Source: Chthonomonadaceae bacterium (GTDB taxonomy: Bacteria; Armatimonadota; Chthonomonadetes; Chthonomonadales; Chthonomonadaceae). Taken from it: DNA of 37,140 nt. The position numbers were made by a program, and so were the translations under genes. Below are positions 1 to 37,140 of the stretch, in pieces. Location of the stretch: positions 1-37,140 of the forward strand of contig DAIDHN010000041.1 in the NCBI GenBank assembly GCA_027459665.1, in the 5' to 3' direction. The notes beneath the pieces were generated by a model. It did not search any database and was not told where the DNA came from. It worked only from the letters and a program-made list of their open reading frames with translations. Numbering within the stretch: position 1 is the first letter of the stretch; every line of letters begins with the position of its first letter.

Positions 1-273
1 GGTATGCAGGCATCCAGCACCCTTTGCGCCTCCTCCCAACTGAATGCCTCACAGACACGAAAGGAGAGCAGGCAGCGTGTAGTGCGGTCAATTGCAGCAG
101 CTGCGAAGAGAAAACGTGTTCTTCAGGTAGACCTCTCGTCTGAGGTAGCTGGCAAGCATCGTGCTGGCATTCGGGTGATGAGCTTGATCGGCTACCTTCG
201 TCAGGCACCCCTCTGTCCCGTCTGAAAACAATGCGGCAGAAAGAGCGCTCAGACCTTTGGTGATCGCACGCAA
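1..273 (-). pseudogene. Transposase-like remnant, broken and cut by the window edge
   Basis: Reading the minus strand leftwards gives two open stretches in different frames that join at a short T run (AAAA at 111-114 on plus). The first ends KNTFSLRSCCN-stop. The second reads FAAAAIDRTTRCLLSFRVCE and then AFSWEEAQRVLDACI up to the edge. The phrase IDRTTRCLLSFRV followed by a short helix resembles the core of IS1-like DDE transposases, which often read (V/I)DRxTRC(I/L)xxWxV. The second frame is closed upstream by a stop, so the gene is either a decayed fragment or uses frameshifting. I see no terminal inverted repeat or target duplication inside the window. The family call rests on pattern memory and is weak. 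A non-transposase origin is possible. Confidence 0.35.
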
Positions 274-724
274 AATCAGCGGAGGAACCAGATCAGAACA
301 TGGTTCCAGCCCAAGGGCGATACTGCAGAGCCTCTATGGTACATGGGGCATTAGAAAACAAAACCCCCTCCTCGCAGGCAGACTGATGCTTACAGGAAAG
401 ATGCAGGCTGACGCAAACTGAAAAACAGTTTACATCAATACTGAACTCTTACATTTGTACTGCAGAAAAAATTCTGCTAATCTATTGAACCAGGCCACAC
501 TTTCTTAATTTTTTCTTAACAACTTACAGAGTATGATTTACCTGGCAGTATCAAGATGGCCCTTGTTGTGCATAGACTATACCATTACGCTGCATGATGC
601 GCCAGAGCAGAACTTGCATCTCTTGAGTACCAATGCCCAGACAATGGCCAATTGGGCAGACGCCGAGACAGAGATGAAACAGTAGCTACTGACAGAAACC
701 ATACATTTGGTATGGAGGAAACCC
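274..724. other. Intergenic stretch without a convincing gene
   Basis: About 450 bases, turning AT-rich between roughly 400 and 540. A TATGAT at 532-537 could be a -10 element for the DUF1559 gene, but I see no acceptable -35 at 16-18 bases upstream. At 449-460 TTACATTTGTAC, read on the minus strand, partly matches the repeats in front of lexA (shared core GTACAAATxTA). Minus-strand open frames that reach into 577-1068 are antisense to the pilin-like gene and show no protein character. Confidence 0.5.
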
Positions 725-1765
725 ATGCTGACTTGCAACCATATTGGTCTTGTTGGATACGCAAAAGCAGATGCTTTACTCGAAGTGCAGATGCACTGCG
801 ATGTGCACTCAGGCTTTGGAGTAACGCATACAATCGACGACAACTGCTTAAACGCCAAATCCGCAGTAAGTACACACCAGGACTGCGCAACTGCCTGTGC
901 CTGTTTAGTCAGTCGCTCCCCTGTAAAACATATTCGCAATACCAAGAGAGCTTTTACTATCATTGAGTTACTTGTGGTAATAGCAATTATCGCCATTTTG
1001 GCTGCTATTCTCTTTCCGGTGTTTGCCCAGGCACGAGATAAAGCACGGCAGATACAATGCCTGTCCAATCAGTTTCAACTGGGACTTGCTATGCAAATGT
1101 ATGTGCAGGATTATGACGAGAGGCTCTTTCCATGTGTTCGGTGGACTGGAGGCGATCCGTTGAACGTATCAGTTTTTTCGCGCGCCCTGGGCACAAACAC
1201 TACCCCGCAAACAATTGCGGGCAGTAAAGGTGGCTTCAGCCTCTTATGGTATAATTTATTGCAGCCCTACATCAAATCTACAAATATTTTCCTCTGCCCA
1301 GATGACGCCAACCCAACTCCTAGCCCTACAGCCAATGGTGCAAAGTTTATCGTGCGGACGTATGTGGCTATGAGACCCATTGAAGACCTGCAACTTTCGC
1401 AGATTGATAAACCCGCGTCAAGCATAGTTCTTACAGAAAAATGGGGTAAGGCCGCCAACGGTGATCCCATCACTGATTGCTGGGTTGAGCCATTCAACGG
1501 TGATTTCAATGTAGCGCCTGCTACAGGCAGAATGGCGCTGGCAGGAAACCGGCATGACGGCGGCATTGACTGCACATTCCTTGACGGTCACGCAAAATGG
1601 CTCTCTGCCGAAATAATAAACAACAGTAAAAATCTCACTGGGTGCACACTGGTTCACAATTACCCCTGGAATGATATGTGTGACAAATCGTTGCCTGGTT
1701 GTACAAATACTGCGGACGACCCCACGGCTGGCGGAAATATTTGCAATCAGTTTAGTTATCCGTAA
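725..1765 (+). CDS. DUF1559-type prepilin-like protein with an atypically long leader
   Basis: This is a type IV pilin-like or pseudopilin-like protein with the class III signal motif [12 protein letters not shown], a long hydrophobic helix and the [13 protein letters not shown] continuation typical of Armatimonadota DUF1559 proteins. The C-terminal part has [17 protein letters not shown], matching the H-x-GG...F-x-DGH-x-KWL block that closes DUF1559 domains, followed by a Cys-containing tail. Such proteins are cleaved by a prepilin peptidase and sit in the envelope, and their exact role is unknown. The start at 725 is preceded by GGAGGAA at good spacing. An upstream ATG at 707 and internal ATG 791 or GTG 803 also exist. 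With 725 the leader before the cleavage site is about 75 residues, whereas family leaders are usually 5-25. Either the true start is a rare codon nearer the helix or the leader really is extended. About 346 residues from 725. It stands alone, with no pilus assembly genes nearby. Confidence 0.85.
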
Positions 1766-2171
1766 TCAGATACTGCACCGTCTAAGCAAACAGAATACGC
1801 GGGCAGCAGCGAATTGGTGTCGGCAGGCTTTATGGCATATCACAGCCTCTGGAAGCATGGCATTTTTCAACAGCAGTGATACGCTATGCCAGCCAACAGC
1901 ACGCTGCTCCCCTCCTCCACTCTTTTTTGGGTTCGGCATGGTGGCAGGCTCCTGTATATCCAGACTGCCGGGAACCAGATACGCCAGATGACCTAAGCCC
2001 GTAATGAGCGGTCACACTGTAGCGCACCCTATCTCTCAACAGCTTGATCAAACAAGATAAAGCATATAAAAAACCTGAATACCACTTTCCGGCGCTGCAT
2101 GTGTCATAATGGTACCATTCCCGTCCAATTTCCGGGGGGCATTCCCCCGTCAGGAGAGTTTTTACACCGCT
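1766..2171. other. Intergenic region upstream of mreB
   Basis: About 400 bases between the pilin-like gene and mreB. I see no tRNA fold and no open frame with protein-like composition. The plus-strand frame to 1991 is the pilin-like gene's wrong frame running on past its stop, and the minus-strand frame matches nothing I know. The right end holds a plausible mreB promoter (2044-2070) and the ribosome binding site AGGAGAG (2152-2158). Confidence 0.5.
2044..2070 (+). promoter_or_regulatory. Candidate sigma-70 promoter for mreB operon
   Basis: TTGATC (2044-2049) and TATAAA (2065-2070) are separated by 15 bases. This is shorter than the usual 17, so the -35 assignment is doubtful while the -10 is good. 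Transcription would begin about 95 bases before the preferred mreB start. Confidence 0.35.
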
Positions 2172-3212
2172 ATGAGTTTAATTCGCGGCCTGTTTGGGCG
2201 CGTCTCGCGAGACATGGGCATCGACCTGGGTACAGCAAATACCCTCGTGCAGGTACGAGGCAAAGGCATTCTGCTGCGCGAACCCTCTGTGGTTGCCATA
2301 GACAGTGCAACCGGCAAAATTCTGGCGGTGGGTGAAGACGCCAAAAAAATGCTGGGCAGAACCCCTGGCTCCATCCAGGCCATACGCCCCCTCAGAGATG
2401 GAGTGATTGCCGACTTCGACCAAACCGAACAGATGATAAGATACTTCATCCAGAAGGTACACCGGCGCAACATGTTTATGGCGCCCAGGGTAGCCATCGG
2501 CGTGCCCTCAGGCGTAACCGAAGTGGAAGAAATGGCGGTGAAGCAGGCAGCGAGAAAAGCCGGCGCGCAGGAAGCCTACACCATTGAAGAACCCATGGCA
2601 GCCGCCATTGGCGCAGAACTGCCCGTAAACGAACCCACTGGTTCCATGATTGTAGACATAGGGGGCGGCACCACCGAAGTGGCAGTCATCTCCCTGCGAG
2701 GCATCGTCACCAGCCGATCCATTCGAGTGGCAGGAGACGAAATAGATGAGGCCATTGTCAACTACGTGCGACGAACCTACAACCTCTCTATTGGAGACAG
2801 AACCGCCGAAAACGTTAAGCTCGCCATCGGGTCGGCCTTCCAGGTCGGGCAGGACAGGACCATGGATGTGAGAGGCAGAGACCTCGTTTCAGGGCTGCCC
2901 CGCAGCATCCCCCTCTCCAACTCCGAAATCAGAGAAGCCATTCAAGAACCCATTGGGGCCATCATAGAGGCCGTAAAAGTCACACTCGAAAGCACCCCCC
3001 CCGAACTGGCCGCCGATATTTATGAATGCGGCATCGTGCTGGCAGGCGGAGGAGCGCTGCTGGAAGGGCTAGACAGGCTGATTACACGGGAAACCGCCAT
3101 GCCCGTACACATTGCACCCGACCCGCTCTCGTGCGTAGCCATCGGAACCGGACGCTACCTCGAAGAGCTGGAAATCAATCCCAGGCTCCGGCGCGCTCTG
3201 CGCACGGTGTAG
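2172..3212 (+). CDS. mreB: Rod-shape determining protein MreB
   Basis: Actin-like ATPase that polymerises on the inner face of the cytoplasmic membrane and directs lateral cell-wall synthesis. The protein shows the phosphate-1 motif [12 protein letters not shown], the MreB-specific [14 protein letters not shown] region, the [10 protein letters not shown] segment, phosphate-2 [14 protein letters not shown] and the adenosine motif [15 protein letters not shown]. From ATG 2172 it has 346 residues, the family norm. An in-frame ATG at 2109 would add 21 residues (PFPSNFRG...) absent from MreB proteins, and AGGAGAG at 2152-2158 lies between the two, so 2172 is preferred. The N-terminus [10 protein letters not shown] could form a short amphipathic membrane-binding helix. 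It opens a six-gene plus-strand unit and is 28 bases ahead of mreC. Confidence 0.97.
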
Positions 3213-3240
3213 CCCGCTTTCTCACCACGAAAGAGAAGCC

Positions 3241-4059
3241 ATGCCGGAAGATAGATGGCGCAGCCGCTGGAGATACTGGCCCCTGCCGCTGCTGATGCTG
3301 CTGGGCATTGTGCTGGGAGTTCTGCACAACCGGGCGGTGCGACTGCACCAGCCAGACCCCACCATACTGCTTGTGCAAAACATTCTTGCACTGCCCGCCA
3401 GACTGACCACCGCAACAGTAAAATGGACCAGCCGGCACACAGGCTGGCTGCTGAACGGCTATTCGCTGGCAAAACAAAACCGAAAACTGCAGGCCCGCTT
3501 AAGCGCACTCAAGGCCGAAAACAACAGCCTGCAAACAGAAGCCGACCGCGGTGTGCGCCTCAGCAAACTGCTCGCACTCTACCAGCAGCACCCCAAATCG
3601 GTGGCCGCAAGGGTCATTGCACTGCGCCCCGACCCCAACTTCGACACCATACTGCTCAACAAAGGCAGCAGCAGCGGCATACATGTGCACAGCGTGGTGA
3701 TCACTCCAGACGGCCTGGTAGGGCAGGTCTACCAGACCACCCCCTTCACCAGCAGCGTGGTTCTGCTCACCGACCCAAACGGCATGGTGAGCGCACGAGT
3801 GCAGCGGCCAGACTCGCGAGCCATCGGGCTCTGCAAGGGCAGCTTCTCCCCCATCCTCTCCATGATCGACCTGCCGGCTACCGCAGACATCAAGCCCGGA
3901 GACGCCATCATCACAGCCGGCTTCGGCATCTACCCGCCAGGCATACCCATCGGCACCGTGCTGAGCGTTGCCCCCGATAGAAGCGATGTAAACAAGGTGG
4001 CGCAAATAGAGCCGGCAGCGCACTTCAACAGGCTGGATGATGTGCTGGTGCTGCAATGA
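3241..4059 (+). CDS. mreC: Rod-shape determining protein MreC
   Basis: Bitopic inner-membrane protein whose periplasmic part links MreB filaments to the cell-wall elongation machinery. One N-terminal membrane segment is visible at about residues 14-30 (WPLPLLMLLGIVLGVL). A coiled-coil region near residues 75-115 (QNRKLQARLSALKAENNSLQ) follows, then the two beta-barrel domains with GSSSGIHVHSVVITPDGLVG, VVLLTDPNGMVSARVQRPDSR and KPGDAIITAG...YPPGIPIGTV. At 272 residues it has normal length. The start follows mreB by 28 bases behind a weak AAGAGAAG ribosome binding site. The stop overlaps the mreD start in an ATGA, which suggests translational coupling. Confidence 0.95.
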   Translation: MPEDRWRSRWRYWPLPLLMLLGIVLGVLHNRAVRLHQPDPTILLVQNILALPARLTTATVKWTSRHTGWLLNGYSLAKQNRKLQARLSALKAENNSLQTEADRGVRLSKLLALYQQHPKSVAARVIALRPDPNFDTILLNKGSSSGIHVHSVVITPDGLVGQVYQTTPFTSSVVLLTDPNGMVSARVQRPDSRAIGLCKGSFSPILSMIDLPATADIKPGDAIITAGFGIYPPGIPIGTVLSVAPDRSDVNKVAQIEPAAHFNRLDDVLVLQ

Positions 4060-4553
4060 ACTCCACCTGGAAAACGCCCCTTGTTTTCACACTGGCCCTT
4101 TTTACAGCTGCCCTGCTGCAAATGACCGTGGCGCATGCCCTGCAAATCAGGCAGGCGCAGCCCGATTTTCTGCTGCTGCTGCTTGCCACAGGCTCGTTTT
4201 TCTGCGATGCCAACCCCGCCGCCCTGCTGGGATTCGGCACAGGCACTGCCGCCGCCTCTCTTGCCGCACCGCCTGCAGCAGGCTTCGCAAGCATTGTGGT
4301 AAGCAGGGTAATCACCGGCTTTGCACTCGGCTGGCTCGCCAAAAACCTCTACCGCGACCTCCCGCTCCTCGTGCCGCCCGTGGCGGCCATCGGCACTGCG
4401 CTCGCCTCCTGCCTCTTCTTTGTCTTCTTCCCGCAAAAGCAGGTAACACACTGGGCGGTAAACATGGCGGGTGCATCGCTCTACAATGCCCTGCTCTCGC
4501 TGCCGCTCTACTTTCTGCTCAGCAGGCTGCTGGGCCGGCCAGACAGCTCATAA
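4056..4553 (+). CDS. mreD: Rod-shape determining protein MreD
   Basis: Small polytopic inner-membrane partner of MreC, 165 residues, made almost entirely of hydrophobic segments: TPLVFTLALFTAALLQMTVA near the N-terminus, the QIRQAQPDFLLLLL segment typical of MreD, then three or more further helices ending SLPLYFLLSRLLG. The start overlaps mreC by 4 bases (ATGA), and the TAA stop overlaps a possible downstream start as TAATG. Sequence conservation in MreD is low, so the call rests on topology, size and position after mreC. The usual continuation of this operon (penicillin-binding protein 2, rodA) is absent, and two exported proteins of unknown role follow instead. Confidence 0.9.
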   Translation: MNSTWKTPLVFTLALFTAALLQMTVAHALQIRQAQPDFLLLLLATGSFFCDANPAALLGFGTGTAAASLAAPPAAGFASIVVSRVITGFALGWLAKNLYRDLPLLVPPVAAIGTALASCLFFVFFPQKQVTHWAVNMAGASLYNALLSLPLYFLLSRLLGRPDSS

Positions 4554-4585
4554 TGCGCCGCCGCAGGCCAAGAGAAAATAACACC

Positions 4586-5641
4586 ATGCCGCAGAAACTG
4601 AAAAACATGTCGATCAAGGTCCTCTATGCTTCCATTGCATGCGCACTGCTCATTGCCGCCGCCCCGCGGGCGCGAGCGCAAACTCCACTGGGCGGCCCCA
4701 TCCCCCTGCGAGACCCAGACCCGTTTCACCTGCTGTTTCTGCAGTTTGAACCGCAGGGGGCAGACCTGCTGCCCAGCGGAGGCAGCGAATACCGGCTGCA
4801 ACTCGATCTCATCAACAACCTGCTTGTGCCCGCGCCCCTGCGCGCATCGGTGCATATAGACAATGAATACCAGCGCCTCTCTATTACCTGGAGGCACGGA
4901 CTGGGGCACGGAAGCGAACTGCAAATCATGTCGGCGCTGCTCTGGCGCAACGCAGGCATACTCGATGGCATCATCACCTTCTGGCACCACCTGTTCGGCA
5001 TACCCGCCAACGCCATCGATGACCCGCTGGGCAGAGACCACTGGCCGCAGTATCAGTCGGTGCTGGCGGTTTCAGGGCAAAACGGCGCCGGCTACAGCTT
5101 CTCAAACGGGTTTGGCCTCAGCGATACGCTCATCACATACAAGCATGCCCTCATACGCCCTTCACACCGAAGCGCACTGGCCCTGCGCCTGGCGCTCAAG
5201 CTGCCCACAGGCAACCCTGCCCTCTTTCTGGGCAGCGGAAATGCAGACATCGGGGCAGACCTGGATGCGCGCTACAGCATTGGCCGAGATATAAATATTT
5301 ACATCAACCTGGCAGAGGCGCTGCTCGGCCATGCCTCTCATGCACCCGGCGCACAGCCGCACATGCAGCAGGGCCTGCTCGCACTGGAATATCACCCCAA
5401 CAGCCGCGACCGCTACATTCTGCAAACCGACTACAACAGCCTGGCAGTGCGCACGGGCAATGCCTTTGCCGACCAGGCGGCTGTAACCGCAACGTTTGGC
5501 TTTACCCACCTGATCAATGCGCGCACTGCGCTCTATGCCTCCTACTCGGAAAACGGAGACATTCACAACTACACTCTGCCCGCCTTCAGCAACATTGGGC
5601 CAGACATCTCTTTTTCGTTTGGAGCAGTATGGAAATCATAA
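4586..5641 (+). CDS. DUF3187-like exported protein, probable outer-membrane beta-barrel
   Basis: About 351 residues with a clear signal peptide (MPQKLKNMSIKVLYASIACA, then LLIAAAPRARA). The mature part is rich in alternating aromatic and polar strands (EYRLQLDLINNLL, RLSITWRHGLGHGSELQI, ALRLALKLPTGNPALFLGSG, INLAEALLGH, TALYASYSENG) and ends in an amphipathic strand closing with a hydrophobic/aromatic pattern (FSFGAVWKS). The order and wording, including the LKLPTG...GSGNADIGADL block, fit the DUF3187 family of putative outer-membrane proteins of unknown function. The start at 4586 gives a normal signal peptide. The ATG at 4553 overlaps the mreD stop and would add the Arg-rich stretch MRRRRPRENNT, so it remains possible. 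The gene sits inside the mreBCD unit and overlaps the next gene by 13 bases. Confidence 0.75.
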   Translation: MPQKLKNMSIKVLYASIACALLIAAAPRARAQTPLGGPIPLRDPDPFHLLFLQFEPQGADLLPSGGSEYRLQLDLINNLLVPAPLRASVHIDNEYQRLSITWRHGLGHGSELQIMSALLWRNAGILDGIITFWHHLFGIPANAIDDPLGRDHWPQYQSVLAVSGQNGAGYSFSNGFGLSDTLITYKHALIRPSHRSALALRLALKLPTGNPALFLGSGNADIGADLDARYSIGRDINIYINLAEALLGHASHAPGAQPHMQQGLLALEYHPNSRDRYILQTDYNSLAVRTGNAFADQAAVTATFGFTHLINARTALYASYSENGDIHNYTLPAFSNIGPDISFSFGAVWKS

Positions 5642-6789
5642 AGCCGTCCGCTCTGATGCACAGCCTGCTCGCAGCGCTCTGCCTGCTGCCTGCCGCCGCA
5701 CGCGCACAAAAACCCGGCGCACTACCGCCGCCGCACCTCACAGTGCATGCTTTTCAACCCCCCGTAATGGATAAACGCGATGGCAGCCTCTACCATGCCG
5801 GCGTGCAGGTGAAGGTAGATACTTCTCCTGCAGGCGGCCAGTCTCTCTACCAAACCAGATTTGTGGTATACGTGCCTCATCAGTCTGAACTGCCGCTGGC
5901 AAAAAGAACCGCTCTGCTGCTCGGCATGCTCTACAACGAAGACCACTCCCGCCTGCAGTTCGATCACCCGTTCCAAAAGACACTGAAGGTCTGGATCACC
6001 GATCATCAGCTTGCAGGGCTGGCCAGCGATGCCGGCGGAGAGCAGCTGCGCAGCGAGGTTTACCTGTTCAATCTGTTCGCCCGCCGATCTCCTGCAGAGT
6101 GGCTGCGCGAAATTGCGCACGAATACGGCCACTATGCCCTGCCGGGCGTAACAGGCTTTCTGCAGCCGGAGGCCTGGGCCAACGGTTTTTTGGGGCAGCG
6201 CCTTTTTCTCTACTGGCTCTACAAAGATGCCCGTGCAGGCAGAATCGACCCCGAAAGCATTCCGTTTGTCACCCTCAGCCAGCTGCATGAATACCTCGCC
6301 ATTCAGGTCTATCCGCTGATGGCGCAAATCGCAGAAGCGCCTGCCTTTCCCGCCTACGCCCTCAAGAGAACCGATACCGCAGGGCTCGATTTCTACACCG
6401 GGCTGGCGGTTTATGTAGACGCACTGTATGGCGACAAGCTTTACCTGAACGCGCTGGAGGCGGTTGCGCCCGCATCGCCGGGAGGGCAAATTACTGCGCC
6501 CGATTTTTACCAGGGGGTGCTTCGTGCACTGGAAAACGCTTCCACGCTCACCCTGCACCCTCCCCTGCCTGCACAGCCGGGCAGCTCGCAGGACTTTCTG
6601 GCCTGGCTGCCCCACGGGGTTTTTCATGTGAGCGCATCTGTCTCGTTTCAGATCAGCCGCTCTGCCGGCGGCATTACGCAAACGCCCGGCAAACTGCTGG
6701 TGCATAAGTCCGGCTGGTATCGCCTCTCGATGCAAATACCAGAGGGAAGCCGCCAGGCGCTCATTACTTTATCTGCCGGCAAAGGGTAG
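5629..6789 (+). CDS. Exported protein with HEYGH metalloprotease motif
   Basis: 386 residues. A signal peptide of about 26 residues ends LPAAARAQ, so it is periplasmic or exported. A zinc-site motif AHEYGHY lies at H164-E165-x-x-H168, with an acidic candidate third ligand at E181 (LQPEAWANG). The downstream helices (QRLFLYWLYKDA, AGLDFYTGLAVYVDALYG) and the C-terminal beta-rich segment (HVSASVSFQISRSAGG) match no family I can name. HExxH proteins of this kind are usually zinc peptidases, but substrate and activity cannot be read here. The gene overlaps the DUF3187 gene by 13 bases and is followed after 9 bases by pyrK, so all are probably co-transcribed. A role in envelope remodelling linked to MreBCD is inference from position. 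Confidence 0.75.
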   Translation: MEIIKPSALMHSLLAALCLLPAAARAQKPGALPPPHLTVHAFQPPVMDKRDGSLYHAGVQVKVDTSPAGGQSLYQTRFVVYVPHQSELPLAKRTALLLGMLYNEDHSRLQFDHPFQKTLKVWITDHQLAGLASDAGGEQLRSEVYLFNLFARRSPAEWLREIAHEYGHYALPGVTGFLQPEAWANGFLGQRLFLYWLYKDARAGRIDPESIPFVTLSQLHEYLAIQVYPLMAQIAEAPAFPAYALKRTDTAGLDFYTGLAVYVDALYGDKLYLNALEAVAPASPGGQITAPDFYQGVLRALENASTLTLHPPLPAQPGSSQDFLAWLPHGVFHVSASVSFQISRSAGGITQTPGKLLVHKSGWYRLSMQIPEGSRQALITLSAGKG

Positions 6790-6798
6790 AATGATGCT

Positions 6799-7635
6799 AT
6801 GAGTGATGCAACTGTCCTGCCCTCGCGCTTCGACTGCATGGCGGAGGTGCGCGCCCGCCGGCGCATTGTTGAAAATGAATACCAGATTACGCTATATGCC
6901 CCCGAAATCGCGCAGGCGGCGCGTCCCGGCCAGTTTCTCGAAATACTCACCGGTGAAAACGGCTCGCCCCTCATACGCCGCCCTTTCAGCATATTCTCCG
7001 CTTCGCCGCAGCAGGGGCTGCTGCAAATTGTCTACCTTGCACGCGGCTCTTTCACCAGCGGGCTGGCACGCCTCAAAAAAGGCGATTCGCTCTCGCTGCT
7101 TGGCCCGCTGGGCACGGGTTTTCGCTACCACCCGCAAAACCGCTGCCGCCACATTCTTATTGCAGGCGGCATTGGCGCTCCCCCCCTGCACTTTCTTGCG
7201 CAGAGTATGCGCCAGCAGGGCATGGAGCATCCGCTGATGGTGCTGAACGGGGCGCGCACGCGCAGCATGCTGGTGGGCATGAAAGAGTTTGCTGCACTCA
7301 AGGTCGCCCTGCATCCACTCACTGAAGATGGCAGCATGGGGAGAAAAGGCAGGGTAACCGAACTGCTGAAAGAACTGCTTTTAGAGCACAATGACCTGCC
7401 GGCCCATATTTACGCCTGCGGCCCCATGCCCATGCTGCGCAGCATAGGCGAACTCTCACTGCATCACAACGCCCCCTGCCAGCTTTCTGTAGAAACTTCC
7501 ATGCCCTGCGGCACAGGGGTATGCTACGGCTGCGCCATCCCCATTCATTCGCCATTGCACGAAAACGGTTTCAGGTACGCACGTGCCTGTACCGAAGGGC
7601 CGGTTTTTGAGGCAAATGAACTGATCTGGCCCTAA
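6799..7635 (+). CDS. pyrK: Dihydroorotate dehydrogenase electron-transfer subunit (PyrK-like)
   Basis: Ferredoxin-reductase-type flavoprotein. In class 1B dihydroorotate dehydrogenase it binds FAD and a [2Fe-2S] cluster and passes electrons from PyrD to NAD+. Visible motifs are the FAD-binding RPFSIF at residues 61-66, the nucleotide-binding GGIGAPPL at 123-130, the CGPMPML block, and four cluster cysteines C237, C242, C245 and C264 in CGTGVCYGC...ACTEGPVF. Length (278) and cysteine spacing agree with PyrK. Related subunits (for example of NfnA or sulfhydrogenase type) share this architecture, so the partner is uncertain. No pyrD or other pyrimidine gene is in the window. It lies 9 bases after the HEYGH gene and ends just before the lexA control region. 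Confidence 0.85.
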   Translation: MSDATVLPSRFDCMAEVRARRRIVENEYQITLYAPEIAQAARPGQFLEILTGENGSPLIRRPFSIFSASPQQGLLQIVYLARGSFTSGLARLKKGDSLSLLGPLGTGFRYHPQNRCRHILIAGGIGAPPLHFLAQSMRQQGMEHPLMVLNGARTRSMLVGMKEFAALKVALHPLTEDGSMGRKGRVTELLKELLLEHNDLPAHIYACGPMPMLRSIGELSLHHNAPCQLSVETSMPCGTGVCYGCAIPIHSPLHENGFRYARACTEGPVFEANELIWP

Positions 7636-7646
7636 AAAAGGCAATT

Positions 7647-7689
7647 ACTGTACAAATTTAGAGCATTTTTTGGCAACTGTACAAATTTA
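7647..7689 (+). repeat. Pair of exact 14-bp direct repeats, candidate LexA operators
   Basis: ACTGTACAAATTTA occurs at 7647-7660 and again, identical, at 7676-7689, start-to-start 29 bases (close to three helical turns). Both copies sit just upstream of the lexA -35 box. Each contains the palindrome TGTACA. Neither matches the classical SOS boxes of Proteobacteria (CTGT-N8-ACAG) or Firmicutes/Actinobacteria (GAAC-N4-GTTC). Autoregulation by LexA is the obvious hypothesis. Confidence 0.6.
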
Positions 7690-7702
7690 CGCCACAATTG
7701 TG

Positions 7703-7731
7703 TTGACAATCTCTCAAATCTGGAGTAAAGT
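7703..7731 (+). promoter_or_regulatory. Sigma-70 promoter of lexA
   Basis: A perfect -35 TTGACA (7703-7708), a 17-base spacer and a good -10 TAAAGT (7726-7731) stand about 50 bases upstream of the lexA ATG. This is the clearest vegetative promoter in the window. Confidence 0.8.
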
Positions 7732-7779
7732 AGACGGTAGTATGTAGGAAAATATATACCTGTCTGGGAGAACAACACA

Positions 7780-8418
7780 ATGACACGCGGCCTGACATCT
7801 AAACAAAATATGATTCTGGATTTTATTGTGGACTACGTGGAGGAAAAAGGCTACCCGCCCTCCATTCGGGAAATCGGAAACCAGTTCAATATCTCCAGCC
7901 TGCGAGGGGTAACTGTTCACCTCGATGCCCTGGAACGCAAGGGAATGATCAAGCGCCTCTCCACCTCGCGCTCTATCACGGTCATCGGCAGAACCGGCGC
8001 TACCGCACCACAGAAAAAAGCGGGCTTTGTACCTTTGGTAGGCGCAATTGCTGCAGGCATACCTATTCTGGCACAGCAGAACATTGAAACCATGATCCCT
8101 GTGCCCCAGGAGATGGTGGACAATCAGCCCAATGCCTTTGCCCTGCGCGTAAAGGGAGACTCGATGATTGAAGCGCACATTATGGACGGCGACTTTGTGG
8201 TGATACGACAGCAGGAAACCGCTTCGAATGGAGACATTGTGGCTGTGCTGCTGGGAGACGAGGCTACCGTGAAAACCATAGAGTTCACCGCAAAAGGCTG
8301 CCGCCTGCTGCCTGCCAACCCAATGTATCAGCCCATAGAAATTCAAAGGGAGGACAGCAAGATTATGGGCAAGGTAATCGGACTGGTGCGCAACTACGAT
8401 ATGAACATGCGCTTCTAA
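7780..8418 (+). CDS. lexA: LexA repressor, SOS regulator
   Basis: Transcriptional repressor of the SOS response that self-cleaves when RecA filaments form on damaged DNA. The N-terminal winged helix-turn-helix (TSKQNMILDFIVDYVEEKG, SIREIGNQFNI, VTVHLDALERKGMIKR) is followed by the S24 peptidase domain. The cleavage site is Ala92-Gly93 (AIAAGIPI), the nucleophile Ser128 in GDSMIE and the general base Lys165 in EATVKTIE. The Ser-Lys distance of 37 is the same as in the E. coli protein. 212 residues, normal length. It has its own promoter with two 14-bp direct repeats in front. Its stop is 3 bases from the convergent DUF192 stop. The operator sequence of this lineage is not known to me. Confidence 0.97.
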   Translation: MTRGLTSKQNMILDFIVDYVEEKGYPPSIREIGNQFNISSLRGVTVHLDALERKGMIKRLSTSRSITVIGRTGATAPQKKAGFVPLVGAIAAGIPILAQQNIETMIPVPQEMVDNQPNAFALRVKGDSMIEAHIMDGDFVVIRQQETASNGDIVAVLLGDEATVKTIEFTAKGCRLLPANPMYQPIEIQREDSKIMGKVIGLVRNYDMNMRF

Positions 8419-8421
8419 ACC

Positions 8422-8835
8422 TCAAGGGGCCAACAGGGTCTGCTTCTCTTCTTCAAGCACATACCTGCTGCCTTCGCATATGCCCAGCCTGCCGGCCGCT
8501 CCGGCAGGCATCTCCACCACCGCGCGGCAGCGCAGCACAGGCATCAGCATGCGCCAGGGAGGCACGTGCGCGGCAACCCGCAGCACTCTGCCCTCGCGTG
8601 ACAAAAACAGGGCATCCACACTGAAACGCATGCCGAGGGTGTGAATGCCGCTGCAGGGTTCCAGCCAGAGCGCCTCGCTTTCTTCCAGGCCGCTGCGCCC
8701 CAGCAGCCCCACAGACCTCTGCCAAAGCGACCGGGCTGCGGTCACTTTTTTCAGCACCACTCTGCCGGTTTCCGCTTCCTTTAGCCGCGCCAATGATTCA
8801 CTCTGCCTTCCACCGGCGCATCTTCCCGGCAGCAT
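8422..8835 (-). CDS. DUF192 family protein
   Basis: 137 residues with the DUF192 signature: WQRSVGLLGRSGLEESEALWLEPCSGIHTLGMRFSVDALFLSREG and then VVEMPAGAAGRLGICEGSRY (here given in parts). The family is small, beta-rich and of unknown biochemical role. Many members are secreted, but this one has no signal peptide. The only upstream ATG (8835) lies inside the end of the amidohydrolase gene, a 38-base overlap. Internal GTG codons in GRVVLKKVTAARS could give a shorter protein that still holds the whole domain, so the start is uncertain. It is probably the last gene of a minus-strand unit with the amidohydrolase. Confidence 0.85.
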   Translation of the reverse strand: MLPGRCAGGRQSESLARLKEAETGRVVLKKVTAARSLWQRSVGLLGRSGLEESEALWLEPCSGIHTLGMRFSVDALFLSREGRVLRVAAHVPPWRMLMPVLRCRAVVEMPAGAAGRLGICEGSRYVLEEEKQTLLAP

Positions 8836-10159
8836 TGTTCAGTTTCTGCTTCCAGCCTGCCACATCCACTCCTGCAAAACGCTCTTCCCAGTGGGCAGAA
8901 AGCGATGCGTCGTACACCGCCTTCCCGCCTGCCACAGTTTGCACCACGTCTGCTGCACGGCCAGAATAGACCAGTGCATGTTCCGGCGAATAGGAAGGCT
9001 GGCTGTGCAGCCCCTGCAGCGAGACCACGCAAAGGTCTGCCCGCATGCCGGGCATCAGCACTCCTGCCTCCTCAGCCATCCCCAGCGCCTCGGCTCCGCC
9101 CCGTGTTGCAATTTGCAGCATGGTGCGGGCATCTGCAGCGCCAATGCTTCTGCGCGCAGCGCGCTGCATCAGCAGCCCAAACCGCATCTCTTCAAACATA
9201 TCCATGGTATTGTTGCTCGCCACGCTGTCTGAACCAAGCCCTACACGCCTGCCCAGCAGTCCCAATGGCGCAATTCCGTTGCCCAGTTTGGCATTGCTCT
9301 TGGGGCAGTGCGCCCAGGCAGCGCCTGCTTTTGCCATGCGCGCACGGTCTGCGGCAGATACCTGCACCCCATGCACCAGCAGTGTATTTGGACCTAGTAT
9401 GCCGCACTGTTCCAAAAACTCCACGGTGCCGCAGCCGGGGGCTTGCCACGCAATATTTCTGCGCTGCAGCATGGCAGCAAACGGCCCCTGGCCACGCAGC
9501 ATCAGTTCCATCTCTGCCAGCGATTCGCAGGCATGCACGCACAAGGGCATCTGCTTCTGCCCCGCCAGGCCGGCCAGAGCGCGCATCAGCTCCTCGCGCA
9601 CTGTGTAGGGGGCATGGGGCGACAGGCCGGGTTTGAGCCGGCTGCCCGCACATACGCCCTGCAAACGCTGCAGAGATGAGTGCAGGCGTGCAAGTATTTC
9701 AGACACAGGTTCTGCCGGGTCTATGCCAAATACTTCCTGATACGCCACCCCGCCCAGCGAAAAGGCACAGGCAGCATCTGCGGCAAACCCGGTGGGGGTG
9801 CAGTCACCCAGGCTGGTCACTCCGCCCGCCACTGCTTCTGCTGCACCAATCATGGCAGAGGCAAGCCAGTCTTCATTGGTAAAATCGCGGCTGCGCTGTG
9901 TCAGCTCGCGAATCCAGGCAAAAAACTCTTTCTCTTCCAGCAAACCGCGCATCACGGTGTAGTCAAGGTGCGTATGCACATTCACCAGTCCGGGCATCAG
10001 CACGCAGCCCTCAAAATCATGCACCCTGTCTGTTCCAGCCGGGCGCGCACTGCGCACTTCGGCAATGCGCCCGTTTTCTACTACTACTTCAGCATCTGCT
10101 GCAGGCTCGCCGTTCATTGTAAGCGCCCAGTCTGCACGCCATCTTTCTGCGCCGCCCAT
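8798..10159 (-). CDS. TRZ/ATZ-type amidohydrolase (purine-analogue deaminase-like)
   Basis: Metal-dependent hydrolase of the amidohydrolase superfamily, 453 residues. The composite N-terminal beta-sandwich leads into PGLVNVHTHLDYTVMRG with the metal ligands H62 and H64. Further sites are SPHAPYT, the CVHACES histidine, LLVHGVQV, the AHCPKSNAKLGNG block and the metal aspartate in GLGSDSVASNNTMDMFEEMR. That last block is typical of the MtaD/SsnA/aminodeoxyfutalosine-deaminase group, which deaminates adenine-like rings. I cannot decide between 5-methylthioadenosine/SAH deaminase, aminodeoxyfutalosine deaminase (futalosine menaquinone pathway) and a related guanine-type enzyme. No menaquinone or methionine-salvage gene is in the window. 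It follows the phosphoesterase gene by 34 bases behind an AGGAAGG ribosome binding site. Confidence 0.85.
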   Translation of the reverse strand: MGGAERWRADWALTMNGEPAADAEVVVENGRIAEVRSARPAGTDRVHDFEGCVLMPGLVNVHTHLDYTVMRGLLEEKEFFAWIRELTQRSRDFTNEDWLASAMIGAAEAVAGGVTSLGDCTPTGFAADAACAFSLGGVAYQEVFGIDPAEPVSEILARLHSSLQRLQGVCAGSRLKPGLSPHAPYTVREELMRALAGLAGQKQMPLCVHACESLAEMELMLRGQGPFAAMLQRRNIAWQAPGCGTVEFLEQCGILGPNTLLVHGVQVSAADRARMAKAGAAWAHCPKSNAKLGNGIAPLGLLGRRVGLGSDSVASNNTMDMFEEMRFGLLMQRAARRSIGAADARTMLQIATRGGAEALGMAEEAGVLMPGMRADLCVVSLQGLHSQPSYSPEHALVYSGRAADVVQTVAGGKAVYDASLSAHWEERFAGVDVAGWKQKLNNAAGKMRRWKAE

Positions 10160-10193
10160 TTCTTCTTTTTCCTTCCTCTGCGCCGCCGGGCGC

Positions 10194-12674
10194 CTAATGC
10201 CCTGCCAATACCGGGTAGGGAGTATTCACTCCCCGGGCCTCCGCCCAGAGTATGTGGTTCAACTCGGTCTCGTTCGCCTCGTCGGGGCCGCTCCAGTTTT
10301 GCGCCATGCTCAGCAGCGCCATCTGTTTTCGTTTGCCGTGCAGAGCCTGCGCAGGCGGATTCAGGCTGCCCAGGGGTATTCGCGCAGAGCGCACCTGGTA
10401 GGGTGTTAAATTGGGCTTCTGCATAAAGCAGGCGGTCATCAGCGGGGCGCGGGCATCCATCTGGTTCATGGGGGGCAGCCCAAGCATATGCTCCAGGGTG
10501 CGCAGTATGGAGGTCTGGTTGTAAAAACGGTTCACCACCCTGCCCCGGCGGGTATAGGGGCTGATCACCATGCCCACCGAACGGTGCCCGTCCACATGGT
10601 CCAGGCCGTCCTGGGCGTCGTCTTCGGTAACAAATATACAGGTGCTTTTCCAGAAGCGGCTTTTGCTGAGGGCAGATACGATTCTGCCCAGCGCCAGGTC
10701 GTTGTCTGCCACCATGGCGGCAGGGGTGGGAAAGCCGGGCCGTGTGCCGGATGTATGATCCTGGGGCAGATAGATGAGGGTGAGGGCGGGCATTTTACCC
10801 TGCTTTTCGTACTCGCGCAGCTTATGCAGATAGATTGAGGCGCGCAGCTGATCGGGAATAGAGAGGTTCCAGCCCGGATATTTCGGGTCGCTGTGCCTCT
10901 TCAAACGCGCAACCCCCAGCCCCATGGCAAAGAAAAAATTGCGTTTGCCCTGTTTGTACTGCCGATACAGTGTGCTGAAATTTGCCGCGGGAAACGGCAG
11001 CGCATAGTCCAGCTCTCCAAAATTCTCCACGCTCAGCCCATGATCAAGCGCATCATCCCATATAAACCCGCTGGAAGAATAGGTCACGGGGTCATCGCCA
11101 AAGGTGTAACTGCGGGTGAAGCCTCCAAACGCTTTTTCCAGATGGTCGGTGCAGTTGCCTTCGGTCAGCCAGCTGTGTCCGTCTGCCGATATGGTGCCAT
11201 TGCAGTAGTAATTGTCAAGCAGCACATACTGTCGCGCCAGTGCATGGGCGTTGGGGGTTATGTTTTCTCCATATTCCACCAGTTTCGGGTCGCCGTTTCC
11301 TCTTCGCATATCCCCCAGCACCTGGTCGTAGGTGCGGTTTTCGCGTATGATATACACCACATGCCGTATCAGCGACGGCTGTGCCGCACGCAGCGGCAGC
11401 GGTGCGGGCCTTGCACTGTCTGCTGCTGACCGGCGCTTCAGCCAGAGGTCTTTCAGCACGCGTGCCGTCTCTTTTTTCAGCGCTGCCGCACTGGGCACGC
11501 GGATGCAGTCTACAGTGCCTGCATAATCAAAAACGCTGTAGCCTTTCGCTCCTGCCGGGCGCATTCTTGCTCCTCTGCCTTTTACGTCTGCAACATAGAG
11601 GACGCCGTTTTTCAGCGCCAGACTGCCAGGGTACCACCCTGTTGGTATCCAGCCTTCTACCTGCTGCACGGTGCCGCCGGCATTCAGCCGGTAAACGGCT
11701 GCCGCATTGTTGCCCGCCGCAGCCACATACAGCCTGCGCCCTTGCGCATCGAGGGCAAGTGCATCGGGCGCACTGCCAAACGGCATGCCCGGCACGGGGT
11801 GGACGGCAATAGTTTGCACTACTTTTTTCTGCAGGGTGTTTATCACCGAAATCGTATCCGAGTTGGCATTGGCGCAGTAGAGCATGTGCAGCTGTGAGTT
11901 GAGCTGCAGGTCGCAGGGATGCAGACCTGTTGGTATGCGGGCGGTTGTTTTGCCAGTGCGCAGGTTCACCACCGATATTTCGCCTGTATCGGCAATGCCG
12001 CGGCTGTCTACCGGCACCGGCGTGCCTGCAGAAAATGCAGAAGCTTCTCCCTTGCGGGCGTGCCTGCCCCCCCAGTCGGATACGTAGGCGGTGCCGCCGG
12101 AAGCGGAAAGCGCTACCGTCCAGGGTGCCGCACCGGTTGGAATGGAAGAGACTACCGTGAGGGTACGCAGGTTCACGCATACCAGTGTGTTTGCAATGGA
12201 GTTGCATACCCATGCCCTCGCCCCGTCCCGGCTGAGCGCTATGCCGCAGGGCATGGCGGCGCCGCCGGCATGCAGGCCGGCAAGGGCAACGCTCCCTTTC
12301 CATACAAAGCGCTTCCCATCGCGGCGGGCAATGTAGAGGCTGTTCTGTGCGCTGTCTGCCAGAATTGTGCTGCCGTTTTTGCTAAACACTATGCCGTGCA
12401 TCGAACCGCCGCCCGCAGGAAAAGGGAGTTTTTGCAGCACTGCGTATGTTTTGCTGCTTAGTATCTCTATGCCCTGGTTGTCTTTCACGGCAAGCAAACT
12501 GCCGTAAGGGGATGCTGCAATGTCTACCGGTCTGGCAGGCAGCACAATTGCCCTGCCCGCAGGGTGAATTACCTGGCCGTCGGGCAGCAGAAAGCCACCC
12601 TCAAAACGGCCAGCCGTATGGCTGCCCGGCGTTGCCACGCCGGCAAAGGCCAGCAGCACAAGCAAAGATTTCAT
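10194..12674 (-). CDS. Secreted YVTN beta-propeller / phosphoesterase fusion
   Basis: 826 residues from ATG 12674, with signal peptide MKSLLVLLAFAGVATPG. The first half carries YVTN-type propeller repeats (AWVCNSIANTLVCVNLRTLT, TAYVSDWGG, GEISVVNLRTGKTTARIPTG, LYCANANSDTISVINTLQKK, LYVAAAGNNAAAVYRL). The second half is a phosphoesterase domain of the alkaline phosphatase superfamily: RHVVYIIRENRTYDQVLGDM, the NYYCNGTISADGHSWLTEG block, PQDHTSGTRPG, VTEDDAQDGLDHVDGHRSV and SPYTRRGRVVNRFYNQTSIL. This matches the known bifunctional YncE-like/alkaline-phosphatase-family proteins. The substrate is unknown (phospholipid or other phosphoester). The open frame extends upstream to 12842, but those residues run through a hairpin and a terminator-like stem, and GGGGG lies just before 12674, so the shorter start is preferred. 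Confidence 0.88.
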   Translation of the reverse strand: MKSLLVLLAFAGVATPGSHTAGRFEGGFLLPDGQVIHPAGRAIVLPARPVDIAASPYGSLLAVKDNQGIEILSSKTYAVLQKLPFPAGGGSMHGIVFSKNGSTILADSAQNSLYIARRDGKRFVWKGSVALAGLHAGGAAMPCGIALSRDGARAWVCNSIANTLVCVNLRTLTVVSSIPTGAAPWTVALSASGGTAYVSDWGGRHARKGEASAFSAGTPVPVDSRGIADTGEISVVNLRTGKTTARIPTGLHPCDLQLNSQLHMLYCANANSDTISVINTLQKKVVQTIAVHPVPGMPFGSAPDALALDAQGRRLYVAAAGNNAAAVYRLNAGGTVQQVEGWIPTGWYPGSLALKNGVLYVADVKGRGARMRPAGAKGYSVFDYAGTVDCIRVPSAAALKKETARVLKDLWLKRRSAADSARPAPLPLRAAQPSLIRHVVYIIRENRTYDQVLGDMRRGNGDPKLVEYGENITPNAHALARQYVLLDNYYCNGTISADGHSWLTEGNCTDHLEKAFGGFTRSYTFGDDPVTYSSSGFIWDDALDHGLSVENFGELDYALPFPAANFSTLYRQYKQGKRNFFFAMGLGVARLKRHSDPKYPGWNLSIPDQLRASIYLHKLREYEKQGKMPALTLIYLPQDHTSGTRPGFPTPAAMVADNDLALGRIVSALSKSRFWKSTCIFVTEDDAQDGLDHVDGHRSVGMVISPYTRRGRVVNRFYNQTSILRTLEHMLGLPPMNQMDARAPLMTACFMQKPNLTPYQVRSARIPLGSLNPPAQALHGKRKQMALLSMAQNWSGPDEANETELNHILWAEARGVNTPYPVLAGH

Positions 12675-12696
12675 TTGTAGCCCCCGTTTCAAAAGT

Positions 12697-12758
12697 GACG
12701 AATTGCAGCACGCTGCATTCAGTGTACCTGAGTGCAGCATGCTGACCCAATTCGTGTC
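12697..12758. repeat. Long imperfect inverted repeat in the leader of the phosphoesterase gene
   Basis: GACGAATTG (12697-12705) with CAGCACGCTGCATTCAG, then the loop TGTAC (12723-12727), then CTGAGTGCAGCATGCTGACC and CAATTCGTGTC to 12758. The arms pair over about 25 positions with a few mismatches and a small bulge. The element ends 23 bases upstream of the phosphoesterase start on the minus strand. It could be an RNA leader structure, a protein-binding site or a small mobile palindrome. I found no second full copy in the window. Confidence 0.6.
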
Positions 12759-12792
12759 GCAGCAAACCCCTGGCGTTTCTGCTGCAAGGCAA

Positions 12793-12821
12793 AAGGCTCT
12801 GAAACTGTGTTTCAGAGCCTT
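12793..12821 (-). terminator. Candidate terminator after the DUF4965 gene
   Basis: A perfect 13-bp stem AAGGCTCTGAAAC / GTTTCAGAGCCTT around a TGT loop, 29 bases beyond the stop of the minus-strand DUF4965 gene. Read leftwards the stem ends in a TTTT run (partly from the stem itself) before GCC. Read rightwards it is followed by GCTTTTTTC, so it might work in both directions. It separates the DUF4965 gene from the phosphoesterase gene. Confidence 0.65.
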
Positions 12822-12849
12822 GCTTTTTTCTTTCTGCAGCACAGCAGGG

Positions 12850-15405
12850 CTATGGTCTCACCACATCCACCAGGCCCACATCAATCCCCTGCCCGCCGGT
12901 TGTCTGATGGCAGTGTACTGCTACTGTTATCTTCACGCCGGGTTTCAGCTGCGGCAGAGCCGCTTTGTAAATGGGAAAGGGCTGATAATCTGTAATGAAC
13001 CCTGCCTGCGACTGTGCAAGCACGCCGTTGAAGTAGACCTGCACATCCTCGTCATGAAATATCTCCAGCGCGAGGTGGTGGTAGTGTCCGGCAGGCATCA
13101 CAAAGGTGCGCCGTATCCAGATGTCATCTGTATTCCAGGTTGTATGCACGGCTATGGCAGGCGTGCCAGCTGTGCCAAACCCTGCCTGACCGGTTTGCCA
13201 CCCGCTGTCGTCAAATCCGGCAGACTGCCATCCGTCAGAGGGGGCCTGAGTGGTGTAGCGCCAGTTTACTACCCCGTCCTTTCCGCAGGGCACTACGGTG
13301 TGTACTATGGGTGGAGGCGGAAGCGCGGCCCAGCCGGAAACCGGTATGTTGCCTGCCTTTTCCCACTTCTTCCACAGAGAGGGGTAGTTCAGCATCTGAA
13401 TAAACAGCCCTCCCACCACCGGGCGGGCATGCATTCCGCTGCTGTGTATGTTGTCGGTTAAGTACGAATCGGCCACGGGGTCGCGTGCCGTAGTATGATC
13501 CATGTATTCGTAAACAGGATGAAACAGGGTTTCAAAATCCTGCTTGCTGGTGCTCAGCGCGGCTGCCCAGGTAGACCAGTCTGACTTGGTAAGATGCGTA
13601 CGCGAATCGAGCGGTACGCCATATGGAAGCATTTTCGTTTTGTAGAATGCTATCTCTTTTGCTGCCACCGAGGGGGGAAACACGTTGAGGTGCAGTATGC
13701 GGTTCCATACCAGGTTGTACTTTTGGCTCCAGGTGCCGGGCTTGTCGAACGCCAGCAGCGAATGGCTGCCTGCATCTGCCACTTTCTGCCAGTGCCTCGC
13801 ATCTGTCAGCGCCAGACGGTGAAACACGCGGGCTTCATGCAGGTCACCGCGCATACGGCACATGTCTGCGTAGGCGGCCAGCCCCAGTATTGCCTTCACC
13901 GAGAGGTTGGCGTTGTGCGCCAGGTGCCCCATAAAGTCATCGGTGCAGAGCTGGTTTTCGGGGTCGAGGCCATACTTTTTGAGATACACTGCCCACTGTG
14001 TCAGCTTGCTCCACCAGGGGGTCACAAACCTGGCATTGCCGTCATCCTGACAGATGGCATCGCAGAGTATCAGTATATTGCCACTCTCTTCTACCGGCAT
14101 GCCTTCTCCGCCGTCATCCCTGCCCATCACTACCGGGTAGGTGCCAATGTCGTGCGGAGCATTGGGAAACTTCCAGTGGCTGGAGGCGGCGTACTGCAAG
14201 TCGGCCGCCAGAGAGGCTTTTGCCAGCGTTGGGCTGAGCAGAATCCACACCGGGTCCATAGGGAAGATCACATCCACCGTGGCCACATCACCATTGCTGG
14301 TATTTTCTTTGGTAAAGAAAAGCGGCTTGCCGTTTTTGTCGGCAGAAAGCCCGCAGGCGGCTGCACACTGGCGATAGGCAAGGGCTGCAATCTGTGCGTA
14401 TTCCGGGCCGCCTGCCCTGGTAAGATCGGCTGTCAAATGCCGGTCAAACTCTTCGCACTGTGCGCTCACCGCAGGATATTCGCGTTCTGCTGCCTCCAGC
14501 ATCTGGGCGCAGCTGGTGTGGTTGCGCCGCCAGTAGGGGCGCAGCGGCTCGCCGAAAAAGTCGATGTTGTACAGTTCATCGTAGGCAACTATCAGGTGGC
14601 GCGATACCGGGTTTTTGCCTGCCGCAATATGCGAAAACAGGCAGCATAGCACTGGCTGGCCGTTTTGAACCGCCCGCGGCATGTCGTGAGCAGTGGCAGG
14701 CAGGGTTCCATGCTGTACAAACTGCTGCAGCGCGGTTTTGTTGCTGGCAATGGCAGTGGCTGCAAGCGCATGCTTCACTGCCACATATGCGTATCCCCAG
14801 TCTATACGAACGCCGTCGCCCATGGGGCTGAACATGGGCTGCTGCTGTGTGCCAACCCGTTCTGCCTCCAGCTGGCCCATGCGCATTCGCTTCCACACCA
14901 CGGCCTGATCGGTGGTGTTTACGCACAATTCGGAGCTGGCGCTGAAGTATATTGAAACATTGTGCTTCATGCCATCTCGTGAATGCACCTGCCAGGCTAT
15001 GTAGCTGAGCGGACGGCTGAAGAGGGTGAGGTTGCTGGGAAGCGCTGCCGTGGTGAAGGTAAGCGTTACCGCGATTCTGGAATTGGCGAAGTGGTAGATA
15101 GTGCGGGTGGGAGTTACCTGCAGGCCGGTTTGCGGCAGCGCGGGTACGCTTTCGGGGTCGTTTCCCATCAGGCGGTAGCACCTGCCGTCGCAACGCAGCA
15201 GGCTCACCAGTGCATTGGGCGCATGCGTCCAGTGCCGGGTCACGTCGTCTGTTAGGTGGTCTGCCTCAGACCATATGCTCAGGTAAGGGTCGCTGGTAAC
15301 CAGCGGCACCGCAGGCGGTCGGAATGGCGAAGCGGCTGCTTTTTTTGCTGGTATGCACCCCAGTGCGATGAGTGAAGCCAGCAGCAGAGGGTAGCCAGGT
15401 TTCAT
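12850..15405 (-). CDS. DUF4965/DUF5127 glutaminase-like exported protein
   Basis: 851 residues from ATG 15405. N-terminal signal MKPGYPLLLASLIALGCIPA, where the GC near its end could be a weak lipobox. The family opening FRPPAVPLVTSDPYLSIWSEADHLTDDVTRHWT is followed by the central DUF4965 region with PLFFTKENTSNGDVATVDVIFPMDPVWILLSP and the DUF1793-type helical domain (IGTYPVVMGRDDGGEGMPVEESGNILIL). Fungal members are described as glutaminase A, while bacterial members occur in polysaccharide loci and their substrate is open. The last 130 residues (NWRYTTQAPSDGWQSAGFDD ... FHDEDVQVYFNGV) look like an added galactose-binding-type jelly roll. AATGAGGAGATTT immediately precedes ATG 15405. The further upstream ATGs at 15447 and 15417 lack such a site. 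Confidence 0.85.
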   Translation of the reverse strand: MKPGYPLLLASLIALGCIPAKKAAASPFRPPAVPLVTSDPYLSIWSEADHLTDDVTRHWTHAPNALVSLLRCDGRCYRLMGNDPESVPALPQTGLQVTPTRTIYHFANSRIAVTLTFTTAALPSNLTLFSRPLSYIAWQVHSRDGMKHNVSIYFSASSELCVNTTDQAVVWKRMRMGQLEAERVGTQQQPMFSPMGDGVRIDWGYAYVAVKHALAATAIASNKTALQQFVQHGTLPATAHDMPRAVQNGQPVLCCLFSHIAAGKNPVSRHLIVAYDELYNIDFFGEPLRPYWRRNHTSCAQMLEAAEREYPAVSAQCEEFDRHLTADLTRAGGPEYAQIAALAYRQCAAACGLSADKNGKPLFFTKENTSNGDVATVDVIFPMDPVWILLSPTLAKASLAADLQYAASSHWKFPNAPHDIGTYPVVMGRDDGGEGMPVEESGNILILCDAICQDDGNARFVTPWWSKLTQWAVYLKKYGLDPENQLCTDDFMGHLAHNANLSVKAILGLAAYADMCRMRGDLHEARVFHRLALTDARHWQKVADAGSHSLLAFDKPGTWSQKYNLVWNRILHLNVFPPSVAAKEIAFYKTKMLPYGVPLDSRTHLTKSDWSTWAAALSTSKQDFETLFHPVYEYMDHTTARDPVADSYLTDNIHSSGMHARPVVGGLFIQMLNYPSLWKKWEKAGNIPVSGWAALPPPPIVHTVVPCGKDGVVNWRYTTQAPSDGWQSAGFDDSGWQTGQAGFGTAGTPAIAVHTTWNTDDIWIRRTFVMPAGHYHHLALEIFHDEDVQVYFNGVLAQSQAGFITDYQPFPIYKAALPQLKPGVKITVAVHCHQTTGGQGIDVGLVDVVRP

Positions 15406-15518
15406 AAATCTCCTCATTGAAAGTATGTATCGTTGTTGCTTCAACAAGACAAAACGTTTGGTTCAGAAAATCTGCAGACGCCTGTTCGGGCGGTGCATCT
15501 GTTGCATGCATACTATAT

Positions 15519-16322
15519 TCAATACTTCGCACCTATTTCCTTCAACAGATATGCCTGCAGGGGGCAGCCCAGCAGCACACGAATCCCCTGCACCACACAG
15601 TCGGCATTGAGGGCGGCGCCAATCGGGCTGGTGTGCGTATGGTCGCCGGGAAAAAGATGCTTTACGAAGATTGGCCCCATTGCGTTGTAAAAACGGGCTA
15701 TAATGCGGTTCAGGTTAATAAACCATGCCCCCGTCTGGTGAGCCGCTTCGGCAGCCCACAGGCCGTAATCACGGTTATTGCGATTCACCCTGCTGCCGTG
15801 CCACATATTGCGGGGTATGGGTGAAACAACAATCGGTATTGCCCCTCGCGCCTCTGTGTCGGTGATATACTTGCGCATGTACCACCCGTAGGTATGCACT
15901 ACTTCCTTTTTTCCGGTTTTTGCATGGGTAATGGTCACGGTCTGGCTGCCATTGCCTTTCAGCGAGGCTCTGCCTGTGCCATGCTCCACAGGGCCGCCGT
16001 CGTTGTGCCCAAACTGCATCAGCACAAAATCTCCCGGTTTCAGCAGGGCACGCACTGCCGCCCACCTGCCTTCTGTCAGGTAGGAACGGCTGCTGCGTCC
16101 GCCTATGGCCCGGTTCACAATGCGTATGCGTGAGGCATCAAAGTACGGTGCTATGGCATCTCCCCAGCCTTCCAGTCCCTTCACGCCGTTGCGCACGGTA
16201 GAGTCGCCGATGATATAAAGCACAGGGGTTCGACCACCCAAAGGCGCGGTTTGGGCGGTAGCGGCAGGCAGAACGCCTGTGATAAACAGAACCAGCAGCA
16301 AAAGCTGTGTTCGACAAAACAT
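15519..16322 (-). CDS. Rhamnogalacturonan acetylesterase-like SGNH hydrolase
   Basis: 267 residues with a signal peptide of about 23 residues (LLLLVLFITGVLPAATAQ). Blocks of the GDSL/SGNH family are IIGDSTV with catalytic Ser41, NRAIGGRSSRSYLTEGRW, the block III FGHND and the C-terminal Asp/His dyad in GDHTHTS. The order fits the rhamnogalacturonan acetylesterase group (CE12-like), which removes acetyl groups from pectin backbone sugars outside the cytoplasm. AGGAG lies 10 bases before ATG 16322. An in-frame ATG at 16382 has no signal-peptide logic. It is divergent from the GH106-like gene, sharing 125 bases of control region, and lies upstream of the DUF4965 gene on the same strand. The three together suggest pectin (rhamnogalacturonan) breakdown. 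Confidence 0.87.
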   Translation of the reverse strand: MFCRTQLLLLVLFITGVLPAATAQTAPLGGRTPVLYIIGDSTVRNGVKGLEGWGDAIAPYFDASRIRIVNRAIGGRSSRSYLTEGRWAAVRALLKPGDFVLMQFGHNDGGPVEHGTGRASLKGNGSQTVTITHAKTGKKEVVHTYGWYMRKYITDTEARGAIPIVVSPIPRNMWHGSRVNRNNRDYGLWAAEAAHQTGAWFINLNRIIARFYNAMGPIFVKHLFPGDHTHTSPIGAALNADCVVQGIRVLLGCPLQAYLLKEIGAKY

Positions 16323-16447
16323 CAATGTGTTTCTCCTGATAGATGATTTCTCTTTTGCCGCAAGAGTGGTACACTGCAGCATACAGACTATACGCCTTTT
16401 ACATTGCTAAAAGGTTTCTCAATCTTTTGCAGCATGAGGACATTATT

Positions 16448-19315
16448 ATGCCAGACCTGCCCCAGCTTTCTCCCGGATTCTATCCTTTCTGGTTCTGGAA
16501 TGCCAGAATATGCCCCGAAGAAATAGAGTGGCAAATAGAGCAAATGGCGCAGCAGGGCATACGCGGCTTCTTTCTGCACCCCAGGCAGGGCCTTGAACAA
16601 CCTTATCTTTCCAGCAGTTTTTTTGAAATGGCGGGCACTGCCATTCGCGCCGCAAAGCATCGCAATATGCTGGTCTGCCTCTACGATGAGTATCCCTATC
16701 CCAGCGGTATTGCAGGAGGAGCAGTCACTCAGAACGACCCGGCACTGCTGGCTGCATCGCTCTGGCAGAAGCGCTTTACCATAGAGGCAGGGGAACATAC
16801 TGTCGTGCTGCCGCAGGGAAAAGTACTTTCTGCTCTGCTTTACCCGGTGCGCAATGGCAAAACAGACTGGATGCAGGGCAAGAGCGTGCTGGAAAGCATG
16901 GGGATGCATTTTGTTTCAGAGTCTTACAACGAAACGGGGCTGACAGCCTATACTCACAAGCGCTATTTTGCCAGCGAGCCGCACCCGGTGCTGCAGCTTG
17001 TCTGCCCGCATGAGGCTGGTGTGCTGTATGTTTCTGTGCAAACACGGGTTGCCTCGCACAAATACTGGGGAGATTTCACCGATGTGCTGCGCCCAGAAGC
17101 CGTGCGGGCATTTATCAGCCTGACGCATGAGAAATACGCCCGGCATTTTGGGCCTGAGATGGGCGGCTGCATTGCTGCAGTGTTTACCGATGAAACCACT
17201 GCTGGCTGGTCTGCTATTCTTCCCGATGCCTATGAGCAGGAGTATGGATGCAGCATGCTCCCTCTGCTGCCTGCCCTGCATGATGCCGAACATCCTGATC
17301 ATCTGCTGATAAGGCAGCGGCTGGACCGGCTGCGGCTGCTCCTTTTCTGCCGCAGTTATGAAGAGCCGCTGCAAAACTGGTGCCACGCGCACAATCTGCT
17401 CTACACAGGTGAGAAGCCTTCACTGCGCCTCAGCCAGCTTAGGTATATGGATGTGCCCGGATGCGACACCGCACACACGCGCGCTGGGGTGATGCCCGAT
17501 TTGCTGGGTGCAGAGATACGCAGCAATGCGCGGGCCGCCGCGTCTGCAGCGTTTTTCTACGGCAGGCAAAACGCATTGTGCGAGGCGTTTCACAGCATGG
17601 GCTGGGGAGCCACCCTGCAGGATGTAAAGCTGCTTTCGGAGGCGCTTATGCTGCTGGGGGTGCAGATACTCACCCCGCACGGGTTTTTCTATTCTACTCA
17701 CGGCCTACGCAAGCACGATGCCCCTCCCTCTTTCTTTTTTCAAATGCCTTCATGGCCGCTGTTTCACCACCTTACAGAACATATGGAGCGCATTGCGGCA
17801 GCATGCATGCACACGCTGCCTGTGAACCCTGTGCTGCTGTATGAGCCTTCTTCGGGGCTGCCCTCACGGCAGCAGAAAGAAACATACAGGCAGGTGATGT
17901 ATTGGCTGATGGAACATCATATTGAGTTTTTACTGGTGGATACCGACGTTTTGCAGAGTGCTGAAATCTCAGAGGGGAGAATATGCACGCGGGGTATATC
18001 TGCCGATGTGCTGATTGTACCGCCCATGCAGAGGCTGGAGGATGAACTGCAGCAGTGGCTGCAGCGGTTCACAGAATTGGGTGGCAGCGCCGTGTACCCG
18101 AACGCCGAAAACCTGGAGGAAACCCTCGCCCAGCTGCTAACGCACGCAGCCGCAGTGAAGGCGCTGGAGGGTGATGCCGCAAAGGTATGGCTCAGCCACC
18201 GCGCATCAGACGGCAGAGAACTCTATTTCCTGCTGAATACAGGCAGCAGCGCAGTGCATCTGCAGCTAAATGTGCAGCAGCATCTCGCCGAAAGTGCCTC
18301 TCCCTCAGCCCTGCGCGCTGTGCCGCACCCACAGGGCGGCTGGCAGTACACCCGCTTGCTGCAGCCTCTCGAAAGCGCTCTGCTTGCTTCTGCCCCTGCC
18401 CCGCCTGCTGTGCAGAATGCAGCCGTGCTGCAAATTGAACTGGGTGGAGATATGGAGATCGAGCCGGAACAGCCCAATCTGCTCAGGTTTTCAAACTGGG
18501 AGATGTCTCTGCTGGATGAACAGGGCGTGCAGCTGCAAACCGCGCAGGTAACTCCGGCTCCGCTGGCAAATCAGCTTGGGCAGGGCGCATTCAGGTTTGC
18601 TCCACGCACCGAAGTGAGGTTTGGACTGCAGCCTTTGCTGCACTACCCAGAAATGCAGGTACGCTACTCTGCCCGCTTTGAGGCATGCCATGCATGCCCG
18701 GTTATGCTGCTGATGGAGCCAGACTCGATTGCCGGAGACTGGAACATTCAGATCAATGGCGAGCCGCCTCTGCATGCATCTGATTTTTTGCCGGTGCATC
18801 ACCCTGTGCGCGGCACGCTGGGTGCAGACATTACATCTCTGCTGGTACAGGGCCAAAACGAAATATGCGTGCATGTACATGCAGCCAACGGCGAACAGGG
18901 GCTGCGCAACACGCTCTACCTCAGTGGCAGGTTTGCAGTACATGCGCCTTCTGCCGCACTGCTCCCGCCGGTTTCAAACGGCAAATGGGCCGACTGGGAA
19001 GGCTGCGGACTGCCCTATTATGCGGGAACTCTTGTGTGTACTACAGAATTCACTCTGCAAGAAGCGCCGGCCAAAGAAACAACACGGCTGGAATTCACTC
19101 TTGCAAAGCTGCCCGAAGGGCCAATGGAGGTTCAAATCAATGGGCAGGAATGGCGCCCTCTGCTTTGGACGCCCTATACTCTGCTGCTGCCTTCTTCTGC
19201 CCTGAAGGCAGGAAAAAACAGCCTGGCAGTGCGGGTGTATTCCGGGCTGCTGCGCGCTTTTGAGGGCGAGTGGTTCTGCACCGAAACGCATGCCACCCGC
19301 CCTATTGTTCCGTAA
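16448..19315 (+). CDS. GH106-like alpha-L-rhamnosidase-type glycoside hydrolase
   Basis: 955 residues from ATG 16448, which follows ATGAGGAC at good spacing. The N-terminal TIM-barrel part reads PGFYPFWFWNARICPEEIEW, QMAQQGIRGFFLHPRQGL and VCLYDEYPYPSGIAGG, matching the opening of the GH106 (Glyco_hydro_106) family, whose known members release L-rhamnose from pectin or plant glycosides. Later parts are a domain with VLLYEPSS...YWLMEHHIEFLLVDTDVL and C-terminal beta-sandwich segments resembling carbohydrate-binding jelly rolls (GDWNIQINGEPP, EGPMEVQINGQEWRPLLWTP). I do not see a signal peptide at this start, so the enzyme may be cytoplasmic and act on imported oligosaccharides. An ATG at 16343 adds 35 residues without a convincing export signal. 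The stop is 3 bases from the convergent hypB stop. Confidence 0.82.
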   Translation: MPDLPQLSPGFYPFWFWNARICPEEIEWQIEQMAQQGIRGFFLHPRQGLEQPYLSSSFFEMAGTAIRAAKHRNMLVCLYDEYPYPSGIAGGAVTQNDPALLAASLWQKRFTIEAGEHTVVLPQGKVLSALLYPVRNGKTDWMQGKSVLESMGMHFVSESYNETGLTAYTHKRYFASEPHPVLQLVCPHEAGVLYVSVQTRVASHKYWGDFTDVLRPEAVRAFISLTHEKYARHFGPEMGGCIAAVFTDETTAGWSAILPDAYEQEYGCSMLPLLPALHDAEHPDHLLIRQRLDRLRLLLFCRSYEEPLQNWCHAHNLLYTGEKPSLRLSQLRYMDVPGCDTAHTRAGVMPDLLGAEIRSNARAAASAAFFYGRQNALCEAFHSMGWGATLQDVKLLSEALMLLGVQILTPHGFFYSTHGLRKHDAPPSFFFQMPSWPLFHHLTEHMERIAAACMHTLPVNPVLLYEPSSGLPSRQQKETYRQVMYWLMEHHIEFLLVDTDVLQSAEISEGRICTRGISADVLIVPPMQRLEDELQQWLQRFTELGGSAVYPNAENLEETLAQLLTHAAAVKALEGDAAKVWLSHRASDGRELYFLLNTGSSAVHLQLNVQQHLAESASPSALRAVPHPQGGWQYTRLLQPLESALLASAPAPPAVQNAAVLQIELGGDMEIEPEQPNLLRFSNWEMSLLDEQGVQLQTAQVTPAPLANQLGQGAFRFAPRTEVRFGLQPLLHYPEMQVRYSARFEACHACPVMLLMEPDSIAGDWNIQINGEPPLHASDFLPVHHPVRGTLGADITSLLVQGQNEICVHVHAANGEQGLRNTLYLSGRFAVHAPSAALLPPVSNGKWADWEGCGLPYYAGTLVCTTEFTLQEAPAKETTRLEFTLAKLPEGPMEVQINGQEWRPLLWTPYTLLLPSSALKAGKNSLAVRVYSGLLRAFEGEWFCTETHATRPIVP

Positions 19316-19318
19316 TGT

Positions 19319-20014
19319 TTACGCCTGCTGCACTACTGCCCAGCCTTCGGGTACAACCTGCGTGCGAAGCCACGCATACCAGTCTGTCATGCCATGCCCA
19401 GTGCGTGCAGACACCATAATCACTTTTGTCTGCGGTGCAGTACGACGTATGTTTTGAAGCAGATTGTGCATATCGAAGTCCAAAATATGGGTCAGGTCGC
19501 ATTTGGTGACTACCACCAGTTCGGCCTGTGCAAACAGGGCGGGGTACTTGAGCGGCTTATCTTCGCCTTCGGTTATAGAGAGCATTACTACGCGCGATCT
19601 CTCACCCAGATCGAAGGCGGCAGGGCAAACCAGATTGCCTACGTTTTCTATAAATAATAGCTGCAGCCCTTCTGTGTCCATCTTCTCTACTGCTTTTGCC
19701 ACCATCTCGGCTTCCAGATGACACACTTCGCCTGTAGTAATCTGCAGTACAGGCGCGCCGCGGTTCTGCAGCCTCTCTGCATCGTTTTCAGTTTGCAGGT
19801 CGCCTGTTATGGCTCCCATTCTAATTTCCTGCCTCAGCTCGGTAAGCGTGCGTTCAAGCAGAGCGGTTTTGCCCGCGCCTGGTGAAGAAACAATGCTGAT
19901 GGCTGTCAGCCCTTTCTCCAGAAAAAACGCCCTGTTTGCATCTGCGCTGCCAGCATTGTGCTGCAGCAGCGAATGGCTCAAATCCAGTGTTTGATGTAGC
20001 AGTGTCCCTGTCAT
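19319..20014 (-). CDS. hypB: Hydrogenase nickel-insertion GTPase HypB
   Basis: SIMIBI-class GTPase that helps deliver Ni(II) to the large subunit of [NiFe] hydrogenases together with HypA. The P-loop SSPGAGKT is at residues 43-50. Then come GDLQTENDAERL, the metal-site region TTGEVCHLEAEMV, IENVGNLVCPAAFDLGE (with the switch cysteine), SITEGEDKPLKYP and VVTKCDL. 231 residues. The N-terminus lacks both a His-rich nickel store and the CxxCGC motif found in some HypB proteins, so it carries only the G-domain metal site. The start overlaps hypA by 4 bases. It is the last gene of the hyp operon. Confidence 0.96.
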   Translation of the reverse strand: MTGTLLHQTLDLSHSLLQHNAGSADANRAFFLEKGLTAISIVSSPGAGKTALLERTLTELRQEIRMGAITGDLQTENDAERLQNRGAPVLQITTGEVCHLEAEMVAKAVEKMDTEGLQLLFIENVGNLVCPAAFDLGERSRVVMLSITEGEDKPLKYPALFAQAELVVVTKCDLTHILDFDMHNLLQNIRRTAPQTKVIMVSARTGHGMTDWYAWLRTQVVPEGWAVVQQA

Positions 20015-20373
20015 GATGTCCTGTCCTCTCTTACAATCAGTTCAAGTTTTGCCAGTTCCAGTTCGCCTCCCTGCAGCAGGCTGGTGTTGCTGCCCTTACA
20101 CACAGGGCACCTTTGGCCTCGCTCCTGCGCAGCATATTCCATTCCACAGTCACGGCAGCTTAGGCGCGGTAAAACTTGTTCCAGCCTAAGTTCGGCCTGT
20201 TCAAAAACCGTGCCTGGTTTCATGGCGTCAAATGCAAACTGCAGCGCCTGCAAAGCTACCCCGCTCAACACGCCTACACGCAGTGTCAAGCCTGCAACGG
20301 CATCTGCATTACACTGCATGGCCAGTGTTTCTGCCTTGTTCATTGCCTCCGCCATCAAACCAGCTTCATGCAT
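20011..20373 (-). CDS. hypA: Hydrogenase maturation nickel metallochaperone HypA
   Basis: Nickel-binding partner of HypB, 120 residues. The preferred ATG 20373 gives the conserved N-terminus MHEAGLM, whose His2 binds nickel. GAGGGAG precedes it by about 6 bases, while the frame upstream begins with TTG and would bury His2. The zinc ribbon has two CxxC pairs, SCRDCGMEYAAQERGQRCPVC (given as CRDC and CPVC in that order). The C-terminus ELELAKLELIVRED is typical. The end of hypE overlaps slightly with the frame start at 20385, and the stop overlaps hypB as ATGA. Confidence 0.95.
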   Translation of the reverse strand: MHEAGLMAEAMNKAETLAMQCNADAVAGLTLRVGVLSGVALQALQFAFDAMKPGTVFEQAELRLEQVLPRLSCRDCGMEYAAQERGQRCPVCKGSNTSLLQGGELELAKLELIVREDRTS

Positions 20374-20384
20374 TTGGCGCTCCC

Positions 20385-21431
20385 TCAACAAATGCGCGGC
20401 AGCTGTTCACCGCTCAGCATGTAGATGTGCCGCTCTGTGCCATATTTGCTGCAGATCGAAACCCCTGCCGTCTCGCGCTTTTGCACGGTGCCCACTATTT
20501 TCGCCTCACCTGAAACCGATGCGGTGCGAATGGCTTTCAGGGCAGTTTCGGCATCTGCAGCAGGTACAAAAGCAACAAACCTGCCTTCATTAGCAATGTA
20601 CAGCGGGTCGTACCCCAGCAATTCACATGCCGCACGCACCGAAGCAGACACAGGTATCGCTTCTTCGCGCAGGTGTATGAATGTGCCCGATGCCTGTGCA
20701 ATTTCCACCAGAACGCTTGCCATGCCGCCCCTTGTCAGATCGCGCAGGCAGTGTACTTCGGCGCCGCTGTTGAGCAGTATGGTCACTGCACTGTTCAGCG
20801 GGGCGCAGTCGCTGGCGGTGTCGCAGTAGTCCAGCATATCCTCACGCGCTGCCAGTATTGCAATGCCGTGCCTGCCAATATCACCCGAAAGTATCACCGC
20901 ATCGCCGGGCTGCACGCGGTGCGGACCAATATCCACCCCGTCGCGCACTATACCTACGCCGGCAGTATTTATGTACATGCCGTCGCACCGACCACGCTCC
21001 ACTACTTTTGTATCTCCGGTCACAATGCGCACACCGGCAGTTCTGGCAGCAGTTTGCATGTCAGATACCACTGCCTGCAGATGCTCCAGCGGCAGCCCTT
21101 CTTCCAGAATCAGCCCCGCGCTAATCGCAACAGGATAGGCGCCGCTCATGCTCAGGTCGTTTACCGTGCCGTTCACAGCCAGTGAGCCAATGCTGCCCCC
21201 CTGAAAAAACAGGGGGCGCACCACATACGAATCGGTGGTGAAAGCCAGCTGAATTTTCTCTACCTGCAGCAGCGCACTGTCGTGACGGGCAGCGCCCTCC
21301 GGGTTGCCAAAAGCCGGAAGCAGAATTTCTTCTATCAGCTGCTGCATCTTGCTGCCGCCACCGCCATGGGCCATCTCTACCCTGCCGCGATTCTCGATGG
21401 GTACGGGGCACCCTGAAAGAATCCCGCTCAT
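20385..21431 (-). CDS. hypE: Hydrogenase maturation protein HypE (carbamoyl dehydratase)
   Basis: Converts the carbamoyl group transferred by HypF onto its C-terminal cysteine into a thiocyanate, the source of the cyanide ligands of the [NiFe] site. Visible are the [17 protein letters not shown]-terminal block, [16 protein letters not shown], the ATP site region [24 protein letters not shown], the [14 protein letters not shown] block and the essential C-terminus PRIC. 348 residues from ATG 21431, which overlaps the hypD stop as ATGA. The longer frame to 21467 would lie inside hypD. Confidence 0.97.
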
Positions 21432-22519
21432 TTCGCACCTCTTCCATACTGGTAATATGCAGCGCATACCCCCTCGCTTGATACCATCGGCGCCCCCAGG
21501 GGATGATCAGGAGTACATTGAATTTTGTACACCGGGCAGTCTACAGGAGAAGCGCGGCCCTGCAGTATCAATCCGCTGATGCAATCGGGGCACTCTTCTG
21601 AATGAATTTCTTGCAGGCAAAACCTTTTTTCTGCGTCAAAGGCTGCGTACTCTTTCCGAATACCCAGGCCGCTCCCTGGCAGCGCGCCTATTCCGCGCCA
21701 TACCCTCTGTTCTGTTTCAAAAACCTGCTGCACCATGTAGCGCGCATGTAAGTTGCCATCCTCTTTCACTACTCGCGGGTAGGCGTTTTCCACCTCATGC
21801 CGCCCTTCTTCCAGCTGCCGCACGCACATCTGAACGCCGTACAAAATGTCTACCGGTTCAAAACCCGTTACCACAATGGGCACCTGGTATCTCTCTGCCA
21901 GCGGTTCGTACATTCTTGTGCCCATCACGGTACAAACGTGCCCCGCGGCTAATATGCCCTGCACTTTGCAGTCTGGCTCTTTTAGAAGCGCCTGCAGCAC
22001 AGGTGGCACCATTACGTGAGAAACCAGCAGAGAAAAATTCAACAATTCTCTGCGATACGCCTGTAATATGGCAAGCGCATTGGCGGGCGCTGTCGTTTCA
22101 AACCCTACTGCAAAAAACACTACTTCCCGCTGCAAATTGTTTTCTGCAATCTTCACAGCATCCAGCGGCGAATACACCACGCGCACGTCTGCACCTTCAG
22201 AGCGTGCAGCTAGCAAATCGCCTTTTGTGCCTGGCACGCGCAGCATGTCTCCAAACGAACAGAGTATAACATTGTGATCTTTGGCAAGCGCTATGGCCCT
22301 GTCAATCTTCTCTACCGGGGTAACGCACACAGGGCAGCCCGGCCCGTGCAGCAGGGTAATCTGGGGGGGCAGCAGCGCATCCAGACCATACTTTACAATG
22401 GAATGCGTCTGCCCGCCGCACACTTCCATCAGGGTCCAGTTTTTGGTAGTAGTTCGGTGCAGGGCTTCGGCAACTGCTTTTACCAGTTCCGGCTTTTGGT
22501 AAATATCCTTGTATTTCAT
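21428..22519 (-). CDS. hypD: Hydrogenase maturation protein HypD
   Basis: [4Fe-4S] protein that, with HypC, assembles the Fe(CN)2CO group of [NiFe] hydrogenases. 363 residues. Conserved cysteine blocks are present: [59 protein letters not shown] and the iron-sulfur region [21 protein letters not shown]. Both ends overlap neighbours (hypC upstream and hypE downstream), consistent with a translationally coupled operon. Confidence 0.97.
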
Positions 22520-22770
22520 TCCAGCCCCTCCTCATATTCAAACTCCACTCCTGCATGCTCAAGTTCTGCCAGACATTGTATTGCTTCTTCTTCAGGAAGA
22601 ATGCTGATGGCTACTCCAACATGTACCAGCACGTAGTCGCCAGGCACAGCCTCTGGCACGCAGCTCAGGTTCACCTCGCGCAAAACGCCGCCGAAGTCCA
22701 CAGTGCCGCTGTACATCCATTCCTGTACGGGCTTTACATCCCTAATTCTCCCAGGTACTGCCAGGCACAT
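22516..22770 (-). CDS. hypC: Hydrogenase assembly chaperone HypC
   Basis: 84-residue chaperone that binds HypD and the hydrogenase large-subunit precursor. The N-terminus MCLAVPGRI holds the essential Cys2, and [17 protein letters not shown] and [15 protein letters not shown] follow the family pattern. AAGGAG stands 6 bases before the start, inside the end of hypF (29-base overlap). The 3' end overlaps hypD by 4 bases. Confidence 0.97.
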
Positions 22771-25060
22771 GTTCTTCTCCTTTCCATAGTGCAGTCACCG
22801 CCTGCCCCAGTGCTATGCCTCCATCTCCTGCCGGTGTGTTTACAGACCAGAATGGCTCAAAGCCGGCTTGCTGCAGCAGCGCTACCGTTTTCTCCAGCAA
22901 ATACACGTTCTGAAAACAGCCGCCGCAAAGCCCTACCCGCCGCCGATTTGCGTGCAGCGCTACCTGCACAATGCCCTGCGCCAGTCCGTTGTGAAACCGT
23001 CTGGCCATGCATTCCATAGCTGCTTCTGCCTTCACATCTGCCAGCAGTTCCTGCACAAGCGGCTCCCAGTTCAGTTCAAGTATCTCTTTTTGCTCAAGAT
23101 GCATTGTATAGGCGGCAGAATCGCTGCTGCTCTCTGCCAATGCCTGCCACTCTAAGGCAGCCTGTACTTCATATTCCGCCTCCTGCCTGCCCCCTGCCAA
23201 AGCGTAGGCTGCATCAAACAGCCGACCTGCACTGTGCGTCACCGGGCAGTTGATTCCACGCTGCAGCATGGCGCGCAGCATTCCGATTTCTTTCTCTGTC
23301 AAGCCTGCAAATGGCGGCAGCCAACTCTGTTCAAATGCCTCTTCGCCTTTGCAGGCATATAGCAGACCCAGTGCAGAACGGCGGGGAGAGCGTGCAGCAG
23401 CATCGCCTCCCGGCAGCACAAACGGCCGCAGAGTCGCTATGCGATGCAAAGGCGCGTACAAACTTCCTGTAAAAAACTCTCCGCCCCATATGCTTCCATC
23501 TTCCCCCAGCCCGGTTCCATCCCATGCAATGCAGAGTGCATTTTCCTCCACCTGGTTTTCTGCCAGGCAGGCATAGGCATGCGCCATGTGGTGCTGCACT
23601 TTCTTTAGAGGCAGGCCGCATTGTTCGGCATGCCGCGTGCTGAAGTAATCGGGATGCATGTCGCAGCGCGCCATCTGCGGCCGAATGCCCAGCAAATGCT
23701 GCAGTTCTACCGCCTCCCGCCGGTAATTGCTGCCAGATGCAGCGGTTTCGAGGTCGCCCATATGCTGGCTCAAAAACGCATGCCTGCCAAAAGCCAGGCA
23801 AAAGGTGTTTTTCTGGTGCGCACCCGCAGCAAACAGTGCAGGCACTTCTGCTGGCAGCAGAACAGGCAGAGGGGCATACCCGCGCGACCTGCGCAGCACG
23901 GCAACCCCGCCCAGCACTGTTTGTACTACAGAGTCGTCTATGGGCCGTACAATAGCTCGGTTGTATACAAGAAAACAGTCTGCAATGCCCGCCAGACGCT
24001 GCAGGGCTTCCTGCACCCCTGTGCAAATTGGTTCCTCGCTCAAATTGCCGCTGGTGGCAATCATAGGCCCCAGGGGCGGTTCCATCAACAGCGCCTGCAG
24101 CGGACTTGCCGGCAGCATGATTCCCAGCCGCGATGTGCCCGGTGCAGTTTCTGGCGCAATCATGCCCGCTGTTCGCCTCTGCATCAACACAATGGGGCGT
24201 TCTACGCTTTCCAGCGCTCTCTTTTCCAGGTCGGTTATCATGCAAAGCTGTTCTGCCTGCTGCACATTCGCACACAACATGGCAAAGGGTTTGGCTTCGC
24301 GGTGCTTGCGGGCGCGCAGCTGCTGCACTGCTTTCGGCTGTGCGGCATCTGCCATCAGGTGAAAACCGCCCACGCCCTGCACTGCCGCAATATCCCCTGC
24401 CAGCAGTCTCTCCCTTGCCCGCTGCAGCGCGTCTTCCCCAGTACACAGCACAAGCCCCTGCCGATTCAGCAGCGACAGCTGCGGGCCGCATACCGGGCAT
24501 GCAGTTGGCTGCGCATGAAAACGCCTGTTGAGCGGGTTTTCATACTCTGCCAGGCAGGCGGGGCACATGGCGAAGTCGGCCATAGAGGTATTGCAGCGGT
24601 CGTAGGGCAGCCGGTAGAGTATCGAGAACCGCGGGCCGCAAAGAGTGCAGTTCAGAAACGGATAGCGGTACCTTCGGTTGGAGCGGTCGTTCATCTCCTG
24701 CAGACACTCTGTGCAGGGGGCAAGGTCAGGAAGAATCAGGGTGGAGGCAGCGCCTCTGCTGTCTGAAGCCAGTATGCGAAAGCCCTGCCCGCCCTTGCAG
24801 GCCATCCAGTTTTGCTCGATGTTTTCCAGCATGCAGTGCGGCGGCTTTTCATCTACCAGGCGCTGAACAAATATCTCCAGCAGTTCTGGTTCAGCCTCTG
24901 CTTCTATCTCTACCCCCTGGCCGCTGTTGGCTGTAAAACCGGCGATTCCCATGCTGTGGGCAAGCCTGTAAATAGCAGGCCGAAAACCAACTCCCTGCAC
25001 CACACCATTCATTCTGAGGTGCATGCGAGCCTTTTTTTGGTTTGCCAGCGCCTGTTTCAC
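22742..25060 (-). CDS. hypF: Carbamoyltransferase HypF
   Basis: Makes and transfers the carbamoyl group to HypE for cyanide-ligand synthesis. Full set of domains in 772 residues: an acylphosphatase-like domain with GVVQGVGFRPAIYRLA, two zinc-finger pairs (CTECLQEMNDR...CTLCGPRF and CPACLAEY...CPVCGPQ), a YrdC-like domain (VQGVGGFHLMADA, KHREAKPFAMLC, ATSGNLSEEPI) and the Kae1-like domain with HHMAHAYACLAE, AWDGTGLGEDG and GLCGGCFQN. The start is GTG at 25060, with GGGAG about 8 bases upstream. The ATG 12 codons later (MHLRMNG) is an alternative. First gene of the hyp operon, and divergent from the small gene at 25211. Confidence 0.96.
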   Translation of the reverse strand: MKQALANQKKARMHLRMNGVVQGVGFRPAIYRLAHSMGIAGFTANSGQGVEIEAEAEPELLEIFVQRLVDEKPPHCMLENIEQNWMACKGGQGFRILASDSRGAASTLILPDLAPCTECLQEMNDRSNRRYRYPFLNCTLCGPRFSILYRLPYDRCNTSMADFAMCPACLAEYENPLNRRFHAQPTACPVCGPQLSLLNRQGLVLCTGEDALQRARERLLAGDIAAVQGVGGFHLMADAAQPKAVQQLRARKHREAKPFAMLCANVQQAEQLCMITDLEKRALESVERPIVLMQRRTAGMIAPETAPGTSRLGIMLPASPLQALLMEPPLGPMIATSGNLSEEPICTGVQEALQRLAGIADCFLVYNRAIVRPIDDSVVQTVLGGVAVLRRSRGYAPLPVLLPAEVPALFAAGAHQKNTFCLAFGRHAFLSQHMGDLETAASGSNYRREAVELQHLLGIRPQMARCDMHPDYFSTRHAEQCGLPLKKVQHHMAHAYACLAENQVEENALCIAWDGTGLGEDGSIWGGEFFTGSLYAPLHRIATLRPFVLPGGDAAARSPRRSALGLLYACKGEEAFEQSWLPPFAGLTEKEIGMLRAMLQRGINCPVTHSAGRLFDAAYALAGGRQEAEYEVQAALEWQALAESSSDSAAYTMHLEQKEILELNWEPLVQELLADVKAEAAMECMARRFHNGLAQGIVQVALHANRRRVGLCGGCFQNVYLLEKTVALLQQAGFEPFWSVNTPAGDGGIALGQAVTALWKGEEHVPGSTWEN

Positions 25061-25210
25061 TGCCAGCTCCCTTCAAAGTGATAAGCATATCTTACGACAA
25101 TAAGCTTTTTTCTGCTATCCTCGTTACGGCGTATTTGCCCAAATAGAAACTAACATGCAAAAATATTTGTTCATAATAATACTGCAATACATACAGTACG
25201 GAGCCAACCC

Positions 25211-25447
25211 ATGAAATGGCAGTATTTAGGCAAGAATGATCTGCATGAGGGCGAAGTCGGTCAGCACGGATACACTTACCATGCCTCGCTCTGGCGTACG
25301 CCTGTTCCGGGTGGATGGCTGGTTTTGACAATGAACAGCCGCAGCAACGACCCACAGCCCATGATCTCTTTTTATCCCGATGCAGAACATTTGTGGAACC
25401 CGGACGACCAGGATGCCGCTACACTGTTGAGGCCGTCTGGCACATAG
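25211..25447 (+). CDS. Small hypothetical protein (78 residues)
   Basis: Opens with MKWQYLGKNDLHEGEVGQHG and continues YTYHASLWRTPVPGGWLVLT, then SNDPQPMISFYPDAEHLWNP. GGAG lies about 7 bases before the ATG. The composition is protein-like, without membrane segments or Cys pairs, and the phrase RTPVPGGWLVLTMN looks like a small beta-sheet protein. I do not recognise a family or function. It is divergent from hypF and followed by a strong hairpin, suggesting an independent small transcript. Confidence 0.7.
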   Translation: MKWQYLGKNDLHEGEVGQHGYTYHASLWRTPVPGGWLVLTMNSRSNDPQPMISFYPDAEHLWNPDDQDAATLLRPSGT

Positions 25448-25467
25448 GTTTAAATCTTTCTGCAAAA

Positions 25468-25498
25468 CAAACCTGCCCTGCAAAGCATGGCAGGTTTG
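25468..25498 (+). terminator. Strong hairpin after the small gene, probable terminator without a T run
   Basis: A 10-bp perfect stem CAAACCTGCC / GGCAGGTTTG with an inner TGC/GCA extension and an AAA loop, starting 21 bases after the 25447 stop. The bases that follow (AAGCTAAAAAAT) give no U tract, so it may act as a transcript-stabilising end or need a factor. Confidence 0.45.
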
Positions 25499-25561
25499 AA
25501 GCTAAAAAATTATACTGCCAGCCGCAGGCAACACACTGTGGCAGGCAGCGGGTTTGCCCTT

Positions 25562-25579
25562 GTGTGAATCTGTTCACAC
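25562..25579. promoter_or_regulatory. Perfect CRP-type palindrome upstream of the histidine kinase
   Basis: GTGTGAATCTGTTCACAC is an 18-base palindrome with a 4-base centre and contains TGTGA-N6-TCACA, the classic CRP half-site arrangement. A -10-like TACAAT lies at 25607-25612, so the site centre would be about 48 bases before the expected transcription start, close to activator spacing. A Crp/Fnr-family gene is in the same window at 27030-27722. Confidence 0.65.
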
Positions 25580-25606
25580 TCTTTCATAACATGCAAGGCA
25601 GGGTGC

Positions 25607-25612
25607 TACAAT
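25607..25612 (+). promoter_or_regulatory. Candidate -10 element of the histidine kinase gene
   Basis: TACAAT with only a poor -35 (TTCATA, 18 bases upstream), as expected of an activator-dependent promoter. It lies 41 bases before the ATG at 25654. Confidence 0.4.
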
Positions 25613-25653
25613 ATCTAAGGGTGATCTCACTCGAAGAGGATAAATAAGAGAGA

Positions 25654-27033
25654 ATGAATACATCACAGGCCGATTCGTACGAACAGCAGATAGAAGAGCT
25701 GCAGGGGCAGGTAACGCTGTATCGGCGAAGACTGGAAGCAGCTCACCGAATCAGCATTGCCATAGGCTCTGGCAGCAGCCTGGATGAACTGCTGAAACAA
25801 ACCCTTCACACTGCACTCAATACGGTTGACGCCGATGCAGGCTCGCTCTTGCTGTACGACGCACAGCGCAGCAAGCTGGTATTTCAGTATGTGGTGGGTG
25901 ATGCCAGGCTGATAGGGCTGGAAATAGACCCGGAAACAGATAGGGATGGCAGAGCTGCTACCGTGTTCAGAACCGCCAAACCGCTGATAACCAACACACA
26001 AAAAGAAAGCTACAACAGCAAGTTTGACAGCACCACAGGCTACCACACCGAATCTATTCTCACCGCCCCCCTCAAAAGCCCGGATGGTTCTGTGATAGGC
26101 GTCATGCAGGCGCTCAACAGCAGAAACGGCGAGTTTCATGAAGAAGACAGTTCTCTGCTGGAAACCGTTTGCGGCATTGCGGCTGTGGCCATTGTAAATG
26201 CTCGACTGGCGCAGGAAGCGCAACTGGCGGCAATTGCACATGCATTGGGCGATTTGAGCCACGACATTAAAAATGCCCTTACACCAATTGATACCCTGAT
26301 GGAAACCACTGTGGAGGCTTTTATAGAGCCGATGTACGAAGACCTCGACAAGGTGGAGGCGAACCTCAGAGCCAGCAACACCGAAGCGGCGGCGGCGCTG
26401 CACGATGCAGTGCAGCCCCTGCGTGACTGGTACCCCGAAGCCCGAAGCGCCGTGCAGGACGGATGTGCAGACATACGTGAAATGGTAGCTGAGATCGCAG
26501 ACTATATCAAGGGAACCCAGTCTACTCATATGGAAGTGCAAGACATAGGTAAAGTGCTGGAAGACAGGCTGCGCAGACTGCGCGTTTTGGCACAGAACCG
26601 CAGGGTGACTCTCTCGCTGGAAGGGCTGGAGAATGTGCCTGCCTTTGAATTTGACAGCCGTCTAATTGGCAGGGCGGTGTTCAACCTCATCAACAATGCA
26701 CTAGGTGCAATCAGTGATGCTGTACGCCGCAAGAAGCTGGAAATGCGTCCGTTTCACATACAGGTCAGCGTACGCGTTCAAAACGAAGGGGTATTTCCTC
26801 AGGGCGGATACTGCCAGATCACTGTGCAGGATGACGGACCTGGCATTCCCCCTCGCGTGCTTGAATCGCTCTTCACCCCCAGAGCCATCAGCACCACTCC
26901 GGGAGGCACAGGCATTGGCACACGGTTTGTAAAAAGCGTTGCCGATGCTCACCATGGCGTGGTGGGAGTGGAAAGCGTAGAGGGAGACGGAGCTGCGTTC
27001 TGGCTCAAGCTGCCGCTTGTGCAGCCCAGCTAA
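25654..27033 (+). CDS. GAF-domain sensor histidine kinase
   Basis: 459 residues, soluble, with no signal peptide or membrane segment. A short coiled coil (residues 8-30) leads to a GAF domain at about 40-185 (LLKQTLHTALNTVDADAGSLLLYD ... VCGIAAVAIVNARLA, given in parts). The H-box LGDLSHDIKNALTPI has the phospho-acceptor candidate His203. The kinase domain has the N-box FNLINNALGAI (Asn348), G1 DDGPGIP, an F-box-like LFTPRAISTTPGGTGIGT and a closing EGDGAAFWLKLPL. About 120 residues lie between the H-box and the ATP-binding domain, more than usual, with an alanine/glutamate-rich helical insert (VEANLRASNTEAAAALHDAV). No receiver or response-regulator gene is adjacent. It overlaps the convergent Crp/Fnr gene by 4 bases and is preceded by a CRP-type palindrome. 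Confidence 0.87.
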   Translation: MNTSQADSYEQQIEELQGQVTLYRRRLEAAHRISIAIGSGSSLDELLKQTLHTALNTVDADAGSLLLYDAQRSKLVFQYVVGDARLIGLEIDPETDRDGRAATVFRTAKPLITNTQKESYNSKFDSTTGYHTESILTAPLKSPDGSVIGVMQALNSRNGEFHEEDSSLLETVCGIAAVAIVNARLAQEAQLAAIAHALGDLSHDIKNALTPIDTLMETTVEAFIEPMYEDLDKVEANLRASNTEAAAALHDAVQPLRDWYPEARSAVQDGCADIREMVAEIADYIKGTQSTHMEVQDIGKVLEDRLRRLRVLAQNRRVTLSLEGLENVPAFEFDSRLIGRAVFNLINNALGAISDAVRRKKLEMRPFHIQVSVRVQNEGVFPQGGYCQITVQDDGPGIPPRVLESLFTPRAISTTPGGTGIGTRFVKSVADAHHGVVGVESVEGDGAAFWLKLPLVQPS

Positions 27034-27722
27034 CTCTGGCGCACACGCTTCTCGAGAGCATCCCGGTTGAGTACAGTGATGTGGTATCTGGAATCTACTG
27101 AAATATGGCTGCTTTTTCGGTACGCCACCATTACCTGGTTTACTCTCTCGCGGGATGCTCCCACCAGCGTAGCCAGATCGCTCTGGGTGAGGCGGATAGG
27201 TATATAGGTGCTGCTTCCCTGCGAAATGCCGTACAGATCGGCAAATTCCAGTATCTGGTAGGCAACCATGCCATAGGTATCCAGTGTGCAGTGCGCCTGT
27301 ATGCGCACATTGGCCAGCCTGAGGCGGCGGGAGAGTATGCGCATAAGATTGCGCGTAAAAATAGTGCCCTCGGTGAGCAGCTGATCAAACACCTTGCGGT
27401 TGAGCATAAGCACACGGGTGGTTTCCTGAGCAGTAACATCGGCAGACCGGCCAGATGCGTCTATCAGGCTCATTTCACCCATCGTATCACCAGTGGCAAG
27501 CACGGCAAGATAAACCTCACTTCCATCCGGCAGGGTAAGAGAAACCTTTACAGTGCCCTCCAGAATGATGTAAAAGGTCTCTCCCTGTTCTTCCTGATGC
27601 ATAATCGATGTGCCGGCTCGAAAGGTTCTCTCTCTCGAATTACTCAGTATGTACTGCAGCTGAACATCGGTGAGGTTTTGAAACAGTGATATTGCGGGCA
27701 GACGTCTTCCCATTGTGGTCAT
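27030..27722 (-). CDS. Crp/Fnr family transcriptional regulator
   Basis: 230 residues from ATG 27722 (GGGAGGA 12 bases upstream, and a second ATG three codons on). The N-terminal cyclic-nucleotide-binding fold contains GETFYIILEGTVKVSLTLPDGSEVYLAVLATGD and the phosphate-binding cassette GEMSLIDASGRSADV, which keeps the Gly-Glu and Arg-Ser pairs that contact cyclic nucleotide in E. coli CRP. The C-terminal winged helix has the recognition segment LTQSDLATLVGASRERVNQVM. The Arg-Glu pair that reads TGTGA half-sites is present, while the third contact Arg is Gln. There is no Fnr-type cysteine set. cAMP (or a related nucleotide) is the probable ligand, by inference. It may bind the site at 25562-25579. 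Confidence 0.9.
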   Translation of the reverse strand: MTTMGRRLPAISLFQNLTDVQLQYILSNSRERTFRAGTSIMHQEEQGETFYIILEGTVKVSLTLPDGSEVYLAVLATGDTMGEMSLIDASGRSADVTAQETTRVLMLNRKVFDQLLTEGTIFTRNLMRILSRRLRLANVRIQAHCTLDTYGMVAYQILEFADLYGISQGSSTYIPIRLTQSDLATLVGASRERVNQVMVAYRKSSHISVDSRYHITVLNRDALEKRVRQS

Positions 27723-27950
27723 TGCGAATGTATCCTCCCGAGCGGTACAGAGTGTTGACAGGTCAAAAACTGCCGCACGCAGAAACAGTATTGCATGCAG
27801 GTACATCTAACAGTATACACTGCTCTGCTGCTATCATGTTGCAAGCACGCAAAAGGGGCTGGAAAACACCCCGGCAGCAAGGTTTGCACACGAGGCGATT
27901 CTGCAGACACATCTGCAAAATGACTGATACTCCAACAGCTTTAGGGTAGA

Positions 27951-28979
27951 ATGAATACCCGCTTCTTGTCACAAGGCGAAGTAAAAACAGACAAGCAGGC
28001 CAGAGTTTATACACCCATGATACAGGACAACGAACCCTTAAAAATATTTGCCGGGCCGGGCAACCCCGAGCTTGCACACGCAATTGCACGCGAAATTGGT
28101 GTGCCGCCCGGCAGACTGCACTACTCGCAATTTGCAGATGGTGAAAACTATTTACGCTTTGAAGAAAGCGTGCGCGGTGCAGACGTTTACCTAATTCAGC
28201 CTACCGGCCCGCCTGTAGACACCAACCTTGTGGTGCTGCTTGCAAGCATAGATGCCCTGCGCAGAGCCTCAGCAGGACGCATTACCCCGGTGCTGCCTTA
28301 TTACGGCTATGCGCGCCAGGAAAAGAAAACTCTCTCACGCGAAGCAATTACTGCCAGACTGGTTGCCGACATGATTTCACATGCCGGTGCAAACAGGGTG
28401 ATGTGCCTCGATCTGCATGCAGATGCCATTCAGGGGTTTTTCAACGTTCCAGTAGATCATCTCACGGCTGTCAACCTGTTTATCGACTATTTTAGAGAAA
28501 AAATAAAAAACGGTCTCGACAATGTAGTGGTGGTTTCACCGGATGAAGGAAGGGTAAAAAAAGTTCGCAAGGTAGTGCATGAACTGGGCGCCCCCCTGGC
28601 TGTGGGGTACAAGCATCACCCAGGGCACATGGTAAGCGAGGTCACACACCTGGCAGGCGATGTAAAGGGCCGCAACCCCATTATCGTAGAAGACATGATC
28701 ACCACGGGAGGCAGTATTCTGCAGGCAGTGGATGCGCTGCTGACACACGGTTCCAACCCCAACATTCACGTGGCAGCCACTCACGGCATACTTGCCCGCG
28801 ATGCAGTGGAGCGATTGTGCAGCAGACCCGAAATAACTGAAATTGTTATCACCGACTCGCTGCCACTGCCAAAAGAAAAGCAGCACCCCAAAATCAAAAC
28901 GCTTTCGGTTGCCTCTCTGTTTGCAGAGGCAATCAGCCGGGCAAATACAGACGAGTCGGTGTCTTCACTCTTCGACTGA
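27951..28979 (+). CDS. prs: Ribose-phosphate pyrophosphokinase (PRPP synthetase)
   Basis: Makes PRPP from ribose 5-phosphate and ATP for nucleotide, His and Trp synthesis. Family motifs include LKIFAGPGNPELAHAIAREIG, FADGENYLRFEESVRG, the flexible loop YYGYARQEKKTLSREAITARLVADM, CLDLHADAIQGFF, SPDEGRVKKVRKV and the PRPP-binding loop VEDMITTGGSILQAVDAL. From ATG 27951 it has 342 residues. An in-frame ATG at 28017 gives 320, nearer the family norm of about 315, but has no better ribosome binding site, so the first 22 residues are uncertain. The 3' end overlaps the convergent larB end by 15 bases. It is divergent from the Crp/Fnr gene across a 228-base spacer. Confidence 0.95.
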   Translation: MNTRFLSQGEVKTDKQARVYTPMIQDNEPLKIFAGPGNPELAHAIAREIGVPPGRLHYSQFADGENYLRFEESVRGADVYLIQPTGPPVDTNLVVLLASIDALRRASAGRITPVLPYYGYARQEKKTLSREAITARLVADMISHAGANRVMCLDLHADAIQGFFNVPVDHLTAVNLFIDYFREKIKNGLDNVVVVSPDEGRVKKVRKVVHELGAPLAVGYKHHPGHMVSEVTHLAGDVKGRNPIIVEDMITTGGSILQAVDALLTHGSNPNIHVAATHGILARDAVERLCSRPEITEIVITDSLPLPKEKQHPKIKTLSVASLFAEAISRANTDESVSSLFD

Positions 28980-29777
28980 AGGCAGCAACTCGTCTGCAAA
29001 GTAGGGACGCTGGTTGATGCGGTGGGCCAGAAAGCCAGCCCCAAACCCGTTGTCTATATTCACCACGCCAACGCCCGATGCACACGAATTGAGCATGGTG
29101 AGAAGCGCCGATATGCCGCCCAGACTGGCGCCATACCCCACACTGGTGGGTACCGATATAACAGGGCGCGCCACCAAACCGCCTACAACTGAGGCAAGCG
29201 CCCCCTCCATGCCTGCCACCACAATGAGCACATTGGCGGCAAACAGCTGCTCGCGCCGTGCAAGCAGCCGGTGCAGACCGGCTACCCCTACATCATACAG
29301 CCTTTCTACCGGGCTGCCCAGTTCTGATACGGTAACAAACGCCTCTTCTGCCACTGGCACATCGGCCGTGCCCGCAGAAACCACCAGCACCGTGCCAACA
29401 GGACTGCCAGGAGCGCCAGGGGCAGGTCGCACCGTTTCCTGCAGACCTGGCACCACCATTATTCTGGCAGCCTCATGGCACACTGTATCTGGAAAGCGCT
29501 GGCGCACTGCCTCCATCACCTCGTCTGAAGCACGAGTGGCAAGCACCCTTCCCGACCGTTCGCGCAGCCTTTCCAGAATGGCCAAAATATGAACAGTAGA
29601 TTTGCCAGGGCAGTACACTACTTCCGGCGCACCGCCTCTCAGCGCCCGATGGTGATCCAGCTTGGCAAAACCCAGGTCTTCAAAGGGGAGGTCTCGCAGT
29701 GTATGCATTGCTGCATCTACTTCCACCTCGCCTCTGCTCACCTGTTCCAGCAGTATTCTAAGGCGTTCAGGGTCCAT
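28965..29777 (-). CDS. larB: Nickel-pincer cofactor biosynthesis protein LarB
   Basis: Carboxylase/hydrolase of the PurE-like fold that carboxylates the pyridinium ring of nicotinic acid adenine dinucleotide, the first step to the nickel pincer nucleotide of lactate racemase and related enzymes. 270 residues. The N-terminal helical part (LEQVSRGEVEVDAAMHTL, FEDLGFAKLDHHRALR) leads to the AIR-carboxylase-like core with EVVYCPGKSTVHILAI, VVSAGTADVPVAEEA, VVAGMEGALASVVGGLV, PTSVGYGASLGGISALL and GVGVVNIDNGFGAGF. LarC, LarE and LarA are not in the window. It follows the LolA-like gene by 5 bases. Confidence 0.93.
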   Translation of the reverse strand: MDPERLRILLEQVSRGEVEVDAAMHTLRDLPFEDLGFAKLDHHRALRGGAPEVVYCPGKSTVHILAILERLRERSGRVLATRASDEVMEAVRQRFPDTVCHEAARIMVVPGLQETVRPAPGAPGSPVGTVLVVSAGTADVPVAEEAFVTVSELGSPVERLYDVGVAGLHRLLARREQLFAANVLIVVAGMEGALASVVGGLVARPVISVPTSVGYGASLGGISALLTMLNSCASGVGVVNIDNGFGAGFLAHRINQRPYFADELLPSVEE

Positions 29778-29782
29778 ACAGC

Positions 29783-30520
29783 TTAAGGCATCCCCTTCCC
29801 CATCATGGCCCCGGCAGGAATGTCCAGTTTGGTAGCTCCCTTGGGGGGCACAAATTGAAACAGCGTATTGGCAATTGGCTTGTTCAAAATTTCGCTCACC
29901 ACAGTCATTTCCACATTGATGGGGGTTGCGCCCTGCTTCATAGCTATCCTCAGCATCTTAATGTGGTAGTTGTCACGGTTGATGTAGTAGTAGTTGGTAA
30001 CATCAATTTTTCCAGTTGGATGATACAGAATCACCCACACAGGGGTAGCGCCTATCTTGGAAGCCTTCAATAGTTTGTACTGACCTGGCTGAACGGTAGC
30101 AAAAGAGTTGATTGAACCGGTCATACCGGGCATCATACCCTGCCCCATTTTCTTTGCCTGTGCAGCAGAAGGAAAGTCAATCACAGTGTATTTGTTAAGC
30201 AAAGCAATGTAGTCGTAAATCTTTTTTCCGTTGCATACCACATGCTGGTTCATGGCCATAGCCATCGGCCCCTGTGCATCTTTGGCAGGATGCATGTTCA
30301 TGAGAAACTGCTTTCCCTTCTGCTTCATCTGCATAATAGAGTCTACCTTCATAGCCATTACCTGCGTGTTTACACTCCATGTTGCCTGATAGGTATTGGC
30401 ATTCTTATACACTTTGGCCATTTTGGTCATGATGGTTCGGGCGTTGGGAGCGGCCAGTACTGGCGCTGCCGCCAAAACAGTCAGCCCGGTGCATACGGCA
30501 ATCATGTTTTTTCTGATCAT
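29783..30520 (-). CDS. LolA-like periplasmic protein
   Basis: 245 residues from ATG 30520, with CAGGATG 7 bases upstream and a signal peptide (MIRKNMIAVCTGLTVLAAAP, cut near VLA-AP). The mature part begins NARTIMTKMAKVYKNANTYQATWSV and continues with long beta strands (MKVDSIMQMKQKGKQFLM, TPVWVILYHPTGKIDVTNYY, INVEMTVVSEILNKPI) and the closing FQFVPPKGATKLDIP. This is the pattern of LolA/LolB-like sorting proteins and DUF2092-type periplasmic proteins. The protein is unusually rich in methionine (QGMMPGMTG, GAMMGKGMP), and metal binding by these Met clusters is possible but unproven. An open frame further upstream to 30661 lacks a start signal. Confidence 0.78.
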   Translation of the reverse strand: MIRKNMIAVCTGLTVLAAAPVLAAPNARTIMTKMAKVYKNANTYQATWSVNTQVMAMKVDSIMQMKQKGKQFLMNMHPAKDAQGPMAMAMNQHVVCNGKKIYDYIALLNKYTVIDFPSAAQAKKMGQGMMPGMTGSINSFATVQPGQYKLLKASKIGATPVWVILYHPTGKIDVTNYYYINRDNYHIKMLRIAMKQGATPINVEMTVVSEILNKPIANTLFQFVPPKGATKLDIPAGAMMGKGMP

Positions 30521-30635
30521 TATTTCATCCTGTTTTTGATAGTATTCGGTCAGGGAGTATTCACTGCCTGTAAAAAAACGCATAAAGTGCCCGCTGAGTT
30601 TCATTTTTTCAGCATACCTGCAAACAGCCTGCTCT

Positions 30636-32078
30636 TCATACACTGCCTGAGTTTTTTTCATCTGTGTGCAGCATCGGTTTCACCAAACAGCCCGGCTGCA
30701 GGCTGCCATTCTGCACAAAACCCTCTGGCCTGTTTTTCAATGCCTCTATCAAACGCTCACGCCACATCAGGGCTTCTGGCAGATCAGACACATTGTGCAG
30801 CTCCTGCGGGTCTTTTTCAAGGTGAAACAGCTGTTCTTCGCCTGTACCAGACCACCATACATACTTCCAGCATCCATCGGTAAGCCATTGCACACTCTGA
30901 CCAAACACAGTATGTTCGCCATGCAGGTATTCCCGCCATGCGGAGTGTTCATTATTCAGCAGCGGCAGTACGCTTCGGCCATCCAGCCCTTGCGGCACAT
31001 CCACTCCGGCGGCATGCAGCAGGGTGGGCATTACATCTCTCAATTCCACCACTACATTGCTCTCTACCCTGTGCGAAGGTATTCCTGGCCCGCTCAGCAG
31101 CAGCGGGACGCGTGCCGACCCTTCGTAGGGAAGCGCCTTGCGAAACGCATTGTGGTCACCCAGCATTTCACCGTGGTCTGATACAAAACAGACAATGGTA
31201 TTCTGCCGCAGGCCGTGTTCTGCCAGGGTTTCAAGAAACCGGTTGATAAGCAGGTCGATGTGGCTGATGTGGCCGTAGTACCCTGCTCTGGCGCGCTGCA
31301 GTGCGTGGGGCGAAAGTTCTGCCACGCTTGGGTCTGCACGCCAGTCATCGTTGTATTTTCCCAGTGTTTGCTTTGCCCAGCCGCCTGCCGGGGGAGGCGG
31401 CATGTTGAGCGAAAGATATTGTTCAAACGCCCATGCCGGAGGGTCGTAGGGTGGATGCGGGCGGTGAAAACCCAGGTAGAGGAAAAACGGCTTGCGGGTG
31501 TCCCTTCGCTTCAAAAACTGCTGTGCCTGCGACACCACCCAGGTGGAAGGATGCAGCTCTTCGCTCTTGTCCCACGGACGGGCTACCTGTGAATTGCAGT
31601 TCAAACCGTTGTCAAAGTAATCGGCATGCGGGTCGCCGGTTTTTTCGCGCAGCCAGGGAATGTAATCGTCTATCAGTTCTATATCGCGGGGCTTTTTACG
31701 TGCAAAGTGAAGGTAGCCGTCGTGCAGCAGCACGTTTTGAAACCCCATTTGCGAGCGCTCAGGATACACATGCAGCTTGCCTATCGCCTGTGTCTGATAG
31801 CCCGCCCGTGTGAACTCTGAAGCAATGGTTACAGGATAATTCCACTCCACGCCGTCCTGATACCCCACCCTGCCGGTAGAAGTTTGCGACAGGCCGGTAT
31901 AGAGCGCTGCACGTGCCGGAATACAGGTAGGAGCTGCAGAGTAGGCACGGGTAAAACGCACACCCTCGGCAGCAAGCTGATCCAGATGAGGAGTCATTAC
32001 CACGGCGTGGTTTTCACAGCCCAGTGCATCCCCGCGCCACTGATCTACGCAGATAAGCAGCACGTTTGGTTCCTTCAT
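30636..32078 (-). CDS. Type I sulfatase without a signal peptide
   Basis: 480 residues from ATG 32078, directly behind GGAGGGAAT. Alkaline-phosphatase-fold sulfatase. The formylglycine motif is CIPARAALYTG with Cys52, in a C-x-P-x-R context read by formylglycine-generating enzyme. Metal ligands are in VLLICVDQWRGDALG (Asp12) and the later FVSDHGEMLGDHNAF. KALPYEGSARVPLLLSGPGI is also typical. The substrate is not readable, though choline-sulfatase/iduronate-sulfatase-like and polysaccharide sulfatases share these blocks. With this start the protein begins MKEPNVLLICVDQ, so it should be cytoplasmic, unlike most polysaccharide sulfatases. No formylglycine-generating enzyme gene is in the window. 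It is downstream of the CE2 esterase on the same strand. Confidence 0.9.
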   Translation of the reverse strand: MKEPNVLLICVDQWRGDALGCENHAVVMTPHLDQLAAEGVRFTRAYSAAPTCIPARAALYTGLSQTSTGRVGYQDGVEWNYPVTIASEFTRAGYQTQAIGKLHVYPERSQMGFQNVLLHDGYLHFARKKPRDIELIDDYIPWLREKTGDPHADYFDNGLNCNSQVARPWDKSEELHPSTWVVSQAQQFLKRRDTRKPFFLYLGFHRPHPPYDPPAWAFEQYLSLNMPPPPAGGWAKQTLGKYNDDWRADPSVAELSPHALQRARAGYYGHISHIDLLINRFLETLAEHGLRQNTIVCFVSDHGEMLGDHNAFRKALPYEGSARVPLLLSGPGIPSHRVESNVVVELRDVMPTLLHAAGVDVPQGLDGRSVLPLLNNEHSAWREYLHGEHTVFGQSVQWLTDGCWKYVWWSGTGEEQLFHLEKDPQELHNVSDLPEALMWRERLIEALKNRPEGFVQNGSLQPGCLVKPMLHTDEKNSGSV

Positions 32079-32185
32079 ATTCCCTCCCTCTGCATACTGC
32101 CCTGCACAATGCAGACGCCTTCCTGTTGCAGAAGGCATCTGCATGCATCAGTCTGGGAGTATGTTCAGATTTTGCCTGCTGGCCG

Positions 32186-33289
32186 TTACTGCCAGTGCAT
32201 TAGTCTGCCAAGATAGGCAGTTACTTCATTAGCCATGGTGCGCTGCCCGGCCAGGTCAGGATGACCTCCGCAGCCGCCGCCAAACTGCTGGCTAAAATAA
32301 AATTTATGCACTTTGCTGTCGCCCGCCGCATGGCATCGCTTTACCACTTCGGCCAGGTATTTTTGCAATACCGGGTTGAGGTGCGTATCGCCCATTGGGC
32401 TGGTAAGGCAGACTATTTGCGCATTCGGATAGTTCTGGCGCAGGGTATGTATGAAACGTACATACGCGCCTACAAATGCCTCTTCCGGCTGAATGCCGTC
32501 GTTTTGTCCCAGGCAGATAGTCACCACATCGGGCTGATACAGCCTTGTATTCCAGGGTGTGCCGCCCGGTCGTATCTGGTAGGTATCCCATATCTCTGGC
32601 AGCGTGTACTGCATGCTGCAGCAGCTGTGAATCAGCCCAATGCCCGAATAGGCGGTAACATGCCACTGTGCATGCAGATGCCTGGCCACAATGGGGCCGT
32701 AACTAAGCCAGGCGTTGTGCTGGTCGTACCACTGCCCCTTGCCACAGGCAATAGGCGATGTATCATCGCCAAACCCGCAGGTAATCGAGTCGCCAAAAAA
32801 CTCTATTTTGCGTTTGGGCAGTGCTGGCCCTCGCAACAGTTTCTGGCAGCGCACGCCCTCCAGCTGCAGCCAGCCAATGCTTGCCTCGGTATCTTTACAA
32901 ATACTTGCCTCATGCACCGTATCTGGCAGCCCCCTGCCCAGGCAGATGTTGTTTCGTGCTTCTGTGAGATGTATTCTTTGCGGCTTGCTGTTGTCTATCT
33001 GCACCTCAATCCACTGATGATTGTTGCCATACTTCACCTGATCATCAATCACAGCATAACAGGATGTGCCCTTGAAGGCAAATTTCACTGTTGTGCCCGG
33101 CGCCCAAAAGCGCGGCAGAAGCGGGTTTGAGAAATCTACCCTGCCCATATAACGAATGGCTCCGCTGTCGGCTGGATAAAAATGGCCTTCTGCCTGCAAA
33201 CTTGCACCAGATGACCGCAAAAGCAGCGGCACTGCAGCGCCTGCAATCAAGGCGGCATACAGCCCCATGCTTAACCATTTTCTGCGCAT
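32186..33289 (-). CDS. CE2-type acetylesterase (SGNH hydrolase)
   Basis: 367 residues. The N-terminal hydrophobic segment (LYAALIAGAAVPLLL) works as signal peptide or anchor. An N-terminal jelly roll (RYMGRVDFSNPLLPRFWAPG and TVKFAFKGTSCYAVIDD) precedes an SGNH domain with Ser168 in EFFGDSITCGFG, CLGQNDG (block III) and the His in GGCGGHPDLAGQRTMANEV. This two-domain order is that of carbohydrate esterase family 2, which removes O-acetyl groups from xylan, mannan or similar polymers. GAGGAG lies about 12 bases before ATG 33289. The neighbouring sulfatase suggests a small polysaccharide-trimming group. Confidence 0.88.
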   Translation of the reverse strand: MRRKWLSMGLYAALIAGAAVPLLLRSSGASLQAEGHFYPADSGAIRYMGRVDFSNPLLPRFWAPGTTVKFAFKGTSCYAVIDDQVKYGNNHQWIEVQIDNSKPQRIHLTEARNNICLGRGLPDTVHEASICKDTEASIGWLQLEGVRCQKLLRGPALPKRKIEFFGDSITCGFGDDTSPIACGKGQWYDQHNAWLSYGPIVARHLHAQWHVTAYSGIGLIHSCCSMQYTLPEIWDTYQIRPGGTPWNTRLYQPDVVTICLGQNDGIQPEEAFVGAYVRFIHTLRQNYPNAQIVCLTSPMGDTHLNPVLQKYLAEVVKRCHAAGDSKVHKFYFSQQFGGGCGGHPDLAGQRTMANEVTAYLGRLMHWQ

Positions 33290-33613
33290 AACGTTTCACG
33301 CTCCTCTCACAAAGATGTGTTGGTAAAATTTTTTCGGGAAGAATACTGAAAAAAGAGTGGCCCGTCAGCTGCCTGTGCAGCAGAGATTTCGCTTACCAAT
33401 GCCTGTGTATGATGAAAAAACACTGCCGCCCTTATTGCCCTGCCAGTTCCCATCCCTCGCTCAAACAAGGGGAGAATAGACACTATTTGTACAAAGGCAT
33501 GTATATTTCCTTCCTTGTGCTGGCGAGTGTACAGCTGTTTCACCCCATGCTGAGAAGGAATTTTTGCTGCAATCAGCCAATAAAAACAAAAGTCATTTTG
33601 TTTGGGGAGGTGT
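33290..33613. other. Divergent intergenic region between CE2 and GNAT genes
   Basis: About 320 bases with no protein-like frame. TTTGTACAAA, a 10-base palindrome, lies near 33486-33495 and shares TGTACAAA with the repeats in front of lexA. AACAAAAGTCATTTTGTT near 33586-33603 forms an imperfect hairpin just before the GNAT ribosome binding site. Both flanking genes are transcribed away from the region, so their promoters should be here, but I cannot name them with confidence. Confidence 0.45.
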
Positions 33614-34546
33614 GTGCTGGCACAAATTCATATAGAACCCATGCGTCCTTCAGAATGGGATGCAGTAGCAGAATTGATACGCATATCCACTAACCACTGG
33701 TATGAAACACACGGACATGGCACCATTTTTACAGGCCCTGCTGAGGCAACCCGCCTTTTTTGCGAGGTGTACGAAGCCCTCGACCCAGGATGCTGCCTCA
33801 CAGCCCGCAACAGTTCCACCGGCGAGCTGGCAGGCTCCTGTTTTTACCATCCGCGCCCTACTCACTACTCGCTGGGAATTATGAACGTGCATCCCAACAG
33901 CGCCGGTCAGGGGGTAGCTCGCAGGCTTCTGCAGGAGATACTCAGCCGGGCAGAAGAAGAACGCAAAACTGTGAGGCTCGTTTCAAGCGCAATGAACCTA
34001 GACTCGTTCTCGCTCTACACACGTGCAGGCTTTACCCCTCACACTACCTTTCACGACATGGTGCTGCCTGTGCCTGCAGAAGGGCTGCACAGTTCAGCAG
34101 GCTCTTCACTCACCATTCGAGAGGGTACGCTGCAAGATGCAGAGCGTATTGCGCAGCTGGAACAGGAACTGGTTTTTATTCATAGGCCGGGTGACTACCG
34201 CTTCTTTCTGCAGAACCAGGGCGGCATGTGGCACACATCCATTGCAGAAAACAGCCAGGGGAAACTGCAGGGTTTTCTGGTTTCAATAGTTCATCCAGGC
34301 TGCGCCATGCTTGGGCCGGGTGTAATGCGTACGCCTGAGGCAGCAGAGGCCCTTATCTGTGCAGAACTGAATTTTCGCCATCCGCACCAGCCTGTTTTTC
34401 TGGTTCCTGCGCACTGTTTGCTGCTGGTGAAGGCAATGTACCGCCTGGGCGCACGCAACTGCGAACTCCACTTTGCCCAGGCATATGGCAATGTGCGAGC
34501 GCCGGCAGGAATTGTAATGCCTACATTCATGCCCGAAACCGGCTAG
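33614..34546 (+). CDS. Tandem GNAT acetyltransferase
   Basis: About 310 residues from GTG 33614, behind GGGGAGG. TTG 33602 and ATG 33641 are alternatives, since the spacing to 33614 is short. The first GNAT domain has the acetyl-CoA loop VHPNSAGQGVARRLLQEILS and the YTRAGFTPHTTFHDMVL end, so it looks active. The second half (LTIREGTLQDAERIAQLEQEL ... YRLGARNCELHFAQAYGN) is a second GNAT fold without a clear acetyl-CoA-binding loop, probably degenerate. The substrate is unknown. It ends 55 bases before the convergent heme/PPC gene, with a hairpin between. Confidence 0.85.
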   Translation: MLAQIHIEPMRPSEWDAVAELIRISTNHWYETHGHGTIFTGPAEATRLFCEVYEALDPGCCLTARNSSTGELAGSCFYHPRPTHYSLGIMNVHPNSAGQGVARRLLQEILSRAEEERKTVRLVSSAMNLDSFSLYTRAGFTPHTTFHDMVLPVPAEGLHSSAGSSLTIREGTLQDAERIAQLEQELVFIHRPGDYRFFLQNQGGMWHTSIAENSQGKLQGFLVSIVHPGCAMLGPGVMRTPEAAEALICAELNFRHPHQPVFLVPAHCLLLVKAMYRLGARNCELHFAQAYGNVRAPAGIVMPTFMPETG

Positions 34547-34552
34547 AAGCAC

Positions 34553-34602
34553 TGTGCCGCCCAGACCGCCAGAGGGTGCTGCCCCGGCGGCACATGTTGT
34601 TT
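34553..34602 (+). terminator. Candidate terminator after the GNAT gene
   Basis: A 9-bp perfect stem TGTGCCGCC (34553-34561) / GGCGGCACA (34586-34594) followed by TGTTGTTT on the plus strand. The 24-base loop is long but can form inner pairs. The T tract overlaps the last codons of the convergent gene. Confidence 0.5.
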
Positions 34603-36755
34603 CACCGCATGGCTGTCTGCTGTATCTTGCGCGGAGGCGCCAGGGTCACGGGCATTGTCGCTGCAATCACAGGGGTTCCATGGTCCCATACTTCCACCAC
34701 TGCAATGTAAGGCGGCCAGGTTTTGTTTCGTTTCACAAATGGAGTGCGGTTTCCGCCATCCGGGCGCACCAGTATGTTTACTTCATTCTGGTTTGGAGCA
34801 ACGTTCTGCGCATCCGCCACCCATCCATTTGGCAGACCTACCAAACGCACCACCAGGTTATCTGAGTAACCAGGGGTGCGGTAGATATGCACAGGCACCT
34901 GCACCCCGCCATGCTGACGAATGGCCAGCGGCCCATGCATTGTAACTGAAGCTGCAAAGGATGCTGCAGTGGAAACCTCCAGTACGGCAGTGGGGCGAGT
35001 GTGGTAGTACATGCTGAAAATCATTTTGTAAGGCTGCTGGGGTATGCAGCGCACCGTAACTGTTTGACCATGGCCATTGGAGGCGGCGGCATGAATCTGG
35101 AACGGGGTGATTACAGCCGGTGCGCTGCCAGAGGCGGTAAGTATCAGATATGCCCTGTACTGGTCTGGAGCAATTTGCAGCGGTGCTGCATGTACATGAG
35201 CCGGCAGACCAGAGGCGGTAATCGTAATTGGCCCGGCAATTCCCTGCCTTCGCATTACCCTCAGTTCTACCGCCGTACTACCGCCAGCTTGCAGCAAAGC
35301 CGTGTCTGGCCGCTGCATAACCTTCAGCAGAGGCGAATTTGGCTGCACGTTTACACAGTACACGCGCCGGGCATCGGCCTGCGGTGCAGTTACCCTCAGC
35401 GTATAGGTTTGATTACCGGGCAGATAGGCATCAAACCGCTCACCGTCATGCTGCCGGTTCACTACCTTGCCCTGTGCATTCAGCAGTTCCATATCTACTT
35501 CCCCGCTGCCACCTAGAGAGGAAGCGTACAAGCGAAACTCATATCCGCCCGGCCCCCGCATGGAAAAGTTGTCGGTTTGGCCCGGCCGCACAATGCGCCC
35601 GGTCAGCACTACCGGCCCATGCAGTATGCCTGCCGAGGCGGTATCGCTGACTACCTGCGAACGGGTAACGTAAAACGACTGCGGCCCCCAGGGGGTGGCA
35701 ACCTGTGTAAAACCGCTTTCACTGGGAGTTTGTACAATGCATGCAGGGGTCTGACCTCCTGTGTCCTGCCCTATCAGCTGTACCTGCACCTTTTGATTCA
35801 CCCTGCCTGCAGGAGGATAAACCAGGGTGTTGTAGGGCAGTGCTCCCATGGTAAGTCGGTAAACACTGGCGGGGTTGCTGTGCCCCAGCAAATCGCGCAC
35901 TTCCAGAATATACACACCGGTTTTGGGGCAGGTCCAGTCTAGCAGCGGGTCAAGTTCATAGTAGCCGCTGTTTTCTGCAATCTTGTTGCCATTGGGGTCG
36001 TATAGCCTGAGTTGAGGATTGAAAAATAGCTGGGTGTCTCTGTTGTAGCGAAATGCTTTCAGGTCGAACACGTATCGTTTGCCTTGTGCGGCCTGGAAGT
36101 TGAATCGATCCAGTTCGGAGTTTTGTGCAATACATCCGTTTACAACGCAAGGCAGATCAACATGCTGGGAAAGCAGCTTTGGCCCGGAGGGGATAGCCGT
36201 CACTTCGGGCAGACTGCCCACTTCAAAGGGGGCAGCAGAAGACACCCCGTGCGGTGTAACCACACGCAGCAGATAAATTCCGGGAACAGTTTGAGGGGCA
36301 ATATGAATATGCACTACTACTTTGGTGGCGCGGGCAGCGCTCTGCAGGTACTGTATAATCTGATCAGCCTGCTGAGGTGATATAGGGGCCTGATGCATGG
36401 TGATCATGCGATGTACGGTATCTGCCCACTGCTGGGGAGAAAGATCGCGGTTCGCTGGCGAACGCAGTTCGTGGCAGGTACCGCAGCTCGATTTCCACAC
36501 TGGCTCAAACCGCGTGTCTACGTGGCTCTGATCATCGCGCACTGTCCCCGTAATTCCGGGCTGATACACCAACAGTTTGTGCGCCCCTGTTAGATTGCTG
36601 CCGCGCATCTGCACATCTACCGTAGTGCCTGCCTTTGCCCCTGCCGGAGAAAAGGTTTGTATGGTAGGCAGATTCAGTATTTCCTGTGCCATCGCACTGC
36701 CAGGCAGCACAACCGCCAGGCAGAAAGCTAATCGAAGCAGCGCCTTGTTCTTCAT
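34602..36755 (-). CDS. Exported heme-c / PPC-domain protein with apparently inserted heme domain
   Basis: 717 residues from ATG 36755, with GAGGAA 7 bases upstream and signal peptide MKNKALLRLAFCLAVVLPGS then AMA. Residues 30-72 (IQTFSPAGAKAGTTVDVQMR, GSNLTGAHKLLVY) look like the first half of an Ig/TIG-type domain common in planctomycete exported proteins. A heme-c segment follows with C91-G-T-C94-H95 and QQWADTVHRMITMHQAPIS, resembling the small heme domains of quinohemoprotein-type enzymes, with Met residues available as the axial ligand. Then VVVHIHIAPQTVPGIYLLRV and SSAAPFEVGSLPEV resume what looks like the second half of the same Ig/TIG domain. A PPC domain (NSELDRFNFQAAQGKRYVFD) and further beta-rich domains complete the protein. 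Redox partner and role are unknown. The start overlaps the WD40 gene stop as ATGA. Confidence 0.8.
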   Translation of the reverse strand: MKNKALLRLAFCLAVVLPGSAMAQEILNLPTIQTFSPAGAKAGTTVDVQMRGSNLTGAHKLLVYQPGITGTVRDDQSHVDTRFEPVWKSSCGTCHELRSPANRDLSPQQWADTVHRMITMHQAPISPQQADQIIQYLQSAARATKVVVHIHIAPQTVPGIYLLRVVTPHGVSSAAPFEVGSLPEVTAIPSGPKLLSQHVDLPCVVNGCIAQNSELDRFNFQAAQGKRYVFDLKAFRYNRDTQLFFNPQLRLYDPNGNKIAENSGYYELDPLLDWTCPKTGVYILEVRDLLGHSNPASVYRLTMGALPYNTLVYPPAGRVNQKVQVQLIGQDTGGQTPACIVQTPSESGFTQVATPWGPQSFYVTRSQVVSDTASAGILHGPVVLTGRIVRPGQTDNFSMRGPGGYEFRLYASSLGGSGEVDMELLNAQGKVVNRQHDGERFDAYLPGNQTYTLRVTAPQADARRVYCVNVQPNSPLLKVMQRPDTALLQAGGSTAVELRVMRRQGIAGPITITASGLPAHVHAAPLQIAPDQYRAYLILTASGSAPAVITPFQIHAAASNGHGQTVTVRCIPQQPYKMIFSMYYHTRPTAVLEVSTAASFAASVTMHGPLAIRQHGGVQVPVHIYRTPGYSDNLVVRLVGLPNGWVADAQNVAPNQNEVNILVRPDGGNRTPFVKRNKTWPPYIAVVEVWDHGTPVIAATMPVTLAPPRKIQQTAMR

Positions 36756-37140
36756 CTGCCATTCCTCTTCACATATTTCTTTTTGATGTATTTCTTTTTG
36801 ATGTACTTTTTGACTGGGTGATGCACAGGCTTTTTCGCAGCATGAGGCGGCGCAGGCAGCGGCGGCGGAGCCAGAATGTGTGTCACATTTCCGGTTGACG
36901 TATCCCACACATACAAATAGCCGTCTCTGCCGCCTCCATAGGCGGTTTTGCCGTGCATGCTCAGCGCAACCGCATAAAACATGGTTTTACCTACTGTCCA
37001 TGTTTTCATTCGGTTTCCATTGCCTGCATTCCAAAGCGCTTCTGTGCCATCCATCCCGCAGGTAATCATGGTTTGCCTGTCTCCAGACAGAGCAAGACTG
37101 TTTACCCCGTTTTTATGCGCCAGAAAAGACCTGAAGTTGT
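36752..37140 (-). CDS. WD40 repeat protein, 5' end beyond the right edge
   Basis: The frame is open to the edge. It begins in view with NFRSFLAHKNGVNSLALSGD and continues RQTMITCGMDGTEALWNAGN, then MFYAVALSMHGKTAYGGGRD and GYLYVWDTSTGNVTHI. That is at least two WD40 blades ending in W-N/W-D. The propeller is followed by a Pro/Ala linker and a strongly basic tail with repeats of KKYIK ending KRNGR. In Planctomycetes and relatives, WD40 proteins often pair with heme-c/PPC proteins, and here the two genes overlap by 4 bases. The missing N-terminus prevents a call on export or further heme domains. Confidence 0.8.
   Translation of the reverse strand, partial: NFRSFLAHKNGVNSLALSGDRQTMITCGMDGTEALWNAGNGNRMKTWTVGKTMFYAVALSMHGKTAYGGGRDGYLYVWDTSTGNVTHILAPPPLPAPPHAAKKPVHHPVKKYIKKKYIKKKYVKRNGR
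36775..36814. repeat. 15-bp tandem repeat encoding the basic KKYIK tail
   Basis: ATTTCTTTTTGATGT occurs at 36775-36789 and 36790-36804, identical, followed by a degenerate third unit (ACTTTTTGAC...). Unit length 15 keeps the frame and adds five residues (KKYIK) per copy to the WD40 protein tail on the minus strand. Confidence 0.8.

Follow-up and report, generated by a model that had tools for sequence, protein, structure and literature searches.

Gene clusters of the PSCyt2/PSD1–DUF1501 type, recognised by a DUF1549/DUF1553 gene adjacent to a DUF1501 gene, were described as 'planctomycete-specific' and are of unknown function, with carbohydrate metabolism having been suggested from context alone (PMC5615132). 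In a separate group of proteins, sCache_heme (DUF3365/Tll0287), a cytochrome-c-derived piece of 13 residues around the heme motif was inserted into a Cache fold, itself a non-heme extracytoplasmic domain (PMC12889525). The small monoheme c-type plan, CxxCH...W...M...YL, is exemplified by SorB (PDB 2blf), which has 81 residues and is a free-standing subunit of the molybdenum enzyme sulfite dehydrogenase, and His/Met heme ligands are reported for the related SorU, another heme protein of sulfite oxidation (PMC4760952). In the alpha subunit of quinohemoprotein amine dehydrogenase (QHNDH), a heme domain with two CxxCH motifs precedes the Ig domains. QHNDH also possesses a beta-propeller subunit.

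Results

The window, by which we mean the whole stretch of DNA that was analysed (37,140 nucleotides), is the entire contig C41 from a genome of 3.67 Mb (completeness 99.9%). Close to one end it carries, on the minus strand, a gene for a 717-aa protein that starts with ATG, together with the following features:

36752..37138, minus strand, WD40 partner gene, 3′ part, cut at the contig end and continuing on the end of contig C9 (PF00400)
36752..36755, minus strand, ATGA, the WD40 stop codon overlapping the heme-TIG start codon (from sequence)
34602..36755, minus strand, gene of the heme-TIG-PPC protein, 717 aa (open frame and full-length relatives)
36687..36755, minus strand, probable signal peptide, residues 1-23 (sequence reading)
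36540..36674, minus strand, first half of the TIG/Ig domain, residues ~28-72 (alignment of insert-free relatives and fold match)
36321..36539, minus strand, cytochrome-c-like inserted module, residues ~73-145 (loop lengths in 79 proteins; SorB and QHNDH matches)
36471..36485, minus strand, heme-binding motif CGTCH, residues 91-95 (from sequence; invariant in 47 distinct copies)
36405..36407, minus strand, Met117, candidate distal heme ligand (invariant; aligns with the SorB and QHNDH Met)
36213..36320, minus strand, second half of the TIG/Ig domain, residues ~146-181 (alignment of insert-free relatives and fold match)
35895..36110, minus strand, PPC domain core, residues 216-287 (PF04151, E 2.1e-5)

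Judged from its sequence, the product is an exported TIG-PPC-Ig protein: the N-terminus reads as hydrophobic and signal-like, closing with ...PGSAMAQ, and PF04151 scored 25.7 bits, just under its cut-off of 25.9. Since the two WD40 parts on C9 and C41 fit the relatives, apart from a gap of roughly two or three residues where they meet, we infer from this protein alignment that the contigs join and that the genes form one operon, DUF1549/DUF1553 – DUF1501 – WD40 – heme-TIG, of which the first two genes and the first part of the WD40 gene lie at the end of C9. The adjacent DUF1549/DUF1553 and DUF1501 genes are those that define a PSCyt2/PSD1–DUF1501 cluster, and the DUF1549/DUF1553 protein of the host carries a CxxCH of its own. 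BLAST searches with the operon members recovered the same gene order in relatives. That the WD40 partner is encoded together with the heme-TIG gene, as initially annotated, is borne out by their place in the same operon and by the 4-nt ATGA overlap, which would fit translational coupling. The planctomycete affinity read from the wording of the protein did not hold, given that the relatives at 38-55% identity are Chthonomonadaceae/Chthonomonas MAGs (Armatimonadota); remoter ones belong to other Armatimonadota and to Candidatus Poribacteria. We accordingly assign the host to the Chthonomonas family within Armatimonadota. Elsewhere on the minus strand of the window, HypF, HypD and AIR-synthase-like (HypE-type) genes for NiFe-hydrogenase maturation stand in a row (20388-25060), and a protein of 882 aa (10197-12842) has a YNCE/lactonase-like beta-propeller together with a phosphoesterase domain.

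The initial annotation had read residues 30-72 and the stretch after about residue 150 as two halves of one TIG-like domain, split by a heme-c segment. Across 101 genomes, comprising the host and its relatives, we found many TIG-PPC-Ig proteins of the same layout without CxxCH, and N-terminal alignment matched both flanks of the heme segment to one continuous domain in them. The two-halves reading therefore stands, because these relatives join the same flanks; its first boundary shifts only slightly, to residues ~28-72, and the second, placed close to its position, is now at ~146. Because a fold search with the whole protein was swamped by the PPC and Ig repeats and was uninformative for the N-terminus, we built a separate model of the N-terminal domain. 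AlphaFold2 gave the order strands, helices, strands both for the mature protein (pLDDT 88.5) and for residues 25-187 (pLDDT 88.4). With VIA-align, the N-terminal domain matched QHNDH alpha at its domain III (Z 10.4, 79 residues, rmsd 1.7) and the IPT/TIG domains of plexin, EBF and NFAT (Z 8.6-9.3, 83-91 residues, model range 3-162), the matches taking in both flanks as one domain. As in IPT/TIG folds, one beta-sandwich is built from both flanks in the predicted model. This structure-model check of the flanks had been set beforehand as the refuting test, and it returned one predicted domain, not two.

Pfam saw no TIG domain (PF01833) in the window protein, whether intact or with its flanks joined in silico, and some relatives matched PF01833 weakly (best E 7.7e-4). 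The lack of a match in the window protein might speak for two complete, separate domains on either side of an ordinary cytochrome domain, with no insertion. However, the flanks are short, at about 45 and 36 residues, they are directly joined in bare relatives, and fold matches of 79-91 residues bridge them both (rmsd 1.7-2.7). Bare relatives and fold alignment together lead us to reject separate flanking domains, a reading to which we give virtually no credence. The Cache family likewise had no Pfam match in the window protein, the N-terminal domain of which matches TIG/IPT folds instead. Bare relatives and the single-domain fold alignment thus agree on a cytochrome-c-like segment lying inside one Ig/TIG domain, as had been proposed; in the literature covered, which included few subscription papers, we found no published case of a c-type cytochrome module within a TIG/Ig domain.

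The motif given in the initial annotation as C91-x-x-C94-H95 proved to be C91-G-T-C94-H95, the sole CxxCH of the 717-aa protein. The segment around it is indeed helical and CxxCH-bearing, although it comprises ~73 rather than about 75 residues. Twelve positions (C, C, H, R, S, P, N, R, W, R, M and A) do not vary across 47 distinct heme segments from proteins with overall identities down to 30%, which argues that the CxxCH is not there by chance. CxxCH and a conserved distal Met, by which small c-type cytochromes are recognised, were both found in these 47 copies. Residues 85-139 matched the NCBIfam models of SorB (E 9.5e-8; 32 of 93 bits, below the cut-off) and QHNDH alpha (E 8e-6, below the cut-off), and the window protein scored 16.8 bits with PF09098 and 16.7 bits with PF13442, short of their cut-offs of 25.2 and 27, respectively. 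A Poribacterial relative with two module copies exceeded the PF09098 cut-off with 44.1 bits. When the PDB was searched with a profile built from 15 heme segments, the top two matches were QHNDH alpha (7.7e-6) and SorB (3.6e-5). At sequence level, the inserted piece resembles the small c-type cytochromes SorB and QHNDH alpha domain I. It would bind heme covalently through C91 and C94, with His95 and Met117 as the probable ligands, and the invariance of Met117 suggests a six-coordinate electron-transfer heme. CcmF/CcmC-like genes for cytochrome c maturation are present on contig C9 of the host, and the search for such genes did not find ResB.

In principle, the CxxCH segment might not work as a cytochrome at all, being either apo or a structural insert only, and the same hairpin does carry a cysteine-poor helical insert in another lineage. 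This is very improbable in our view, as the C, C, H and M are strictly kept in all 47 copies, the segment is like the true cytochromes SorB and QHNDH, and the host has cytochrome maturation genes.

Among 79 proteins, the hairpin occurs in three states: bare, with 5-30 residues linking the flanks; with the heme module, at 74-76 residues; or with an unrelated, helical and cysteine-poor insert of 58 to about 100 residues. In an unrooted tree of these proteins, calculated with the insert columns left out, all 23 heme-TIG proteins fall on one side of a single branch (SH-aLRT 100), requiring one change. The 18 proteins with the helical insert are likewise split off by one branch, and bare hairpins fill the remaining tree. 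To our knowledge, TIG domains are generally without an insert at this hairpin, which makes a single gain the simplest reading of the unrooted tree. We are highly confident of the nested architecture and the single origin of the heme module. Decay of a heme module into the helical insert is rejected, as profile comparison showed no similarity (probability 7%) and the proteins with this insert do not form the sister group of the heme clade. A phage origin was likewise rejected, PHROGs giving no match. Second copies of the heme module occur near residue ~450 in Poribacteria (L091-L106), in the TIG2–PPC2 linker, and at the extreme C-terminus of the TIG protein in G057 and G079 (L053/L054). No WD40 gene was found between the DUF1501 and TIG genes in G079 and G057.

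The loci related to the operon, found by BLAST with its members and scored for CxxCH by motif inspection, differ in which protein carries heme. The DUF1549 neighbour has CxxCH in 13/13 heme-TIG loci where it is visible, in 11/11 bare-TIG operons counted and in 0/16 operons with the helical insert (L058, L060, L061, L063, L064, L066, L069, L070, L073, L128, L135-L137 and L143-L145). In the five helical-insert operons of which the DUF1549 protein was read, the CARCHKHPF loop is absent each time (5/5), and helical-insert loci showed no WD40 gene in the interval from the DUF1501 gene to the TIG gene. The WD40 partners of heme-TIG proteins lack CxxCH throughout (0/31 loci, 14 of which are closely related Poribacteria), and the 11 WD40 partners that do have a PSCyt1-like heme segment, at the N-terminus, are all paired with heme-free TIG proteins. 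A WD40 heme and a TIG heme were never seen together in these 31 and 11 loci. All these co-occurrence counts come from related sequences, with about one evolutionary event behind each.

A strict rule of two hemes per operon is broken by L129, in which a bare TIG protein and a heme-free WD40 protein accompany a DUF1549 protein with heme (one), and by the Poribacteria, in which one TIG protein has two modules and its gene has no DUF1549 neighbour. L129 indicates that the second heme is not obligatory. Genome G057 holds both kinds of operon, with heme on C96 and without heme on C52; the difference is therefore not due to the cytochrome c capacity of the host, and loss of heme for lack of cytochrome maturation is ruled out.

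Sequence comparison thus indicates a four-gene set that carries its heme at different places in different lineages. A more far-reaching and rather speculative account, which we hold to be possible only at modest odds, would have a conserved redox complex in which the second heme switched carrier: the PSCyt1-type heme on the WD40 protein would have been replaced by an unrelated SorB-like module in the TIG protein, the module would later have been duplicated elsewhere in that protein, and a sister lineage would have lost the heme loop of its DUF1549 protein as the helical insert arrived, with the hemes working as a pair.

Discussion

We propose that the Ccm-type system of the host would attach heme c to the TIG protein, with His95 and Met117 as its predicted ligands, and that the TIG-PPC protein may serve as a beta-sandwich scaffold presenting this heme to its operon partners in an extracytoplasmic complex. 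Single electrons might then pass through the heme between either the DUF1549 heme or a substrate oxidised by the complex and an acceptor, which could be soluble or membrane-bound. In doing so, the TIG heme would take on the task of the N-terminal PSCyt1-type domain borne by the WD40 protein in sister operons. We consider the electron-relay role by itself evenly balanced between being right and wrong. The explanation as a whole, with nested module, single change, operon, Ccm attachment and electron relay, is the best at hand and in our opinion somewhat probable.

The heme could also act as a gas or redox sensor, with the TIG/PPC and WD40 parts signalling its state, in the way of heme-bearing Cache domains. 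There is a precedent in a c-heme fragment within an extracytoplasmic sensor domain that binds NO (PMC12889525). However, Pfam and NCBIfam profile searches recognised no transmembrane or signalling domain in the 717-aa protein, which is accompanied in its operon by a heme protein and a DUF1501 protein rather than by a kinase or receptor. The invariant Met points instead to a six-coordinate electron-transfer heme; it is this residue, and the lack of a recognised signalling domain, that make sensing the less likely function, and we rate it as unlikely. The surface location, adhesion and sensing role mentioned in the initial annotation found no support.

Alternatively, the heme-TIG and WD40 proteins could together form a dehydrogenase core on the plan of QHNDH, as a heme/Ig subunit with a beta-propeller subunit. 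Among solved structures, QHNDH alpha comes closest to the heme module and to the TIG domain alike, and a beta-propeller subunit is known in QHNDH. Nevertheless, heme number and domain order differ, the operon supplies DUF1549 and DUF1501 proteins as partners, and the likeness of the TIG domain to QHNDH domain III is also present in heme-free relatives. The gamma subunit family PF08992 was unmatched in the host genome, although the control genomes gave no match either. Such a core seems distinctly improbable, and an electron relay within the DUF1549/DUF1501 operon is the reading we retain.

Compared with QHNDH alpha (PF09098, PF09099; PDB 1jju, 1jmx), the heme module corresponds to domain I and the TIG domain to domain III, yet the layout of an N-terminal diheme domain I followed by II, III and IV is not that of the window protein, which nests one module inside an Ig domain and continues with PPC and Ig-type parts. 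Its partners, moreover, are DUF1549, DUF1501 and WD40 proteins. Because domain order, heme number and neighbours all differ, the window protein is not a QHNDH. It shares with SorB the small monoheme c-type plan, but its module is a TIG insert with no such operon partner as the molybdenum enzyme. With sCache_heme it shares a cytochrome-c-derived piece inside a non-heme extracytoplasmic domain; in the window protein, the host fold is TIG rather than Cache, and the insert is a ~60-residue module with its own Met instead of a short motif fragment. Insertion of a c-heme fragment into Cache domains was already described (PMC12889525), and TIG would be the second kind of host domain for such a piece.

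The gene context is that of the PSCyt2/PSD1–DUF1501 clusters, which have the same neighbours, PSCyt2 (DUF1549), PSD1 (DUF1553), DUF1501 and WD40. In sister clusters, an N-terminal PSCyt1-like heme segment stands ahead of the WD40 repeats and the TIG-PPC protein is heme-free, whereas in the clade of the window the heme is carried by the TIG protein. Such DUF1549/DUF1553/DUF1501 cytochrome clusters are abundant (PMC5615132), and two heme carriers tend to co-occur in them. The comparison names the proteins to be examined as one complex, and the heme-free paralogous version, found even within genome G057, offers a natural control.
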